Below, one piece after another: positions 1 through 64,000 of a stretch of 64,000 nucleotides of DNA (positions are counted from its first letter, which is position 1; every line of letters begins with the position of its first letter). Under the pieces are notes generated by a model that worked only from the letters and a program-made list of their open reading frames with translations, was not told the DNA's origin and searched no databases. The DNA is from Zobellia alginiliquefaciens (GTDB lineage: Bacteria > Bacteroidota > Bacteroidia > Flavobacteriales > Flavobacteriaceae), in contig NZ_CP119758.1 of NCBI RefSeq assembly GCF_029323795.1, forward strand, positions 2,542,001 to 2,606,000. Direction: 5' to 3'. A program made the translations under genes and the position numbers.

Positions 1-292
1 AGGCCAAACCTTCTTCTTTGGACCAACTTTTGGATGGTGTGGTATTCCCTAGATAATCTAAATATGAACTAAGCGCATCTTGGTCTGTTTTAAAACCTTT
101 ATAATCTACATTACCAGAGTCGTCCACATACTTTTTTAAAAGAGAATTCCAGGAACTGTGGTCTAAAACTTCGTTTTTGGTGTTTCCCGTAAACTGGTGA
201 ATGGGCATTTCTTTCCCTCCAAAAAGAGAAAAAAGTCCCGCTAAGGAAAATAGTGATACAACTGTCATTTTAGCCATTAGTTTAAATTGCAT
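1..292 (-). CDS. DUF547 family protein, N-terminal part (cut by window edge)
   Basis: Reading leftwards from the ATG at 290-292, about 97 codons are visible before the window ends. The protein opens with a hydrophobic signal segment (residues ~6-25, ending before GGKEMP). Then comes the typical start of a DUF547 domain: WNSLLKKYVDDSGNVDYKGF, a D..L..YL helix and a WSKEE stretch. DUF547 proteins are secreted or membrane-anchored and have no firmly known activity. It lies last in a same-strand run with the PNP and glycosyltransferase genes, 90 bases after the PNP stop. DUF547 genes commonly sit beside arsS in Bacteroidetes (recalled, not checked). Confidence 0.75.
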   Translation of the reverse strand, partial: MQFKLMAKMTVVSLFSLAGLFSLFGGKEMPIHQFTGNTKNEVLDHSSWNSLLKKYVDDSGNVDYKGFKTDQDALSSYLDYLGNTTPSKSWSKEEGLA

Positions 293-382
293 AGGGTTTG
301 GTAACTAGCTATAAGTAGTATTACAACTCAAAAACTTACAACATCCATTCAACTGAATTTTATAAAAACCAAAATGTACAGG

Positions 383-1198
383 CTACAAAGTCTTTATTAA
401 TTCCTTAAAAAGCTTCACCATTTTTGGCTCCGCGGTTTCTGCCGTTTCAATGATTCGCTGTATGTCTACGCTTTTTAGATTGTCCGGGTCACATTCATCC
501 GTAATTACGGAAACGGCAACTATGGGCAGATTTAAATGGTTTGCTACAATTACCTCAGGTACTGTGCTCATTCCTACAGCATCGGCACCAATGATTTTTA
601 GCATTCGGTATTCTGCCTTGGTTTCTAATTGTGGGCCTACTACTGAAGCATAAACACCTCCGTACAGGGTAATATCCTCTTTTTGGGCAATTGCAAGTAG
701 GCTTTTGCGCATAGGAACATCATAGGGTTCGGACATGTCCGTGAAACGGTCTCCAAATTTCCCTACACCTTTAAAAGCAAGTGGAGAGCCGCCTTGAAGG
801 TTGATATGGTCTTCAATTAGCATTAAATCCCCTTCTTTATAATCCAGGTTAATGGCTCCGGCAGCATTGGAAATGAACAGTTTTTTTATGCCCAGTTGGT
901 GCATAACACGAATAGGGTACGTAATATCTAGAAAATCATAACCTTCATATAGATGGAAGCGCCCTTGCATGACCACGGCCTTTTTGCCTTCTATAGTACC
1001 ATAAATGAGTTTTCCAGAGTGAAATTCTACGGTAGCCAGCGGAAAAAAAGGAATATGGTTGTAATGCGCCTCAATAGGGTCCTCTATCTGTTCTGCTAGT
1101 TTGCCTAGACCGGTACCTAGTACAATACCAATTTCAGGCGTATCAAAACCCTTGCTCTGTAGGTAGGCAACGGATTCGTTTAATTGCTTTTGGATCAT
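383..1198 (-). CDS. punA: Purine nucleoside phosphorylase, trimeric class
   Basis: A 271-residue trimeric purine nucleoside phosphorylase/MTA phosphorylase family enzyme, which splits purine nucleosides with phosphate into base and ribose-1-phosphate in the cytoplasm. Visible motifs: GTGLG (~28-32, phosphate site), GRFHLYEG, NAAGAIN, GPQLETKAE (purine-site Glu) and GADAVGMSTVPEV. The residue equivalent to human PNP Asn243 is Asp234 (ITDECDPD). Asp at this place is what MTA phosphorylases use for 6-aminopurines, so adenosine-type substrates are plausible. Its ATG overlaps the upstream glycosyltransferase stop by 4 bases (ATGA), so translation is probably coupled. The context suggests a role in arsenoriboside synthesis rather than, or as well as, general salvage. 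Confidence 0.93.
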   Translation of the reverse strand: MIQKQLNESVAYLQSKGFDTPEIGIVLGTGLGKLAEQIEDPIEAHYNHIPFFPLATVEFHSGKLIYGTIEGKKAVVMQGRFHLYEGYDFLDITYPIRVMHQLGIKKLFISNAAGAINLDYKEGDLMLIEDHINLQGGSPLAFKGVGKFGDRFTDMSEPYDVPMRKSLLAIAQKEDITLYGGVYASVVGPQLETKAEYRMLKIIGADAVGMSTVPEVIVANHLNLPIVAVSVITDECDPDNLKSVDIQRIIETAETAEPKMVKLFKELIKTL

Positions 1199-1872
1199 GT
1201 TTTAATGTGTTTTAAATAGGGCTGAAAAGCTTCTACGTCCTTAATATCCTCGTAAATATCAACATCGTTTCGCTCTTCTAAAATATGATATTTTTCGTTT
1301 TTTAAATCGTTTAAGGTGTCGGCAAGGACAGTTTTGTTCCCCCAGTTTTTTTGAACGAATAACTCTGGTTTAAAGCGGTTCATGCCCAGAAGATAATACC
1401 CGCCGTCTTCAGCTGGCCCAATTACAAAATCGTTTTTCTTTAATTCCGAAAAAGCATTTTGGATGTCTTTTTGGTCCAGGTCAAACATATCGCTGCCAAT
1501 AACAATGATTCGCTCATAGCCGGAAGCAAATCCGTCTTGAAAGGCCTTTGCCATGCGAATGCCCAAATCATTGCCTTGCTGTAATCTTTTGTCGAATATA
1601 CTCGGACTCCATATGTCGTCCGCCCAGATTTCTTCGGAATACCAAACCTGTTTTGCGGCGCTTAGGTTTTTTGTAATGTCTACCGTATGATTTAGTAGAA
1701 ACTTATATATGTCTAAAGCTACTTCATTACCAACAGTCGCTGCCAACCGGGTTTTGCACTTGCCCGATTGTGGGTTTCGCGTAAAAATGAGCAATAGATT
1801 TTTTGAAGCTACATTGGTATAATTTACCGTGGCGGCTTCTTTTTGTTTTTCTTTAGGGGTTATAAAACTCAA
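1195..1872 (-). CDS. TIGR04282 family glycosyltransferase (arsenosugar-associated type)
   Basis: A 225-residue GT-A-like nucleotidyl/glycosyl transferase of the DUF2064/TIGR04282 family. The diagnostic N-terminal motif is LLIFTRNPQSGKCKTRLA (~27-44). A VIGSDMFDL acidic motif (~120-128) is the expected metal/nucleotide site, followed by VIGPAEDGGYYLLG. The family is named from its linkage to the radical-SAM enzyme ArsS in arsenosugar biosynthesis. Which sugar nucleotide it uses is not known to me. The homology begins only near residue 25, so the true start could be slightly downstream of the chosen ATG. It ends in a 4-base overlap with the PNP gene. Confidence 0.85.
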   Translation of the reverse strand: MSFITPKEKQKEAATVNYTNVASKNLLLIFTRNPQSGKCKTRLAATVGNEVALDIYKFLLNHTVDITKNLSAAKQVWYSEEIWADDIWSPSIFDKRLQQGNDLGIRMAKAFQDGFASGYERIIVIGSDMFDLDQKDIQNAFSELKKNDFVIGPAEDGGYYLLGMNRFKPELFVQKNWGNKTVLADTLNDLKNEKYHILEERNDVDIYEDIKDVEAFQPYLKHIKT

Positions 1873-1932
1873 ATGATTATTTTTTTAGAATTTGTCGCCA
1901 AAACAGGGCATCTATTACGGACTCAAATGAAA

Positions 1933-2424
1933 CTAGTACACTTTTTCTCCTGTTTTAAGTAGTTTCCCCCAATATTTATTGAAAGCATGTACGCGCTCGG
2001 TTTCGTTTCCTATGGTGTCATAAACGGGAAGCCCTTCGTTTTTCCATTCAAAAATGCCTCCGTATAGATTTTTCACATTGGTGTAGCCTGCTTTTTCCAA
2101 TTTCTCACCAATATTTTCGGAACGGACCCCAATAGAACAGTAAACGACAATTTCACTGTCTTTATTTTGGACTTTCTGAACAACGGAATCCAGCTGAAAA
2201 GTATCATAACCCACCCAGATAGCATCTTTTAAATGGCTCACCTCGTATTCGGCCTTCTCGCGGGCATCTAATAATATAGGGCCTGTGGTAGAGTCAAGAG
2301 CTGTTACGTGAATATAATCAACAGATTCTTTGTTCAGCTTTTTTAAGGTTTTATCGATTTTACTTTGAGAAAAAGAAACCGAAGCAATACAGAGAAATAG
2401 AATTGGGGATAATTTTGTTTTCAT
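1933..2424 (-). CDS. Exported rhodanese-like protein
   Basis: A 163-residue single-domain rhodanese with a signal peptide (MKTKLSPILFLCIASVSFSQ). It would therefore act in the periplasm or on the outer membrane. The rhodanese fold is marked by LLDAREKAEYEVSHLKDA (~50-68) and the active-site loop VVYCSIGVRS (~93-102), where the Cys and the CxxGxR cradle are intact, so it could carry a persulfide. It lies 60 bases before the glycosyltransferase and 75 bases after the ADP-ribosylglycohydrolase gene, same strand. Rhodaneses are frequent companions of the TIGR04282/PNP pair in Flavobacteria (recalled). Substrate unknown. Confidence 0.88.
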   Translation of the reverse strand: MKTKLSPILFLCIASVSFSQSKIDKTLKKLNKESVDYIHVTALDSTTGPILLDAREKAEYEVSHLKDAIWVGYDTFQLDSVVQKVQNKDSEIVVYCSIGVRSENIGEKLEKAGYTNVKNLYGGIFEWKNEGLPVYDTIGNETERVHAFNKYWGKLLKTGEKVY

Positions 2425-2499
2425 GACAATTAAACTTGAAGCACAGAAACAAAGATAAGATTAATATCAGCTGCAGTTGTTAAGTCAAAACTAAGAGTT

Positions 2500-3795
2500 T
2501 TAAAACTCTATATGCTTTTTTGCAACCATTTCACGAGCCAAGGCTTCAAGGTCAATGCCCATATTTTCTTTGTTAACTTTCAGGGCTTGGGTGCGGAGCG
2601 TTACGGGTAGGTTGGAATATCCGTCTTTAGCCCCTAGAATCATACCGGCCACAGCGGCAACGGTGTCATTATCTCTTCCGTAGTTAACAATAAATTGCAA
2701 GGTCTTTTCAAAATCACCTTCGCCATATTGTAGTGCGGTAACAAGAATTTGCCAGATTTCCCCGGAGTGAAAAGGAATGGCTTTTTCGTTTTTTTCTAAA
2801 AATTGATAGGCCATTTCTTGACGCGTCCAATCTTTTTGGCTCCCTTGGAACCCTTTAGGAATTTTAAAAATAATGCTGTCTTTAGGCGTTAAGGTATCCG
2901 CTAAGATAAGTTGCTTTAAAGTGAGTACTTTTTTAACGGAGGCATCTGTCATGTCATAAGCAATACGACCGACCAGCCGACTATCCTGATAACCCAAGGG
3001 GTCTACAAAAGTTGCCGTGTTAATAATAGAGTCAATGTTTTTAGTGCGAAGTGCCATATGTGTCATTGCCGAAACCAAGGCCGAAATATCCTTAGCGTAC
3101 CCTATATCGAACAAAGTATGGTCATAAGCCAATGTATATGCATTTTCGGGAGAACTGCTAATGAGCCCAAACACAGGGGTGTATAATTGCCCTGCGCAGG
3201 ACATCTCACCGCCGTAAAAACGATTCATCGCCTTTATATAAGAATCGGTGTCTTTTTGATACGCCATACTCACGCGGGCCCATTCTTTGATCCAATCTAT
3301 TTTTTCAATCTGCGTATCTAAAAAATCGGTTTCGGGTATGGTGCCATTGTCATTTATACTCTTTGTTAGGGAGGCATAATAATCGGTTATAAAATTGGCA
3401 AAGTTAGAAGCGTTTAAATCTCCCTTTTTCTGGGATAGATACTTAACCATGGCGTATTTCCAACGGGTGTCATCCGTAGTGGCACCGGCAATAAGGTTGT
3501 GCCCCCAAGTGCCTTCCGGCGATTGCTCGCGAACTGCTGGGGTAAGGGTATTGATATAGCCGTATTTAAGTTGAATATCTTTTCTGTGCCACATTTCTGT
3601 AGACGCGCCCATGGCATCACCAATGGCAGAGCCAACGAGAGCACCTAGGACTTTATCATAATATTCCTCTTCAGAAAGCTGTAAAGTGTCTAAGGTGTAT
3701 GCGGTTTTGGTGGGTGCCGGTATATCTATTGAGGTCGTAGATTCTTTGCAGGCCATGGCTACAAGAATCGCAAGACAGGCAAATAACCGTTTCAT
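2500..3795 (-). CDS. ADP-ribosylglycohydrolase (DraG-like) family lipoprotein
   Basis: A 431-residue protein with a lipoprotein signal (MKRLFACLAILVAMAC, Cys16) and an ADP-ribosylglycohydrolase fold. The N-terminal motif is GALVGSAIGDAMGA (~51-64). The metal-binding TTDDT lies at ~106-110 and the C-terminal GRDNDTVAAVAG at ~373-384. These two acidic clusters bind the dinuclear metal in DraG/ARH3 enzymes and both look intact, so it should be an active glycosidase on a ribose C1 bond. An exported form is unlikely to act on ADP-ribosylated cytoplasmic proteins, and its substrate is open. Its first codon overlaps the stop of the upstream kinase gene by 4 bases. Confidence 0.87.
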   Translation of the reverse strand: MKRLFACLAILVAMACKESTTSIDIPAPTKTAYTLDTLQLSEEEYYDKVLGALVGSAIGDAMGASTEMWHRKDIQLKYGYINTLTPAVREQSPEGTWGHNLIAGATTDDTRWKYAMVKYLSQKKGDLNASNFANFITDYYASLTKSINDNGTIPETDFLDTQIEKIDWIKEWARVSMAYQKDTDSYIKAMNRFYGGEMSCAGQLYTPVFGLISSSPENAYTLAYDHTLFDIGYAKDISALVSAMTHMALRTKNIDSIINTATFVDPLGYQDSRLVGRIAYDMTDASVKKVLTLKQLILADTLTPKDSIIFKIPKGFQGSQKDWTRQEMAYQFLEKNEKAIPFHSGEIWQILVTALQYGEGDFEKTLQFIVNYGRDNDTVAAVAGMILGAKDGYSNLPVTLRTQALKVNKENMGIDLEALAREMVAKKHIEF

Positions 3796-4784
3796 GGCGA
3801 TAAAATAAGTTTACGAGCCTTTTTCAAAAGCTTGCTTTTTTCCTTTAATGTACGGTCTAAAGGCAATTGGGCAAGCCCAATTAAGCGCCTCATTATTTCA
3901 ATTCCAGCCACTTGGGACATAAGTTCTTGGTCGGCATCACCTTGGTAAGCGGCATGAATGCGTTTTAGGTAGCCTTTTTTACCGGTTGCCATAATGATAT
4001 GTGCGGCCATGACGCCTAAATCATATTCGGGGAAACCTATAAAACCAAATTCAGGATCTATGATATAGAGATTGTCTGATTCGGTCATCCAGCTGCCCGG
4101 GTAGTAATCGCCATGAAGTAAGGTGTTGCCGGGTTCTAAATATTTTTTACCGACCTTTTTGACTACTTTTTTTATTTTCTTATCCGTTTTAAACTGCAAG
4201 GATAGTTCTTGGAGTCCGGGTTGAACATCGTCCAATTGAAATCCGTTATCCTCTAAAAATGGAAGTTCAAAAATATGTTGGTGGTTTAACTTGCGCATTT
4301 CCATATTCTCAGGAAAGTTGCTCGAAACCTTTTTACGGTGAATAAGACCTAAGATAAAGATCAACAGATCTAGTTGTCGGTTTGATATGGCCTGTTTATG
4401 GTAGATGTAAACCATATCTTCACAATGGCCCAAATCTTCTAACAGTAACAAATTCTCAAAAGCATCAAACCCAATAATCTTTGGAACGTGGGCATGAACG
4501 GCATTGTCCCTAACTGCTTGGTAGAACTGTTTTTCTACCGCAATGCGGTTTACTGGTGCTTTAATCTGTTGGTATTTCTGTACGTAGGGGCGGGATTGTT
4601 TTAAGATAAAAGAGCGCTGATCCGTTATAATACGCAGAACCACATTCATGTTTCCGTCGCCAGGTTTCTCTACTACAGTTATTTTTTCAGTGGGATTTAA
4701 CCATTCTTTGGATAGTAGATAATTCTGAAGCTCCTCTAGGGGGGTGTTGGTATCTATTATAGTCAAAACAGTAGTTTTGTGCAA
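3792..4784 (-). CDS. MtnK-like (methylthioribose kinase-type) small-molecule kinase
   Basis: A 330-residue protein of the APH/choline-kinase fold with features of S-methyl-5-thioribose kinase rather than aminoglycoside kinases. These are GDGNMNVVLR (~42-51) and FILKQSRPYVQ (~59-69) in the N-lobe, HGDYYPGS (224-231, catalytic Asp226, GS in place of the usual GN) and IDPEFGFIG (~242-250), where the D-x-E pair is the MtnK metal motif. MtnK phosphorylates the C1 hydroxyl of methylthioribose. No mtnA or other methionine-salvage genes are visible here, so the substrate may be another 5-substituted ribose. It is the first gene of the minus-strand run, after the tRNA-Phe terminator, and no clear promoter of its own was seen. 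Confidence 0.75.
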   Translation of the reverse strand: MHKTTVLTIIDTNTPLEELQNYLLSKEWLNPTEKITVVEKPGDGNMNVVLRIITDQRSFILKQSRPYVQKYQQIKAPVNRIAVEKQFYQAVRDNAVHAHVPKIIGFDAFENLLLLEDLGHCEDMVYIYHKQAISNRQLDLLIFILGLIHRKKVSSNFPENMEMRKLNHQHIFELPFLEDNGFQLDDVQPGLQELSLQFKTDKKIKKVVKKVGKKYLEPGNTLLHGDYYPGSWMTESDNLYIIDPEFGFIGFPEYDLGVMAAHIIMATGKKGYLKRIHAAYQGDADQELMSQVAGIEIMRRLIGLAQLPLDRTLKEKSKLLKKARKLILSP

Positions 4785-4799
4785 TATAGCCTAAAAACA

Positions 4800-4829
4800 A
4801 AAAAATCCTTACAGATGTAAGGATTTTTT
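4800..4829 (-). terminator. Intrinsic terminator of tRNA-Phe
   Basis: A perfect 13-bp inverted repeat (4800-4812 with 4817-4829, loop AGAT) whose minus-strand copy ends in a run of T. It begins two bases beyond the tRNA 3' end and separates the tRNA from the kinase gene. Confidence 0.85.
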
Positions 4830-4830
4830 G

Positions 4831-4903
4831 TGGTGCCTCCAGGAATCGAACCAGGGACACATGGATTTTCAGTCCATTGCTCTACCAACTGAGCTAAGGC
4901 ACC
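4831..4903 (-). tRNA. tRNA-Phe (GAA anticodon)
   Basis: A 73-nt cloverleaf on the minus strand. The acceptor arm GGTGCCT pairs with AGGCACC, the anticodon loop is CTGAAAA (anticodon GAA, + strand 4868-4870), and the T-arm contains GGTTCGATTCC. The discriminator is A and CCA is not encoded. It has its own promoter at 4922-4952 and terminator at 4800-4829. Confidence 0.97.
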
Positions 4904-4921
4904 ATACCCGTTTGCGGGGTG

Positions 4922-4952
4922 CAAATATAATTTCAAATTTGCGATATGCAAA
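4922..4952 (-). promoter_or_regulatory. Bacteroidetes-type promoter of tRNA-Phe
   Basis: On the minus strand TTTG (4949-4952) is followed by a 19-nt spacer and TATATTTG (4922-4929), an exact match to the Bacteroidetes -33/-7 consensus. Transcription should start near 4915, about 12 bases before the mature tRNA 5' end. Confidence 0.75.
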
Positions 4953-5005
4953 CAAATTTTGAAAAAAAGATGAAAGTTAGATAACATTTTTTGATCTTTG
5001 CACTT

Positions 5006-5734
5006 ATGAAACTAGTTATAGATGCTGGTAATACTTGTGTGAAACTTGCGGTGTTTGAGGGAGATACCCTCATATTCCGGCAGAATTCAGACGTGAAAGA
5101 TGTGGCCCGGGAGGTAAAGGAAATTTGTGACCATTATCCCAAAATAAAACGTGGAATAATCGCTTCGGTGGGTAATTTGGACCCAAAAGTGATGCCGGTG
5201 CTCACAGTTTTCTGCGAAGTTCACGAATTAACACCCTCTAGCAGGGCCCCTTTTAAAAACTCTTATGCAACACCTCAAACTTTAGGGGTGGATCGTATAG
5301 CCTTAGCAACGGCTGCCTTTTATCATAACCCAAAAGGGAATAGTTTGGTAATCGATGCCGGTACTTGCGTTACATATGATATGGTGAACGATTATGGGGA
5401 GTATTTAGGTGGCGCCATTTCGCCTGGGTTGCACATGCGCTATAAAGCATTACATCAACAAACTTCAAAATTACCGCTATTGAAACCTAAGGAGTTAATA
5501 GACTATATTGGGAACTCTACGGAAACAAGTATTCATAGTGGTGTAGTAAATGGTATTTGTAGGGAAATAGACGGAGTAATAGACCAATACAAATCTCGTT
5601 TTGCAGATTTAACAGTTATTTTAACAGGCGGTGACATGCAATTTTTGTCTAAACGGTTAAAAAATACCATATTTGCGGACTCCAAATTTCTCCTTGTAGG
5701 ATTAAATTATCTGTTGGAATACAACAAACGCTAA
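5006..5734 (+). CDS. coaX: Type III pantothenate kinase
   Basis: A 242-residue type III pantothenate kinase, first step of coenzyme A synthesis in the cytoplasm. Visible: DAGNTCVKLAVFEGD at the N-terminus (ASKHA phosphate-1 motif), GVDRIALATAA (~90-100), VIDAGTCVTYDMV (~113-125) and GGAISPGLHMRY, then LTGGD near the C-terminus. I place the start at ATG 5006 because homology begins there (MKLVIDAGNT); an upstream TTG at 4991 would only add five residues. The stop overlaps the ATG of the next gene (TAATG), and it heads a co-directional run to ppiD. Confidence 0.95.
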   Translation: MKLVIDAGNTCVKLAVFEGDTLIFRQNSDVKDVAREVKEICDHYPKIKRGIIASVGNLDPKVMPVLTVFCEVHELTPSSRAPFKNSYATPQTLGVDRIALATAAFYHNPKGNSLVIDAGTCVTYDMVNDYGEYLGGAISPGLHMRYKALHQQTSKLPLLKPKELIDYIGNSTETSIHSGVVNGICREIDGVIDQYKSRFADLTVILTGGDMQFLSKRLKNTIFADSKFLLVGLNYLLEYNKR

Positions 5735-7020
5735 TGATCAGAAAAATAGGTTTTGCAATAATCTGCCTTTTTACAACAGGTATGTACGCTCAAGATGGTT
5801 CAGTTTCCCCATATTCATATTTTGGTTTAGGAGAGTTAAGAAGCGGTGCTACCGTGGAAAACCAAATGATGGGTGGGATCGGAATGTATGCCGATAGTAT
5901 ACACGTTAACCTTAGAAATCCCGCTGCGTATAGTAAATTGGGTGTTAGAGGGCGAGATGATTTTGGTATAACTACGTATACCGCAGGGTTGTCTTATAAA
6001 CAAACAAGTCTAAAAAGTTATACGGAAAGCCAGTCCACCGCGGTTACTAACTTAGATTACCTTTCTGTGGGATTGACTATAAAAGAAGGCTTTGGAGTTG
6101 GTTTTGGTATTATTCCTTATTCTTCGGTAGGCTACAATTTTGAAAGTTTAATTGGGACGGAAGGGTCTCAGGAAATAAATCAGTATTCCGGTGAAGGAGG
6201 AGTAAACAAGGCTTACGTATCCGTAGGTTATGAGTTTGCCAAGAACCTTAGCTTGGGAGTTACCTTAAATTATAACTTTGGTAGAATAGAAACTCTTAAA
6301 GTTCAGAGTACGGAAGGCGTGCTTTTGGGATCTAAGGATGAAAGGGTTTCTAGAATTAATGGGGTGGATTTAAATTATGCCCTTAGCTATACGCCTGCAA
6401 TAGATGAAACACATACGCTACACACTTCATTACGCATAAATACCCAAGCCAATCTTACCGCAAGAAATACGCAAAGAATAGGGTCTTTTATTGGGAGTCC
6501 AGCCCAGGAGCGTTTCGTGAATGAGGTAGATTTGTATTCACAAGGTTTGAAAGATACGGGTGTAACCATACCAACAACAACAACTCTGGGTGTGGGTTAT
6601 GGGAAGGATATGAAGTGGTTTTTAGGTGTAGAGTACAGTTTTCAAAAGCTTACAGACTTTTCCAACGAGTTTTTAGAGATTGATAATATAGAGTACAAAG
6701 ATGCCAGTACCTTGGCATTAGGTGGTTTTTATACGCCGGAAAGAAATTCTTTTGGAAGCTATTTTAAAAGGGTTACGTATAGGGCAGGTTTGCGTTTGGA
6801 GAAGACTGGAATGTATGTTAATGAGAAGGACATAAACAATTTTGGCATAACTTTTGGATTGGGTCTACCGTTGGGTAACAACCTCTCTAATCTTAACTTA
6901 GGTTTTGAATATGGAAAAAGAGGGACTACCGCAGCAGATTTAATTGAGGAGAGTTACTTTAAAGTCAACCTAGGATTGTCTTTAAATGATCAATGGTTTA
7001 AGAAAAGAAAGATAAATTAA
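5734..7020 (+). CDS. Putative beta-barrel outer membrane protein
   Basis: A 428-residue protein with a cleavable signal peptide (MIRKIGFAIICLFTTGMYAQ). The rest is alternating glycine-rich beta-strand sequence such as GLTIKEGFGVGFGIIPYSSVGYNF (in part) and a closing strand FKVNLGLSLNDQWF, typical of FadL/PorV-like outer-membrane barrels. The early SPYSYFGLGEL motif is common in flavobacterial proteins of this kind. I do not recognise a specific function. It is translationally coupled to coaX (TAATG). The position before lptC suggests a part in envelope biogenesis, which is inference from context only. Confidence 0.78.
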   Translation: MIRKIGFAIICLFTTGMYAQDGSVSPYSYFGLGELRSGATVENQMMGGIGMYADSIHVNLRNPAAYSKLGVRGRDDFGITTYTAGLSYKQTSLKSYTESQSTAVTNLDYLSVGLTIKEGFGVGFGIIPYSSVGYNFESLIGTEGSQEINQYSGEGGVNKAYVSVGYEFAKNLSLGVTLNYNFGRIETLKVQSTEGVLLGSKDERVSRINGVDLNYALSYTPAIDETHTLHTSLRINTQANLTARNTQRIGSFIGSPAQERFVNEVDLYSQGLKDTGVTIPTTTTLGVGYGKDMKWFLGVEYSFQKLTDFSNEFLEIDNIEYKDASTLALGGFYTPERNSFGSYFKRVTYRAGLRLEKTGMYVNEKDINNFGITFGLGLPLGNNLSNLNLGFEYGKRGTTAADLIEESYFKVNLGLSLNDQWFKKRKIN

Positions 7021-7262
7021 GAAGGTGAAATGCTTGAGGTTTTATTAGGATTTGAACGATAAATTAAGAAATAATCGAACTAATTCATAAAAAAACATCA
7101 AAAAGACATTTTCTAAAATTACCTTAGACCTGTTGCTAAAAAATTAGTACATTACCCCTCCAAAAATTAGAACATTAAAAAATGAGCCATAACAACTCTG
7201 GGCACTAACCACGATTTTGATTGGCGATTTGTAAATTCAAAAAAACAGGTAAAAACGACAAA

Positions 7263-8636
7263 ATGAAAACGAAACTTTACTTCACGGCGATTATGCTTTT
7301 AGGGTTTATGGGAGTAAGTAATGCCCAAGCTCAAAATCAGGAATGTATGACCAACCTATCTATTTATGTTGAACATGCAAAAGTTAAAAATTATGAGGCA
7401 GCATATACACCTTGGAAAATGGTTTACGATAACTGCCCTGATATCAATAGAGCGAACTTTATTTATGGCGAGAAAATATTGGCCGATAAAATAGAAAAAT
7501 CATCTGGTGCTGAAAAGGATGGTTATGTAAGCGATATGTTGGCTCTTTATGATAACAGTGCTAAGTATTTTCCTAAAAAATATTCTCCAGCTGTTGTTGG
7601 TATAGATAAAGCTTTGTTTTTGTACGATAACAAAATGGCTTCTGATGCTGAGCTGTATGATATGTTAGGTTCTGCTTTTGAAAAAGACCGTTCACATTTT
7701 AAGAATCCAAAAGCACTCTACCTTTATTTTTCAAGTTTAGTTGACTTGCATAAAGAGGGAAAGAAAGATTTGCAAGAAGTTTTTGATGTTTATGATAACG
7801 TAAACGATAAAATTGAAGAAGAGAACAAAGCATTAACGGATGTAATTACAAAATTACTTCCAAAGGATTCTACAGGTACTATAACTTCAAAAGAAAAAAG
7901 AAGTTTGAAAATCGCAACTTCTAACTCAACATCTTACGGTAAGATTGCTGGGAGTGTAGATTCTAAGCTTGGTGCTTTGGCAGATTGTGATAACCTTATT
8001 CCTTTATACGAAAAAAGTTTTGAAGAGAAGAAGGGTGATGTTACGTGGGTAAAAAGGGCAGTAGGTAGAATGTTTAACAAGGAATGTACGGATGATCCTT
8101 TATTTCAGAAATTATTTGAAGCACAGTTGGCTTTAGATCCTTCGGCTAGTGCGTATGTTTACGGTGGTACTTTAAAAATGAAGAATGGAGATTCTAAAGG
8201 AGCTCTTGCGGATTTTGATAAAGCAATGACTTTAGAGACCGATCCTTATAAAAAATCAGATATTGCTTACAAAGTAGCAGTTATCAATAAGAGAAAAGGC
8301 AGCAAATCTACTGCTAGAAAATATGCTCAGTTAGCTATCAACTCTAACAAGGCAAATGGTAAAGCGTATTTATTGATTGCTAACCTTTATGCAACAAGTG
8401 CTAATGATTGCGGTAGTACTCCTTTTGAAAAAAGAGCAATCTATTGGAAAGCTGCAGATATGGCCCGTCAAGCTGGCCGTGTAGATCCTTCCGTTAGTAG
8501 TGCTGCAAATCAGTCTGCTGCTAGTTATGCTGCAAAAGCGCCTTCTAAAACAGATATATTCAACTCCGGTATGGCTGGTAAAACAGTTACTTTTAACTGC
8601 TGGGCCGGTGGTAGCGTAAAAGTTCCGAATTTATAG
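7263..8636 (+). CDS. Periplasmic tetratricopeptide-repeat protein
   Basis: A 457-residue secreted protein with signal peptide MKTKLYFTAIMLLGFMGVSNAQA. Alpha-helical repeats run through it; the clearest TPR lies near the C-terminus (GALADFDKAMTLETDPYKKS and the following ARKYAQLAINSNKANGKAYL). A few Cys residues (ECM, NCP, NKEC, NDCG, NCW) may form disulfides. I chose ATG 7263 since the signal peptide starts there; a TTG at 7221 would put 14 polar residues in front. It precedes lptC by 4 bases. The 242-base gap before it shows no clear structure. Exact function unknown. Confidence 0.85.
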   Translation: MKTKLYFTAIMLLGFMGVSNAQAQNQECMTNLSIYVEHAKVKNYEAAYTPWKMVYDNCPDINRANFIYGEKILADKIEKSSGAEKDGYVSDMLALYDNSAKYFPKKYSPAVVGIDKALFLYDNKMASDAELYDMLGSAFEKDRSHFKNPKALYLYFSSLVDLHKEGKKDLQEVFDVYDNVNDKIEEENKALTDVITKLLPKDSTGTITSKEKRSLKIATSNSTSYGKIAGSVDSKLGALADCDNLIPLYEKSFEEKKGDVTWVKRAVGRMFNKECTDDPLFQKLFEAQLALDPSASAYVYGGTLKMKNGDSKGALADFDKAMTLETDPYKKSDIAYKVAVINKRKGSKSTARKYAQLAINSNKANGKAYLLIANLYATSANDCGSTPFEKRAIYWKAADMARQAGRVDPSVSSAANQSAASYAAKAPSKTDIFNSGMAGKTVTFNCWAGGSVKVPNL

Positions 8637-8640
8637 AAAG

Positions 8641-9249
8641 ATGATTTCATCTTACCGATATAATCTTAAAAGTATTGCCATGGTATTTTCCATGGCAATA
8701 CTTTTTTTGTCTTGTCAAGATAACTATGAGAGGTCTGGGCAGGAAAAAGTGCCGTTGATTTACCCCATGGGTATTGCTGAAAATTTTACAGCAACCTATA
8801 CCGAGGCAAGAGAAATGCTTGAAACCGAAGATTCTACCTCAACAAGGGTTATAGCGGTACTTACCAGTCCTTTAAACGAGGATTTTAATAATTTGGAATT
8901 TCCGCATAGAATCTTTCCAGATGGTTTATTGGTTCATTATTTTAATGAAGGAGGTGAAAAGAGTATCATTAAGGCAGATTATGGAATTATTTATTCTGCC
9001 ACAAATGTGATAGATTTACAAGGCAATGTAGTTATTGAGAGCCACGATGGAAAAAAACTGGAGACCCCACAATTATTTTGGGATCAAGATGATAACTGGA
9101 TCTTCACACAAGAGAGGTTCAAGTTTACCAATCCCGAGGATGGTACCATAATGGATGGAGAAGGAATGGATTTCAATAGGGACCTAAGTTTCTTTCATGC
9201 TCAAAAAACGTATGGCCTTATGACTATTAAAGAAGAATCAGATGATTAA
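8641..9249 (+). CDS. lptC: LPS export ABC transporter periplasmic protein LptC
   Basis: A 202-residue LptC-family protein, an inner-membrane-anchored periplasmic bridge that passes lipopolysaccharide from LptBFG to LptA. It starts with a hydrophobic segment ending in a lipobox-like LFLSC. The OstA/LptC jelly-roll signature follows: IIKADYGIIYSATNVIDLQG, NVVIESHDGKKLETPQLFWD and MDGEGMDFNRDLS. It overlaps the next small gene by 8 bases (9242-9249). lptE is also in this window (47685), but in another operon. Confidence 0.88.
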   Translation: MISSYRYNLKSIAMVFSMAILFLSCQDNYERSGQEKVPLIYPMGIAENFTATYTEAREMLETEDSTSTRVIAVLTSPLNEDFNNLEFPHRIFPDGLLVHYFNEGGEKSIIKADYGIIYSATNVIDLQGNVVIESHDGKKLETPQLFWDQDDNWIFTQERFKFTNPEDGTIMDGEGMDFNRDLSFFHAQKTYGLMTIKEESDD

Positions 9250-9445
9250 GATATTAAGATATACAGAGTATTTATATTTGGCAGTAGCCTTTTTTTCCTT
9301 GTATAGAATTTTCACGGATTGGAGTACGGATAGAGAATCAACCTATCTGTTTATTTTCTTTGCTGCGGTTTCTATAGGAATGTTCTTTTTTAGAAGAAAT
9401 TACAGAAAGAAATTTGAACAGCGTAAACAAGATAACCAACAATAG
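9242..9445 (+). CDS. Small two-helix membrane protein
   Basis: A 67-residue protein with two predicted transmembrane helices (LYLAVAFFSLYRIF at ~11-24 and YLFIFFAAVSIGMFFF at ~35-50) and a strongly basic tail (RRNYRKKFEQRKQ). It is conserved in this gene order in Flavobacteria (recalled). It overlaps lptC by 8 bases and is followed 2 bases later by the CNNM gene, so it is certainly co-translated in this operon. Function unknown; it could assist LptC or the CNNM protein. Confidence 0.75.
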   Translation: MIKILRYTEYLYLAVAFFSLYRIFTDWSTDRESTYLFIFFAAVSIGMFFFRRNYRKKFEQRKQDNQQ

Positions 9446-9447
9446 TT

Positions 9448-10737
9448 GTGGAAACCGCCGTTTTAATTATTGTTTTATCCCTGCTGTTCTCAGCTTTTTT
9501 TTCTGGGATGGAGATAGCTTTTATTTCCGCCAATAAAATACATATTGAAATAGAGAAGAAGCAAGAAGGTCTTTTGGCTAAGGTGTTAACGCGCCTTACC
9601 AAAAGACCTTCTAAGTTTATTGCCACTATGCTTATTGGCAATAATATTGCTTTGGTTATTTACGGTCTTTTTATGGGAGACCTTTTAATGTCGTGGTTTC
9701 AGGGTATGGTCCCTACCAATAATGAGTTTCTTAATCTCGTGCTGGGCGACTTTAGTTTGTTGACTCAGACTGTAATATCTACCTTGGTGATTCTTTTTAC
9801 GGCTGAGTTTTTGCCCAAGGTGCTTTTTCAGATTTACTCCAATACCTTGCTCAAATTTTTTGCTGTGCCCGCTTATTTGTTTTACATCCTTTTTTCGGTC
9901 ATATCGGACTTTGTTATTTGGGTGTCGGATGCAATTTTAAAAGCTTTCTTTAAAACGGACGGAGATGATGTGCAATTGGCATTCAGTAAAATAGAGCTAG
10001 GCGATTATATTACGGAACAAATGGAAACCGTAGAAGAGGAAGATGAAGTAGATTCTGAGATTCAGATTTTTCAGAATGCACTAGAATTTGCGGCCGTTAA
10101 GGCACGTGAAGTTATGGTGCCTCGTACGGAAATCATGGCCGTTGAACTTCTGGAAACGCCCAAAAACTTAGCGAAGCTTTTTACGGAAACCGGCTATTCA
10201 AAAATCCTGGTCTATGAAGATACAATCGATAATATTATTGGTTATGTCCATTCGTATGAACTTTTTAAAAAGCCGAAGACTATAAAAAGTATTCTTTTGC
10301 CGGTAGAGTTTGTTCCGGAAACGATGCTGATTCAGGATATTCTTAATGTTTTGATCAAAAAAAGAAAGAGTATTGCCGTCGTTTTAGACGAGTATGGAGG
10401 TACCTCAGGTATTATGACCGTAGAAGATATTGTAGAAGAACTCTTCGGTGAAATTGAAGATGAGCATGATAGTACGGATTTAATTGAGGAGCAACTGGAG
10501 GATAATACCTATAAACTATCCGCTAGATTGGAAGTCAATTATTTAAACGAGGCATATAAGTTAGAGCTTCCTAAAAGTGAAGAGTATGAAACACTTGGCG
10601 GGCTAATAGTGAATGAAACGGGGGAAATTCCTGAACAAGATTCAGAAATACAGGTAGAAAACTTCCTGTTTAAAATAATAGAGGTCTCCAATACCAAAAT
10701 AGATTTAGTGTTCTTACAAATACTTGATAAAGAATAG
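9448..10737 (+). CDS. CNNM/CBS domain transporter-like protein (CorC/HlyC family)
   Basis: A 429-residue integral membrane protein. The order is a DUF21/CNNM domain with four hydrophobic helices (~1-180), two CBS motifs (including VKAREVMVPRTEIMAV and IAVVLDEYGGTSGIMTVEDIVEELFGEI) and a C-terminal CorC/HlyC transporter-associated domain. The family is linked to Mg/Co transport; GldE of gliding bacteria is a relative, but I cannot say this is GldE. Translation begins at GTG 9448, two bases after the preceding stop, with the reading METAVLIIVLSLLFSAFFSG. Confidence 0.88.
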   Translation: METAVLIIVLSLLFSAFFSGMEIAFISANKIHIEIEKKQEGLLAKVLTRLTKRPSKFIATMLIGNNIALVIYGLFMGDLLMSWFQGMVPTNNEFLNLVLGDFSLLTQTVISTLVILFTAEFLPKVLFQIYSNTLLKFFAVPAYLFYILFSVISDFVIWVSDAILKAFFKTDGDDVQLAFSKIELGDYITEQMETVEEEDEVDSEIQIFQNALEFAAVKAREVMVPRTEIMAVELLETPKNLAKLFTETGYSKILVYEDTIDNIIGYVHSYELFKKPKTIKSILLPVEFVPETMLIQDILNVLIKKRKSIAVVLDEYGGTSGIMTVEDIVEELFGEIEDEHDSTDLIEEQLEDNTYKLSARLEVNYLNEAYKLELPKSEEYETLGGLIVNETGEIPEQDSEIQVENFLFKIIEVSNTKIDLVFLQILDKE

Positions 10738-10804
10738 TTTTTCAATTCTTTATAAATTGGAGGAAAAATGGTAATTTCGCAAACTGATTAAAAAAACCTA
10801 ATTA

Positions 10805-12919
10805 ATGGCAATTTTAGAGAATATAAGAAAACGGACCACCGTTCTAATACTAATTATAGGCTTGGCCCTTTTCGCATTTGTGATTTCTGGGGTTTTTACT
10901 AGCGGAGATGTTAACGGCAAAGTAGGCTCTAGTATAGCAGAAATTAATGGAGAAGAAATTTCCATAGATGCTTTTCGTCAAAAAGTAGATATCGCATCTA
11001 GAAATTCTGCTAGCGCATCTACGATGCAAACGGTAAACCAAGTTTACGATCAAGAAGTTCGTAACGCTGTTTTAGGACAGCAATTTGAAGATTTGGGCGT
11101 TGACATTGAGCAAGACCAGATTTTAAACTACATAGGTACTATTCCTTCTTATGCTCAGAGCCCACAGTTTCAAAATGAAAGTGGCGTGTTCGATCAGAAC
11201 AAGTTCAGAAATTTTATCGCAGAACTTAAAATGAATAGCCCGGAACAATACAACCTTTGGTTGCAAGATGAGCAGGCTATTATTCAAAGTGCCAAACAGC
11301 AAACCTATTTTAATTTAATTAAAGCGGGTGTTGGGGCTACATTAAAAGAAGGTGAGCTAGATTACAAACTGGCAAACGATAAAATTGATATCAGGTACGT
11401 ACGTATCCCTTTTTCTTCTATACCTGATAGTAGTATTTCAGTTTCAAAAAGTGAGATTCAGACCTACATCAACAATCATAAAGAAGATTTTAAGCAAGAA
11501 CCTGCTAGAGATATTCAATTTGTATATTTTCAAGAAAAACCTTCTACGGCAGATGAGACTGCTGTAAAAGATGCCATTACTAAGTTGATGGATGATGCGG
11601 TTGAGTATAATTCTCAGACCGATAAAAATGATACCATAGCCGGTTTTAGAACGGCAACGGATATGATGGCGTTCTTAGACCGTAATTCAGACGTTAAGTT
11701 TGATACCATTTACAAGTCTAAAAAGCAATTGCCTGCTAAATTTGCAGATACGTTAATGACGTTGCAAGTAGGAGAGGTATATGGTCCGTATAGAGATGGG
11801 GATTTCTTTAAGGTTTCTAAAATGATGGATAGAAAGCCAAACGGTTCTGTAAAAGCTAGCCATATTCTTATTGCTTATGAAGGAGCACAACGTGCCAATC
11901 CGGAAGTAACCAGAACAAAAGAAGAGGCTGAAGCTGAAGCAAAACGTTTGCTTAGAGAGGCCAAGAAGAAAGATGCTAAGTTCGTAGAATTGGCACGTGA
12001 TAATTCTGACGGTCCTTCTGCACCCAACGGAGGTGATTTGGGCTATTTCCAAGAAGGTAGAATGGTGCCTGCTTTTAACGACTTTGCATTTGATAACAAA
12101 GTGGGTACGGTAGGTATGGTTGAAACCGACTTTGGTTTTCACGTTATCAAAATTGATGACAAGGAAGATATAGTTCAAGTAGCTACTTTAGCCCGTGAGA
12201 TAGAGCCTTCAGAAGAAACTACCAATAAATTGTTTACGGATGCTACCAAGTTTGAAATGGAGTCTATTGAGTCGGATAAGGCTTTTTCGGATTTAGCTAA
12301 AGAAAATGAGTATTTGGTTCGTCCTGTCAACAAAATAAAAGCTACAGATGAAAACCTGCCAGGTCTATCCGCTCAAAGGAGTATAGTACAGTGGGCTTTT
12401 CAGGAAGAGACAAATGTGGGAGACATCAAGCGTTTTGATTTAACTGGTGGTTATGCCGTAGCGCAATTGACGAAAACCTATAAAGAGGGTCTTATGTCCG
12501 TTGAGGATGCTTCTGCACTGGTTCTTCCTAAACTTAGGAAAGAACGTAAGGCAGCGCAGATTATCGCAGCTAATAAAGGAAAATCAATAGATGATTTGGC
12601 CAAGGACAATAGTGTTAGTGCATCTACTGCATCTGCATTAACCGTGAAGTCTCCTACTATTCCAGGAGCTGGTTCTGAACCTGCAGTCGTAGGTACAGCT
12701 TTTGCTATGAAAGAGGGTGCTATTTCGGACCTTATTGAGGGAAATACAGGTGTGTATAAGTTAACGGTAACCAAGAAAACGGAAGCACCTAAATTGGATA
12801 ACTATAGTATGTACGCTACTTCTGTAAAGACTGCCCGTGAAGCAAGGGTAAGTACTGCGGTTTATGACGCATTAAAAGAAGCTGCTGAAATTGAAGATAA
12901 AAGAGCTTCTTTCTATTAA
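10805..12919 (+). CDS. ppiD: PpiD-like periplasmic peptidyl-prolyl isomerase/foldase
   Basis: A 704-residue membrane-anchored foldase. It has an N-terminal transmembrane helix after NIRKRTTVLILIIGLALFAF (residues ~12-30) and a SurA_N-like chaperone region. A canonical parvulin (PpiC) domain sits near residues 350-455 (VKASHILIAYEG, SDGPSAPNGGDLGYFQ, FGFHVIKID), then a long helical C-terminal region. It helps outer-membrane proteins fold at the inner-membrane face. It is the last gene of the coaX-to-ppiD run, followed by a bidirectional terminator. Confidence 0.9.
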   Translation: MAILENIRKRTTVLILIIGLALFAFVISGVFTSGDVNGKVGSSIAEINGEEISIDAFRQKVDIASRNSASASTMQTVNQVYDQEVRNAVLGQQFEDLGVDIEQDQILNYIGTIPSYAQSPQFQNESGVFDQNKFRNFIAELKMNSPEQYNLWLQDEQAIIQSAKQQTYFNLIKAGVGATLKEGELDYKLANDKIDIRYVRIPFSSIPDSSISVSKSEIQTYINNHKEDFKQEPARDIQFVYFQEKPSTADETAVKDAITKLMDDAVEYNSQTDKNDTIAGFRTATDMMAFLDRNSDVKFDTIYKSKKQLPAKFADTLMTLQVGEVYGPYRDGDFFKVSKMMDRKPNGSVKASHILIAYEGAQRANPEVTRTKEEAEAEAKRLLREAKKKDAKFVELARDNSDGPSAPNGGDLGYFQEGRMVPAFNDFAFDNKVGTVGMVETDFGFHVIKIDDKEDIVQVATLAREIEPSEETTNKLFTDATKFEMESIESDKAFSDLAKENEYLVRPVNKIKATDENLPGLSAQRSIVQWAFQEETNVGDIKRFDLTGGYAVAQLTKTYKEGLMSVEDASALVLPKLRKERKAAQIIAANKGKSIDDLAKDNSVSASTASALTVKSPTIPGAGSEPAVVGTAFAMKEGAISDLIEGNTGVYKLTVTKKTEAPKLDNYSMYATSVKTAREARVSTAVYDALKEAAEIEDKRASFY

Positions 12920-12935
12920 GAAGTTGCTTTCAGAA

Positions 12936-12974
12936 TAAAAAAAAGAGTCTTTCATTTGAAAGGCTCTTTTTTTA
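12936..12974. terminator. Bidirectional terminator between ppiD and the GHMP kinase gene
   Basis: An inverted repeat AAAGAGTCTTTC/GAAAGGCTCTTT (one T-G wobble, loop 12954-12957) flanked by A-run on the left and T-run on the right, so it works on both strands for two converging genes. Confidence 0.85.
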
Positions 12975-13886
12975 TAGAACCATTTTTGAATAAGGAATGA
13001 TAGTGTTATAACCTTTTTTGGTAAAATATTCCGGGGTGTCTTTATTTCCTGTAGCTAAAATAAAATCTCCGCCCCAAGCACCTAAGCTTTTTAGGGTTCC
13101 TTTGTAGTCAGGAAAAAGCTGCTGTTTAACGGTCTTGGTTTGCAATATCTGGGCTAGCAGTGCTTCGTGGCGTTCCATTAGACTTTGAAAAGTTTGCAGG
13201 TCTTCGCTGTTTGAGATTTCTTCCGTAAGTCTAGTAATGCTTTCTGTTAATCTTTCGGAATCAAATTCCATCTTTCGGTACTTGGCGATACCTTCACGGC
13301 TATTTTGCTTTTTATCAAGGTGAATAAAAAAGAGATGTTCCGTAAATTTAGGATTGAAATCTACTGGTTTTACCGTTGGAACTTTTTCCCTCACCTGATA
13401 AAATATTGGTGTATTGTTTTGGGCACATGCAATGTCGTACCCACTGCCGGAAAAAGCATTCCATAGAAGTTGAAAAGCATCAACCTCTGCCCATTGGGCT
13501 ATGTTGTTTATAAGTGTGGAGGAAGAGCCTAATCCCCAATCACGGGGAAAATCTAATTTTGTTTCTACTTTAACCCCTTCATCACCTGATAAAAAACTGG
13601 GGTTCAGTTTTTTTGCTTCGCGCAGTAATTTAAAAAGGACATGGTCTACTGCCTCCTCTGCCGGTTGCGCTTTTTCTTGTAAAATTTCGCTTATAGCTAC
13701 AGAGGTTTTGAACCAGATTTCACCTTCATTATCAAAACTTTTCCAACTTAAGTCTTTACTTGAAGTAGATGATATTTTTAAAGTTTGACCGTAGGTTGTG
13801 GGCACGGCAAGACCCAATGCACCATCTAATATGGCATATTCTCCCGTTAGAAGCAGTTTTCCGTTGCTGTAAAACTCTTTTGTCAT
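12972..13886 (-). CDS. GYDIA-type GHMP kinase (mevalonate pathway)
   Basis: A 304-residue GHMP-superfamily kinase. The opening FYSNGKLLLTGEYAILDGA resembles mevalonate/phosphomevalonate kinases. The phosphate-binding glycine loop is WGLGSSSTLI (~115-124). SGSGYDIACAQN (~146-157) is the motif that names the GYDIA family, and AWGGDFILATG lies near the C-terminus. The partner gene is HMG-CoA reductase, overlapped by 4 bases, so it very likely phosphorylates an intermediate of isoprenoid synthesis. Whether that is mevalonate or phosphomevalonate cannot be decided from sequence. Confidence 0.87.
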   Translation of the reverse strand: MTKEFYSNGKLLLTGEYAILDGALGLAVPTTYGQTLKISSTSSKDLSWKSFDNEGEIWFKTSVAISEILQEKAQPAEEAVDHVLFKLLREAKKLNPSFLSGDEGVKVETKLDFPRDWGLGSSSTLINNIAQWAEVDAFQLLWNAFSGSGYDIACAQNNTPIFYQVREKVPTVKPVDFNPKFTEHLFFIHLDKKQNSREGIAKYRKMEFDSERLTESITRLTEEISNSEDLQTFQSLMERHEALLAQILQTKTVKQQLFPDYKGTLKSLGAWGGDFILATGNKDTPEYFTKKGYNTIIPYSKMVL

Positions 13887-15205
13887 TTAATTCTCCTAAG
13901 CTTTTTAAATTCTTCCACTACTGCGCTATGCGTAGCAGAGTGCTTTTTAAAGTGATGGGTCAGGGTTTTCTTTTCGTCATCCGTCGCCTCTAATTGGTTC
14001 AATATATTCAGAAGGTGCATTTTCATATGGCCTTCTTGAATACCGGTGGTTACCAAGGAGCGTACTGCCGCAAAGTTTTGCGCCAATCCGGCAACCGCAA
14101 CCAGTTGCATTAATTCTTTAGCGGAAGGTTTTCCTAAGATTTCCATGGCCAGTTTTACAAGCGGGTGAAGACTAGTTAGTCCGCCTATTGTTCCAAGCGC
14201 CAAGGGGAGCTCTATCCAGAATTTAAAAACACCATTTTCAATAGTAGCATGGGTAAGGCTGGAATACGATCCATCCTTTGCGGCATAGGCATGAATGCCA
14301 GCTTCTACAGCTCTAAAATCGTTCCCTGTGGCCAAAACAACAGCGTCTACACCGTTCATAATGCCCTTATTGTGTGTAACCGCCCTATGGGGTTCTACTT
14401 TAGCTATGTTTACCGCCTGTACCATTTTTTCTGCAAATTCTTTGGAGGCTTCTGTGTTGCCTTCTTTAAGCTCCGTTACGGGACAGCTCACTTCTGCTCG
14501 TACCAGGCAATTGGGCACATAGTTGGACAAAATGCTCATTACAATTTCTATTGCCTTTTCTTCCTCTGTAAAAAGAGAGTACGACTGTGCTTCAACTTTA
14601 AAAGTTTTAGCGAATTGTTCCAAACAAGAATTAATGAAGTTCGCGCCCATGGCATCTAGGGTCTCAAAAGTACAATGCAATTGGTAGTAATTGTCCAGAG
14701 CATTGGTTTTGTCCCGTAATTCAATAGAATTGATGCCACCACCTCGTTTTTCCATGTTTTTGGTAATGGAGGAAGCATCGGAAAGAAGTTTGGGCTTCAC
14801 TTTTTCAAAAAAGGCGGATAGATGGTTTTTATTGCCACGGTACATAAAATGTACTTGCCCAATTTTTTCGGTTCCTAAAATTTCGGTTTTAAAACCTCCT
14901 TTGTCCAACCAAAATTTAGCAGCCTTACTTGCCGCGGCCACAACAGAACTTTCTTCAATGGCCATGGGTATGGCGTAAAGCCTGTCATTGATTAGAAAAT
15001 TGGGGGCAATGCCCAGAGGTAGATAGTAATTGGTAACGGTGTTCTCTATAAATTCATCATGCAGCTGCTGTACATCTTCGGCAATGTTCCAGTATCTTTT
15101 TAAAAGCGCTTTTGCCGCTTTTGGATCGGATGTGTAATTGTTGGTTAGCCAATCTATTTTCTCTTCTTTGGTTAGTTTTGAGTATCCCTCAATGGGCTTG
15201 ATCAT
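13883..15205 (-). CDS. mvaA: Hydroxymethylglutaryl-CoA reductase, class II (degradative type)
   Basis: A 440-residue class II HMG-CoA reductase making mevalonate from HMG-CoA. Visible: ENTVTNYYLPLGIAPNFLIN (~54-73, substrate site, E in the ENVIG-like motif), DAMGANFINSCLE (~190, cofactor region), HNKGIMNGVDAVVLATGNDF (~277-296) and a C-terminal basic helix with the flexible His region (HHFKKHSATHSAV). Class II enzymes are named degradative but serve biosynthesis in many bacteria; pairing with the GYDIA kinase supports biosynthesis here. The gene starts 154 bases from the divergent DPP IV gene. Confidence 0.93.
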   Translation of the reverse strand: MIKPIEGYSKLTKEEKIDWLTNNYTSDPKAAKALLKRYWNIAEDVQQLHDEFIENTVTNYYLPLGIAPNFLINDRLYAIPMAIEESSVVAAASKAAKFWLDKGGFKTEILGTEKIGQVHFMYRGNKNHLSAFFEKVKPKLLSDASSITKNMEKRGGGINSIELRDKTNALDNYYQLHCTFETLDAMGANFINSCLEQFAKTFKVEAQSYSLFTEEEKAIEIVMSILSNYVPNCLVRAEVSCPVTELKEGNTEASKEFAEKMVQAVNIAKVEPHRAVTHNKGIMNGVDAVVLATGNDFRAVEAGIHAYAAKDGSYSSLTHATIENGVFKFWIELPLALGTIGGLTSLHPLVKLAMEILGKPSAKELMQLVAVAGLAQNFAAVRSLVTTGIQEGHMKMHLLNILNQLEATDDEKKTLTHHFKKHSATHSAVVEEFKKLRRIK

Positions 15206-15359
15206 AGCGTTTAATTTCGGTCGGTAAAGATAATGATAAAGGTTTAGACCTAAGATTGCGATAAACCTCCATAAAACAAGGGATTTTTATGATTTAAAGT
15301 TTATTTTTTTGTAAAATTATCACTAAACTTGGGCGTTTTAATCTTTTTTATAACATTCT

Positions 15360-17537
15360 ATGCGAAAAATTATTTTGAGTGTCTCTTTTGTGTTCGCCTT
15401 TATGGCGTTTTCTTATGCACAAAAGGAACAAGTTACTGTGGAGGCAGTGTATGGTGGTGAGTTCTCAATTGAAAGACTGGACGCTCTAAGATCCATGAAA
15501 AATGGAAAACAATATACTATTTTAAACAGAGGAGCAGACGGGTCTACCACTATAGATAAGTTTGATTACACAACACAAGAAAAAGTAGGAACTATAGTCA
15601 GTTCCGCAGATTTACAAGAAATTGAGAGTTTTAGCTCGTATCAATTTAGTGACGACGAATCTCAAATTTTATTAGCTACCGAACTAGAACCCATTTTTAG
15701 ACGTTCTACGCTCGGTATTTTTTATGTTTATGATTTAAAGACCAAGAAACTCACCAAGGTTTCGGACACAAAAATTCAAGAGCCTAGACTGGCGCCAGAT
15801 GGTTCAAAAGTAGCGTATGTGGCGAAAAATAACTTGTATCTTTTTGATTTGACTTCAGGAGACACAAAGCAGTTTACTACGGATGGTGAAAAGAATAAAA
15901 TTATTAATGGCGTAACAGACTGGGTCTACGAAGAGGAATTTGCCTTTGTTCGTGCTTTTGACTGGAACACCAACGGGACTAAAATTGCTTTTTTACGTTT
16001 TGATGAAACGGATGTTCCTGAATTTTCAATGGATGTTTTTGGAACGGATTTATACCCATCTCAGGACACATTTAAATACCCTAAAGCGGGAGAGGCCAAT
16101 GCCAAAGTAAGTTTGCATTTATACGATGTAAAAGCTGGTAGTACTGCTGCGGTCAATTTAAATGATGCGTATTATATTCCACGTATCAAATGGATGAACA
16201 ACCCAAATTATTTAAGTGTTCAGACCCTGAATAGACATCAAAACAATTTAAAATTATATGCTGTAGATGCAAAGAGCAACACGGCTAAAGTGCTTCTTGA
16301 GGAGAAAGATAAAGCGTATATAGATATTACGGACAACCTTACGTTTTTAGCCGATGATAGTTTTATTTGGACCGGTGAAAAAGATGGTTATAACCATATA
16401 TATCTTCACGATCAAGATGGGAATCTTGTAAATCAAATTACCAAAGGTCCATGGGAAGTAACGCAATACTACGGTTACGACCAAAATGAGGACAAGGTGT
16501 ATTACCAATCTACGGAAAACGGTTCCATCAACAGAGGGGTGTACAGTATTGAGAGTAACGGAAAGAAGAAAAAAGCGCTAGTGGCCGAAGCAGGTTTTAA
16601 TGTTGCAGATTTCAGTGCCGATTTTACGTATTTCATCCATACCTATTCCAATGCTTCTACGCCACCGGTTTATATGCTTCATAAGGCGCTTACCGGAAAA
16701 AAGGTAAAGGAGATTAAAAATAACAATTCGCTTGTTGAAAAATTGAAGGGTTACGAAATCAGTGAAAAAGAATTTTCGACCATAACCATTAACGGCAATG
16801 AGCTTAATATGTACATGGTAAAGCCGAAAGATTTTGACCCGGCAAAAACATATCCGTTGTTAATGTATCAATATAGCGGTCCAGGGTCTCAAAGTGTGGT
16901 GAACCGTTGGTTGGACTCACGAGATTTATGGCACCAGCAATTGGCGTCACAAGGGTACGTAGTTGCATGTGTTGATGGTAGGGGAACAGGTTTTAAAGGG
17001 GCTGATTTTAAAAAATCGACTTACCTAAACTTGGTGAAATATGAAACCGAAGACCAGATTGCCGCGGCTAAAGAATTGAGTAAACTACCTTTTATAGATG
17101 AAAATAGAACCGGAATTTGGGGCTGGAGCTTCGGTGGGCATATGTCTACGAACAGTATTCTTAAAGGGAACGATGTTTTTGAAATGGCTATTGCCGTTGC
17201 TCCCGTAACTACTTGGCGTTTTTACGATACCATTTACACCGAACGTTTTTTGCGTACCCCGGAGGAGAACCCTAGTGGTTATGATGAAAACTCGCCATTA
17301 AACTATCCTGAGATGTTGAAGGGTAATTATTTGTTGGTTCATGGTTCAGGAGATGATAACGTGCACGTGCAGAACTCCATGAGAATGGTAGAAGCATTGG
17401 TACAAGCTAATAAGCAATTTGATTGGGCGATTTATCCTGATAAGAATCATGGTATCTATGGCGGTAACACAAGAATACACCTCTTCAATAAGATGACGGA
17501 CTTCTTAGAGGAGAATCTGTTGAACCTAAAGAATTAA
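15360..17537 (+). CDS. Dipeptidyl peptidase IV (S9B serine peptidase)
   Basis: A 725-residue exported prolyl dipeptidyl peptidase with signal peptide (MRKIILSVSFVFAFMAFSYAQ). The beta-propeller occupies about residues 60-470 and carries the DWVYEEEF double-Glu motif (~190) that grips the substrate N-terminus. The C-terminal alpha/beta-hydrolase domain has GWSFGG (Ser590), GDDNVH (Asp ~666) and NHGI (His697), so the triad is complete. It would release X-Pro/X-Ala dipeptides from extracytoplasmic peptides. A POT-family peptide importer follows 131 bases downstream, which suggests joint use of peptides. Confidence 0.95.
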   Translation: MRKIILSVSFVFAFMAFSYAQKEQVTVEAVYGGEFSIERLDALRSMKNGKQYTILNRGADGSTTIDKFDYTTQEKVGTIVSSADLQEIESFSSYQFSDDESQILLATELEPIFRRSTLGIFYVYDLKTKKLTKVSDTKIQEPRLAPDGSKVAYVAKNNLYLFDLTSGDTKQFTTDGEKNKIINGVTDWVYEEEFAFVRAFDWNTNGTKIAFLRFDETDVPEFSMDVFGTDLYPSQDTFKYPKAGEANAKVSLHLYDVKAGSTAAVNLNDAYYIPRIKWMNNPNYLSVQTLNRHQNNLKLYAVDAKSNTAKVLLEEKDKAYIDITDNLTFLADDSFIWTGEKDGYNHIYLHDQDGNLVNQITKGPWEVTQYYGYDQNEDKVYYQSTENGSINRGVYSIESNGKKKKALVAEAGFNVADFSADFTYFIHTYSNASTPPVYMLHKALTGKKVKEIKNNNSLVEKLKGYEISEKEFSTITINGNELNMYMVKPKDFDPAKTYPLLMYQYSGPGSQSVVNRWLDSRDLWHQQLASQGYVVACVDGRGTGFKGADFKKSTYLNLVKYETEDQIAAAKELSKLPFIDENRTGIWGWSFGGHMSTNSILKGNDVFEMAIAVAPVTTWRFYDTIYTERFLRTPEENPSGYDENSPLNYPEMLKGNYLLVHGSGDDNVHVQNSMRMVEALVQANKQFDWAIYPDKNHGIYGGNTRIHLFNKMTDFLEENLLNLKN

Positions 17538-17668
17538 AATCCAAAACCAACGATAATTAGTGCCTGAGGTTCTTGTGATCAAGAATGTAATAACCGTTTA
17601 AAAAGAGTAATTTAATCGGTTCTTGAACTAATTATGATACAAATCAATTTAAACAAATAACATAGTAT

Positions 17669-19063
17669 ATGGCATTAGTAGAAAAAGCACCGCATGAAAA
17701 AGAGCTGTTTGGGCATCCGGTAGGTTTATATATTCTGTTTTTTACAGAAATGTGGGAGCGGTTTTCGTACTACGGAATGCGGGCATTATTTACGCTGTTT
17801 TTAGTGGCGGAAACTACATCAAGCAACGCCGGTTTTGGTTGGAGTAATGATGATGCTTTAGCGCTTTATGGCTGGTACACCATGTTAGTTTACGTTTCCT
17901 CAATTCCCGGAGGGTGGATCGCCGATAGATTCCTAGGGCAAAAGAAAACTGTAATGCTCGGTGGCGCTCTTTTATGTATTGGCCACGCCGTATTGGCCAT
18001 GAATTCCGAGACTTCTTTTTATGTGGGGTGTCTCTTTATTATATTAGGAGTGGGTTGTCTTAAACCTAATATTTCCTCTATGGTAGGCGGTTTGTACAAG
18101 CCAAAGGATGAAAGACGGGATTTAGGTTTTTATATTTTCTACATGGGTATTAATATTGGAGGCTTTTTGGCACCTATCTTATGTGGTTATGTTGGTGAGC
18201 AGATCAATTGGCACTATGGTTTTGGTCTCGCTGCTATTGGTATGTTTTTGGGACAAGCGGTATATGTTTGGGGACAGAAGTATTTAACACATGTAGGAAA
18301 CCTTATTAGTAGAAAAAATGAAGCTGATCGCGAGATTTTAGATAAACCACTTACAAGTATAGAAAAAGATAGAATAAAGGTTCTTCTGATTTCTTTTCTT
18401 CTCATTATTTTGTTCTGGGCAGCTTTTGAACAGGCCGGTGGATTAATGAATTTGTATGCGATGCAGAAGACAGATCGTAATTTCTTTGGTCTTTTTGAAA
18501 TTCCAGCTTCGGTTTTTCAGTCGGTCAACTCATTCTTTATCATTACCCTGGCTACCGTAGTGGGAGGCTTTTGGTTGAGATGGCGAAAAGCAGGAAAAGA
18601 ATCTTCATCAATCTTTAAGATTGCCGTGGGAATGGTGATTATGGCCCTTGGATTTGGTTTTATGAGTGCGGCATCTATGCAATACGAGGCTAATGGTTCA
18701 TCTGCAATGTACTGGCTTATTTTTGCTTATTTATTACATACCATTGGAGAGCTTTGTGCGTCTCCGGTTTCTTTATCTTACATTACTAAATTAGCTCCGC
18801 TTAAATATGCCTCTATCATCATGGGGCTCTATTGGGCGGCAACAGGCCTTGGTAACAAGGTCGCAGGTTTAATAGGCCAGGCTTCTCAATCTTTAGGAGA
18901 ATTTGAGATATTTACGGGAATCGCAGTTATTTGGTCGGCAATAGGGATTCTGGTAATAGTAATGCTGAAACCTTTGAAGCGACTAGCTCACGGAGCAGAA
19001 GATGGTGAAACTAAAATCTCAAATGAGGTCCAAGAGGATTTTAATATCGAAGGACATGCTTAA
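17669..19063 (+). CDS. POT family proton-coupled di-/tripeptide transporter
   Basis: A 464-residue MFS protein of the proton-dependent oligopeptide transporter family. The ELFGHPVGLYILFFTEMWER opening contains the FTEMWERFSYYGMR motif (ExxERFxYY-type, proton coupling). About 12-14 hydrophobic helices follow, with GGWIADRFLGQKKT in the loop after helix 2 and GELCASPVSLSYITKLAP late in the protein. It imports small peptides at the inner membrane. The preceding gene is a secreted dipeptidyl peptidase. The 3' end overlaps convergent comEC by 4 bases, and its terminator lies inside comEC. Confidence 0.94.
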   Translation: MALVEKAPHEKELFGHPVGLYILFFTEMWERFSYYGMRALFTLFLVAETTSSNAGFGWSNDDALALYGWYTMLVYVSSIPGGWIADRFLGQKKTVMLGGALLCIGHAVLAMNSETSFYVGCLFIILGVGCLKPNISSMVGGLYKPKDERRDLGFYIFYMGINIGGFLAPILCGYVGEQINWHYGFGLAAIGMFLGQAVYVWGQKYLTHVGNLISRKNEADREILDKPLTSIEKDRIKVLLISFLLIILFWAAFEQAGGLMNLYAMQKTDRNFFGLFEIPASVFQSVNSFFIITLATVVGGFWLRWRKAGKESSSIFKIAVGMVIMALGFGFMSAASMQYEANGSSAMYWLIFAYLLHTIGELCASPVSLSYITKLAPLKYASIIMGLYWAATGLGNKVAGLIGQASQSLGEFEIFTGIAVIWSAIGILVIVMLKPLKRLAHGAEDGETKISNEVQEDFNIEGHA

Positions 19064-21087
19064 TTAAAATGTTCAAAATAATAAGCTCCCTTTTCGCCAG
19101 TAGCGTGAAAAGGGAGTTTTCTTTTTATACAGGTTAGCTTCCATCTTTTAATGTATGAAGTGTAGTTGCTGCCATCTGCAATGATATATTTTGGTTTTAA
19201 AGCTGAGATGGCCCTTTCAAGATTCAGCTTGGGGGATTGGGTGAGAATAAGATAATCTACCGGCGTTTCGGTAGTTGGAACAACTCCAAGGCTGTCAATT
19301 ACTAAAACCGACTTGCCCTTCCAGATATAGCTGTTTTTTGATATAGAGTGAGAGGTGTTCAATATTCGTTCGGCAATACTATAATCCTGAATGATGTTTT
19401 TTATACGAATAGAATCATTTGTGAAGGCTGTTAAGTGCCTCCCGTTTTGATGTATGAATACGGTATTTTTGGTTTGATGCGCCAGCAGTAATACGTCTTT
19501 TTCAGAAGTTTGATACTCCATATACAAACCCCATAGTTGAAAGCTGATAATTGCAATGGCAAGTGCAATTACCTTTTTAAAGTTAGGTTGGGACAGCAGA
19601 ATTATCAACAGAAATAGAATACCGTAAGCAATCACCATTTGGACGGCATCAAAAGAGATGTTCTTAAAAATAAAAGCTTCCTGTTGGGCAACCCAACTGA
19701 TAATAGAATTCATCCACCCGATTAAGGTGTTATAGATAACAACTAAAAAGTTGGGTAAAGCATCTAGTATTGCTAGCAATATTACTAAGATACCCATCCC
19801 TAAAATGAGCCCCAATGCTGGTACGATAAGTAAATTGCTAATAAAAAATAATCCGGGAAATTGATGGAAATAAAATAGACTTATAGGGAGTACACCTAAC
19901 TGCGCTGCGATACTAACAGAAAGCAATTGCCATATCTTGCGGACCATTTTGTTCTTTGGGAACCATAATTTTTGTAAAAGAGGATAGAGCCAAACAATAG
20001 CCAAAACAGCAGCATAACTCATTTGAAAACCCACTTGGAAAAGTAGGTTGGGATTTATCACCAACAAAATGAAGAACATGGATAGGGCCAGAATATTAAA
20101 TGTGTTCTTAGGTCTATTCAAATACATGCTGTAGGCTACAAAAGAAAACATGGTAACCGCTCTAACGACAGATGCGGAAAATCCGGACAAGAGAGCGAAG
20201 CCCCAGAGTAAAAGTACAACCAAAAAAAGTTTTAATGTTCTCCCTCTTGGGAGCCGTTCCATGGGGCGTAAAAGGAATTGCAGTAGTACCAGTAGAATGC
20301 CAATATGAAGTCCGGACACAGCAAGAATATGAACCGCTCCGGCATTCTTATAAGCGGCATATGTTTCTTCCGAAATGTCATTCCGTTGACCAAGAAGTAA
20401 AGCTTGAATGATACTTAGCTCATCCTTGCCAAATTGAGCTTTTCTTAGTTGGGCTATGATGTGGGAGCGAGCTTTTGCAGCTCTTCCGTAAATGGTAGCG
20501 GGAGGATGTTTTAAAGTAATGAACTCTTTTCCGGTCAACTTGAACTGGTGGGATACTCCCAAATCTTTTAAGTACGCCTTGTAATTAAATTGATGGGGGT
20601 TTAATGGTGCGCTAATTTCCATAGCAGCAGCGTACAGTACTAACTCATCATCTACCTGAAGGTTTTGGAACGTGGTGTCTTTAGGAAAACTGATTAAGAC
20701 CTTGCCTTCCGCATTTTTGTGGTCCAGTGTTTGGACGTTACCAATATATCGATTTGAAAAAGACGAGGACTTTAAAACCTCCGAAACTTGTATCCTCCAT
20801 GTATGGTTTCCTGAATAGTCCTGATTGACATAATGATGGGGTTTATTTTTGGGAAGTGAGAGTGATACGGCTAAAATGCCAATACAGAAAGTGGTTAAAA
20901 TAGTAGCATAACCAAAGAGCGGGGACTCGTTCTTTTTATCCGTGAAGCATAAAATCCCTAAAAATAGAAGCAGAATAAGAGCAGCAAATAGCGGGAAGTA
21001 TAGATTCGGACTAAGATGATTTCCAGCTACAATACCCAGAATCAAAACTAATGTAAGTTTGATGGGTATGAAGCGTAGTAATTTCAT
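19060..21087 (-). CDS. comEC: ComEC/Rec2 family DNA-uptake channel protein
   Basis: A 675-residue polytopic membrane protein. It has a DUF4131 N-terminal region (hydrophobic helices then an OB-like stretch, ~25-190) and the Competence domain with ALLLGQRNDIS and GAVHILAVSGLHIGI (~235-265), followed by many helices to ~500. The C-terminal 170 residues align in position with the usual metallo-beta-lactamase domain, but I do not see the HxHxDH metal motif, so nuclease activity there is doubtful. It should carry single-stranded DNA across the inner membrane. Its last codons contain the terminator hairpin of the converging POT gene. Confidence 0.9.
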   Translation of the reverse strand: MKLLRFIPIKLTLVLILGIVAGNHLSPNLYFPLFAALILLLFLGILCFTDKKNESPLFGYATILTTFCIGILAVSLSLPKNKPHHYVNQDYSGNHTWRIQVSEVLKSSSFSNRYIGNVQTLDHKNAEGKVLISFPKDTTFQNLQVDDELVLYAAAMEISAPLNPHQFNYKAYLKDLGVSHQFKLTGKEFITLKHPPATIYGRAAKARSHIIAQLRKAQFGKDELSIIQALLLGQRNDISEETYAAYKNAGAVHILAVSGLHIGILLVLLQFLLRPMERLPRGRTLKLFLVVLLLWGFALLSGFSASVVRAVTMFSFVAYSMYLNRPKNTFNILALSMFFILLVINPNLLFQVGFQMSYAAVLAIVWLYPLLQKLWFPKNKMVRKIWQLLSVSIAAQLGVLPISLFYFHQFPGLFFISNLLIVPALGLILGMGILVILLAILDALPNFLVVIYNTLIGWMNSIISWVAQQEAFIFKNISFDAVQMVIAYGILFLLIILLSQPNFKKVIALAIAIISFQLWGLYMEYQTSEKDVLLLAHQTKNTVFIHQNGRHLTAFTNDSIRIKNIIQDYSIAERILNTSHSISKNSYIWKGKSVLVIDSLGVVPTTETPVDYLILTQSPKLNLERAISALKPKYIIADGSNYTSYIKRWKLTCIKRKLPFHATGEKGAYYFEHFN
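19083..19126 (+). terminator. Terminator of the POT gene, inside comEC coding sequence
   Basis: CTCCCTTTTC (19086-19095) pairs with GAAAAGGGAG (19107-19116), extended by A/G-T pairs, and TTTTCTTTTT follows on the plus strand. It starts 20 bases after the POT stop and encodes part of the ComEC C-terminus on the other strand. Confidence 0.75.
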
Positions 21088-21642
21088 TTACAGGATTCGG
21101 GTGGCTTTTATGAAGGCACTGTTCCAGTACCCTTCTCGCAAAGAAGATACGATAACGCCACGAGAAGATGATGAATGAACAAACTTAATTTCATCGCCCT
21201 TTACCGAAACCACCATGCCTACGTGATTAATGCGTTTACTCCGTTTACTGGTTTTAAAGAAAAGTAAATCTCCCTTCTCTACATCGCGCACACGAATGTT
21301 TTTACCTTCTTCGGCCATATGGTAAGAAGTGCGTGGCAGTTTGATGTCATTTTCGCCAAAGGCAACATACAGAAGGCCCGAGCAGTCCATTCCTTTTTTT
21401 GTAGTACCCCCAAATTTGTATCTTACTCCTGAGAACTTTAAGGCAGAATCAATAACATCATCCGCTTTTGAATTTTTTACGGTAATAGATTTTTTGACAG
21501 GTGCCGGGTCTCTTCTAGGTGCTTCTGGGTTTTTAGCAGCAACACTTACTTTACGGGGTTGACTTTGAGCGGCTTTCTTTTTAGATGAACCACAACTGGC
21601 AACTAGGCTAATGATTAGTATGTAAAAGAGTTTACGAAGCAT
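21088..21642 (-). CDS. NlpC/P60 (C40) peptidoglycan endopeptidase lipoprotein
   Basis: A lipoprotein (MLRKLFYILIISLVASC) with a linker rich in Lys/Ala/Pro and a C-terminal NlpC/P60 domain. The catalytic Cys lies in GMDCSGLLYVAF, the His in RINHVGMVVS, and the third polar residue in FVHSSSSRGV, so the triad is complete. It should cut cell-wall peptide cross-links or stems. I prefer the start at 21642 just before the signal peptide; ATGs at 21648 and 21651 are also possible. It abuts comEC with no spacer and follows lpxB. Confidence 0.9.
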   Translation of the reverse strand: MLRKLFYILIISLVASCGSSKKKAAQSQPRKVSVAAKNPEAPRRDPAPVKKSITVKNSKADDVIDSALKFSGVRYKFGGTTKKGMDCSGLLYVAFGENDIKLPRTSYHMAEEGKNIRVRDVEKGDLLFFKTSKRSKRINHVGMVVSVKGDEIKFVHSSSSRGVIVSSLREGYWNSAFIKATRIL

Positions 21643-21689
21643 GCACATCATTACTTTTCCTGATTGAACATCAAGGGTATATACCAAAA

Positions 21690-22802
21690 TTAAACATTTT
21701 CTATTATAAGGGCAGCGGCATTCTTGCTGGCGCCTTTACCGCCCAGTTTTTTCTCTAACTCGTCATAAGCCTTGATTTGGTCTATGCGTGCAGGTCCTTC
21801 CAGTATTTTGGTTAATTCGGTTCGGATATTATGGGTAGTCAAATCATTTTGAATCAGCTCTTTTACTACCTCTTTTTTCATAATCAGGTTTACAAGAGAG
21901 ATGTATTCAAGGGTTATAATTCGTTTGGCAATTTGGTAAGATAGCCAGTTGGCTTTATAACAAACTACTTGGGGTACTTTAAAAATGGCAGTTTCAAGTG
22001 TGGCCGTACCGCTAGTGACCAAAGCGGCATGGGAAACACTTAAAAGGTCGTACGTTTTATTGGTTACAAAATTAACGTTCGGATTTTTAAGAAACGGCTC
22101 ATAAAAATCGTGGTTAAGGCTGGGTGCGCCAGCTATTACAAACTGATATGCGGTAAAGTCTTTAACGACGGATAACATTAGGTTCAACATCTTTTGAACT
22201 TCTTGCTTTCGGCTGCCCGGTAACAAAGCAATAATCAATTTGTCAGGGTCTAAATTGTTGTCCTTTCGGAATTGCTGATCGTCAACGGAATCTCTTCCTT
22301 CAATAGCATCAATAAGTGGATGGCCCACAAAATTAACTGGGTAATTGTGTTTCTTTTCGTAAAATTCCTTCTCAAAAGGGAGTATAACGTGCATGGCATC
22401 AATATCTCGCTTTATGTCTTTGATGCGACCTTCCCTAGAAGCCCAGATTTGTGGTGATATAAAGTAGTTGGTTCTAAAACCGTTCTCCTTTGCCCATTTG
22501 GCAATACGCAGGTTGAAACCGGAATAGTCAATGAAAACAATAACATCTGGTTGAAACTTTTCAATATCAACTTTACAAAATTTAATGGCTTTGGCAATTG
22601 TACCCAAATTGATTAGCACCTCTAAAAAGCCCATAAAGGCCATTTCTTTATAATGCTTAACCAAAGTACCGCCAGCCTTTTGCATGAGGTCTCCTCCCCA
22701 AAAGCGAATGTCCGCATTAGGGTCTTTGGTAATAAGAGCTTTCATGAGATTGGAGCCGTGTAGGTCTCCAGAGGCTTCGCCTGCTATGATATAGTACTTC
22801 AT
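21690..22802 (-). CDS. lpxB: Lipid-A-disaccharide synthase
   Basis: A 370-residue GT19 glycosyltransferase that joins lipid X with UDP-diacylglucosamine at the inner membrane during lipid A synthesis. Motifs: IIAGEASGDLHGSNLM (~4-19), FWGGDLMQKAGG, FIDYSGFNLRIAKWAK (~94-109), NYFISPQIWASREGR, LLPGSRKQEV (~194-203) and SGTATLETAIFKVPQVVCYK (~263-282). Length and order are normal. It follows surE and the small membrane gene on the same strand. Confidence 0.96.
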   Translation of the reverse strand: MKYYIIAGEASGDLHGSNLMKALITKDPNADIRFWGGDLMQKAGGTLVKHYKEMAFMGFLEVLINLGTIAKAIKFCKVDIEKFQPDVIVFIDYSGFNLRIAKWAKENGFRTNYFISPQIWASREGRIKDIKRDIDAMHVILPFEKEFYEKKHNYPVNFVGHPLIDAIEGRDSVDDQQFRKDNNLDPDKLIIALLPGSRKQEVQKMLNLMLSVVKDFTAYQFVIAGAPSLNHDFYEPFLKNPNVNFVTNKTYDLLSVSHAALVTSGTATLETAIFKVPQVVCYKANWLSYQIAKRIITLEYISLVNLIMKKEVVKELIQNDLTTHNIRTELTKILEGPARIDQIKAYDELEKKLGGKGASKNAAALIIENV

Positions 22803-22889
22803 TTAATTAAATACAGTTTATACCTGCTCTTTAAAAAGGAGAACTCGGTTAAGGAAAAATTCGTATTCCTTATCCGTTAAAATTACGCT

Positions 22890-23174
22890 TTAAAATATTT
22901 TATAATATAGAATGGCCAAAGCGGTCAGAAGGGTAGCGATAAGCACACCTTTTGCTCTATTGTCTCTGCGGATTCTTAGAAAACCAAAAAACGCAATAAG
23001 GTTTAGAATGGCACCTAAGGCCAAAAGACTGCCAATATGACCTTGTTCTACTGCCGCCTGAAAAGTTTCGGCTATCCCAAATTCGGAGAATAACAGAATA
23101 TAGAGAAGTGTGCCAATTGTATTGGCTATAATCCCCACTATGAATCCTATGGCAAGTTCTTTTTTAACGTTCAT
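22890..23174 (-). CDS. Small membrane protein, three hydrophobic helices
   Basis: A 94-residue protein that begins MNVKKELAIGFIVGIIANTI and has three hydrophobic segments (~7-28, ~45-65, ~75-92) with a positive loop (RIRRDNRAKG) between the last two. I start at ATG 23174, where the conserved-looking part begins; an in-frame ATG at 23210 would add 12 residues. It sits between surE and lpxB on the same strand. No function is recognised. Confidence 0.7.
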   Translation of the reverse strand: MNVKKELAIGFIVGIIANTIGTLLYILLFSEFGIAETFQAAVEQGHIGSLLALGAILNLIAFFGFLRIRRDNRAKGVLIATLLTALAILYYKIF

Positions 23175-23240
23175 GTTTTTCAACTTTGTACAATGTTTTT
23201 GGTAATGCAAAGGTATGCATCTATGGTAAATGATTGGTGA

Positions 23241-24017
23241 CTATTCAAACTGCCACCCGTTCAATTGTTGAATAGCATGATGGGCAGTAAGATCAAACTG
23301 AGTAGGGACAATAGAAACATAATTGTTGGCTAATGCCCACTCATCCGTATCCTCGCCTTTATCCAATAATTCAAACTCACCGGTCAGCCAATAATAATCT
23401 TTGCCTGCCGGGCTGGTACGTTTGTCAAATTTTTCCTTCCAATTGGCACGTGCTTGTCGGCAGACCTTTATACCTTTTAAGTCTTTTTTTGCAGCTTTTG
23501 GAATATTAACGTTCAATACAACGCCTTTTGGGATGCCATTTTCCAATGATTCACTAACTATTTTCTTAATGATTTCCTCTGCTTGGCCAAAGTCGGCATT
23601 CCAAGAATAATCGCACAAGGAAAAACCAATGGCAGGAACACCTTCAATTCCCGCCTCAATGGCAGCACTCATTGTTCCGGAGTAAATTACATTTATAGAG
23701 GAGTTGGAGCCGTGGTTTATACCGCTTACACAAATATCCGGTTTGCGGTCCAGTAGCTCTTGAAGTGCCATTTTTACACAATCGGCAGGTGTTCCGGTAC
23801 AACTATATTCTTCTGGGGCACCCTGTTTTTCGTCCACCACAATTTTATTGGCGTATAGGGTGTTGTCTATAGTTATGGCATGTCCTTGGCCAGATTGTGG
23901 GCCATCTGGAGCAACTACAACTACATCGCCTATATCCTTCATATATTTAATGAGAGCACGAATTCCGGGTGCGGTAATTCCGTCGTCATTTGTAACTAAA
24001 ATCAAAGGTTTTTTCAT
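23241..24017 (-). CDS. surE: 5'/3'-nucleotidase SurE
   Basis: A 258-residue SurE phosphatase that dephosphorylates nucleoside 5'- or 3'-monophosphates in stationary-phase metabolism. Visible: ILVTNDDGITAPGI at the N-terminus (two metal Asp), VVAPDGPQSGQGHAIT (~38-53), CTGTPADCVKMAL and VSGINHGSNSSINVIYSGTMSAA (metal Asn region). The ATG at 24015-24017 is directly before the family start MKKPLILVTN. A TATTTTTG -7 element lies 19-26 bases upstream. Confidence 0.95.
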   Translation of the reverse strand: MKKPLILVTNDDGITAPGIRALIKYMKDIGDVVVVAPDGPQSGQGHAITIDNTLYANKIVVDEKQGAPEEYSCTGTPADCVKMALQELLDRKPDICVSGINHGSNSSINVIYSGTMSAAIEAGIEGVPAIGFSLCDYSWNADFGQAEEIIKKIVSESLENGIPKGVVLNVNIPKAAKKDLKGIKVCRQARANWKEKFDKRTSPAGKDYYWLTGEFELLDKGEDTDEWALANNYVSIVPTQFDLTAHHAIQQLNGWQFE

Positions 24018-24035
24018 GCCAAATACTTTATGGAG

Positions 24036-24043
24036 CAAAAATA
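24036..24043 (-). promoter_or_regulatory. Candidate -7 element of surE
   Basis: TATTTTTG on the minus strand, an exact TANNTTTG match, 19 bases from the surE ATG. I saw no good TTTG at the -33 distance, so this is a partial match. Confidence 0.4.
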
Positions 24044-24207
24044 CGTTTACAGAACACAACGACCTAAGTTCGTTTAACAAAAAATTAGTGTATCAGCTCT
24101 AAAGGTGGCATAGTTTTTTCAGTATCTTAGGGAATTCATTACTTTTAAGTGTGAAAATCACAATCTTCCCCAAGATTGGCTATTTTAAAATTTCGAAAAA
24201 AAAATAT

Positions 24208-26352
24208 ATGAAAAGGAATCTTGCCTATTCTCTTTTGGTAATGTTAATATCAGTTGCTTCATGCAGCTTTACCAATAAGTCTTTTGAAACCGATGACAAA
24301 GACAAATTACTGTTAGATTTAATTACTTATGTGCTTGAAAAGGGACACTATGAGCCCAAAAATATCGATGATGATTTTTCGGTAAGTGTTTTTGAGGATT
24401 TTATTGATGTTCTGGATCCCACCAAGAGATATTTCTTGGAAGAGGATATTAATGAATTTGAGCAGTACAAATTTCAACTGGACGATCAAATAAAAAGTAC
24501 GGATATTTCTTTTTTCAATTTAGTGTACGATAGATTGGTACAGCGAATGGAGGAAGCAAAAGGATTGTACAAAGAAGTTTTAGAGAAACCTTTTGATTAC
24601 AGCAAAAATGAAAGCATTAATATAGACTATGAGAAAATGCCTTTCGCATCTTCAAAAAAAGATTTGAAGGAGCGTTGGAGGCAACAACTTAAATATGCCA
24701 CTTTAGGGACGTATGATTCTAAAATGAAAGGCGTTGAAAGAGGTGAAGTATTTGAAGGAAAAGAAGGTTCCGAAAAGTCTAAACCGTTAACTGCTAAAGA
24801 AGCCGAAAAATCGGCAAGGGCATCTACAAAGAAAACATTAGATGAGTTTTTTGATTTTGTAAACGATTTGGAGCGTAAAGATTGGTTTGTGCAGTATATT
24901 AATACAATTGTGGATGAGTTTGATCCACACACATATTACTTTGCACCAGATGAAAAAGACAAGTTTGACACAAGTATGTCAGGTAAGTTTGAAGGAATTG
25001 GAGCACGTTTACAGAAAAAACCGGAAGGTGCAAAAATTGTGGATATTATTTCTGGAGGTCCGGTATGGAGAGATGCGCGTCTAGAAGTTGGGGATATGAT
25101 TCTTAAAGTAGGCCAAGAAGGTGAGGAGCCAATCAATATTGTGGGTATGCGTTTAGATGATGCCATTAAATTGATAAAAGGTCCTAAATCTACTGTAGTA
25201 GAATTAACCGTTCGTAAAATAGATGGCTCGTTAGATACAGTAGAGTTAACCAGAGACGTGGTTGAACTTGAAGAGTCATTTGCAAAATCAGCAAGTATAA
25301 TCAAGAGCGATGAGAAGTTCGGTATTATTGATTTACCTAAGTTCTATGTTGATTTTGATGATTACACTGAAAGAAACGCAGCAACCGATGTTGCTAAAGA
25401 AGTAGAGCGATTGAAAGAAGAAGGTGCCGAAGGTCTTATTATAGATTTAAGAGATAATGGTGGTGGTTCTCTAAAAACCGTTGTTGAAATGGCAGGCCTT
25501 TTTATAAAGGATGGGCCAATAGTTCAGGTGCGTTCTTCCGGAAAGGGCAAAGACGTATATGATGATAAGGATGAGCGTATTCAGTGGGACGGTCCACTTG
25601 TAATTCTTGTTAATGAATTATCTGCTTCTGCTTCCGAAATATTGGCAGCTGCTATGCAAGATTATAAAAGAGCTATTGTTATTGGTAGTAAGCAAACGTT
25701 TGGTAAAGGAACCGTTCAAAACGTAATTCCTTTGGATAATATCGTGAGAAGTAATGATCACGGCGATTTGGGGGCTATTAAATTAACTACCCAAAAATTC
25801 TACCGTATTAACGGTGGGTCAACCCAGCTAGAAGGCGTGAAGAGTGATGTAGTGGTGCCGGACAAGTATAGCTATATTGATTTAGGAGAAAGAGATCAAG
25901 CAAACCCTTTAAAATGGGATAAAATATCTCCGGCAGATTATAAGCCTTGGGACGGTTATATAGATTATGAGGAGACCGTTGCGAATAGTACAAAACGAAT
26001 GGCAAATAATCCTCAGATTAAATTAATAGAGGAAAATGCCAAATGGTTGAAATCTGAAAGTGATGAAATGGAAATTTCATTAAACTACGATGCTTACCGT
26101 GCCGATGAAAAAGAACACAAGAAAAAATCCGATTACTTTAAGGTAATAGGAGAATATGACTCTAAATTATCTTTCGGTTCATTGAAGTATGAAGAAGAGT
26201 TGTTTACCAAAGATTCCGTATTGCGGGAAAAACGTGACAGATGGCACAAGGCCTTGGTCAAAGACGTGTATGTAGAAGAAGCGGTAAACGTGCTTGAAGA
26301 CCTGAAGAACAATAAAATTGAGCATTCTAAAATAGCCGCTGTAAAAGGATAA
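24208..26352 (+). CDS. prc: Tail-specific (carboxy-terminal processing) protease, lipoprotein
   Basis: A 714-residue periplasmic S41 protease. It has a lipoprotein signal (MKRNLAYSLLVMLISVASC) and a long helical N-terminal domain. A PDZ domain (~270-355, GPVWRDARLEVGDMILKVG) is followed by the S41 core with LIIDLRDNGGGS, VNELSASASEILAAAM (nucleophile Ser) and KQTFGKGTVQ (catalytic Lys), then a Lys/Glu-rich C-terminal DUF3340-type region. It degrades or trims proteins with exposed C-termini. I prefer ATG 24208, at the start of the signal peptide, over a GTG at 24151. A strong terminator follows. Confidence 0.93.
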   Translation: MKRNLAYSLLVMLISVASCSFTNKSFETDDKDKLLLDLITYVLEKGHYEPKNIDDDFSVSVFEDFIDVLDPTKRYFLEEDINEFEQYKFQLDDQIKSTDISFFNLVYDRLVQRMEEAKGLYKEVLEKPFDYSKNESINIDYEKMPFASSKKDLKERWRQQLKYATLGTYDSKMKGVERGEVFEGKEGSEKSKPLTAKEAEKSARASTKKTLDEFFDFVNDLERKDWFVQYINTIVDEFDPHTYYFAPDEKDKFDTSMSGKFEGIGARLQKKPEGAKIVDIISGGPVWRDARLEVGDMILKVGQEGEEPINIVGMRLDDAIKLIKGPKSTVVELTVRKIDGSLDTVELTRDVVELEESFAKSASIIKSDEKFGIIDLPKFYVDFDDYTERNAATDVAKEVERLKEEGAEGLIIDLRDNGGGSLKTVVEMAGLFIKDGPIVQVRSSGKGKDVYDDKDERIQWDGPLVILVNELSASASEILAAAMQDYKRAIVIGSKQTFGKGTVQNVIPLDNIVRSNDHGDLGAIKLTTQKFYRINGGSTQLEGVKSDVVVPDKYSYIDLGERDQANPLKWDKISPADYKPWDGYIDYEETVANSTKRMANNPQIKLIEENAKWLKSESDEMEISLNYDAYRADEKEHKKKSDYFKVIGEYDSKLSFGSLKYEEELFTKDSVLREKRDRWHKALVKDVYVEEAVNVLEDLKNNKIEHSKIAAVKG

Positions 26353-26376
26353 AACAATAAATTTTTAGTAGGAATA

Positions 26377-26409
26377 AGCCCTGACGCATTAACGTCAGGG
26401 CTTTTTTTT
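26377..26409 (+). terminator. Terminator of the tail-specific protease gene
   Basis: A 10-bp stem AGCCCTGACG/CGTCAGGGCT with a 6-base loop and eight T after it, 25 bases past the stop. Confidence 0.92.
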
Positions 26410-26450
26410 GAAATAGTGAGGTAGTTAGGTATTGATGTAAAATATAAGGT

Positions 26451-26489
26451 AAAATAAAAAGGAGACGGCCGTTTATTCAGCCGTCTCCC
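26451..26489 (-). terminator. Terminator of the alginate lyase gene
   Basis: On the minus strand, a 9-bp perfect stem GGAGACGGC/GCCGTCTCC (26461-26488) is followed by TTTTTATTTT. It lies 24 bases past the lyase stop and faces the protease terminator. Confidence 0.85.
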
Positions 26490-26512
26490 TAGTAAATAAA
26501 TTGACTTGTATT

Positions 26513-27850
26513 TTAGTTGTGTGTAACGCTTAGGTTTTTGATACGCACTAAACCGTAAGATCCGGTATAGCTAGCTCCTTTAACGGACTGTAAGTAATTA
26601 CCCGCTTTAAAATAATTTTCTGACAGATCGTCAACTTCCATTTTTTTTCTGAACACGCTAGAGCCATTCATGAAAAGTTCAACATAACCACCGGAGTAAA
26701 CAAGTTTGCAATTATAGGTCGTATCAAGGCTGTAGCCACTAAACGTTTGGCTTCCTCCTTGCTCTTCGGTAACGTAACCGCTTATTTTTAAGCTAACAGA
26801 GCCCGAAGATTGGTTCTCGTCGCCAATAAACTGAACCCTTACAACGTCATCTACTTCAACACCGTCGGAATTAACACTTGGGCCGTGAATTTGTCCAAAA
26901 CAAAGTACGCCTCCATCACCGTCCGTATCTTGCGGAAGTTGGTTCACTTGTACCGTCCACTCCATCGTGTGGGTACCGCTATCACCTGTCCAACTGGCTA
27001 AGTTGCCATTGTCCATTTCCCGTAGCTCTACCCTAGGGTTTTGAGAATTTGCAGAACCTCCTAATCCTCTATAACATTTAAAAAAGACCCATTCGCCATC
27101 GGTGTAAAAGTAGTTGTCATCAGCATACGTATTATATGATATGCCGCTAGCATCGGTAATATCATCATAGTACGTGGCAGAGGAGCCGGGGTTTCCTGTA
27201 AAACTGTTGATTTTCCAGGTGTTTTCACTAATTCCTAAAACTGCAGTAGGGTAATCGTTACCAGTAGGTGGTACAACTGAGCCCCCAGAACCCCATGCTT
27301 CAAATTTGGTAATGCTGTTCCAGAAGGTAGTGCTTCCCCCACTGTTCAGAACGTAACCTTTGCCAACCACCTGTATGTATCTGGCGGTAGAATTAGGTAA
27401 ATCAAATACCTCAAAATCCGTAGAGGTACCGGCACTAGTTTTTGATTTGATTTGGGTTAGGTTGGAAGTTGAATTGCCTACCCAAACTTCGAATTTGGTT
27501 TTTCTGGTGTCACCTTTGTAAAAGGCGATTTTTACATAATCAATGTTTGCAGAATTACCAAGATCGTAAGTAATTGAAGCGCCGTCACCAAGGCCTGACC
27601 AACGGGTTGAGGTAGACCCGTCCAAGGTGTTACTTGGTAGGTTTGGTGATTGCGAAGTACTTGCAGAAACTGAAGATACCCCAATAGCTGTAGAATTTGC
27701 CGATAGCCTAGTAAGGATTTGTTCTTCATCGTCGTTTACCTGTTCATCCGAGCAACTAATAATGCACAGAGCCATGAGGATGACCGGTAAAAGTTTCGAT
27801 AGAAAGTTTTTTGTGACCGAAATGACGGTCATTCGTTCATTTTTTTTCAT
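26513..27850 (-). CDS. CBM32-PL7 alginate lyase lipoprotein
   Basis: A 445-residue outer-surface enzyme. It has a lipoprotein signal (LPVILMALCIISC), then an F5/8 type C/CBM32 sugar-binding module (~50-190, with STRWSGLGDGASITYDLG and ARYIQVVGKG). A short Gly/Pro linker leads to a polysaccharide lyase 7 domain (~205-445). The PL7 signatures are RVELRE, QIHG and YFKAGNYLQ, and the catalytic His and Tyr are present. In this family QIH, rather than QVH, goes with G-block or MG cleavage. It is similar in layout to Zobellia AlyA1. It stands alone, with palindromic operator-like repeats 28-57 bases before the ATG. Confidence 0.93.
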   Translation of the reverse strand: MKKNERMTVISVTKNFLSKLLPVILMALCIISCSDEQVNDDEEQILTRLSANSTAIGVSSVSASTSQSPNLPSNTLDGSTSTRWSGLGDGASITYDLGNSANIDYVKIAFYKGDTRKTKFEVWVGNSTSNLTQIKSKTSAGTSTDFEVFDLPNSTARYIQVVGKGYVLNSGGSTTFWNSITKFEAWGSGGSVVPPTGNDYPTAVLGISENTWKINSFTGNPGSSATYYDDITDASGISYNTYADDNYFYTDGEWVFFKCYRGLGGSANSQNPRVELREMDNGNLASWTGDSGTHTMEWTVQVNQLPQDTDGDGGVLCFGQIHGPSVNSDGVEVDDVVRVQFIGDENQSSGSVSLKISGYVTEEQGGSQTFSGYSLDTTYNCKLVYSGGYVELFMNGSSVFRKKMEVDDLSENYFKAGNYLQSVKGASYTGSYGLVRIKNLSVTHN

Positions 27851-27877
27851 AATAGTTCAATGTTTAATTTAGGGGTA

Positions 27878-27907
27878 TTGGTTATCCACTTTGGTTAACC
27901 AATTGGT
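27878..27907. promoter_or_regulatory. Operator-like palindromes upstream of the alginate lyase
   Basis: TTGGTTATCCA (27878-27888) is repeated as TTGGTTAACCA 13 bases on (27891-27901). The second copy is part of the perfect palindrome TTGGTTAACCAA (27891-27902), which overlaps another perfect palindrome, ACCAATTGGT (27898-27907). Such overlapping symmetry is what a dimeric repressor or activator site looks like. The regulator is not in the window. The rest of the 262-base gap to msrA is AT-rich with nothing else clear. Confidence 0.5.
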
Positions 27908-28112
27908 GTAATGTTAGTTATTAAATTATCAAAGTCAAAATATTTGAAGGAAAAATCGATAAAATACTAAAGAATTATATCTCATATTGAGGGGTTGATA
28001 ATAGGGTGAAATAAGTCTAACCCTGACTTTTATTGATGTTTGTCTCTATTGTAGCTTTAGAAAATTCGAATTTAAAATTGCAGCTAAAAGCGAGCGTATT
28101 TTTTATATGATT

Positions 28113-28601
28113 CTAATGCTTAGAAAATGATGTGAACTGAGTTTTGAGTAATTGTAATTTTGGAGAGATATAAGTGGTGCAGAAAGGCTTTTCAGGATTA
28201 CTGTAATAGTAATTTTTAAACTGTATTTCAGAAGGTTTAAAAGCGATGAAGGGAAGTATTTTGGTAATCAAAGTGTCACCAAAAGTAGCTTGTAGTTCGT
28301 TTAAAATAGCTTCTGACTCCACTACATGTTCTGTTGAGAAGGTATAGATTGCAGAACGGTATTTACTGCGCATGCTATGGTTAGACGTACTTTTGTGCGT
28401 GTGAAGGTGCACCTCTATTAGCGTCTTTAAACTAATGATATTGGGGCTGAAGTGAACGATTACCGCTTCAGAGAAGTTACTGTCATTTCCGGTCGATGCA
28501 ACAAAACCTTGCTCAACCTTGGTTACGCCCTGTAGGGATTGAAAAACGGCTTCAGTGCACCAATGACAACCACCGCCTAAAGCTATTTTATGTAGTGACA
28601 T
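28113..28601 (-). CDS. Divergent peptide methionine-S-sulfoxide reductase (MsrA paralogue)
   Basis: A 162-residue MsrA-family protein. The active-site Cys is kept in ALGGGCHWCTEAVF (Cys12, with His where most MsrA have Phe), together with KYRSAIYTF, a Tyr-rich FKNYYYSNPE stretch and a possible resolving Cys in KPFCTTYISPK. The usual HDP...QGxDxGxQYRS segment is replaced by HKSTSNHSMRSKYRS, so substrate binding has changed or become looser. It lies in one run with msrB, canonical msrA and an 84-residue unknown protein. It may prefer a special substrate. Confidence 0.85.
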   Translation of the reverse strand: MSLHKIALGGGCHWCTEAVFQSLQGVTKVEQGFVASTGNDSNFSEAVIVHFSPNIISLKTLIEVHLHTHKSTSNHSMRSKYRSAIYTFSTEHVVESEAILNELQATFGDTLITKILPFIAFKPSEIQFKNYYYSNPEKPFCTTYISPKLQLLKTQFTSFSKH

Positions 28602-28603
28602 AA

Positions 28604-28858
28604 TCAGGCAAATTGAAATCCGTTTAGGAAATTCTCCACTTTTTTAAGGGGCATTTCACAAGGTTTTAGATTTTCTAATGTGGAGGTAACATAATAATTG
28701 AGGCTTATGAAATCATTTCCGCCCAGTTCCTCTGCGTAAACCTTGTGGCTATTGCCATTATTGAAATCTGATCGGGTCACCCCGTATCTTTTCTCATTGT
28801 AGACAACTTGGCAATAGCCCACCGGTAATTTTCTAATACGTTGTAATAACGTAGTCAT
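28604..28858 (-). CDS. Conserved small protein between two msrA genes
   Basis: An 84-residue protein, no signal peptide or membrane helix. It contains GYCQVVYNEKRYGVTRSDFN and KVYAEELGGNDFISLNYY, ends with KPCEMPLKKVENFLNGF, and has two Cys. I do not recognise a named domain. I recall similar small proteins next to msr genes in other Flavobacteria, sometimes annotated as methionine sulfoxide reductases, but it has no Msr active site. It overlaps the msrA stop by one base and ends 2 bases before the divergent msrA, so its role is likely tied to sulfoxide repair. Confidence 0.75.
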   Translation of the reverse strand: MTTLLQRIRKLPVGYCQVVYNEKRYGVTRSDFNNGNSHKVYAEELGGNDFISLNYYVTSTLENLKPCEMPLKKVENFLNGFQFA

Positions 28859-29409
28859 TAAGCTGAAACACCTTTTATTTTATCGGCGTGCATTTTTCTA
28901 AGTTTAGCCAATTTTGGAGTTATTACAGCGCTACAGTACCCTTGTGTGGTATTGTTCCGGTAATAATCTTGATGATATTCCTCTGCCTCATGAAAAACAG
29001 GTAGAGGGCTTAATTCAGTAACGATTGGATCTTCAAAATAAGAAGCTAATTCTTTAATTACAGCTTCTGCAACTGTTTTTTGTTCGTCGTTATGGTAGTA
29101 GATTACGGAACGGTATTGTGTGCCCACATCACCGCCTTGGCGGTTAAGAGAACTTGGATCATGACTGGTCATAAACACTATTAGTAAATCTTGATAAGAA
29201 ATTATAGCGGGGTCAAAAGTTACCTGTACTACTTCCGCATGACCGGTAAGGCCAGAGCATACCTCTCTGTACGTAGGTTTGCCAGGAGCTGTGCCACCGG
29301 TATAACCGGAAACCAATTTTTCAATTCCTTTTAGTTCTTGTAAAACGGCTTCTATACACCAAAAACATCCGCCGCCTAGGGTAGCTGTTTCTAAATTTTT
29401 ATTATTCAT
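28858..29409 (-). CDS. msrA: Peptide methionine-S-sulfoxide reductase
   Basis: A 183-residue canonical MsrA. It has TLGGGCFWCIEAV (Cys15), VVSGYTGG-like SGYTGGTAPGKPTYREVC, GHAEVVQVTFDP, SHDPSSLNRQGGDVGTQYRS, YHQDYYRNN and a resolving Cys in QGYCSAVITPKLAK. It reduces the S-epimer of methionine sulfoxide in proteins, recycled by thioredoxin. I start at ATG 29409 (MNNKNLETATL). The ATG lies inside the end of msrB (8-base overlap), so the two are translationally coupled. Confidence 0.95.
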   Translation of the reverse strand: MNNKNLETATLGGGCFWCIEAVLQELKGIEKLVSGYTGGTAPGKPTYREVCSGLTGHAEVVQVTFDPAIISYQDLLIVFMTSHDPSSLNRQGGDVGTQYRSVIYYHNDEQKTVAEAVIKELASYFEDPIVTELSPLPVFHEAEEYHQDYYRNNTTQGYCSAVITPKLAKLRKMHADKIKGVSA

Positions 29410-29863
29410 TGGTAATGCTTTCTTTTTGTAGTTGCACTGATTCTGAATTGATACAGTAGCGAAGGCCACTTGGTTCTGGGCCATCAGGGAAAATATGTCC
29501 TAAATGGGCGTCGCAAGTATTGCACATAACCTCTACCCGAATCATACCAAAAGAAGAATCTTTCTCATATTTAATGGCATTTTCTTCTATGGGTTGTGTA
29601 AAACTTGGCCAACCTGTCCCTGATTCAAATTTAATGGTTGAATCAAATAAAGGTGTATCACAACAAACACAATTATATTTTCCTGCGTCATGGGCACTGC
29701 ATAGAGCACCAGTATGCGCTTGCTCCGTACCTTTTTTTCGGGTAATTCTGAATTGTTCCGGGGAGAGAATCTCACGCCATTCGGCTTCGGTCTTCTCTAC
29801 TCTTCTATCTGGTTCCGGATTTCCGTTTACACTAAAACTAATTACATCTTTCCACGTCAGCAT
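29402..29863 (-). CDS. msrB: Peptide methionine-R-sulfoxide reductase
   Basis: A 153-residue MsrB. The zinc site is formed by two CxxC pairs (Cys65/Cys68 in NCVCC and Cys114/Cys117 in MCNTC). The catalytic Cys137 lies in LRYCINS, with SGTGWPSF and HLGHIFPDGP as further signatures; Cys55 may recycle it. It reduces the R-epimer of methionine sulfoxide. First gene of the msr run, 119 bases from a divergent nuclease gene. Confidence 0.96.
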   Translation of the reverse strand: MLTWKDVISFSVNGNPEPDRRVEKTEAEWREILSPEQFRITRKKGTEQAHTGALCSAHDAGKYNCVCCDTPLFDSTIKFESGTGWPSFTQPIEENAIKYEKDSSFGMIRVEVMCNTCDAHLGHIFPDGPEPSGLRYCINSESVQLQKESITNE

Positions 29864-29945
29864 AACTTTCCTTTCTATTTTGACTAATTGTTACATAAAC
29901 TAGATAATACAAAATAAACACTTTGCACTATATGAAATGTGCTTA

Positions 29946-29978
29946 TTTGTCGAAATTTTTAGCTTTTACTTACATTTG
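29946..29978 (+). promoter_or_regulatory. Promoter of the DRGH nuclease gene
   Basis: TTTG (29946-29949), 21-nt spacer and TACATTTG (29971-29978). The ATG is only 5 bases after the -7 element, so the mRNA would be leaderless or nearly so. Confidence 0.55.
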
Positions 29979-29982
29979 ACAA

Positions 29983-30801
29983 ATGAATAAGACCTCCAAA
30001 AATAAACTTATATATTCTGTATTAATGTTGGCCTGTATAGCTGGTTTTTGGCTATTTGAGAATTTCTATACACCTGATACCTATTCTCAACAAAAAGAGA
30101 ACGGACCAACAACTTCCGTAGCGAGTAATTTAATACCAGGTTCCACTACGGGAGATATTGTTGAACACAGTCATTATATGCTGTCTTATAACGAACCTTT
30201 TGAGCAGGCGGAGTGGGTAGCTTATACGTTGAAAAAAGAACATTTGACCAATGATGACCGTAAACGACCTTATTTTATTGAAGATCCAAAGGTGCGAACA
30301 AAATCTGCCGACTGGCGAAATTATAAAGGGTCTGGTTATGATAGAGGGCATTTGTGTCCTGCGGGAGATAGGAGGTTTACCGAACAAGCATATAACGAGA
30401 CTTTTTATACAAGTAATATAAGCCCACAAGACCGAGAATTTAATGCTGGTATTTGGAATGAATTAGAGATGCAAGTTCGTATTTGGGCCAAGCAGCACGG
30501 AGAACTTTTTGTGGTTACTGCGGGCGTATTAGAAGAAGGTTTGGATGAAATAGGGCAAGAAGATGTTGATGTGCCCCGATATTATTACAAAATAGTTGCA
30601 CGCGGTAACAGCAATAATTTAAAGATTATAGCTTTTTTGATGGAAGGAAAGCAAAGTTCAGCCTCCCTAAAAGAATTTGCGGTATCCGTGGATGAGGTTG
30701 AAAAACGTACGGGCATCGACTTTTTTCAAAATCTCCCCAAACAACAACAAGATCAGTTGGAAGCCAAAGTTGAGACCGCTAGTTGGAAGTTTAAGTTTTA
30801 A
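29983..30801 (+). CDS. DNA/RNA non-specific endonuclease (NUC1/EndA family)
   Basis: A 272-residue exported or membrane-tethered nuclease with an N-terminal hydrophobic segment (~9-26). The beta-beta-alpha-Me domain includes the catalytic motif GYDRGHLCPAGDRR (DRGH 120-123, general base His123), TSNISPQDREFN (metal Asn) and WNELEMQVR. It would degrade extracellular or periplasmic nucleic acid for nutrient or phosphate supply. It stands alone between the divergent msr run and convergent rodA, which begins 15 bases after its stop. Confidence 0.93.
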   Translation: MNKTSKNKLIYSVLMLACIAGFWLFENFYTPDTYSQQKENGPTTSVASNLIPGSTTGDIVEHSHYMLSYNEPFEQAEWVAYTLKKEHLTNDDRKRPYFIEDPKVRTKSADWRNYKGSGYDRGHLCPAGDRRFTEQAYNETFYTSNISPQDREFNAGIWNELEMQVRIWAKQHGELFVVTAGVLEEGLDEIGQEDVDVPRYYYKIVARGNSNNLKIIAFLMEGKQSSASLKEFAVSVDEVEKRTGIDFFQNLPKQQQDQLEAKVETASWKFKF

Positions 30802-30816
30802 AGGGAATCGTATCTT

Positions 30817-32100
30817 TTAAATACCTTCTTTTAAACGGTTTGCATCAAGCTTTAAGAAAACGAACAATAGAGCGGTGAAAAATAAGAGTCCGGATCCACC
30901 ATAGCTAAAGAAGGGTAGGGGAATACCAATTGTGGGCAATACGCCAATAACCATTCCAATGTTTATAAAGTAGTGCACCAAGAGAATTGAAATTACACCA
31001 TAGCCATACATACGCGCAAACCCGGTTTTTTGGCGTTCAGAGAGATAAACCAGACGTAATAGCAAAAAAGTAAAAAGTAAGACTACCGTTGCTGTACCTA
31101 AAAAGCCCCATTCTTCGCCCACTGTACTAAAGATGTAGTCTGTATGTTGTTCAGGTACAAAATCTCCTTTGGTTCGTGTGCCTTCTAAAAAGCCTTTTCC
31201 AAAGAAACCGCCAGATTCAATTGCTTTTTCGGATTGGTAGGTGTTGTAGCCAATGGTCTTTCGAATTTGCTCTAATTTTGCGGGGTCTTTCTCTAAACGC
31301 AACCAAAGACTGAAACGATCACGGTGGCGTTGTTCAAAAACATTGTTGAAAACAAAATCTACTGACAGAGAGAATAGAAGTGTGAGAACAACTGCTATTA
31401 CGGTTGGAATTACCGGAACCTTAAATTTCTTCTTTTTTAATAGGAAGAACAGAATCAATATAAGTGCGATGCCAATTGTAATCCAAATGGTTCCGAACAT
31501 TAATGTGGTCACAAAAATAAGTATGGCAAAAAAAGCAATCCCCAAATAATAGATAGGTAGTCCTTCTCTAAAAATAACAAAGCTTAATGAGAAAAAAACC
31601 AATGCACTACCAGGGTCAGGCTGAGGTATAATTAATATTGCCGGGATTAAAATGATAAGGAACGCGTACAACTGATCCTTATTCCGTTTAATATCTGTTT
31701 GTATATCACTAAGGTATTTGGCCAAGGCAAGGGCCGTAGCTACTTTAGCAAGCTCAGAGGGCTGTAAGTTAAAGAACCCTAAGTCATACCAAGAAGTTGC
31801 GCCAGCAATGGTTTTACCAAAAACGAACAAACCCAGTAGCAGAACCATAGATATGATGTAGAGTACACTGGAGAAACGCTCATAAAAGTTGGCTTCTAGG
31901 GCCAATAGAATTACAATAGATGCAAAGCTGGTAAGGATAAAGAAAAGCTGTTTACCATGAAGCGTCCCAAAGTCGAATATGGAAGAATCGCTTTCAGAAA
32001 AGGTACTGGAGTAAATGTTTACCCACCCAATTGTCAATAGGAGTACATAAAATAAAACAGAAAGCCAATCAATACGTTTGAGGACACTTTTACCGGCCAT
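30817..32100 (-). CDS. rodA: Rod-shape determining SEDS glycosyltransferase RodA
   Basis: A 427-residue SEDS-family membrane protein that polymerises glycan strands for side-wall synthesis with PBP2. About ten hydrophobic helices, FFNLQPSELAKVATALALAKYL (in part) and PQPDPGSALVFFSL in the central loops, and the C-terminal signature GIPLPFFSYGGSGLL. A long Lys-rich segment (KKKKFKVP) separates two helices, as in other Bacteroidetes RodA. It is 3 bases from the PBP2 gene, last of the mreBCD-pbp2-rodA run. Confidence 0.95.
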   Translation of the reverse strand: MAGKSVLKRIDWLSVLFYVLLLTIGWVNIYSSTFSESDSSIFDFGTLHGKQLFFILTSFASIVILLALEANFYERFSSVLYIISMVLLLGLFVFGKTIAGATSWYDLGFFNLQPSELAKVATALALAKYLSDIQTDIKRNKDQLYAFLIILIPAILIIPQPDPGSALVFFSLSFVIFREGLPIYYLGIAFFAILIFVTTLMFGTIWITIGIALILILFFLLKKKKFKVPVIPTVIAVVLTLLFSLSVDFVFNNVFEQRHRDRFSLWLRLEKDPAKLEQIRKTIGYNTYQSEKAIESGGFFGKGFLEGTRTKGDFVPEQHTDYIFSTVGEEWGFLGTATVVLLFTFLLLRLVYLSERQKTGFARMYGYGVISILLVHYFINIGMVIGVLPTIGIPLPFFSYGGSGLLFFTALLFVFLKLDANRLKEGI

Positions 32101-32103
32101 AAG

Positions 32104-34026
32104 CTATTGTTCTGATTGGGAGATTTTCTCTTGATACTTTATTGAGTGTTTGCTCCAATCGTATTCGTTTATTTTGAATTCTTTACCGCTGTAAGGCTTA
32201 GCGTATTCACTTTCCAGAGTTCTTTCTAGCATTCTTTTTTCAAGGTCCTTTCGGGTAATTTCGCCTTTTAAATATTTCTCTATCATCAATGATGCGATAT
32301 GGCCTGCATATCTAGAACCATAATATCCGTTTTGAATGTAAACGGCAATGGCAATCTTAGGATTATCAACGGGAGCAAAAGCAACGAAGACCGAGTTGTC
32401 CGTCAACTGTGTTTTAACACTATCAATTTTAATAAAATTTTCTACAGTACCCGTTTTTCCGGCAATTTCTATTCCAGGTATTTGTATGTGTTTTGCCGTT
32501 CCATGGTGGTATACATCTGCCATTCCTTGAACAACGGGTTCAAAATGCCTTTTGTCTATTGTGGTATGTTTGGGCTCAACAAAATCAGGAATGCTTATTT
32601 CTTTTCCATCAATCTTTTTGAGAACGTGCGGAGTAAAGAAAAAGCCTCTATTGGCAATTGCGGCCGTCATATTAGCTAATTGTATGGGAGTGACGTTTAC
32701 TTCTCCCTGTCCAATAGCATTGGAGTATGTTGTGGTGGCCGACCATCTTTTGTCTCCTTCTCCATACCATTTGTTATATAGTGCGGTACTAGGTACACTA
32801 CCAGGTCTTCCTGTATAAAGGTCAGAACCTAAGTACGAGCCTAATCCAAAACTTCTAACGTGTTTTTCCCAAGCATCCATAGCTGCACTGTTAGATGGGA
32901 ATTGCTCAAATAATTTTTTATACGCACCTACAAAATAGGCATTACAAGATTTGTATATCCCGTTATTCAGTGTTCTAACACCGCCCCCGCAGTGGCATCC
33001 TTTTCTATGTCTTCCTATGAAAAAACCATGGTGACAGGTAAATGTTGTTGAGGGTGTAATAGCACCTTCCTGTAATGCAATTAATGCATTAATGGCTTTG
33101 AAAGGAGATCCCGGACTTTTTTCAAAAGATATAGATCTGTCAAATGTTGGTTTTGAAATGGAATCGTAATGTAGTTTGCTGTAATTGGCAGACCTTTTTC
33201 TTCCCACTAAAAGAGACGGGTCGTAGGTAGGACCCGAAATCATAGATAATATTTCACCGGAAGAAGGTTCAATGGCTACAATTCCTCCCCATTTACCGTG
33301 CATTAGTTTTTCGCCATATTCCTGAAGATGTTTGTCAATGGTAATATTGATTTCAAAACCTTGCTCTGGTAAAGTGTCTAAGGTTCCATTTTTATAAGGT
33401 CCAATATCTCTATTGAAACGGTCTTTTTGGATGTACTGAACGCCTTTTCGTCCTCTTAAAATATCTTCATATACCTTTTCTACACCTGTGCGGCCAGTAA
33501 GTTCACCTTGAACATAATAAGGGTTCTTGGCTAAGTCTCTTTCATTTACCTCGCTAATATACCCTAGTACATTGGCAGCGCTATTGGTATCATAATACCG
33601 AAGCGAACGTTTCTGGATATAAAACCCGCTATAATGGCGCATTTTTTCCTGAAGCTTTGCATAATCCTCTTTAGAAAGTTGAGGTACAAAAACCGAAGGA
33701 AGCCGAGGGGAGTATATGGTTGCTTTTCGTAATTCTTTTTTAAACTTTTCTTTATCGATTTTAAGTAATCCGCAAAGTTCTAATGTGTCTAGTGCACGAA
33801 CTTCACGAGGAATGACCATAACATCATAAGCAGGGTCGTTACCTACTAAAAGTTCTCCGTTTCTGTCATAAATATAACCGCGTTCAGGATAATCATAAAC
33901 CCTTTTAATAGCAGGGTCTTCTAAAACCTGATCAGGGGAAAAGCTGAATATCTGCAGATAGGAAAGTCTGCCGAGAAACGTAATACCAATGATTACGATG
34001 ATGGAGGATAATAACAGCTTTTTCAT
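32104..34026 (-). CDS. mrdA: Penicillin-binding protein 2 (class B transpeptidase)
   Basis: A 640-residue class B PBP that cross-links peptidoglycan in the elongasome. N-terminal transmembrane helix (~4-22), then a PBP dimerisation domain with YPERGYIYDRNGELL. The transpeptidase domain has FEKSPGSPFKAINAL (SxxK nucleophile Ser), KSCNAYF (SxN) and AGKTGTVEN (KTG). The cell-wall partner RodA follows 3 bases later. An odd GCHCGGG-containing loop with three Cys/His-rich residues (CHHGFFIGRHRKGCHCGGG) lies after the SxxK motif. It appears in some Bacteroidetes PBP2s, but I cannot assign a role. Confidence 0.95.
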   Translation of the reverse strand: MKKLLLSSIIVIIGITFLGRLSYLQIFSFSPDQVLEDPAIKRVYDYPERGYIYDRNGELLVGNDPAYDVMVIPREVRALDTLELCGLLKIDKEKFKKELRKATIYSPRLPSVFVPQLSKEDYAKLQEKMRHYSGFYIQKRSLRYYDTNSAANVLGYISEVNERDLAKNPYYVQGELTGRTGVEKVYEDILRGRKGVQYIQKDRFNRDIGPYKNGTLDTLPEQGFEINITIDKHLQEYGEKLMHGKWGGIVAIEPSSGEILSMISGPTYDPSLLVGRKRSANYSKLHYDSISKPTFDRSISFEKSPGSPFKAINALIALQEGAITPSTTFTCHHGFFIGRHRKGCHCGGGVRTLNNGIYKSCNAYFVGAYKKLFEQFPSNSAAMDAWEKHVRSFGLGSYLGSDLYTGRPGSVPSTALYNKWYGEGDKRWSATTTYSNAIGQGEVNVTPIQLANMTAAIANRGFFFTPHVLKKIDGKEISIPDFVEPKHTTIDKRHFEPVVQGMADVYHHGTAKHIQIPGIEIAGKTGTVENFIKIDSVKTQLTDNSVFVAFAPVDNPKIAIAVYIQNGYYGSRYAGHIASLMIEKYLKGEITRKDLEKRMLERTLESEYAKPYSGKEFKINEYDWSKHSIKYQEKISQSEQ

Positions 34027-34072
34027 CTTAGATGAAATTTTTAATTAAAGAAGTTTATAATTTTTCGCTTGT

Positions 34073-34582
34073 TTACTCTTTGCGAACACTAAAAAGTGAA
34101 CCGAATAGTAAGCAAAGAATAAGAGTTGCGGTGCCCGTAGCCAATACTTTCTTCAAAATTAATAGGAAATTAGCCAAACTAAAAATTTCCAGGGTAAAGA
34201 AAACAAAGTGATGTACTATAATTAATAACGCCAAATATGTAATTTGTTGTACCCTAGTGGTGTTACTTAATTTAAAACTTTGAAATTCAAAGTTAACGCC
34301 AAATACAAATCGCATTATGGCAGGTCTCATATAGGCAATTGTAATTGTAGATGCCGCATGTATGGCCATTGTATCGGAGAAAAAATCTATAGCTACCCCA
34401 AGCAAAAATCCTAACCCAATAAAGGCTGCCCTATTTTCTTTAATGGGGTACCAGTATAAAAACAGAATATAAACCATGGGGTTGATGAACCCAAAAAAGT
34501 TTAGTTTATTGAATACCAGTACTTGTACCAGAACCAGCAGTATAAAACGAATAACATTTAAGAAGTAATAGTTACTGACCAT
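34073..34582 (-). CDS. mreD: Rod-shape determining protein MreD
   Basis: A 169-residue membrane protein with five to six helices. It is recognised mainly by place (between mreC and pbp2), size and patterns such as VFNKLNFFGFINPMVYILFL and LGFLLGVAIDFFSDTMAIHA. It links the elongasome in the inner membrane. It overlaps the end of mreC by 11 bases. Confidence 0.88.
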   Translation of the reverse strand: MVSNYYFLNVIRFILLVLVQVLVFNKLNFFGFINPMVYILFLYWYPIKENRAAFIGLGFLLGVAIDFFSDTMAIHAASTITIAYMRPAIMRFVFGVNFEFQSFKLSNTTRVQQITYLALLIIVHHFVFFTLEIFSLANFLLILKKVLATGTATLILCLLFGSLFSVRKE

Positions 34583-35396
34583 TTGTCTCCGTTTGTTTTT
34601 CTAGTTCCAAAATCTCTTCGCGATCATTATTCTTTATGATGTACACGTTTTTGATATTCGTCATATCATTAAATAAAGCTACATCTATATTGTAAAAACT
34701 TTTTGAAGTATTAAGGTCAAACTTTCTAATTGTACCAATAGGAATGTTTTCGGGAAAAATGCTGCTCATGCCACCGGTAACAATAGTATCTCCAATAGTA
34801 AGTGGTACCAATCTTGGGATGTCTACCAATTGCACTACATTGTACTTTTTCATATCCCATACCAAAGATCCAAAGTGGTCTGTGTTTTTGATTTTGGCGT
34901 TTATATTGGATTTATCGTTCAAAATGGATTGCACCGTGGCAAAGTTATTTGAAGTGTTTTCTACAATACCTAGAATACCTTTGCTGGTTATAACGCCCAT
35001 ATCCGGGTGTACGCTGTCTTTTTCACCCTTGTTTATAGTGATGTAATTACGGGGGTCTGCAAAGCTGTTTTTGATAACCTTTCCTATTGAAACGGTATAG
35101 GTTAGTTGAACGGAATCTAATGCGGTACTGTCTATTTGTTCTGGTTTGTTGAACAATAGTTTACGCAAGTATTCATTTTCTTGCATAAGTTTTTCGTTCT
35201 CTTTATCAAGGCCAAAGTAGGTGGAAATATCGTTGGAAGTATCCAAAATATTTCCCGTTAACCAATTGGACGAATTAAAGAAACGCGATTGGTGATACGA
35301 GTGCGATTGAATCGTAAATCCCAAAGAAACAATCATCAAAAAGACATAAAGAAGGAAATTCTTATATCGTATGATAAAGTTGATGATCTGCTGCAT
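34572..35396 (-). CDS. mreC: Rod-shape determining protein MreC
   Basis: A 274-residue periplasmic elongasome scaffold. N-terminal membrane helix (~13-28), a short coiled coil (~65-85, KENEKLMQENEYLRKLL) and two beta-barrel parts with NYITINKGEKDSVHPDMGVI, GILGIVENTSNNFATVQSIL and GDTIVTGGMSSIFPENIPIG. It connects MreB with PBP2 and RodA. The C-terminal tail is Glu/Gln-rich. Same-strand overlap with mreD. Confidence 0.93.
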   Translation of the reverse strand: MQQIINFIIRYKNFLLYVFLMIVSLGFTIQSHSYHQSRFFNSSNWLTGNILDTSNDISTYFGLDKENEKLMQENEYLRKLLFNKPEQIDSTALDSVQLTYTVSIGKVIKNSFADPRNYITINKGEKDSVHPDMGVITSKGILGIVENTSNNFATVQSILNDKSNINAKIKNTDHFGSLVWDMKKYNVVQLVDIPRLVPLTIGDTIVTGGMSSIFPENIPIGTIRKFDLNTSKSFYNIDVALFNDMTNIKNVYIIKNNDREEILELEKQTETNGQ

Positions 35397-35485
35397 TCAC
35401 TATTAGATTTGGTGAAACCTGTGAAGCAATTCCGAATGGAAATAAAAATTAAAACCTTTTGAAATCGCCCCGAAATCTGTAGGTT

Positions 35486-36514
35486 TTATTTGATAAGGAT
35501 ACTCTTGTAGCGCTCTAAGTTTTTAAGTGCTATACCTGTACCCCTTACTACGGCACGTAGTGGGTCTTCTGCAATGTAAACAGGTAAATCCGTCTTTTGT
35601 GATAGCCTTCTGTCCAATCCTCGCAACATAGAACCACCACCTGCTAAATAAATACCGGTATTGTAAATATCAGCTGCCAGTTCCGGTGGAGTTTGTGAAA
35701 GGGTCTCCATTACCGCATCTTCTACACGAAGAATGGACTTGTCCAGTGCCTTGGCAATTTCACGATACGAAATCTGAACTTGTTTTGGCTTACCAGTTAA
35801 TAGATCACGACCTTGCACCGATTTTTCATCTGGCGGTGTCTGTAAATCTTCGGTTGCCGAACCTATTTCAATTTTTATATTCTCTGCGGTTGCTTCTCCA
35901 ACATAAAGGTTGTGTTGCGTACGCATGTAATAAATAATGTCATTGGTGAAAACATCACCTGCAATCTTTACAGATTTGTCACAAACAATACCACCTAAAG
36001 CTATGACCGCAATTTCTGTAGTACCACCTCCTATATCTACGATCATGTTACCTTTTGGCTGCATGATGTCAAGACCAATACCTATGGCTGCTGCCATTGG
36101 CTCATGAATTAGGTAAACTTCTTTACCGTTTACACGTTCTGCAGATTCTTTAACCGCGCGCATTTCTACCTCGGTAATTCCCGAGGGAATGCAGATAACC
36201 ATACGTAATGCTGGTGGAAACCATTTCTTTTTTAAAGCAGGGATGTTTTTAATGAACATATTGATCATCTTTTCAGATGCATCAAAATCTGCAATAACCC
36301 CATCTTTTAGAGGACGGATGGTCTTAATGTTTTCGTGGGTTTTACCCTGCATCATGTTGGCCTCTTTACCAACGGCAATAATCTTGCCTGAAATACGGTC
36401 TCTGGCAACTATAGACGGGCTGTCTACAACTACCTTGTCCATATGAATGATAAGGGTGTTCGCCGTACCTAAATCGATGGCGATTTCCTCTGTCAAGAAA
36501 TCAAAAAATCCCAT
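35486..36514 (-). CDS. mreB: Rod-shape determining actin-like protein MreB
   Basis: A 342-residue bacterial actin that guides side-wall synthesis under the inner membrane. Clear ASKHA motifs: IDLGTANTLI (phosphate 1), NMIVDIGGGTTEIAVIALGG (phosphate 2), IYLAGGGSMLRGLD (adenosine) and the MreB motif PSGITEVEMRAVKESAE. Full length. It is 89 bases before mreC and 67 bases after purH, same strand. Confidence 0.98.
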   Translation of the reverse strand: MGFFDFLTEEIAIDLGTANTLIIHMDKVVVDSPSIVARDRISGKIIAVGKEANMMQGKTHENIKTIRPLKDGVIADFDASEKMINMFIKNIPALKKKWFPPALRMVICIPSGITEVEMRAVKESAERVNGKEVYLIHEPMAAAIGIGLDIMQPKGNMIVDIGGGTTEIAVIALGGIVCDKSVKIAGDVFTNDIIYYMRTQHNLYVGEATAENIKIEIGSATEDLQTPPDEKSVQGRDLLTGKPKQVQISYREIAKALDKSILRVEDAVMETLSQTPPELAADIYNTGIYLAGGGSMLRGLDRRLSQKTDLPVYIAEDPLRAVVRGTGIALKNLERYKSILIK

Positions 36515-36581
36515 TTTTAATCTTGTTTGGTTATGTTACTAGCTTGATAAGGGGTGTGTTTCATCGGTAAAAGTAATGAAA

Positions 36582-38111
36582 TTAATGCTTGAAATGACGA
36601 GTGCCCGTCATTACCATAGAGACATTGTTTTCATTACAATAATCGATACTCAATTGGTCTTTTATAGACCCGCCCGGCTGTATAACGCTAGAAATGCCAC
36701 TTTTATTGGCTATCTCTACACAATCTGGAAAAGGAAAGAACGCATCACTCGCCATTACGGCTCCTTCAAGGTCAAAATTAAATGATTTTGCCTTGTGAAT
36801 CGCTTGGTTTAAAGCGTCTACACGTGAGGTCTGTCCGGTACCGCTAGCACATAATTGTTTATTTTTAGCAAGAACAATAGTATTTGATTTTGTGTGCTTA
36901 CATAGCTTGGAAGCAAAAATTAAATCTTCTAAATCTTGCTCTGATGGTTTGCTGTTTGTTGCATATTGTAAATCTTCCAAAGCATCCGTTCTGTTGTCCT
37001 TATCTTGAACTAAATAACCGTTAAGACAAGTTCTTATTGAAGTTTCCGCTAGGGATACCTCATTTTGTATAAGAATGATCCTGTTCTTCTTACCTTTCAA
37101 AATATCAAGGGCCTCGGCAGAATAGCTAGGAGCTATTACAACTTCACAAAATAAATTGTGAATTTCTTCTGCAGTAGGTTTGTCAATTTCTACGTTACTG
37201 ATTAATATACCACCAAAAGCGGAAACAGGATCTCCTGCCAAAGCGTCTACATAAGCTTGGTGAATGGTTTCACGTTGCGCTAGGCCACAAGCATTGTTGT
37301 GCTTTAAAATTGCAAAAGTAGGTGCATCGTTTTTAAATTCGTTCATGAGGTTAACGGCTGCATCAACATCTAGAAGATTGTTATATGAAAGCTCCTTGCC
37401 ATGTAATTTTTCAAACATAGCATCAAAATCGCCAAAAAAGAATCCTTTTTGGTGCGGGTTTTCACCATAGCGTAATACCTGTCCGTTACCTTCACTTATT
37501 TTAAGTGCAGGCTCTTGTTGTTCTTTGTTGAAGTAGTTGAAAATAGCGGTGTCATAGTGAGATGAAACGTTAAATGCTTTTGATGCAAAACGTTTGCGGT
37601 CTTCCAGGCTAGTGCTACCATTTCCTTCTGAGATAACATTTAAAAAGTCTGAATAATCTTCCATTGAAGAAACACACAGCACATCTTTAAAATTCTTTGC
37701 CGCTGCACGAATAAGTGAAATGCCACCTATGTCAATTTTTTCTATAATATCTTGTTCCGGTGCTCCGCTGGCAACAGTTTTTTCAAAAGGATATAAATCT
37801 ACGATTACGATATCTAATTGAGGAATTTCAAATTCTTCCAACTGAGCAACATCGCTTTCGTTGTCTTGTCTGTTTAAGATTCCACCAAAAACTTTAGGGT
37901 GCAATGTTTTAACTCTTCCTCCTAAAATGGAAGGGTAACTGGTAACATCTTCCACCGGCACAACATCTACACCAAGGTCTTTAATGAATTTCTCGGTACC
38001 TCCCGTAGAATAGATGGTTATGCCGAGTTCTTGAAATTTTTTGATGATAGGTTCCAATCCATCTTTATGGAATACGGAAATCAGTGCAGAAGAAGCTTTT
38101 TTGATACTCAT
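36582..38111 (-). CDS. purH: Bifunctional AICAR transformylase/IMP cyclohydrolase
   Basis: A 509-residue two-domain enzyme for the last two steps of purine synthesis. The N-terminal IMP cyclohydrolase domain (~1-190) has YSTGGTEKFIKDLG, TSYPSILGGRVKTLHPKVFG and DIGGISLIRAAAKN. The C-terminal AICAR transformylase domain (~200-509) has LRYGENPHQKGF, ILKHNNACG and DAFFPFPDCVE. Length is normal. It heads a minus-strand run into the mre genes and has a consensus -7 element upstream. Confidence 0.97.
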   Translation of the reverse strand: MSIKKASSALISVFHKDGLEPIIKKFQELGITIYSTGGTEKFIKDLGVDVVPVEDVTSYPSILGGRVKTLHPKVFGGILNRQDNESDVAQLEEFEIPQLDIVIVDLYPFEKTVASGAPEQDIIEKIDIGGISLIRAAAKNFKDVLCVSSMEDYSDFLNVISEGNGSTSLEDRKRFASKAFNVSSHYDTAIFNYFNKEQQEPALKISEGNGQVLRYGENPHQKGFFFGDFDAMFEKLHGKELSYNNLLDVDAAVNLMNEFKNDAPTFAILKHNNACGLAQRETIHQAYVDALAGDPVSAFGGILISNVEIDKPTAEEIHNLFCEVVIAPSYSAEALDILKGKKNRIILIQNEVSLAETSIRTCLNGYLVQDKDNRTDALEDLQYATNSKPSEQDLEDLIFASKLCKHTKSNTIVLAKNKQLCASGTGQTSRVDALNQAIHKAKSFNFDLEGAVMASDAFFPFPDCVEIANKSGISSVIQPGGSIKDQLSIDYCNENNVSMVMTGTRHFKH

Positions 38112-38147
38112 TTTGATAAGATGTAGTTACTAAGTTAAAAAGACACG

Positions 38148-38155
38148 CAAAAGTA
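38148..38155 (-). promoter_or_regulatory. Candidate -7 element of purH
   Basis: TACTTTTG on the minus strand matches TANNTTTG exactly and predicts a leader of about 30 nt to the ATG. The -33 TTTG is not clear at the expected distance. Confidence 0.42.
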
Positions 38156-38286
38156 CTTTTTTTGAAAGAAAAAATAGCCGAGGTTATCAACAAAACTACT
38201 AAAGTTTTAAACCGTTTTGTGTCAAATAACACGGGGCGGCATCGATAAACGACATTAGAAAATCGGAAAATTCTAATTAAGCTGAA

Positions 38287-38745
38287 TTATAACACGTAAA
38301 TTTTGGCCACTTCAGTGTTTACGAACTCTAAAAAACGTTCGTCTTCTTCAGTAAACGGGTCTGGAGTGTTCGAGTCGATGTCAATCTGACCTATATTTTT
38401 TCCATTAATGAACAAAGGCACCACTATTTCGGCTTTTACGGTAATGCTGCAAGCTATATAGTTGTCCTGAGCCTGTACGTCTGGTACTACAAAATTTTGA
38501 TTGGACACGGCTACCTGTCCACAAATTCCTTTTCCGAATGGTATGATGGTGTGGTCCGTAGGTGCGCCAGCGTAAGGGCCTAATTTTAGTTCTTCCTTGT
38601 TGCCGTTTTTAAAATAGAATCCCACCCAGTCGTAATGTGGCACAGTCTCTTTTAATAATTCGCAAAGCTTTTGAAGACGTTCATCTACGGCTACTTCTGT
38701 GGAATGAAGTATGGCTTTGGTTTGAGTGCTTAATTCGTTGAACAT
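38287..38745 (-). CDS. msrC: GAF-domain free methionine-R-sulfoxide reductase
   Basis: A 152-residue single GAF domain of the fRMsr type: YDWVGFYFKNG (~40-50), FGKGICGQVAVSNQNFVVPDV with the first Cys, NYIACSITVKAEIVVPLF with the second, and GQIDIDSNTPDPFTEED. In fRMsr the Cys after the YIA motif attacks free methionine-R-sulfoxide and the GICG Cys resolves the sulfenate; both are present. With MsrA, MsrB and the divergent MsrA elsewhere in this window, the cell has a full set of methionine repair enzymes. Single-gene unit. Confidence 0.87.
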   Translation of the reverse strand: MFNELSTQTKAILHSTEVAVDERLQKLCELLKETVPHYDWVGFYFKNGNKEELKLGPYAGAPTDHTIIPFGKGICGQVAVSNQNFVVPDVQAQDNYIACSITVKAEIVVPLFINGKNIGQIDIDSNTPDPFTEEDERFLEFVNTEVAKIYVL

Positions 38746-38781
38746 GCTAATTTTTTGTGCAAAAATAAGCTTTTGAAAACA

Positions 38782-38815
38782 AAAAAGGGATGCCGAATTA
38801 ACGACATCCCTTTTT
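38782..38815 (-). terminator. Terminator of the 38833-39930 lipoprotein gene
   Basis: Stem AAAAAGGGATG/CATCCCTTTTT with a 12-base loop. The minus-strand copy ends in a T-run. Lies 18 bases past the lipoprotein stop. Confidence 0.85.
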
Positions 38816-38832
38816 AATATTTTGAAAATGTG

Positions 38833-39930
38833 TTACGGCTGTATTTTTACATCAAATACAATATAATCGTCGTTATTAAAACCAGGATTGATTTCAGTAA
38901 TTTTTATAAGTCCTTTTTTTCCGTAGTTATCTACGATTTCAAGAATATCCCCGACAGCCAATACGCCTGATGTTTGAAAATCGGACTTTACAACAAAATC
39001 TAGTTCGCTAGATAATGTAATACCGTCAAACGTGGTGCTGTTAGTCGTAGAGAGTGAAAAATAAGCTTTGTTAAGCGTTTCGGTGTCGGCGTTTTCTTCA
39101 TTATCTTCAGCTTGTAGGCCTTTTACAGGATAGCCAAAAGAGTCGTCGTAGGTAGCTGCCGAAGCAAAAAAGGCAGAGTTGTTTACGTAGTAATATCCAA
39201 AATCCCAAAATGCTCTATATTCTGCTTGTGCTAATGTGTTTTCTGGGTCATATACTAGGTACTCTTTATCATTTAAAAGGGAATAAAAAGTTTCGCTTGT
39301 GCCATTTACGTCAGGAGCAAATAATTTTACGTCTGTAAAAGAGCGAACCTCGGCTGCTGGGTTGGTTCCGTTACCAACTGTAACAGTAATAGTACCTACA
39401 CCTAAAGCCATTCTTTTGGTAGGGTCTCTAAAATCTCCTTTTCCTGTAGTAGTCCAGAATTGGTAAACAATCTCACCGTTGTCAATATCCGGAACAGGAA
39501 GGTCAAAAGTGAAATCAATAGCTTTCTGAGTGTCTCCATCTAAATCAACGGAACCATCACCTTTAAGAGCCTTCGTTAAATCTTTGCCTTCAATGTTGAA
39601 GTTGTTAAATGGCATTTCGCCGCTGCCAGAAATATTCTGAGTAATGTAAAGTCTCTTTTGGTTTGTTGGAGAGGTGTAGATAATACGCCCCGGTACGCTA
39701 GTGCCAACTTCACCAGATGCTTCTGCAAACAAAACATCGTTTGAGTCATCTTCAGCATTGATTATTAGTGTGGCTACTGTTTCGGTGTCCGTATCATCGG
39801 TGTCGTCCTGGTCGGTGTCAATGGGTGTGTCAAAAACAGAACCTTCGTCACTACTACAGCTAGATACCATAAAGGCTAGAGCAAATACTGCGAATCCTGA
39901 TTTTACTACTGATCTAATATTTTTCTTCAT
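38833..39930 (-). CDS. Surface-exposed lipoprotein of unknown function
   Basis: A 365-residue lipoprotein. The signal ends in AFMVSSC and is followed at once by a Ser/Asp/Glu-rich segment (SSDEGSVFDTP), the type of acidic stretch used for surface export of Bacteroidetes lipoproteins. A striking DTDQDDTDDTDTETVAT linker (~37-55) follows. The rest is beta-rich with FWDFGYYYVNNSAFFASAA in the centre and a C-terminal beta part (GVLAVGDILEIVDNYGKKGL). No domain is recognised. It is monocistronic with its own terminator. Confidence 0.8.
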   Translation of the reverse strand: MKKNIRSVVKSGFAVFALAFMVSSCSSDEGSVFDTPIDTDQDDTDDTDTETVATLIINAEDDSNDVLFAEASGEVGTSVPGRIIYTSPTNQKRLYITQNISGSGEMPFNNFNIEGKDLTKALKGDGSVDLDGDTQKAIDFTFDLPVPDIDNGEIVYQFWTTTGKGDFRDPTKRMALGVGTITVTVGNGTNPAAEVRSFTDVKLFAPDVNGTSETFYSLLNDKEYLVYDPENTLAQAEYRAFWDFGYYYVNNSAFFASAATYDDSFGYPVKGLQAEDNEENADTETLNKAYFSLSTTNSTTFDGITLSSELDFVVKSDFQTSGVLAVGDILEIVDNYGKKGLIKITEINPGFNNDDYIVFDVKIQP

Positions 39931-40106
39931 TGCTAAAATTTTAAGTTCAAAATGGTTAGTGAATCGGATGTACTGTAAGTTTAATCCGTTATGCGTTAAC
40001 TCTAAAACGTGCCAAATAGTATATATTGTTCAAAACAATAATTTTATGATTTATATTTTAATGAAGATGAAACTTTAAACTTTAGTTAAAGGCAGGGGTT
40101 AAAACC

Positions 40107-40134
40107 TTGAGTAATCGTTTATTTCGTAATTTTG
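40107..40134 (+). promoter_or_regulatory. Promoter of the HYC_CC_PP/TonB receptor locus
   Basis: TTG (40107-40109), 17-nt spacer and TAATTTTG (40127-40134). The ATG at 40140 is 5 bases further, so the transcript is probably leaderless or nearly so. Confidence 0.5.
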
Positions 40135-40139
40135 TGTTA

Positions 40140-40553
40140 ATGAAAGAAAAGCTACATCGTTTTTTTGCTTGCCTAATGACCGTGGCACTTTTGTTTTCTA
40201 CTACCTCCTTTAAAGTAGAAAAGCACTATTGTATGGGGCATTTAGTAGATGTTGCATTTTTCTCCGATGCCCAGGATTGTGGTATGGCAATGTCTTTGGA
40301 TGAAAAAATAGATACTACCGTAGGTAAAATGTCTTGCTGTAATAGCGAGGTGATCGCTATGGAAGGGCAGAATGATGTTAAACCTTCTTTTAATGACTTT
40401 GACCTGCATCAACAGATGGTTTTGGTCGCATTTGTTTATTCTTTTAAAGGTCTCTTTGAGCCTGTAGAAGCTAAAGACGTACCACAGGTACATTACAATC
40501 CTCCTAAAATTATAAAGAATATCCAGTTGCTGGATGCTGTCTTTTTAATCTGA
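40140..40553 (+). CDS. HYC_CC_PP family secreted protein
   Basis: A 137-residue exported protein with signal peptide (LHRFFACLMTVALLFSTTSF) and the three marks that name its family: HYC (VEKHYCMGHLVD, ~29-40), CC (MSCCNSEVIA, ~62-71) and PP (HYNPPKII, near the end). The Cys/His/Met content suggests metal, probably copper, binding. That is inference, helped by its place 172 bases before a TonB receptor with a CC motif and an HMA protein. I start at ATG 40140; an upstream TTG at 40107 overlaps the promoter. Confidence 0.85.
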   Translation: MKEKLHRFFACLMTVALLFSTTSFKVEKHYCMGHLVDVAFFSDAQDCGMAMSLDEKIDTTVGKMSCCNSEVIAMEGQNDVKPSFNDFDLHQQMVLVAFVYSFKGLFEPVEAKDVPQVHYNPPKIIKNIQLLDAVFLI

Positions 40554-40725
40554 TTTTCTTCAATTTTTACGGTTTACCATTACGCAGGTTCTGATTGATA
40601 AAATCGTGCCGGTTTAACTGGTAATGTGGCTCTATTCATAACTATCACTTCTCTTTTCCATTGATTTTTAATGAATGGCTGGGCGCAAACAAATGAATTG
40701 AAACTAGAAAATCATAATTAAATTG

Positions 40726-43035
40726 ATGAAAAAAATAATAATAGCATTTGCTTTTACCATACTTCCGTGGCTTGCTTTTTCTCAGGAAAAAGTAGAAGGA
40801 ACGGTTGTGGAAGCAGGAGGTGCCAATGCATTGGGGCTTGCTGGTGCCAATGTGTATTGGATGGATTCCCAAATAGGGGTTGTAACCAATATTGACGGAA
40901 AATTTTCTATTCCTTATAAAAAAGAATACAATAAGCTAATAATTAGCTACGTAGGGTATGAGTCTGATACTTTAACGGTAAATACTCCTAAGGTTGTTAA
41001 GCATGGGCTTAAACCCTCTAATGAATTAGATGAAGTTGTGGTTCAACAAGAGCGGGACAATATTCAAAAAACCTATTTCAGTCCACAGAATACGGTCACC
41101 GTTAATAGTGCGGAGTTGTTAAAAGCAGCCTGCTGCAACTTGGCTGAGAGCTTTGAGACCAATCCTGCTATTGATGTAAATCTTTCGGATGGGCTAACAG
41201 GTACGAAACAAATACAAATGTTAGGTTTGACCAGTCCGTATTTGATGATTACGCAAGAGAATATTCCTATGGTTAGGGGTGCTTCGCAGGCATACGGGCT
41301 TACATTTACACCGGGTACTTGGATTGAGAGTATTCAGATTACAAAGGGTGCGGGTAGTGTGGTGAATGGTTATGAAAGTATTTCTGGTCAGATAAATACC
41401 GAATTGGTAAAACCGTTGACGGATAGTTCCGTTTTTATAAATGGATATGGGAATCAAAACGGAAGGTATGAGTTGAATACGCATTTCAATAAAAAACTAT
41501 CCGAAAAGTGGAGTACGGGACTTTATATACACGGAAATAAAAGAACTCAAAAAGAGGATGATAACGGAGACGGATTCTTAGATGCCCCTTTGGCTGATCA
41601 GATTAATGTAATGAATCGTTGGCAGTACCAAGATGCAGAAAAAGGTTGGGTAAGCTTCTTTAATGTGAGGTTTTTGAATGATGAAAAGCAAGTGGGGCAA
41701 GTCGGTTTTAACCCCGATACTGACAGAGTAGATAATAATCGGAGAATGTTTAGTCAAGCCGAAGCCCTTGCGTCTGGTGAAGCCGAACTGCCTATACTGA
41801 GCGAAGCCGAAGTATGGGGCAGTGAAATCAATACACGTCGTTTTGATACTTCTTTGAAATTGGGTTACGTTTTTCCTGAGTTGCCATTTCAAAGCTTTGG
41901 TTTTCAAACAGCCTATAGTTTGCATAAGCAGGACTCTTATTTTGGTTATAGAACGTATGATATTGATCATGAAAGCATTTATACCAATTTGCTTTTTAAT
42001 TCTATAATTGGCGATACGCGTAACAAATTCAAAACAGGGTTGACGTTCGCCTATGATGGCTACGACGAAATGGTGACTGCAACCGATTATTCCCGGGAGG
42101 ATCGTTCCGTAGGTGCTTTTTTTGAATATAGCTATGAGAATTTAGAAAAGGTAAGTCTTACTGCCGGTCTTAGAGTAGATAATCATAATAGGTTAGGTAC
42201 ATTCGTTACACCTAGATTTCATATCCGGTATACACCATGGGAAAAAGGAAGTCTGCGTGGTTCTTTTGGAAGAGGAAAAAGAGCAGCTAACATCTTTGCG
42301 GAGAATCAACAGTTATTTGCTTCTGGCCGTGAAATTAAGATCTTGAATTCCGGTGGAGATGTGTATGGTTTGGATCCCGAAGATGCATGGAATTATGGGG
42401 TTAGCTTTTTGCAAGGTTTTAATTTTTTAAATCGAAAAGGTGATTTTACGGTAGATTATTACATTACTGATTTTAAAAATCAAGTAGTTGTGGATTGGGA
42501 AAATTCGCAAGAGGTTTTATTCTATAATTTAGAGGGGAGTAGTACGGCTAAGAGTTTTCAGGTAGAGGTGAATTATGAGCTTTTACCGCGCTTGAATATA
42601 CGTACAGCTTATAAAAATTATGATATAACAACGGATTATCAAAGTGGAAGTCTGCAAAAGCCTTTACAGGCACAGCACCTATTTTTTGCTAATTTAGAGT
42701 ATCAGACCAAAGCAAAAGATAATGGCTCTCAATGGAAATTTGATTACACTTTGCATAGGGTTGGGGAAAAGAGATTGCCGGATACAAGTTCAAACCCAAT
42801 AGCATATCAATTAGCAGCTACGTCATCCCCCTACGACCAAATGAATGCCCAGATAACAAAAGTGTTCTCCAATACGTTTGAGGTATATGTAGGAGGGGAG
42901 AACTTATCCAATGTACAACAAGATAATCCAGTTTTAGGGGCAGATGACCCTTTTGGTCCTAACTTTGATACTACTATAATATATGCGCCAATAATGGGGC
43001 GTATGTTTTATGGAGGCTTTAGAATTAAAATTTAA
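40726..43035 (+). CDS. TonB-dependent outer membrane receptor (metal-type)
   Basis: A 769-residue receptor with signal peptide (MKKIIIAFAFTILPWLAFSQ). It has an N-terminal carboxypeptidase-like regulatory domain (~22-105, GLAGANVYWMDSQIGVVTN), a plug (~120-235, with the unusual LKAACCNLAESFETNP and IQITKGAGSVVNGYESISGQ) and a 22-strand barrel ending in MFYGGFRIKI. It imports a large or scarce ligand through the outer membrane using TonB energy. The double Cys in the plug and the neighbouring Cys-rich proteins point to copper or another soft metal, but the ligand is not proven. Confidence 0.92.
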   Translation: MKKIIIAFAFTILPWLAFSQEKVEGTVVEAGGANALGLAGANVYWMDSQIGVVTNIDGKFSIPYKKEYNKLIISYVGYESDTLTVNTPKVVKHGLKPSNELDEVVVQQERDNIQKTYFSPQNTVTVNSAELLKAACCNLAESFETNPAIDVNLSDGLTGTKQIQMLGLTSPYLMITQENIPMVRGASQAYGLTFTPGTWIESIQITKGAGSVVNGYESISGQINTELVKPLTDSSVFINGYGNQNGRYELNTHFNKKLSEKWSTGLYIHGNKRTQKEDDNGDGFLDAPLADQINVMNRWQYQDAEKGWVSFFNVRFLNDEKQVGQVGFNPDTDRVDNNRRMFSQAEALASGEAELPILSEAEVWGSEINTRRFDTSLKLGYVFPELPFQSFGFQTAYSLHKQDSYFGYRTYDIDHESIYTNLLFNSIIGDTRNKFKTGLTFAYDGYDEMVTATDYSREDRSVGAFFEYSYENLEKVSLTAGLRVDNHNRLGTFVTPRFHIRYTPWEKGSLRGSFGRGKRAANIFAENQQLFASGREIKILNSGGDVYGLDPEDAWNYGVSFLQGFNFLNRKGDFTVDYYITDFKNQVVVDWENSQEVLFYNLEGSSTAKSFQVEVNYELLPRLNIRTAYKNYDITTDYQSGSLQKPLQAQHLFFANLEYQTKAKDNGSQWKFDYTLHRVGEKRLPDTSSNPIAYQLAATSSPYDQMNAQITKVFSNTFEVYVGGENLSNVQQDNPVLGADDPFGPNFDTTIIYAPIMGRMFYGGFRIKI

Positions 43036-43059
43036 TGATAATAACTAAATAGAAGACAA

Positions 43060-43416
43060 ATGAAAACTACAATTTTATCAATAGTAATGAGCTTGTTTAC
43101 TGTGGTGATTTTTGCACAGGATAAGAATAAAAAAATGACATTTGACGTTAATGGGAAATGCGGCATGTGTAAAGAACGGATAGAAGAGGCGGCACTTAAT
43201 GTAAAAGGAGTGAAGTATGCATCCTGGGATATACCAACACATCAATTAGCAGTAATTATGGACGAGCGTAAAACGGATCCCATGAAAATAAAAACCGCTC
43301 TTGTGGCAGTAGGGCATGATACCAAAGAATTGAAAGCTACAGAGGAAGCGTATGAAAGTGTGCACCCATGCTGTAGATATAGGGAAGATAATTCTGATGA
43401 CGGAGCTGACCACTAA
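43060..43416 (+). CDS. Secreted heavy-metal-associated (HMA) domain protein
   Basis: A 118-residue exported protein with signal peptide (MKTTILSIVMSLFTVVIFAQ) and one HMA ferredoxin-like domain. The metal motif is GKCGMCKERIEEA (CxxC, ~33-36), followed by KGVKYASWDIPTHQLAV and a Lys-rich helix. The C-terminus adds HPCCRYRE and an acidic tail, giving a second possible metal site. Likely a periplasmic copper chaperone for the metal passing through the receptor, 24 bases downstream of it. Confidence 0.9.
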   Translation: MKTTILSIVMSLFTVVIFAQDKNKKMTFDVNGKCGMCKERIEEAALNVKGVKYASWDIPTHQLAVIMDERKTDPMKIKTALVAVGHDTKELKATEEAYESVHPCCRYREDNSDDGADH

Positions 43417-43565
43417 AAGTAAGCATCTGTTTTTAAGCGTATTGTGTATTTTTTTAATGACGCGGAAAAAAGCTTTGTTATTTTAGTTAATTTTTTCCCA
43501 ATGAAAATATCACGAATCAAAAAGTGATTTACTTTAGATTAGTTTTATTTAATACGCAATTAATT

Positions 43566-43664
43566 ATGGCACAAGCAAAAAATGCAGGTAAAACATCTGC
43601 TAAGCCGTTAGCAGCGAAAGCTGGTAAAAAGGCTGCTCCAAAAGCTGCTCCTCGTAAGAAGTAG
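43566..43664 (+). CDS. Tiny Lys/Ala-rich basic protein (histone H1-like tail)
   Basis: A 32-residue reading frame from ATG 43566 to TAG 43664, reading MAQAKNAGKTSAKPLAAKAG then a KKAAPKAAPRKK end. About a third of the residues are Lys or Arg, the rest mostly Ala, Pro and Gly, like the tails of histone H1, Hc1 and the TopA tail in this window (KAKPKAKPKAKK). A strong terminator starts 44 bases after its stop, which supports transcription of this short gene. It probably binds nucleic acid, by composition only. Confidence 0.62.
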   Translation: MAQAKNAGKTSAKPLAAKAGKKAAPKAAPRKK

Positions 43665-43707
43665 TCGGGTTGTTTGTCTATAGAATAGACATTCCCATTT
43701 GGACATG

Positions 43708-43743
43708 AAACCACCTTCTGTAAATAAAGAAGGTGGTTTTTTT
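43708..43743 (+). terminator. Terminator of the small basic protein gene
   Basis: A perfect 12-bp stem AAACCACCTTCT/AGAAGGTGGTTT, 8-base loop, then a run of T on the plus strand. Confidence 0.9.
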
Positions 43744-43760
43744 GTTAATATAAGTACATA

Positions 43761-43796
43761 AAAAAAAGCTGCTCTTGAAACTTCAAGAGCAGCTTT
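43761..43796 (-). terminator. Terminator of groEL
   Basis: A long perfect stem AAAGCTGCTCTTG/CAAGAGCAGCTTT. The minus-strand copy ends in seven or more T. Lies 53 bases past the groEL stop. Confidence 0.9.
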
Positions 43797-43849
43797 AAAT
43801 ATAATGTATGTCCGCAAACAAGCTAAAAATTGCCTGTGTCGTCTCGCCA

Positions 43850-45523
<1,674 letters not shown>

Positions 45524-45531
45524 GTGGGTTA

Positions 45532-45890
45532 TTAATTTAATTTTTTCTTTAAAGTGTAAATGCGTTTTTTGATTTCGTTGATATTTATATTTAGCTTCTC
45601 GTGTAAATCTGGTTTTATGTAACCTAAATCTTTTGAGTAATATAAGATACTCAACTTCAGAGGCGGAACCTGTTGCTATTGTCAAAAAACGATTAAATTC
45701 AGCATCACTATCTCTTCCGGAACCTTCACTTATGTTAGTGGGAATTGAGCTGGATGCTCTTCTTAGCTGAGGTGCCAAGCCATATAATTCTTCTTTTAGG
45801 AAATGATTCGGTAATCGCATATAACTCTAAAGTGAGCTTATGGCTAATCTGCCAAATTGTATATTTTCTAAAATCCCTATAGTGGCTTAT
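45532..45890 (-). pseudogene. Four-helix-bundle (S23/IVP-type) protein gene, frameshifted twice
   Basis: The minus strand encodes three pieces of one ~118-residue four-helix-bundle protein, each in another frame: [20 protein letters not shown]...SFPK, then [20 protein letters not shown] through [12 protein letters not shown], then [16 protein letters not shown]...KKKLN with stop at 45532-45534. Each break is one extra A in an AAAAG run (+ strand T-runs 45794-45797 and 45631-45634). The expected start codon is ATA (45888-45890) rather than ATG. The middle frame alone can be read from an ATG at 45820 but lacks both ends. A dead insertion between groES and groEL is most likely. Confidence 0.82.
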
Positions 45891-45908
45891 AGCAAACAGC
45901 CTATAGCC
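45884..45908. repeat. Imperfect palindrome just after groES
   Basis: GGCTTATAGC and GCCTATAGCC form an imperfect stem at the groES side of the four-helix-bundle remnant, similar in sequence to the hairpin at its groEL side. It ends one base before the groES stop codon. Confidence 0.4.
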
Positions 45909-46187
45909 TTAAATTATAGCTAAAACGTCACTCTCACGCATCATAAGGTAATCAACACCTTCAAGCTTAAGCTCAGTGCCTGCGTATTTACCATATAAAA
46001 CAGTGTCACCAACTTTAACTGTCACTTGCTCGTCTTTGGTTCCGGGTCCAACGGCAACAATCTTACCTTGTTGAGGCTTTTCTTTGGCAGTATCTGGAAT
46101 GTAGATACCTGATGCTGTTTTGGTTTCGGCAGCCATAGGTTCAATAAGAACCCTATCCGCCAATGGTTTAATGTTCACTTTTGCCAT
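45909..46187 (-). CDS. groES: Co-chaperonin GroES (10 kDa)
   Basis: A 92-residue co-chaperonin that caps the GroEL ring. It has the typical start [11 protein letters not shown], the mobile loop [20 protein letters not shown] (~22-41) and [20 protein letters not shown] saw no CIRCE (HrcA) operator upstream. A short inverted repeat (GGCA-TAATTTC-TGCC) lies about 70 bases before the ATG, but its role is unclear. Confidence 0.97.
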
Positions 46188-46277
46188 ATTTTTAGTTTTT
46201 AGTTTGAAAAATTATATTCTCGAATGCTAGTGGGCAGAAATTATGCCATTACTCAAAAACTGACACATTGTTAAACC

Positions 46278-46311
46278 AAAAATGCCAGCTTGTCACTAAG
46301 CTGGCATTTTG
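46278..46311 (-). terminator. Terminator-like hairpin after secG
   Basis: A perfect 13-bp stem AAAATGCCAGCTT/AAGCTGGCATTTT, loop GTCACT, 20 bases past the secG stop. It separates the secG run from groES. The trailing T-run on the minus strand is short. Confidence 0.72.
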
Positions 46312-46330
46312 TATATGTTATGGTAGAATT

Positions 46331-46693
46331 TTATAAGCTGTCCGCAGGAGCACTTACTGGTGCAGGTGTCTGTTCTGGCAGTGCTTCTGGTACAGTTTCA
46401 GGAACAACGGTTTCGATTCCGTCACCATTTAAAAGTTTAGAATCTGTATCGCTAAAGTTTCCTTTAAGGGCAACGTTAGATGCTAGAATTAGAACCACAA
46501 GTAGTATGGCCAACGTCCAAGTACTTTTGTCTAAGAAATCGCCTGTCTTTTTTACACCGCCTACTACTTGACTGCCACCGCCGCCAAAAGAAGATGATAA
46601 TCCGCCACCTTTAGGGTTCTGAACCATGATGACCAATATCAGTAAAAAACAAACTATAATGATAAGTATTAAAAAAATCGTAAACGTACTCAT
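46331..46693 (-). CDS. secG: Protein translocase subunit SecG
   Basis: A 120-residue SecG of the SecYEG channel. Two transmembrane helices (~3-25 and ~55-75) surround the loop VQNPKGGGLSSSFGGGG, and VGGVKKTGDFLDKSTW follows, as is usual. The C-terminal tail is Pro/Glu/Ala-rich (VPEALPEQTPAPVS), common in Bacteroidetes. I start at ATG 46693 (MSTFTIFLI). It lies 7 bases after the stop of the upstream TPR gene. Confidence 0.92.
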   Translation of the reverse strand: MSTFTIFLILIIIVCFLLILVIMVQNPKGGGLSSSFGGGGSQVVGGVKKTGDFLDKSTWTLAILLVVLILASNVALKGNFSDTDSKLLNGDGIETVVPETVPEALPEQTPAPVSAPADSL

Positions 46694-46700
46694 AATGGCG

Positions 46701-47621
46701 CTACTTGTTTTCTTGTTGTAATTTTTCCACCGCTTTAATTCGGTCTGCAAAGAAACCACTTTTTTCCGGATATTTCAAACTTAAAATTTTGTAAGATTGA
46801 ATAGCTTTTTTATACTTTTTTTGCTCCAGATAAACTTTGGCCAAAGTTTCTGTCATTAGCTCTTTCTTGTCTAGGGTAACAGAGGTTTCTATAGCAACTT
46901 TTGGTACGTCTTTATTCGGCTTTATTTTAGGATTGTCAGCAATAAATTTATCAATAAGGTCAAATTTCTTTCTTTTCAGAATCTCTTCCTCTAATGGGAA
47001 TGCTATTGCTTCAGGTTCCTCTTTTTTACCGGCGTCTCCCGTTTTAGCCTCTTCATCCCTTTTAACCGCTGTAAAGGAGGTGAGCTGCAGCCACTCGGCA
47101 AACGAATATTTTTCTCGTTTGGTAAAGGGTAGGGGTTCTCCCAATTCCAGGTTTTTAGAAGCTTTTCTTTTAGCTTCTGCAATTTCCTCATCTATTTTAG
47201 GGTCTTTTGAGGTAAAAAGTTGAGGGTCTAAAAGCTTGTCTGCATCTGCATGGGTTAGCGGAATTGGAGTTTCTGCAGTGGGTTCATCACTTTTAGGGGA
47301 CTCTATTTCCTCTGAAATAATTTCGGTATCTACTAAAGCCGTGGTTTTGCCCGAAATTTTATCGGCAATGGTATTCTGTAAAAATTCGTCCGAAGTAATA
47401 AAGTCGAAAAGAACATCGCGGTCCGTTGTGTAAGCGGCTGTAATTTTTAGGGCATTGTTGTACTTAAAACTATTAAGATTTTTGAGGCCCTTTAAATGTA
47501 AAGCCCGTGCTGCCTGAAAGTACGGATATTCTTCTAGCACTTCTTCCAGTTGCTTGGTCTGAAGTGGGGAGACCACTTTATCTGGATGCTGTAAGAGATA
47601 TGTAAAATCTTGTACGTTCAT
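46701..47621 (-). CDS. Conserved TPR-like cytoplasmic protein upstream of secG
   Basis: A 306-residue protein with a helical N-terminus (FTYLLQHPDKVVSPLQTKQL), a low-complexity Glu/Lys/Ser/Pro centre (~100-215), a KYSFAEWLQLTS motif and a C-terminal TPR-like pair (TETLAKVYLEQKKYKKAIQS, then YKILSLKYPEKSGFFADRIK). No signal peptide. Function unknown. Gene order lptE, this gene, secG is conserved in Flavobacteria (recalled). Confidence 0.85.
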   Translation of the reverse strand: MNVQDFTYLLQHPDKVVSPLQTKQLEEVLEEYPYFQAARALHLKGLKNLNSFKYNNALKITAAYTTDRDVLFDFITSDEFLQNTIADKISGKTTALVDTEIISEEIESPKSDEPTAETPIPLTHADADKLLDPQLFTSKDPKIDEEIAEAKRKASKNLELGEPLPFTKREKYSFAEWLQLTSFTAVKRDEEAKTGDAGKKEEPEAIAFPLEEEILKRKKFDLIDKFIADNPKIKPNKDVPKVAIETSVTLDKKELMTETLAKVYLEQKKYKKAIQSYKILSLKYPEKSGFFADRIKAVEKLQQENK

Positions 47622-47684
47622 TCTATTGGGTTACAAATAATGCAATATGGATTCTTCGGAATTGTTTTAATAAGTTGGGCAATG

Positions 47685-48203
47685 TTACCAATCTGCCAAT
47701 GATGCGTTAAAAATATCTTGGGTTATCCGTTCAAAAATCACTTCTAATGCTTCCGTTTTTACAGCAGAAAGCTGTGAATTGGCAGGGTAGTCATAGAAAA
47801 AAGAAAATCGTTGGTCAAAATCTGCATCCTCTTTGGTTTTGTTGTAAAAACGGACTTTAACCGCCATGGATAAGCGGTTTTGTGCGGCTGTTTGTTGTGC
47901 GGTAGCACTCATGGGGGATATGCGGAATTCCACAATTTCACCTTCATATAATAAATCGCCATTAGAAGAGGTCAAATCAAGACTCGTCTGATTTAATATA
48001 CGATCTTGCAGGGCCAAAGTAAAGTCTCTTTCCAATCCCGGTTCAAAAGTAGAGCCTGGGTTTTGCGTGGCATAGTTTTGAAAAGTAGGTATTGTAAAAG
48101 TGGTGGCGGTACCCACATTACCTCCAGTAAAATTATAAACACCACAACCGTTAAGGATAAGGACCAATAGTAAACTGAAAGCTATGTAAATGTTCTTTTT
48201 CAA
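47685..48203 (-). CDS. lptE: LPS assembly lipoprotein LptE
   Basis: A 172-residue outer-membrane lipoprotein (lipobox LILNGC) that plugs LptD in LPS assembly. Family signs are CGVYNFTGG, TFTIPTFQNYA, LTLALQDRI-like FTLALQDRILNQT, GDLLYEGEIVEFRISPMS and FSFFYDYPANSQL. The assignment rests on these and on the conserved place between a sigma-54 activator and secG. LptC is encoded elsewhere in the window. Confidence 0.87.
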   Translation of the reverse strand: MKKNIYIAFSLLLVLILNGCGVYNFTGGNVGTATTFTIPTFQNYATQNPGSTFEPGLERDFTLALQDRILNQTSLDLTSSNGDLLYEGEIVEFRISPMSATAQQTAAQNRLSMAVKVRFYNKTKEDADFDQRFSFFYDYPANSQLSAVKTEALEVIFERITQDIFNASLADW

Positions 48204-48263
48204 AATTCTATATCTGTATTAGAAGTATGATTTGCCGTTTTGTTATATAATAGGATACGCTAG

Positions 48264-49532
48264 CTATAAATCGTATTGTTTTATTTTACGATATAGAGTT
48301 CTTTCCGAAATACCCAGTTCAGAAGCGGCGGCTTTTCTTTTTCCGCGGTTGCGTTCTAATGATTTTTTTATGAGCTCCACTTCCTTTTCTTGTAAAGATA
48401 GGGTTTCTTCTTCTTGAATTTCTTCGGCAAAATGATACTTATCTTCAATAGATGGTTTAACAATGGGTTTTTCTGCTCGTGGTTCGGGCAAGTGTAAAAC
48501 TTCCATAGAGGAGCGTTCGTCTTCCTCTAGCTCTTCGCCGTTGTCTCCGTAAATTTTTCTGATTAGACCCTCGTTCTCTTCTTGCACCTTTTCGCCATCA
48601 TTATTCTTCATCAACTCTAAAGTAAGTTTCTTTAGGTCGTTCAGGTCGCTTTTCATATCGAAAAGTACCTTGTAAAGAATTTCCCTTTCATTGCTAAAAT
48701 CACTTTCAGCTTTCTTTTGACCAACAACCGCAGGAAGATTGGAGTTGTTGGAATTAGGTAAATATCCGTTTAAGGTAGACCATGAAACGCCTCTACTTTC
48801 CTCAAGAACGGAAACCTGTTCTGCAATATTCCGTAACTGACGGATGTTTCCAGGCCACCGGTATTTTAGTAAAAGGTCTACGGCTTCATCATCTAAACGA
48901 ATGGTAGGCATCTTATACTTTTGGCCAAAATCCGAAGCGAATTTCCTAAAGAGCAAATGAATGTCGCCCTGTCTTTCTCGAAGCGGTGGAATATTTATCT
49001 CAACCGTACTTAACCTATAGTATAGGTCTTCCCTGAATTTCTCTTTTTTAATGGCATCGAACATATTTACATTCGTTGCTGCCACAATACGTACATTGGT
49101 TTTTTGCACCTGTGAAGAACCTACTTTTAAAAACTCGCCATTTTCAAGTACCCTTAATAGTCTTACTTGTGTGGTAAGTGGTAGTTCGCCAACTTCATCC
49201 AAAAAAATAGTTCCCCCATCGGCGACTTCAAAATACCCGCTTCTTGTTTGGGTAGCTCCTGTAAAAGCACCTTTTTCATGACCAAAAAGTTCACTATCAA
49301 TTGTGCCCTCTGGGATGGCGCCGCAGTTTACGGCAATGTATTTGGCGTGCTTTCTATGTGAAAGCGAGTGTATAATTTTGGGGATGGCCTCTTTACCAAC
49401 ACCACTTTCTCCTGTTACAAGAACAGAAATATCTGTTGGGGCTACCTGAATGGCTTTTTCAATAGCACGATTGAGTTTTGGGTCATTACCTATAATCTCA
49501 AATCGTTGTTTTATGGCTTGTACGTTTTCCAT
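48264..49532 (-). CDS. Sigma-54 interacting transcriptional activator without a sensor domain
   Basis: A 422-residue AAA+ enhancer-binding protein. It starts almost directly with the AAA+ domain (IIGNDPKLNRAI), with Walker A GESGVGKEA, sigma-54 contact loop HEKGAFTGATQT, Walker B GGTIFLDEVGEL and arginine-finger region YYRLSTVEINIPPLRER. An acidic linker follows, then a Fis-type helix-turn-helix (KRKAAASELGISERTLYRKI) at the C-terminus. No receiver, GAF or PAS domain precedes it, so its activity must be controlled by expression or a partner. It lies between miaB and lptE on one strand. Confidence 0.93.
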   Translation of the reverse strand: MENVQAIKQRFEIIGNDPKLNRAIEKAIQVAPTDISVLVTGESGVGKEAIPKIIHSLSHRKHAKYIAVNCGAIPEGTIDSELFGHEKGAFTGATQTRSGYFEVADGGTIFLDEVGELPLTTQVRLLRVLENGEFLKVGSSQVQKTNVRIVAATNVNMFDAIKKEKFREDLYYRLSTVEINIPPLRERQGDIHLLFRKFASDFGQKYKMPTIRLDDEAVDLLLKYRWPGNIRQLRNIAEQVSVLEESRGVSWSTLNGYLPNSNNSNLPAVVGQKKAESDFSNEREILYKVLFDMKSDLNDLKKLTLELMKNNDGEKVQEENEGLIRKIYGDNGEELEEDERSSMEVLHLPEPRAEKPIVKPSIEDKYHFAEEIQEEETLSLQEKEVELIKKSLERNRGKRKAAASELGISERTLYRKIKQYDL

Positions 49533-49562
49533 TGTTCTCTATGGTTCGGGGGCTATTGTTAT

Positions 49563-51008
49563 TTAGTTGTTATCTGAATATTCTACGGCTTCACCAATTA
49601 AGGTGGCAGAAGTACATTCGTCCATGCGTACCATAACAAAATCACCAATTTTATAATCCCCTTTAGGGAATACGGCAACCGTATTTTGGGAGTTACGCCC
49701 CATGAAATGTTGGTCTGATTTTTTTGAAGTACTCTCGATCAAAATTTCTTGAACTTTGCCTAAATGTCGTTGAGTGCGTTCTTGACAATGTTCTCTTTGA
49801 AGAGCGATAACTTCCGATAGTCTTCGTTTTTTTGTTTCTTCGGGAACGTCATCTTCCATTTTCCGTTCGGCCATGGTTCCTGGTCTTTCGGAATAGGAGA
49901 ACATATAACCAAAATCATATTTTACATATTCCATTAAGGACAAGGTGTCTTTGTGGTCTTCCTCGGTCTCGGTTGGGAAACCAATAATCATGTCTTGAGA
50001 AATAGAACAATCCGGAATAATTTTGCGAATATTATCTATTAGCTCAAAATATTCCTCGCGTGTATGAAGACGGTTCATTTCTTTTAAGATGCGGTCACTA
50101 CCACTTTGAACCGGTAGGTGAATGGCGTTGCAGATGTTTTTGTGTTTTGCCATGGTATGGATAACATCTAAAGTCATATCCTGCGGATTAGATGTTGAAA
50201 AACGAATACGCATTTTGGGTTGTGCCAAGGCGGTTCTTTCCAGTAATTGGGAAAAATCTACGGCAGTAGCTTTTTCCATATCGGAAGCTTTGGCAAAATC
50301 TTTTTTCAATCCGCCGCCATACCATAAATAGCTATCTACGTTTTGACCCAAAAGAGTGATTTCTTTATATCCTCTTTTCGCTAAATCGTTTACTTCATCT
50401 ATAATGGATTGTGGATCACGACTACGTTCACGGCCCCGTGTAAATGGTACTACGCAGAATGTGCACATATTATCGCATCCCCTGGTGATGGAAACATATG
50501 CCGTTACACCGTTAGTGTTCAGGCGAACAGGGGCAATGTCACCGTAGGTTTCATCTTTAGAAAGAATAACGTTTACCGCATTACGGCCTTCGTCTATTTC
50601 TTGAATTAAATTGGGTAGGTCTTTGTAGGCGTCCGGACCTACGACCATGTCTACAATTTTTTCCTCCTCTAAAAATTGATGCTTTAGACGTTCCGCCATG
50701 CAGCCTAGTACACCCACTTTCATATGCGGACGATCTCTTTTTATGGCATTGAATTTCTCCAAGCGCTTGCGAACGGTAAGTTCGGCCTTCTCTCGAATGG
50801 AACAGGTGTTTACCAAAACCAAGTCGGCCTCGGTAAGGGTTTGCGTAGTGTCAAAACCTTCGTTGGCTAAGATGGATGCAACGATTTCACTATCTGAAAA
50901 ATTCATCTGACAACCATAGCTTTCAATGTAGAGCTTCTTGTTGTTGGAATTCTTTTTTTCAAGTGCTAGGGCAGATCCCTGAACCGATTCGTCTATAATT
51001 TTCTCCAT
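49563..51008 (-). CDS. miaB: tRNA-2-methylthio-N6-dimethylallyladenosine synthase MiaB
   Basis: A 481-residue radical SAM methylthiotransferase that adds the 2-methylthio group to i6A37 of tRNAs. The order is an N-terminal UPF0004 domain with [26 protein letters not shown] and [10 protein letters not shown] (three cluster Cys), then the radical SAM motif [19 protein letters not shown], then a C-terminal TRAM domain. Full length. A consensus promoter lies upstream (51041-51073). Confidence 0.96.
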
Positions 51009-51040
51009 ATCTATCGTTACCTTTCAAATATAACGGGCAG

Positions 51041-51073
51041 CAAATATAAGGCTTAAAACAGGTTTATGACAAA
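51041..51073 (-). promoter_or_regulatory. Promoter of miaB
   Basis: On the minus strand TTTG (51070-51073), 21-nt spacer, TATATTTG (51041-51048): a full Bacteroidetes consensus. A second exact TATATTTG lies closer at 51025-51032 and could be an alternative -7 element. Confidence 0.7.
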
Positions 51074-51192
51074 TTGACAGGGAATTTTAATATTATTTTA
51101 CAACTGTACTTTTTAATAGGTCTTTTATCTTAGTGAAAAGTTATACCATGACCTTAAGTTAATTGACCAAAAAAATTGAATAAAACAATGAA

Positions 51193-51345
51193 TTGGAGCT
51201 TGGGGTCCTAATTATTAATTCTATTGAGCTATTTCAGAAAGTTTGGCTACAGGGTTTTGTCACGATTTTATTAACCTTCGTTTTAATAATTCCGTTCTAC
51301 CTTGTAGTAAATATTGGTGTAAGGTTCGCAAAGGAACCCAGTTAG
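51193..51345 (+). CDS. Possible 50-residue single-helix membrane protein
   Basis: The 444-base gap between miaB and the LVIVD gene holds a frame from TTG 51193 to TAG 51345. It reads LELGVLIINSIELFQKVWLQ and continues with a long hydrophobic helix (FVTILLTFVLIIPFYLVVNI) and a short polar end (GVRFAKEPS). Composition is that of a true small membrane protein. The start is uncertain: TTG is the only usual start in frame, and an ATG 6 bases upstream is in another frame with an early stop. The rest of the gap is AT-rich with no clear structure other than the miaB promoter. Confidence 0.35.
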   Translation: MELGVLIINSIELFQKVWLQGFVTILLTFVLIIPFYLVVNIGVRFAKEPS

Positions 51346-51452
51346 GAATAAGTTTTTAGTTCATAAACGCAACGTTATCTAGTATTTGTCATCTTATTGA
51401 TAGATAGAACGATAACAGTATCGCTTGTTTTTTAACCAAAAGAAACCAAACT

Positions 51453-52751
51453 ATGAGAAAGAGTATGCATTTGGTGTTGCTAATTGCTATAGTAACATTG
51501 GCCGCCTGTACGGATGATAAAGATGATGTTCAAGGCGAAGAGTATTTAGTTGCCACCCCGTTAACTACCAATCTTGGAGAGTTTAAAGAAGAGGCTGTAG
51601 CGGTTACCGAACCGGTTCCAATGGTTGAATCGGGTAAAATTTATGCGTACCAAGATTATATTTTCGTTAACGATTTGCATCGCGGGTTTCATGTGATCGA
51701 CAATAGTAACCCATCAAGCCCTAACCCTATTTCATTCATAAAACTTGAGGGTAATTATGATATTTCAATAAAGAGCGATCGTCTGTATGCGGATAGTTAT
51801 GGGGATCTGGTAATAATGGATATTTCAGATATCAATGCTATTAAAATGGTACAGCGCATAGAAGGGGCCATTTATCAGCAATTTTGGTGTACGGTTGGTT
51901 TTGATGTAGATTGGCCACAGGCCGATTTTTATGACTATGGAGATTTTGACGCTTCCAAAGAGGCTATTGTAGGGTGGGAGGTAAAGTCTCAGCGTATTTC
52001 GTCAGAAGAACTTCAAAGAAAATTTGGTGTTGGCGATCCTAATGTAAGTTTTGATTTAAGTAACAGTAGTGCAGAATCTGCATCACCCACGAGTGGTGAT
52101 ACGGGACAGGGTGGTTCTTTGGCCCGTTTTAAGATTGTTGAGGATTATTTGTATGCGGTTGAGTGGTCTAGTATTAGTGTTTTTGATATTTCGGATTTAG
52201 ATAATCCCAAGACTTTAGAGGATGTCTATGTAAATGGTACTATAGAAACTATATTTAATCAAGGTGATGTTTTATTTATTGGGGGAACTCAAGGTATGTA
52301 TATATATGATATCTCATCCCCCGAAAAACCAGAATATATTTCTGAGTTTGTTCACGGTACCGCCTGTGATCCCGTAGTAGTAGATGGTGATTATGCTTTT
52401 GTTACCCTTCGTGGTGAAAATTCATGTGGTAGTACGGAAAGTGGACTATATATAGTGGATGTTTCTGATTTGGTTAATCCTCAACTAGAAAAGTTTTACC
52501 CTTTGGAAGGACCGTACGGAATTGGTTTTAAGGATGATAACCTTTTTGTGTGTGATGGAGATGCAGGCTTAAAGGTGTATGACAAAACAGATGTGAACGA
52601 TTTAAAGTTGGTAAGTCATTTTAAAGATATTGTTACCTATGATGTCATTCCATTACAAGAATCATTATTAATGATAGGGGATAAAGTGCTTTACCAGTAT
52701 AAATACTTAAACAACGATATCAGGTTGTTAAGTAGTTTTAGTTTAGAGTAA
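51453..52751 (+). CDS. LVIVD-repeat beta-propeller lipoprotein
   Basis: A 432-residue lipoprotein (lipobox LAAC, then an acidic TDDKDDVQGEE stretch suited to surface export). It is built from LVIVD-type repeats: HRGFHVIDNSNPSSPNPISF, YGDLVIMDISDINAIKMV, SSISVFDISDLDNPKTL, TQGMYIYDISSPEKPEYI and SGLYIVDVSDLVNPQLEKFY, each forming a blade of a beta-propeller. Such surface propellers usually bind proteins or sugars. The partner is unknown. A terminator follows. Confidence 0.88.
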   Translation: MRKSMHLVLLIAIVTLAACTDDKDDVQGEEYLVATPLTTNLGEFKEEAVAVTEPVPMVESGKIYAYQDYIFVNDLHRGFHVIDNSNPSSPNPISFIKLEGNYDISIKSDRLYADSYGDLVIMDISDINAIKMVQRIEGAIYQQFWCTVGFDVDWPQADFYDYGDFDASKEAIVGWEVKSQRISSEELQRKFGVGDPNVSFDLSNSSAESASPTSGDTGQGGSLARFKIVEDYLYAVEWSSISVFDISDLDNPKTLEDVYVNGTIETIFNQGDVLFIGGTQGMYIYDISSPEKPEYISEFVHGTACDPVVVDGDYAFVTLRGENSCGSTESGLYIVDVSDLVNPQLEKFYPLEGPYGIGFKDDNLFVCDGDAGLKVYDKTDVNDLKLVSHFKDIVTYDVIPLQESLLMIGDKVLYQYKYLNNDIRLLSSFSLE

Positions 52752-52770
52752 ATTACTACAAAACTAATTT

Positions 52771-52801
52771 AAAACGCCCCTATTTACGGGGGCGTTTTTT
52801 T
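52771..52801 (+). terminator. Terminator of the LVIVD lipoprotein gene
   Basis: Stem AAAACGCCCC/GGGGCGTTTT with an 8-base loop and a T-run, 20 bases past the stop. Confidence 0.9.
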
Positions 52802-52844
52802 ATACCTAATATATAGGGTATGGCAGCTAATTAAAAAAATCAAT

Positions 52845-52852
52845 TACTTTTG
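52845..52852 (+). promoter_or_regulatory. Candidate -7 element of topA
   Basis: TACTTTTG, an exact TANNTTTG match, 21 bases before the topA ATG. No clear -33 element. Confidence 0.4.
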
Positions 52853-52872
52853 TTATATCAAACAAACCATGC

Positions 52873-55380
52873 ATGGCTAAGAATTTAGTAATAGTAGAGT
52901 CACCCGCGAAGGCAAAAACAATCGAAAAGTTTTTAGGCAAAGACTTTAAGGTAGAGTCCAGTTTTGGGCACATTGCGGATTTGCCTTCCAAAGAGTTGGG
53001 TGTAGATGTAGAGAATGATTTCGAGCCAAAATATATTGTCGATAAGGATAAGAAGGCACTGGTCAAAAAACTGGGAGATCTTGCTAAGAAAGCTGAAACA
53101 ATCTGGCTAGCAAGTGATGAAGACCGCGAGGGAGAGGCTATTTCTTGGCACTTGGCGGAAACTTTAGGGTTGGAAAAAAGTAAGACCAAGCGTATTGTTT
53201 TTAACTCCATTACCAAATCGGCAATTCAAAAAGCGATAGAAAATCCGCGTGAAATCAATTATAATCTTGTTAATGCACAACAAGCAAGAAGGGTTTTAGA
53301 CCGTTTAGTAGGTTACGAACTGTCACCTGTCCTATGGAAAAAAATCAAACCGGGCCTTTCGGCAGGTAGGGTGCAATCCGTTGCTGTTCGTCTTATTGTT
53401 GAGCGTGAAAGAGATATTGAAGCCTTTACCGCTGAAGCGTCTTTTAGGATATCGGCGGAGTTTAAAACGCTAGAAGGTAGTGTGTTTACAGCAAAACTGA
53501 ATAAAACGTTTCCTTCAAAAGAAGAGGCTCAGGCATTTTTGGATGAAAATATAGGAGCTGATTTTTCGGTTGGAAATCTGGATAAGAAACCTGCTAAAAA
53601 ATCACCTTCAGCACCGTTTACAACCTCTACCTTACAACAGGAAGCTTCTAGAAAGCTATATTTTTCAGTGGGTAGAACCATGCAAGTGGCGCAACGCCTA
53701 TACGAAGCGGGACTTATAACCTATATGAGAACCGATAGTGTAAATCTGTCCGGAGAGGCTATTAATGCAGCTAAAGATGCCATTATAGATAATTATGGGG
53801 AAAAGTATAGCTCCGTTCGTAACTTTAAAGGAAAGTCAAAAGGAGCGCAAGAAGCTCACGAAGCCATTAGACCTACAGATATTACTAATCAGTCGCCATC
53901 ATTGGAGCGTGATCAATCTAAATTATACGAGTTAATTTGGAAGCGTACCATTGCTTCGCAGATGAGTGATGCCCAATTGGAACGTACCAATGTTAAAATT
54001 CAGGCGAGCACACATTCACAACAGTTTACTGCCAATGGGGAGGTCATTAAATTTGATGGTTTCTTAAAGGTGTATATGGAAGGGCTTGATGAGGAAGATG
54101 TAGCCGAAGAGCAAGAAGGTATGCTTCCCGCAATGAAAGTTGGTGAAGCTTTGCACAACAATTATATAACGGCCACTGAACGTTTTTCACGGCCGCCATA
54201 CCGCTTTACGGAAGCATCCTTGGTTAAGAAACTTGAAGAGTTGGGTATTGGTAGACCATCTACGTATGCGCCAACTATTTCTACTATTCAAAATAGAGGG
54301 TACGTAGAGAAAGGAACCATAGAGGGAACGGAAAGAAACTACGTGCAATTGCTATTAGAGGCAGGCGCTGTAAAGGAAAAGCAGCTTTCTGAAATGGTGG
54401 GATCCGATAAAGGTAAGCTTGTGCCTACGGATATAGGAATGATCGTAAACGATTTCTTGGTAAGTCATTTTGCTACTATCCTTGATTATAATTTCACGGC
54501 TAGGGTTGAGGAAAATTTTGATGAAATAGCCGAAGGCGATGAAGATTGGCAAAAGGTGATGAAAGAATTCTATAAAGACTTTCATCCTAATGTGCTTGAT
54601 GTGCAAGAAAATGCCGATCGCGCAAGTGGAGAACGTATTTTAGGGGAGGATCCTAAAAGTGGGCGTCAGGTATCGGTTCGTTTAGGGCGTTTTGGTCCAA
54701 TGGTTCAAATGGGTACCGTAGATGATGAAGAGAAGCCAAAGTTTGCAAGTCTTCTGCCAGATCAGTCGTTAACTACCATTACGTATGATGAAGCGATGGA
54801 ACTTTTTAAACTCCCAAGAAAACTAGGGGTTTATGAAGGGGAAGAGGTAGAGGCTAATGTGGGTCGTTTTGGCCCATATGTACGTTTTGGCAAAAAGTTT
54901 GTTTCTCTTGAGAAAGGAGAGAGTGCCTTTGAGGTAGATTTTGATCGTGCTGTTGAGTTGATAAAAGAAAAGCAAAAGGCCGATGCTCCTATTTATCATT
55001 ATGAAGATAAAGAGGTAACTAAAGGTACCGGTAGGTTTGGACCGTTCATTAAATGGGACGGTATGTTTATCAATGTTAACAAGAAGTACGATTTTGATAA
55101 TCTTTCTGAGGCCGATCTAATAGAATTGATCGAGACTAAAAAGCAGAAGGAGATAGATAAGGTAGTCCAAAATTGGACCGAAGAAGGTATCCGAATAGAA
55201 AAAGCAAGGTGGGGCAGACATAATATTATTAAGGGTAAGATAAAGGTAGAGTTGGCCAAAACGGTAGATGCGACCAAAATATCATTAGAGGAGGCCCAAA
55301 AGCTTATTGAGCAAAAAACACCTAAGAAAAAAACGAAAGCTAAAGCAAAACCAAAAGCGAAGCCTAAAGCCAAAAAATAA
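52873..55380 (+). CDS. topA: DNA topoisomerase I
   Basis: An 835-residue type IA topoisomerase that relaxes negative supercoils. The N-terminal TOPRIM domain has LVIVESPAKAKTIEKFLG and LASDEDREGEAISWHLAE. The active-site Tyr lies in GLITYMRTDSVNLS (~290), with IGRPSTYAPTISTIQNRGYV after it. Three zinc-finger-like C-terminal repeats have lost their Cys (RLGRFGPMVQMG, NVGRFGPYVRFG, GTGRFGPFIKWD), as in other Bacteroidetes. The protein ends in a Lys/Ala/Pro tail (TKAKAKPKAKPKAKK) for DNA binding. Confidence 0.96.
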   Translation: MAKNLVIVESPAKAKTIEKFLGKDFKVESSFGHIADLPSKELGVDVENDFEPKYIVDKDKKALVKKLGDLAKKAETIWLASDEDREGEAISWHLAETLGLEKSKTKRIVFNSITKSAIQKAIENPREINYNLVNAQQARRVLDRLVGYELSPVLWKKIKPGLSAGRVQSVAVRLIVERERDIEAFTAEASFRISAEFKTLEGSVFTAKLNKTFPSKEEAQAFLDENIGADFSVGNLDKKPAKKSPSAPFTTSTLQQEASRKLYFSVGRTMQVAQRLYEAGLITYMRTDSVNLSGEAINAAKDAIIDNYGEKYSSVRNFKGKSKGAQEAHEAIRPTDITNQSPSLERDQSKLYELIWKRTIASQMSDAQLERTNVKIQASTHSQQFTANGEVIKFDGFLKVYMEGLDEEDVAEEQEGMLPAMKVGEALHNNYITATERFSRPPYRFTEASLVKKLEELGIGRPSTYAPTISTIQNRGYVEKGTIEGTERNYVQLLLEAGAVKEKQLSEMVGSDKGKLVPTDIGMIVNDFLVSHFATILDYNFTARVEENFDEIAEGDEDWQKVMKEFYKDFHPNVLDVQENADRASGERILGEDPKSGRQVSVRLGRFGPMVQMGTVDDEEKPKFASLLPDQSLTTITYDEAMELFKLPRKLGVYEGEEVEANVGRFGPYVRFGKKFVSLEKGESAFEVDFDRAVELIKEKQKADAPIYHYEDKEVTKGTGRFGPFIKWDGMFINVNKKYDFDNLSEADLIELIETKKQKEIDKVVQNWTEEGIRIEKARWGRHNIIKGKIKVELAKTVDATKISLEEAQKLIEQKTPKKKTKAKAKPKAKPKAKK

Positions 55381-55432
55381 AAGGCTTGACGTGTGCCATT
55401 TGGTTAGAGGTGAATCGTATAGAACATAGAGA

Positions 55433-55459
55433 ATAGAGACGCATATAATGCGTCTCTAT
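55433..55459. repeat. Perfect palindromic hairpin between topA and the arginase-like gene
   Basis: A 12-bp perfect inverted repeat ATAGAGACGCAT/ATGCGTCTCTAT with a 3-base loop and no T-run, 30 bases before the next ATG. GAGACGC...GCGTCTC palindromes are dispersed repeats in many bacterial genomes (recalled), so this is probably a REP-like element rather than a terminator. Confidence 0.6.
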
Positions 55460-55489
55460 GATTTAAACACAAATAATCTTTCAATATAA

Positions 55490-56647
55490 ATGGCATTTGA
55501 TTTTTTAGTTCCAGTAGAAGACAAAGTAATGGCCCACTGTGAACTATTTCCAGCCCAATCTTTGGGTAAACATACCAGAATACATAATAAAAGAGACGGT
55601 CTTCCTAACCTTGAAAATGTCTCCATAGCCCTTTTAGGGGTAAAAGAATCAAGAAACGCATTCGAAAAAAAGACTGAGAAATTAGATGTTTCGGCAATTC
55701 GGATACAGTTATATAAACTCTTATTGGGCAATTGGAATTCAAAATTGGCCGATATGGGCGATATTGAAGAAGGGGCAACTGTAGAAGACACCTATTTTGT
55801 AGTAAAGGAAACACTTTCCGCTCTTTTGGAAAAAAAGATAATTCCCGTTATTATAGGGGCAACACAAGATATTACGTATCCTGCTTACCGCTCTTTTGAC
55901 GGTATTGTAGACTTGGTAAACTTGGTGGCGGTAGACAGCCGGTTTGATTTTGGTATGGACGATGAACTTATTTCATCGCATTCATATATGAGTAAAATCA
56001 TTACCGATAAGCCAAATAACCTGTTCAACTTCTCTAATATAGGGTATCAAAGCTATTTTAATGCACAGGAGGAAATAGATTTAATGGAGCGTCTTTTCTT
56101 TGATGCGTATCGATTGGGGGAGTTGGGGTCGGATATTTCTTTGGCAGAACCTGTGCTACGCAATGCCCATATGATTAGTATGGATGCACGTGCGGTAAGG
56201 GCAAGTGAAATAGGGTTGTCAGATGATTTTTCGCCAAACGGATTTACGGGAAGAGAGATATGTGCCATAGCTAGATATTCGGGAATTAGTGACAAAGTGA
56301 GTATTTTTGGTATCTATGAAATGGAAAATACCAATCAATCTTGTCAGCTAATGGCCCAGATAATTTGGTATTTCATCGAAGGTTTCAATTTTAGAAGAAA
56401 CGAATCGCCCTTTGAGAGTGGTGAGAACTTTACAAAGTATATTGTTCCTACAGATACCGAAGAGCTTACCTTTCACAAGAGTCACCTTACGGATAGGTGG
56501 TGGGTAGAGGTTCCTTCTATACTAACGCCGCATACTAAATCAAATTCATCGGCGTTATTACCATGCACTAAAAAGGACTATTTGGAAGCATGCGACCAAA
56601 ACATTCCTGAACGGTGGTTCAAGGCCTATAAAAAAGGTTTTAATTGA
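55490..56647 (+). CDS. Arginase/formimidoylglutamase-fold protein with degenerate metal site
   Basis: A 385-residue ureohydrolase-fold protein of the type usually annotated formimidoylglutamase. The fold is seen in IIPVIIGATQDITYPAY, VNLVAVDSRFDFG, AHMISMDARAVRASE and GFTGREICAIARYSG. The Mn ligands are mostly lost, however: GGxH is GATQ, DxHxD is DSRFD (His to Arg) and SxDxD is SMDAR (second Asp to Arg). Catalysis as a normal arginase is unlikely. It lies directly before gldK (124 bases), a gene order common in gliding Bacteroidetes (recalled), so it may serve the gliding/T9SS machine. Confidence 0.85.
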   Translation: MAFDFLVPVEDKVMAHCELFPAQSLGKHTRIHNKRDGLPNLENVSIALLGVKESRNAFEKKTEKLDVSAIRIQLYKLLLGNWNSKLADMGDIEEGATVEDTYFVVKETLSALLEKKIIPVIIGATQDITYPAYRSFDGIVDLVNLVAVDSRFDFGMDDELISSHSYMSKIITDKPNNLFNFSNIGYQSYFNAQEEIDLMERLFFDAYRLGELGSDISLAEPVLRNAHMISMDARAVRASEIGLSDDFSPNGFTGREICAIARYSGISDKVSIFGIYEMENTNQSCQLMAQIIWYFIEGFNFRRNESPFESGENFTKYIVPTDTEELTFHKSHLTDRWWVEVPSILTPHTKSNSSALLPCTKKDYLEACDQNIPERWFKAYKKGFN

Positions 56648-56770
56648 GTTGAAAAAAATTATAGTATAATTGCCGTCAATACAATAATTTAAATAAATCA
56701 CAGTTTTAGAGTGTAGAATTAAATCATAGTATTTGCAGTTTATAACCAGAATCGAAATTTAACCTAAAGT

Positions 56771-58126
56771 ATGAAAAAGCTATTGTTATCATCTATAGCG
56801 TTTGTTTTTTTGCTCAGCAGTTGCGGATCAAAGACAAAGGGAGAGCTAGTCGGGGCCCAAGGAAAGAAGTGGTATCCTGAGAAACCTTATGGGATGGAGC
56901 TCATTCCAAGAGGTTCTTATATCATGGGTAAATCCGAAGAGGACCAGGCTAAAGTTCTGAACGCACCAACAAAGACCGTAACGGTCAGATCGTTCTATAT
57001 GGATGACACCGAGATTACAAATAGCGAGTATCGCCAGTTTGTAGAATGGGTACAAGATTCCATAACAAGAACGCGCTTAGCCGTATTGGCGGACGAACTT
57101 GGTTTAGGGCCAGAGGATGAGGGTATTGGTGAGTATGCATTTAAAGATGCGGACACAACTAAACTTTCAGCTTACGATAAGTACATGTTGGATAATTATG
57201 CCGGCATGGGCGAAACTGGTTTTGAAGGTCGTGCATTGAACAAGGACCAAGATCTTGTTTGGGATATTTCAGATTACCCAGATGAGTATTACACGGAGGT
57301 TATGGATTCTTTGTATATTCCTGAAGAGGAGTCATATAATGGTCAGCGTACTATTGATGTTACAAAATTAAAGTACAAGTATAGCTGGATGGATATTGAA
57401 GCTGCAGCCCGTTCTAGAACCGGAAGTAGAAAAGATTTTATCCGTCAGGAAGAACTTGAAATCTATCCTGATACAACCGTTTGGATTCGTGATTTTGAAT
57501 ATTCGTACAATGAGCCAATGCACAATGATTATTTCTGGCATGATGCTTATAGCGATTATCCAGTGGTGGGTGTTTCTTGGGCACAGGCAAGAGCATTTTG
57601 TAACTGGAGAACAAAATTCAAGAACGACGACCAGAAAAGCAAAGGCAAGCAATTTGTTAACCAATTCAGGTTGCCTACTGAAGCTGAATGGGAATATGCG
57701 GCCAGAGGTGGTATTGAAGGAGGAACTTACCCTTGGGGCGGTCCTTATGTGATAAGTGACACAGGTTGCTTTATGGCAAACTTTAAACCACAAAGAGGTG
57801 ATTATGCGGCAGATGCAGCTTTATATACTGTAGAAGCAAAATCTTATGAGCCTAATGATTTTAACCTTTACAACATGGCCGGTAACGTGTCTGAATGGAC
57901 CAACTCTAGCTATGATCCTAACTCTTACGAATTCGTTTCTACTATGAACCCTAACGGTGGCGATGGGGCAAATGCTAGAAAAGTTATCAGAGGTGGTTCT
58001 TGGAAAGATGTTGCTTATTTCCTACAAGTAAGTACAAGAGATTATGAGTACGCAGATTCTGCTCGTAGTTACATTGGCTTTAGAACCGTACAGGATTACA
58101 TGGGTGAAGAAGATTCAACACAATAA
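56771..58126 (+). CDS. gldK: Gliding motility/T9SS lipoprotein GldK
   Basis: A 451-residue outer-membrane lipoprotein (lipobox FLLSSC) with an FGE-sulfatase-like domain: MELIPRGSYIMGKSEEDQ (~44-61), FYMDDTEITNSEYRQFVEW (~75-93), DYPVVGVSWAQARAFCNW, RLPTEAEWEYAARGG, NMAGNVSEWTNSSY and IRGGSWKDVAY. GldK forms rings with GldN at the periplasmic side of the outer membrane for type IX secretion and gliding. Length is normal. The 251-base gap to gldL shows no terminator and nothing else clear. Confidence 0.97.
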   Translation: MKKLLLSSIAFVFLLSSCGSKTKGELVGAQGKKWYPEKPYGMELIPRGSYIMGKSEEDQAKVLNAPTKTVTVRSFYMDDTEITNSEYRQFVEWVQDSITRTRLAVLADELGLGPEDEGIGEYAFKDADTTKLSAYDKYMLDNYAGMGETGFEGRALNKDQDLVWDISDYPDEYYTEVMDSLYIPEEESYNGQRTIDVTKLKYKYSWMDIEAAARSRTGSRKDFIRQEELEIYPDTTVWIRDFEYSYNEPMHNDYFWHDAYSDYPVVGVSWAQARAFCNWRTKFKNDDQKSKGKQFVNQFRLPTEAEWEYAARGGIEGGTYPWGGPYVISDTGCFMANFKPQRGDYAADAALYTVEAKSYEPNDFNLYNMAGNVSEWTNSSYDPNSYEFVSTMNPNGGDGANARKVIRGGSWKDVAYFLQVSTRDYEYADSARSYIGFRTVQDYMGEEDSTQ

Positions 58127-58377
58127 AAAGTAAACCCGTAAAAGGAAAACAAAACTGGCAAAGAGTATTACCTACAGCACTTAGAACCAGTAAGTAAAAA
58201 AAGGATAAGGAAGTATTTCAAAAAATCAAGTCGGAGTACTATTTTAGTAAAAGTTTTAAATACACAAATACAAATACACCATCGGATTCTTCTAGCCATA
58301 GAGGATGATGATAAACAAATTTCAAGTTAAACCAAATCTTTATTATTAACATTAAATTTCAAATTAAACCTTAAATT

Positions 58378-59034
58378 ATGGCACAGTCAAAATCAACAAA
58401 GAAATTATTCAACATGGCCTACGGCCTTGGAGCATCTGTAGTAATTATTGGTGCATTGTTCAAGATTCTTCACTGGGAATTCGGACCTTTAACAGGTGGT
58501 CTTCTATTAGCGATAGGTCTTATTACAGAAGCACTTATTTTTGCGATCAGTGCATTTGAGCCAGTAGATGACGAGTACGATTGGTCTTTAGTATACCCAG
58601 AATTAGCTGGTGGTGCTTCAACTGGAGTTGCAAGAAGCAACGAAGCTCAGGAAATTAAAGAAGCAGAGGCTTCATTGTCTGGTAAATTAGACGATTTATT
58701 AAAAGAAGCTGGTGTAGACGCCAACTTAATGGAAAGTCTTGGTACTAGTATCCGTAATTTCGAAGGTGCAGCTAAGGGTATTGCCCCAACAGTTGACGCT
58801 ATGGAGTCTACAAGAAAGTATTCTGATGAAATGGTACAAGCTGCCGCTCAAATGGAATCTTTGAACAGTTTATACAAAGTACAGTTGGAAAGTGCTAGCA
58901 AACAAGCTTCAGTAAACGAAGAAGTAGTACAGAATGCATCAGCTCTTAAAGATCAAATGGAATCTTTGGCAACTAACCTTTCTTCATTGAACGGAGTATA
59001 CGGTGGTATGTTGACTGCAATGAATAGAAACTAA
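58378..59034 (+). CDS. gldL: Gliding motility/T9SS motor subunit GldL
   Basis: A 218-residue inner-membrane motor protein with two transmembrane helices (~14-32 and ~38-58) and a long coiled cytoplasmic tail. The charged intramembrane residues studied in Flavobacterium johnsoniae GldL (Tyr13, Lys27, His30, Glu49) correspond here to Tyr15, Lys29, His32 and Glu51 (FKILHWEFG, LITEALIF). It forms the proton-driven motor with GldM. Confidence 0.96.
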   Translation: MAQSKSTKKLFNMAYGLGASVVIIGALFKILHWEFGPLTGGLLLAIGLITEALIFAISAFEPVDDEYDWSLVYPELAGGASTGVARSNEAQEIKEAEASLSGKLDDLLKEAGVDANLMESLGTSIRNFEGAAKGIAPTVDAMESTRKYSDEMVQAAAQMESLNSLYKVQLESASKQASVNEEVVQNASALKDQMESLATNLSSLNGVYGGMLTAMNRN

Positions 59035-59088
59035 TTAGAGATTAGTTAACCCCAAATCAATTAATTAATCAAACCTAATTAGAAAAAC

Positions 59089-60648
59089 ATGGCAGGAGGA
59101 AAAGCAACACCACGTCAGAAGATGATCAATCTTATGTATTTGATCTTCATCGCTATGCTGGCGTTAAACATGAGTAAAGAAGTACTTGCGGCTTTCGGGA
59201 TTATGAACGAAAAGATGGAAGCTTCTAACGAAAAGACTACAGAAAGTAACCTAGCTTTCTTAAGTGGTCTAGAGACTAAAGCTGGAGAAGATTCCGAGAA
59301 ATACGGAAAGCTTTATAAAGATGCACAGAAAATCAAGCAAATGTCACAAGAGTATTATGACTATCTAGAAGGCCTTAAAGAAGGTATGACAGAAGGTTTA
59401 GAAGATGCTACTGACTATGCAAGAATGGACAATTCTGATTTCTTGGATCAAAAATTCTTTCAAGGAGACAATTTATCGGAAGGTGGAAAAGAGTTCATGA
59501 GTAGAATTAATGACTACCGTACACAAGTTTCGGCTATCGTACCAAAAGATTTGAAAGAATCTGTAAACGCTCGTTTCCAAACTGGTGATGAGAACGGTAA
59601 AGAAACTAAAAGAGACGGTTCTAAGCAAGATTGGATCAACTACCACTACGAAGGTTATCCTTTGGTAGCTTCATTAGCTAAGATTACGGCACTTCAAGCT
59701 GACGTAAAAGCAACGGAAGAAGACGCTCTTAAAAGAATGTTGGAAGGTGAGTTAACGAGCCAAGTATCGCTTAAGAATTTTGCAACATCATTACAGGCAA
59801 GTAAATCTGCTTTTTACTCTGGTGAGAAGTATGACGGTAAGATTATCATTAGTAAAACTGATAACTCTTCAACTCCTGTAAAAGCTGAATTAACTTTAGA
59901 TGGAAGAAAACTTTCTGAAGGTTCTGATTATAAATTAGAAGCTGGTGGTGTTAAGATGTTAATTGGAGCAGGTTCTGCTGGAGATCATACTGTAGAAGGT
60001 ACATTGTACTTTAAGCAAGATGGTGAAGAGATTCCGGTTCCTGTGAAAAACAGTTTTGCAACTATTAGCAAGCCTAATGCTGCTTTGATCGCTGCTGATA
60101 AGATGAATGTTGTTTACCGTGGCGTTGCTAACCCAATGTCTATATCTATCCCGGGTATACCTAATAACAAAGTAAATGCTTCTGCACCAGGTTTAAAATC
60201 TGTAAGTGGTAGTAAGTATATCATGAACCCTGGTACAGGTAGAACAGTTACTATTACAGCTTCTGGTAAATTGCCAGATGGTCAGACCGTATCTTCTAAA
60301 TCTGAATTCAGAATTAAAGATATTCCAAGACCTGCAGGTTCTGTAAGTAAGCAGACAGGTAGCGCTAAAATGCCAAGGTCTAACATGGAAATTGCTACTA
60401 TTGGTGCAATGTTGGAAGACTTTGATTTTGACTTGAATCTTAAAGTAAGCGGATTTAAATTCAAAGTTCCTGGTCAGCCTACTGTAAGTGTTAACGGTAA
60501 CAAATTGAACGCTAACGCTAAATCTGCCCTTAAGAGAGCTAAAAGAGGTGATGCCGTTCAGATATTTGATGTTCAAGCTTATATTACAAATAACAAGAGT
60601 TATAAATTGAAGAAAGTATCTCCGGTTGTAGTGGAGATTACAAACTAA
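59089..60648 (+). CDS. gldM: Gliding motility/T9SS motor subunit GldM
   Basis: A 519-residue protein with a short cytoplasmic start (MAGGKATPRQKM, with conserved Arg9), one transmembrane helix (~13-33) and four periplasmic domains reaching across to GldK/GldN. The fit in length and order is normal. It is the rotor partner of GldL and spans the periplasm. 54 bases after gldL. Confidence 0.96.
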   Translation: MAGGKATPRQKMINLMYLIFIAMLALNMSKEVLAAFGIMNEKMEASNEKTTESNLAFLSGLETKAGEDSEKYGKLYKDAQKIKQMSQEYYDYLEGLKEGMTEGLEDATDYARMDNSDFLDQKFFQGDNLSEGGKEFMSRINDYRTQVSAIVPKDLKESVNARFQTGDENGKETKRDGSKQDWINYHYEGYPLVASLAKITALQADVKATEEDALKRMLEGELTSQVSLKNFATSLQASKSAFYSGEKYDGKIIISKTDNSSTPVKAELTLDGRKLSEGSDYKLEAGGVKMLIGAGSAGDHTVEGTLYFKQDGEEIPVPVKNSFATISKPNAALIAADKMNVVYRGVANPMSISIPGIPNNKVNASAPGLKSVSGSKYIMNPGTGRTVTITASGKLPDGQTVSSKSEFRIKDIPRPAGSVSKQTGSAKMPRSNMEIATIGAMLEDFDFDLNLKVSGFKFKVPGQPTVSVNGNKLNANAKSALKRAKRGDAVQIFDVQAYITNNKSYKLKKVSPVVVEITN

Positions 60649-60662
60649 TAACAACTAGTAAA

Positions 60663-60688
60663 ACCGAGCGGTCTTTTGATCGCTCGGT
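60663..60688 (+). other. Strong hairpin between gldM and gldN
   Basis: An 11-bp stem ACCGAGCGGTC/GATCGCTCGGT (one G-T wobble) with a TTTT loop, 14 bases past the gldM stop. No T-run follows, so it is not a full terminator; it could be a partial terminator or an mRNA-stabilising structure that sets the gldN level. Confidence 0.7.
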
Positions 60689-60707
60689 AATTTAAAATTT
60701 TACAAAC

Positions 60708-61610
60708 ATGAATTGGAAAAATGCTTTAGTAATTGGTGCAGTAACATTGTTGCCAGTTTCCATGATGGCCCAGGCGAACATTTTGAACGCCAAAAAGCCA
60801 GAGGAAATAGGCATTAAGACCGAAGCTCAAAAAGCTTTGGACAATGATGCTCCCCTTGAGTATGGTTATGTAGATGATCGTGACATTCTTTGGTCTAAGA
60901 CCGTGTGGGAAGTTATTGATCTAGATGAAAGGGTAAATTTCCCTTTGTATTATCCTACGGATACCATTGATATTGGTAACGACAGAAGATCGTTGTACGA
61001 TGTTCTTTTAAAGAGCATTAAGAACGGAAAGCTAAAGGATGTTTATGCCGATTCTTATTTTACGGATAAACGTAAGTTTAGCGACCTTCAAAGTACCTTA
61101 CAAAAAGTAGATACTACGGATTATGGTTACGAACAAATCAACGCAGGTGAAGAGCTTTCTCCTGAATACGTGATGAAAAGAAACCTTACCGCGGCAGATA
61201 TTGAAGAGTACCGTATAAAAGGTATGTGGTATTTTGATAAGCGCCAAGGTGAATTAAAGTATCGTTTATTAGGTATTGCCCCAGTGGCCCCGGATGTTAA
61301 CTTTATAGATGATGACTCTATGGACCCAAGTGATGCCAAGGTTGAGCTTTTCTGGGTATGGTATCCAGATGCGCGTAACATCTTACATGAAGCCAAAGTC
61401 TTTAACCAGAGAAACTCTGCACAACCTATTTCTTTTGATATGTTGTTGAACGCAAGAAGATTCAACGGTGTAATTTATAGAGAAGACAATGTTCATGGTG
61501 ATCGTAAAGTAAACGATTATATTACCGATAACGCTTTGTTTCAGTTGTTAGAAGCCGGTAGAATTCAAGAGGTCATTAGAGACCGAGAACAAGACATGTG
61601 GGCTTACTAG
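60708..61610 (+). CDS. gldN: Gliding motility/T9SS protein GldN
   Basis: A 300-residue exported periplasmic protein with signal peptide (NALVIGAVTLLPVSMMAQA). Typical GldN/PorN sequence: DDRDILWSKTVWEVIDLDER (~56-75), FPLYYPTD, LYDVLLKSIKNGKL, YRIKGMWYFDKRQGELKYRL and VFWVWYPDAR-like LFWVWYPDARNILHEAKVFN. It binds GldK in the outer ring. Last gene of the gld set, followed by a strong terminator. Confidence 0.96.
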   Translation: MNWKNALVIGAVTLLPVSMMAQANILNAKKPEEIGIKTEAQKALDNDAPLEYGYVDDRDILWSKTVWEVIDLDERVNFPLYYPTDTIDIGNDRRSLYDVLLKSIKNGKLKDVYADSYFTDKRKFSDLQSTLQKVDTTDYGYEQINAGEELSPEYVMKRNLTAADIEEYRIKGMWYFDKRQGELKYRLLGIAPVAPDVNFIDDDSMDPSDAKVELFWVWYPDARNILHEAKVFNQRNSAQPISFDMLLNARRFNGVIYREDNVHGDRKVNDYITDNALFQLLEAGRIQEVIRDREQDMWAY

Positions 61611-61640
61611 ACCCAAGAATATTCCAATTCAAATAGTATT

Positions 61641-61676
61641 GAGCGCCCTGACAATTTTTGTCGGGGCGCTTTTTTT
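61641..61676 (+). terminator. Terminator of the gldKLMN operon
   Basis: An 11-bp stem AGCGCCCTGAC/GTCGGGGCGCT (one wobble), 7-base loop and T-run, 31 bases past gldN. Confidence 0.92.
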
Positions 61677-61690
61677 GATTGCCGTTTTTC

Positions 61691-61698
61691 TACCTTTG
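61691..61698 (+). promoter_or_regulatory. Candidate -7 element of the FAD oxidoreductase gene
   Basis: TACCTTTG, exact TANNTTTG match, 4 bases before the ATG at 61703. The mRNA would be leaderless. The spacing to any TTTG upstream is poor. Confidence 0.4.
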
Positions 61699-61702
61699 GA
61701 CC

Positions 61703-62755
61703 ATGGTAGATTATTTAATTGTGGGGCTCGGTCTTGCAGGTATTTCATTTTGTGAGCAATTGGAGAAGCACAATAAAACCTTTAAGGTAATTAGTGATTC
61801 TTCTCAGACTTCTTCAATCGTAGCAGGAGGATTGTATAATCCTGTTATTCTAAAGCGTTTTACGCTTGCCTGGCAGGCAGTAGAACAGATGAAGGAAGCC
61901 AAATCTTTCTATTCAAGTTTAGAAAATAAATTAGGTGTACAATTAGATTATACACTTCCGGTCTATAGACGTTTTCATTCCATTGAAGAGCAAAATTTGT
62001 GGTTTGAAGCTTCGGACAAAAAAGGGTTGGATAAGTTTTTAAACACCAAAATTCTAACGAATGCTAATCCAGCAATTGATGCACCTTTTGGTTATGGTGA
62101 GGTTTTGAGCACGGGTAGAATAGATACGAAAACATTGGTTTCATCCTATAAAGATTATCTTGTTTCAAAAGGTTCGTTATCCGAAGAGACTTTCGATTTT
62201 ACTAATTTCACTCAAACCGAAGACGGAGTCAAGTATGGATCGTGTTCAGCAAAGAATATCGTTTTCGCCGAAGGTTTTGGATTAAAGAACAATCCCTTTT
62301 TTGATTATTTGCCGTTGCAGGGTTCTAAAGGAGAATATCTATTTGTTAAAGCTCCGGAGCTAAAAGAAAATCGAGCTATAAAATCATCGGTATTTATTAT
62401 CCCGCAAGGTAATGATGTATACAGGGTAGGGGCTAATTACGAACGCAATGATAAGACAAACCTACCCACAGAAAGTGCTAGAGAAGGGCTTTTGTCCAAA
62501 TTAAGGGTCGTGCTCAAATGCAAGTTTGATGTTGTGGGCCAAGTGGCCGGTGTCCGTCCTACAGTAGTGGATAGGAAGCCCTTGGTGGGCCGGCATCCAG
62601 AATATCAATACGTATACGTACTAAATGGTTTTGGTTCACGCGGGGTGCTTATAGGCCCGTCAGTTTCTAAAAAATTATATGCTTTAATTGAAAATGGTGA
62701 ATCATTGGACCAAGAAATAGATGTGGCCCGGTTTACGCAGAAATATTATCGCTAA
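61703..62755 (+). CDS. FAD-dependent oxidoreductase (DAO family)
   Basis: A 350-residue flavoprotein of the D-amino-acid-oxidase/MnmC-C-like family. It begins with a Rossmann motif (VDYLIVGLGLAGISFCEQL). It has VAGGLYNPVILKRF (~42-55) near the flavin and ends with VAGVRPTVVDRKPLVG and YVLNGFGSRGVLIGPSVSKK, typical FAD contacts. Substrate unknown. It follows gldN in many Flavobacteria (recalled). I start at ATG 61703. The end overlaps the convergent DUF983 gene by 23 bases. Confidence 0.88.
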   Translation: MVDYLIVGLGLAGISFCEQLEKHNKTFKVISDSSQTSSIVAGGLYNPVILKRFTLAWQAVEQMKEAKSFYSSLENKLGVQLDYTLPVYRRFHSIEEQNLWFEASDKKGLDKFLNTKILTNANPAIDAPFGYGEVLSTGRIDTKTLVSSYKDYLVSKGSLSEETFDFTNFTQTEDGVKYGSCSAKNIVFAEGFGLKNNPFFDYLPLQGSKGEYLFVKAPELKENRAIKSSVFIIPQGNDVYRVGANYERNDKTNLPTESAREGLLSKLRVVLKCKFDVVGQVAGVRPTVVDRKPLVGRHPEYQYVYVLNGFGSRGVLIGPSVSKKLYALIENGESLDQEIDVARFTQKYYR

Positions 62756-63149
62756 CTTTTTTATGGTGCTCGGTAGCTGCATTTGGGTCATAGCCAATAA
62801 AAAAATTAATCCAAATGTTTCTAGATAGCCTAATGATTATCGGCATAAAAACTATCATTGTTGCTACAATAGCAATAAAAGCAGTGGTTAAAGTTGTTCC
62901 AATGAATAAAAAGCTGATTACAAATGCTGCCACTGCAAACGCAATTCCTACCGCATAACTCACGTACATGGCCCCGTAAAAAAAAGAAGGTTCAATTTTA
63001 TATTTTGTTCCGCAGGTAGAACAACGCTCGTGCATATCAAAAATTTTGCCCAAATGATACGGATTCGTATCCTCGTACATGCTCTCTTCATGGCATTTGG
63101 GACAACTTCCTGTTAAAATACTGTATAGTTTGTTTCCTTTTTTTAACAT
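62733..63149 (-). CDS. DUF983 family membrane protein with two CxxC motifs
   Basis: A 138-residue protein. The N-terminal zinc-ribbon-like part has GSCPKCHEES and ERCSTCGTKY (four Cys), followed by EPSFFYGAMYVSYAVG and two to three transmembrane helices (~70-125). This is the DUF983 pattern. The function is unknown; the four Cys may bind a metal in the cytoplasm. I start at ATG 63149 (MLKKGNKLYS); an ATG at 63245 would add 32 residues lacking the domain. Confidence 0.82.
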   Translation of the reverse strand: MLKKGNKLYSILTGSCPKCHEESMYEDTNPYHLGKIFDMHERCSTCGTKYKIEPSFFYGAMYVSYAVGIAFAVAAFVISFLFIGTTLTTAFIAIVATMIVFMPIIIRLSRNIWINFFIGYDPNAATEHHKKVSDNISA

Positions 63150-63246
63150 TTGCAAAACTTTAGATAAAAGTACAGTTTTAAGGTTTCTTTCAATGTAACG
63201 ATCATCACAAAAAACCGTATTTTTTAATACTAAGTGACACACCATT

Positions 63247-63261
63247 TAGGCATGATGCCTA
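63247..63261. promoter_or_regulatory. Palindrome between the divergent DUF983 and ABC-F genes
   Basis: TAGGCAT-G-ATGCCTA, perfect 7-bp arms, 25 bases before the ABC-F ATG. A possible operator or small hairpin; no further evidence. Confidence 0.35.
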
Positions 63262-63285
63262 TTTGAATCTAGAATTTTTAAAAGT

Positions 63286-64000
63286 ATGTTGAATATCCAT
63301 AACCTTTCCGTTTCTTTTGGCGGAGAATATCTTTTTGAGGAAATCTCCTTTCGTTTAAATGGCGGTGATCGGGTAGGCCTAATCGGTAAAAACGGAGCGG
63401 GTAAATCTACGCTTTTAAAAATGTTGTCCAAAGATATGCCTATTGATTCGGGTACCATCGCAATGGAGAAGAATATTAAGATTGGCTTTCTCCGCCAGGA
63501 TATAGATTTTGTTCTGGGACGAACGGTTTTAGAAGAGTCGTATCAAGCCTTTGAAGAAATAAAAGCATTAGAGCTTAAGCTGGATGAGATCAACCATCAA
63601 TTGGCAGAGCGTACGGATTATGAAAGCGATATCTATCATCAGCTTATGGTGGATTTGAGCGATATAACCCATCGCTATGAAATTTTGGGCGGATATAATT
63701 ACCAAGGTGAAACTGAAAAAATATTATTAGGACTTGGTTTTAAGCGCGAAGATTTCGATAAAAAAACCGATACTTTTTCCGGTGGATGGCGCATGCGAAT
63801 TGAATTGGCTAAACTTTTGCTGCAAAGTAATGATGTACTGCTACTGGATGAGCCCACCAACCACTTGGATATTGAGTCTATCATTTGGTTGGAGCAATTT
63901 TTAAAAGGTTATGCCGGCGCGGTAGTAATTGTTTCTCACGATAAAATGTTCTTGGATAACGTTACCAACCGTACCATAGAGATTTCTTTAGGACGTATCT
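63286..64000 (+). CDS. ABC-F family ATPase, N-terminal part (cut by window edge)
   Basis: About 238 residues are visible. The first ATPase domain is complete: Walker A GLIGKNGAGKSTLLKML (~37-53), signature FSGGWRMRIELAKLLL, Walker B LLLDEPTNHLDIES and the switch His in VIVSHDKMFLDNV. No transmembrane helices. ABC-F proteins act on ribosomes (EttA, Uup or resistance type), but the subtype cannot be fixed without the linker and second domain, which lie beyond 64000. Confidence 0.93.
   Translation, partial: MLNIHNLSVSFGGEYLFEEISFRLNGGDRVGLIGKNGAGKSTLLKMLSKDMPIDSGTIAMEKNIKIGFLRQDIDFVLGRTVLEESYQAFEEIKALELKLDEINHQLAERTDYESDIYHQLMVDLSDITHRYEILGGYNYQGETEKILLGLGFKREDFDKKTDTFSGGWRMRIELAKLLLQSNDVLLLDEPTNHLDIESIIWLEQFLKGYAGAVVIVSHDKMFLDNVTNRTIEISLGRI

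Follow-up and report, generated by a model that had tools for sequence, protein, structure and literature searches.

The left end of the Zobellia alginiliquefaciens DNA analyzed here (64,000 nucleotides, referred to as the window) holds a run of genes in which a sugar kinase and a glycohydrolase precede components typical of arsenosugar operons. The question raised by this locus is whether the run encodes a single arsenosugar pathway in which the kinase and glycohydrolase take part, as the original prediction proposed, or whether two separate modules stand side by side.

The six same-strand genes of that prediction, some of which were said to overlap by 4 bases, were all confirmed in place (Table 1), with 4-base overlaps at two of the five in-window junctions (kinase/glycohydrolase and TIGR04282/PNP) and gaps of 75, 60 and 90 bases at the other three. 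Left of base 1, i.e., in a flanking stretch that has coordinates of its own (L002), the DUF547 and TIGR04283 GT2 genes overlap by 14 bases; the run ends at the latter gene, with an opposite-strand amidase gene beyond it. An identical gene set and order is found in all five other Zobellia loci compared, and in Pseudozobellia, Maribacter, Eudoraea and others the run recurs with genes added or lost. Because of this recurrence in Zobellia and further genera, the arrangement is not a product of chance.

Table 1. Features of the locus (positions in the window, or in the left flanking stretch L002 where indicated)
Feature	Position	Strand	Remarks
Kinase (kin)	3792-4784	(-)	Methylthioribose (MTR)-kinase-like sugar kinase, 330 aa; called from a TTG codon, start uncertain
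Glycohydrolase (arh)	2500-3795	(-)	ARH/DraG fold, 431 aa, lipoprotein-type N-terminus
Rhodanese-domain protein	1933-2424	(-)	NF045521 (rhoda_near_glyco) over cut-off; N-terminus signal-like by eye
TIGR04282 transferase (DUF2064, CofC-like)	1195-1872	(-)	Arsenosugar-operon type; TIGR04282 over cut-off
Purine nucleoside phosphorylase (PNP)	383-1198	(-)	NF006054 over cut-off
DUF547 protein	1-292, cut by window edge; whole gene L002:11522-12292	(-)	PF04784
TIGR04283 GT2	L002:10831-11535, outside window, left of base 1		TIGR04283 over cut-off
tRNA-Phe (GAA)	4830-4903	(-)	Between kinase and coaX
coaX, type III pantothenate kinase	4991-5734	(+)	Flank common to relatives

The genes for the rhodanese, TIGR04282, PNP, DUF547 and TIGR04283 proteins (collectively named module B) are an arsenosugar operon by descent, minus its two arsenic enzymes. 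The known components of such operons are ArsS (TIGR04167), ArsM (NF038099), TIGR04282, TIGR04283, PNP and the peroxidase-like TIGR04169. In Algibacter (locus L223), ArsS, rhodanese, TIGR04282, PNP, ArsM, DUF547 and TIGR04283 form a single run (assigned by curated models, DUF547 by BLAST), and the five genes of module B stand in the same order here. The Algibacter operon also has the same tRNA-Phe and coaX flank as the present locus, and the tRNA-Phe flank is common to the ArsS-bearing operons L223 and L240. Among 397 genomes of the family, 243 harbor both TIGR04283 and ArsS, 21 TIGR04283 only, 44 ArsS only and 89 neither, and this co-occurrence links module B to the arsenosugar operon by association. 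The companionship of TIGR04282 and PNP with ArsS, which the original prediction took as known, was likewise borne out, in that 17 of 40 fetched TIGR04283 loci hold ArsS within the same 19-kb stretch. These loci were obtained from Z. alginiliquefaciens and 11 others of the 21 genomes, and from 29 of the 243, the latter taken from the higher-scoring places listed; this sample and that of the relatives' loci overlap in part and are therefore not independent.

Unlike the known operon, the run lacks an open reading frame of the TIGR04169 type (an AhpD-like protein to its left, L002:7253-7594, scores 73.7 against a cut-off of 120), and the glycohydrolase and kinase occupy the arsS end. Left of base 1, where the original prediction expected arsS and arsM and took their absence as evidence against itself, neither was found, nor elsewhere in the 5.07-Mb single-contig genome. 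The best ArsS score is 41.9 bits against a cut-off of 300, similarly low scores being obtained in 14 of 14 control genomes, and a single-protein search for the arsenosugar ArsM yielded no more than 23 bits, for a match covering part of the query; the ArsM family model had no match in five other Zobellia genomes. The run is thus rejected as a working ArsS pathway. Equally, module B is not mere debris since it is kept under selection without ArsS: dN/dS is 0.02-0.26 wherever obtainable, the ArsS-less Zobellia, Pricia and Eudoraea included, these ratios being rough as dS in many comparisons either exceeds 1 or could not be calculated, and TIGR04283 gives no ratio within Zobellia. We therefore rejected the idea of a decaying remnant.

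The same persistence of purifying selection would fit an ordinary role of module B outside arsenic chemistry, in which the PNP would be the main purine phosphorylase and the transferases would make another glycoside. Consistent with such a role, the genome contains only two PF01048 matches, of which this PNP is the higher-scoring, while the second is nearest to uridine phosphorylase models and falls below their cut-offs. However, TIGR04283 tracks ArsS over the 397 genomes, and we consider this alternative unlikely.

The kinase and glycohydrolase (module A) are a separate module that became a neighbor of the arsenosugar operon. Synteny places them, next to tRNA-Phe and coaX, in the position that arsS has in relatives such as Algibacter. 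An opposite-strand GH32 gene lies between the glycohydrolase and rhodanese genes in 44 of 53 loci (36 such genes by a stricter, earlier test), although the present locus has none at that place. The kinase and glycohydrolase genes themselves share 4 bases in 54 of 66 loci. Neither gene is found in any of the 17 TIGR04283 stretches that hold ArsS, which excludes the pair as a constant component of ArsS operons and contradicts its proposed membership in the arsenosugar pathway. In a sample of the class, 11 genomes have a strong kinase match, and 10 of these lack ArsS; outside the family the figure is 9 of 10, and in none of those 10 does TIGR04283 exceed its cut-off. From 120 kinase relatives, 80 were listed and 49 of their genomes searched whole, revealing ArsS in 31 and ArsM in 25. 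The TIGR04282-PNP operon is present at the kinase locus in 42 of these 49 genomes, and 18 of the 42 lack ArsS, among them all five other Zobellia and both Pricia searched; in several genomes this absence of ArsS or ArsM is weaker because they are MAGs or drafts. Against such a separation, all seven genomes searched in which the kinase is found away from the operon have ArsS, though ArsS is already present in 287 of 397 genomes of the family. The reading of the locus as an arsenosugar cluster holds, by descent, for the rhodanese, TIGR04282, PNP and DUF547 genes and fails for the kinase and glycohydrolase. A remainder of an arsenosugar operon beside an independent sugar-salvage pair is the explanation that we regard as fairly probable.

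The kinase exceeds the cut-off of PF01636 (APH), and the kinship with methylthioribose kinase that had been claimed for it is upheld by its fold and ribose-site motifs: MTR kinases account for 15 of the best 16 PDB chains (E 4.5e-17 to 3.7e-13), and the rest of the first 17 are PsiK. With MtnK (PDB 2olc, 2pun, 2pyw) it shares the ribose, Mg and nucleotide motifs. All 90 aligned kinases retain the HGD Asp, DPEF, RR and, three residues before RR, a Glu (E296); of the two GXGNXN glycines, one is present in 89 sequences and the other in 88. This alignment left out the weak kinase match of genome G136 and the strong one of G185, for which the kinase neighbor was read instead. The roles of the motifs are those given in PMC2194712. 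Unlike MtnK, however, the kinase scores 131.1 bits with the methylthioribose kinase equivalog model TIGR01767, i.e., below the cut-off of 275, and the cap over the 5-methylthio group is changed. The place of L180/V184 is His in all 90 sequences, the tip of the W-loop is devoid of Trp, and of the L345/V370 pair only the L345 place remains hydrophobic (Leu 85, Ile 3, Val 2). An invariant His as capping residue and a W-loop tip lacking Trp make a methylthio group at the 5-position of the sugar unlikely. The genome also has no PF01008 match, i.e., no isomerase of the MtnA/DrdI type, while 9 of 14 control genomes do.

These data bear on the possibility that the kinase disposes of by-products of SAM by phosphorylating methylthioribose or 5-deoxyribose, in the manner of methionine salvage or the DHAP shunt. 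Precedents exist: parts of PMC6079011 describe DrdK, an MTR-kinase paralogue that phosphorylates 5-deoxyribose and MTR, and draw an entry by nucleosidase plus kinase, and a passage of PMC6302742 mentions a periplasmic MTA nucleosidase for Aeromonas. The fold and ribose-site motifs would suit this role, and the 5-deoxyribose pathway (drdK, drdI, drdA) resembles the present pair in combining an MTR-kinase-like C1 kinase with a nucleosidase that can feed it. In contrast to that pathway, the drdI-family isomerase is missing from the genome, and the partner hydrolase is of an exported type and belongs to the ARH or nucleoside-hydrolase family. On account of the sub-threshold TIGR01767 score, the missing isomerase and the altered cap, identification as a canonical MtnK or DrdK was rejected, and the by-product role as such appears decidedly unlikely. 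The kinase is best read as a C1 kinase with a ribose-type, perhaps 5-modified, sugar as its putative substrate.

The partner encoded by arh resembles the ADP-ribosylglycohydrolases DraG, ARH1 and ARH3 in its PF03747 domain (127.9 bits against a cut-off of 26.2), in fold (best matches include 1t5j, DraG and ARH3) and in both metal-site motifs (TDDT in 69 of 69 sequences, DNDT in 67 of the 67 that reach it). Known ARH enzymes frequently work on proteins within cells, which speaks against the salvage role proposed here. The present protein differs from DraG, ARH1 and ARH3 in its lipoprotein-type N-terminus and in the translational coupling of its gene to that of a sugar kinase. A glycohydrolase of exported type, as predicted by visual inspection of N-termini and a loose pattern, is encoded in the locus of 87 of the 90 aligned kinases, namely, ARH in 64, nucleoside hydrolase in 12, both in 5 and a second nucleoside-hydrolase type in 6 (families checked by Pfam on representatives). 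ARH and nucleoside hydrolase are unrelated families. The kinase tree is weak in places and contains long branches. Along it, arh is gained or lost at least 5 times and the nucleoside hydrolase at least 9 times, 3 and 4 of these changes, respectively, being forced by well-supported branches; a separate count of 9 changes compares ARH-only loci with all others, and the presence counts are the cleaner ones. No description of the kinase-glycohydrolase pairing was found in the open-licence papers searched.

Taken together as a salvage pair, the two proteins probably release a sugar of the ribose type beyond the cytoplasm and phosphorylate it within. The lipoprotein would hydrolyze the C1 bond of a ribose unit in a nucleoside, ADP-ribose conjugate or riboside, releasing a ribofuranose that would be imported and phosphorylated by the kinase at the C1 hydroxyl at the expense of ATP, as methylthioribose kinase does. 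Since an MtnA-type isomerase was not found, that route is barred to the sugar-1-phosphate, which would most likely enter at the PNP or become activated by TIGR04282, the CofC-like protein.

Modules A and B remain neighbors in many species. Among TIGR04283 genomes, the kinase and glycohydrolase genes adjoin the operon in 8 of 11 that lack ArsS compared with 3 of 29 that have it, a difference that could reflect cooperation of the modules, although these genomes belong largely to one clade. One form of such cooperation would be reuse of algal arsenosugars. The organoarsenic compounds of seaweed are mostly arsenosugars and arsenolipids, according to PMC6656958; the surface glycohydrolase would split these arsenosugars to free 5-deoxy-5-dimethylarsinoyl-ribose, the kinase, as member of a new subfamily whose 5-pocket has been altered, would convert it to the 1-phosphate, and TIGR04282 and TIGR04283 would use the activated sugar, by which ArsS and ArsM would have become dispensable. 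This adjacency, the altered methylthio cap and the purifying selection on module B in ArsS-less Zobellia and Eudoraea are compatible with such reuse, whereas the clade effect and the strong-kinase genomes outside the family, with no TIGR04283 over the cut-off and mostly no ArsS, argue against it, and we hold it to be highly improbable. That PNP, kinase and glycohydrolase act successively in the cell on an ArsS-derived arsenic nucleoside is scarcely credible: although the descent of module B, the MTR-kinase-like nature of the kinase, the occurrence of ArsS somewhere in 24 of the 42 genomes whose kinase locus includes the operon and the retention of ArsM in the run at 17 of 80 kinase loci (among the matches listed) would accord with it, searches of the present genome revealed neither ArsS nor the arsenosugar ArsM, the pair is absent from the ArsS-holding stretches and nearly all strong-kinase genomes of the class sample lack ArsS.

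Proteins called arsenosugar glycosyltransferases thus persist under selection in genomes where ArsS was not found, from which it follows that they either have another job or use arsenosugars of foreign origin. A distinction that database names obscure is thereby drawn. In addition, an unassigned subfamily of sugar kinases, candidate C1 kinases for ribose or a 5-modified ribose, is linked to glycohydrolases of exported type that come from two unrelated families. If reuse of algal arsenosugars were true, it would provide seaweed-dwelling flavobacteria with a biological route for reusing or degrading these compounds.

The genome under study, that of Zobellia alginiliquefaciens, is a single contig of 5,066,785 bases (completeness 99.99%), of which the window covers positions 2542001-2606000 (G000:C1). 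Among the matches listed, the named genomes closest to it at this locus are five from Zobellia, with kinases 84-90% identical to that found here. The genes form a run that is read leftwards on the minus strand and is bounded on its right by tRNA-Phe and coaX.

Features of the run, in reading order, and of associated loci
Feature	Position	Strand	Remark
kin	3792-4784	-	methylthioribose (MTR) kinase-like sugar kinase
arh	2500-3795	-	ARH/DraG-fold glycohydrolase
Rhodanese		-
TIGR04282		-
Purine nucleoside phosphorylase (PNP)		-
DUF547		-
TIGR04283 GT2	left of base 1	-	beyond the window edge
SDR, AhpD-like protein, flavin amine oxidase	L002:6439-8634 (this genome)		consecutive, left of the run; SDR and oxidase apparent, called by eye; AhpD-like protein scores 73.7 of 120 with TIGR04169
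Second TIGR04283 glycosyltransferase	G000:C1:142930-143595 (this genome)		191.7 bits, above cut-off; outside the window, distant from the run
527-aa protein	L223:3460-5043 (Algibacter)		no Pfam/NCBIfam match at the thresholds used

This arrangement is real and conserved; by descent it is an arsenosugar operon from which the arsenic enzymes are missing, with arh and kin next to it. In Algibacter, a single run encodes a TIGR04169 peroxidase-like protein, ArsS, an NF045521 rhodanese, TIGR04282, PNP and the NF038099 ArsM, followed by the 527-aa protein, DUF547 and TIGR04283, and then by a 642-aa gene, tRNA-Phe and coaX; in another ArsS-bearing operon (L240), ArsS, tRNA-Phe and coaX are arranged in the same way. 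The Zobellia run has the core, order and flank in common with the Algibacter operon, but differs in that arh and kin are found at the arsS end and ArsM is gone. Of the 80 named kinase loci (among the matches listed, 80 of 120), 17 still have ArsM within the run, e.g., that of Pseudozobellia thermophila. In Pareuzebyella sediminis, the kinase and an ArsM-bearing operon are present and arh was not found between them. The three Pricia loci lack DUF547 and TIGR04283 but retain the other three genes of the operon remnant (rhodanese, TIGR04282 and PNP). Among 42 genomes searched whole that have a TIGR04282-PNP operon at the kinase locus, ArsS is present in 24 and absent in 18.

The original prediction of an arsenosugar cluster thus holds with respect to descent, but not with respect to the enzymes that form C-As bonds. 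The expected arsS and arsM were not found to the left of the run or elsewhere in the genome: the best ArsS (TIGR04167) score was 41.9 bits against a cut-off of 300, a sub-threshold score of an order also seen in 14/14 control genomes, and a search with a relative's arsenosugar ArsM gave 23 bits over partial length only. Both proteins are common in the family: of 397 genomes, 287 have ArsS and 264 have TIGR04283 (both in 243, TIGR04283 only in 21, ArsS only in 44, neither in 89), and all four genomes of the genus in this sample, including the present one, harbor TIGR04283 without ArsS. Because of these counts, the run is a member of a strongly ArsS-linked gene set to which Zobellia is an exception. 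Individual genomes in the sample carry four TIGR04283 matches (G458) or three ArsS matches (G298, 84% complete).

The genes kin and arh are an independent pair, i.e., a probable C1 kinase and a predicted exported glycosidase beside the operon remnant. Their 4-base overlap is seen in 54 of 66 loci. In 44 of 53 loci arh is separated from the rhodanese by a GH32 gene of opposite orientation, which makes a shared transcript of arh and the rhodanese unlikely in most such relatives; in this genome the two are directly adjacent. Among 40 TIGR04283 loci fetched (11 from ArsS-less and 29 from ArsS-bearing genomes), 17 hold ArsS, in some cases several kb away from the rhodanese, and none of these 17 stretches includes kin or arh. 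The pair adjoins the operon in 8/11 ArsS-less versus 3/29 ArsS-bearing genomes (Fisher 0.0003, overstated because most of these genomes belong to one clade). In a sample of 188 genomes of the class, the kinase was found in 12, one match being weak, and among the 11 strong cases only G085 has ArsS. The arsenic role originally proposed for the two enzymes is not supported. Counting against independence, all seven searched family genomes in which the kinase lies away from the operon have ArsS. In Eudoraea (L054, L057, L060), glucuronate isomerase, mannonate oxidoreductase and mannonate dehydratase genes, assigned from representatives only, lie between arh and GH32.

The proposed relatedness of the kinase to MTR kinase was borne out. 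Its sequence relatives of solved structure are MTR kinases, the plant enzyme with E 1.3e-16 and that of Bacillus with 9.7e-15. With the AlphaFold model (pLDDT 93), MTR kinases ranked first and made up 15 of the 16 best chains; PsiK came in at ranks 10 and 17, and matches to aminoglycoside phosphotransferases (APH) and to choline kinases were weaker by about nine orders. In the description of MTR kinase (PMC2194712), the G-loop is GXGNXN, the HGD Asp contacts O1 and O2, DXE serves Mg with the next Phe on the sugar face, the first Arg of RR contacts O2 and O3, and a Glu or Lys stands three residues before RR; the methylthio group is capped by a W-loop Trp, L180 or V184, and L345 or V370. The HGD Asp, DPEF, RR and the Glu three residues before it are kept in 90/90 aligned kinases, and the L345 position is Leu304 (Leu in 85/90). 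The L180/V184 position, in alignment with both solved enzymes, is His170 (His in 90/90), and no Trp is found at the W-loop tip in any of the 90, where Ala-Pro is invariant, although this loop is aligned with less certainty than His170. Ribose recognition is therefore kept while the methylthio cap is changed. No match in the genome was found for PF01008, to which MtnA and DrdI belong. Taken together, these features indicate that the kinase likely phosphorylates C1 of a ribose-type sugar and is unlikely to act in MTR salvage.

The glycohydrolase scores above the PF03747 cut-off and keeps both metal motifs; the best folds for its model (pLDDT 80) include MJ1187, a Thermus protein, DraG and ARH3. 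Its N-terminus resembles a lipoprotein signal and a loose lipobox pattern occurs in 54/69 homologs, export being predicted by eye and by this pattern. A glycohydrolase of predicted exported type adjoins the kinase in 10 of the 11 strong class genomes (ARH in 3, this genome included, and nucleoside hydrolase in 7); none was found there in G085. Among the matches listed, 16 named loci have a nucleoside hydrolase gene upstream of the kinase in the same orientation, and five of them also have arh. A tree of 90 kinases requires at least 5 changes in the presence of arh and at least 9 in that of a nucleoside hydrolase. The constancy of the kinase beside a changing hydrolase links the kinase to the free sugar, which hydrolases of both types would liberate. 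The gammaproteobacterium Agaribacter marinus (Alteromonadaceae) also has the kinase (51% identical), preceded by a predicted esterase gene, and may have acquired it from Bacteroidota.

The remaining operon genes appear to be kept without ArsS, as judged from dN/dS values of 0.02-0.26 wherever computable (Zobellia, Pricia, Eudoraea and also Maribacter; many dS values are saturated). The genome encodes only two PF01048 proteins, the PNP of the run and one nearest to uridine phosphorylase models but below their cut-offs; this scarcity could explain retention of the PNP, but not that of the transferases. Zobellia live on seaweed, and the most interesting reading left, although an improbable one, is the reuse of algal arsenosugars.
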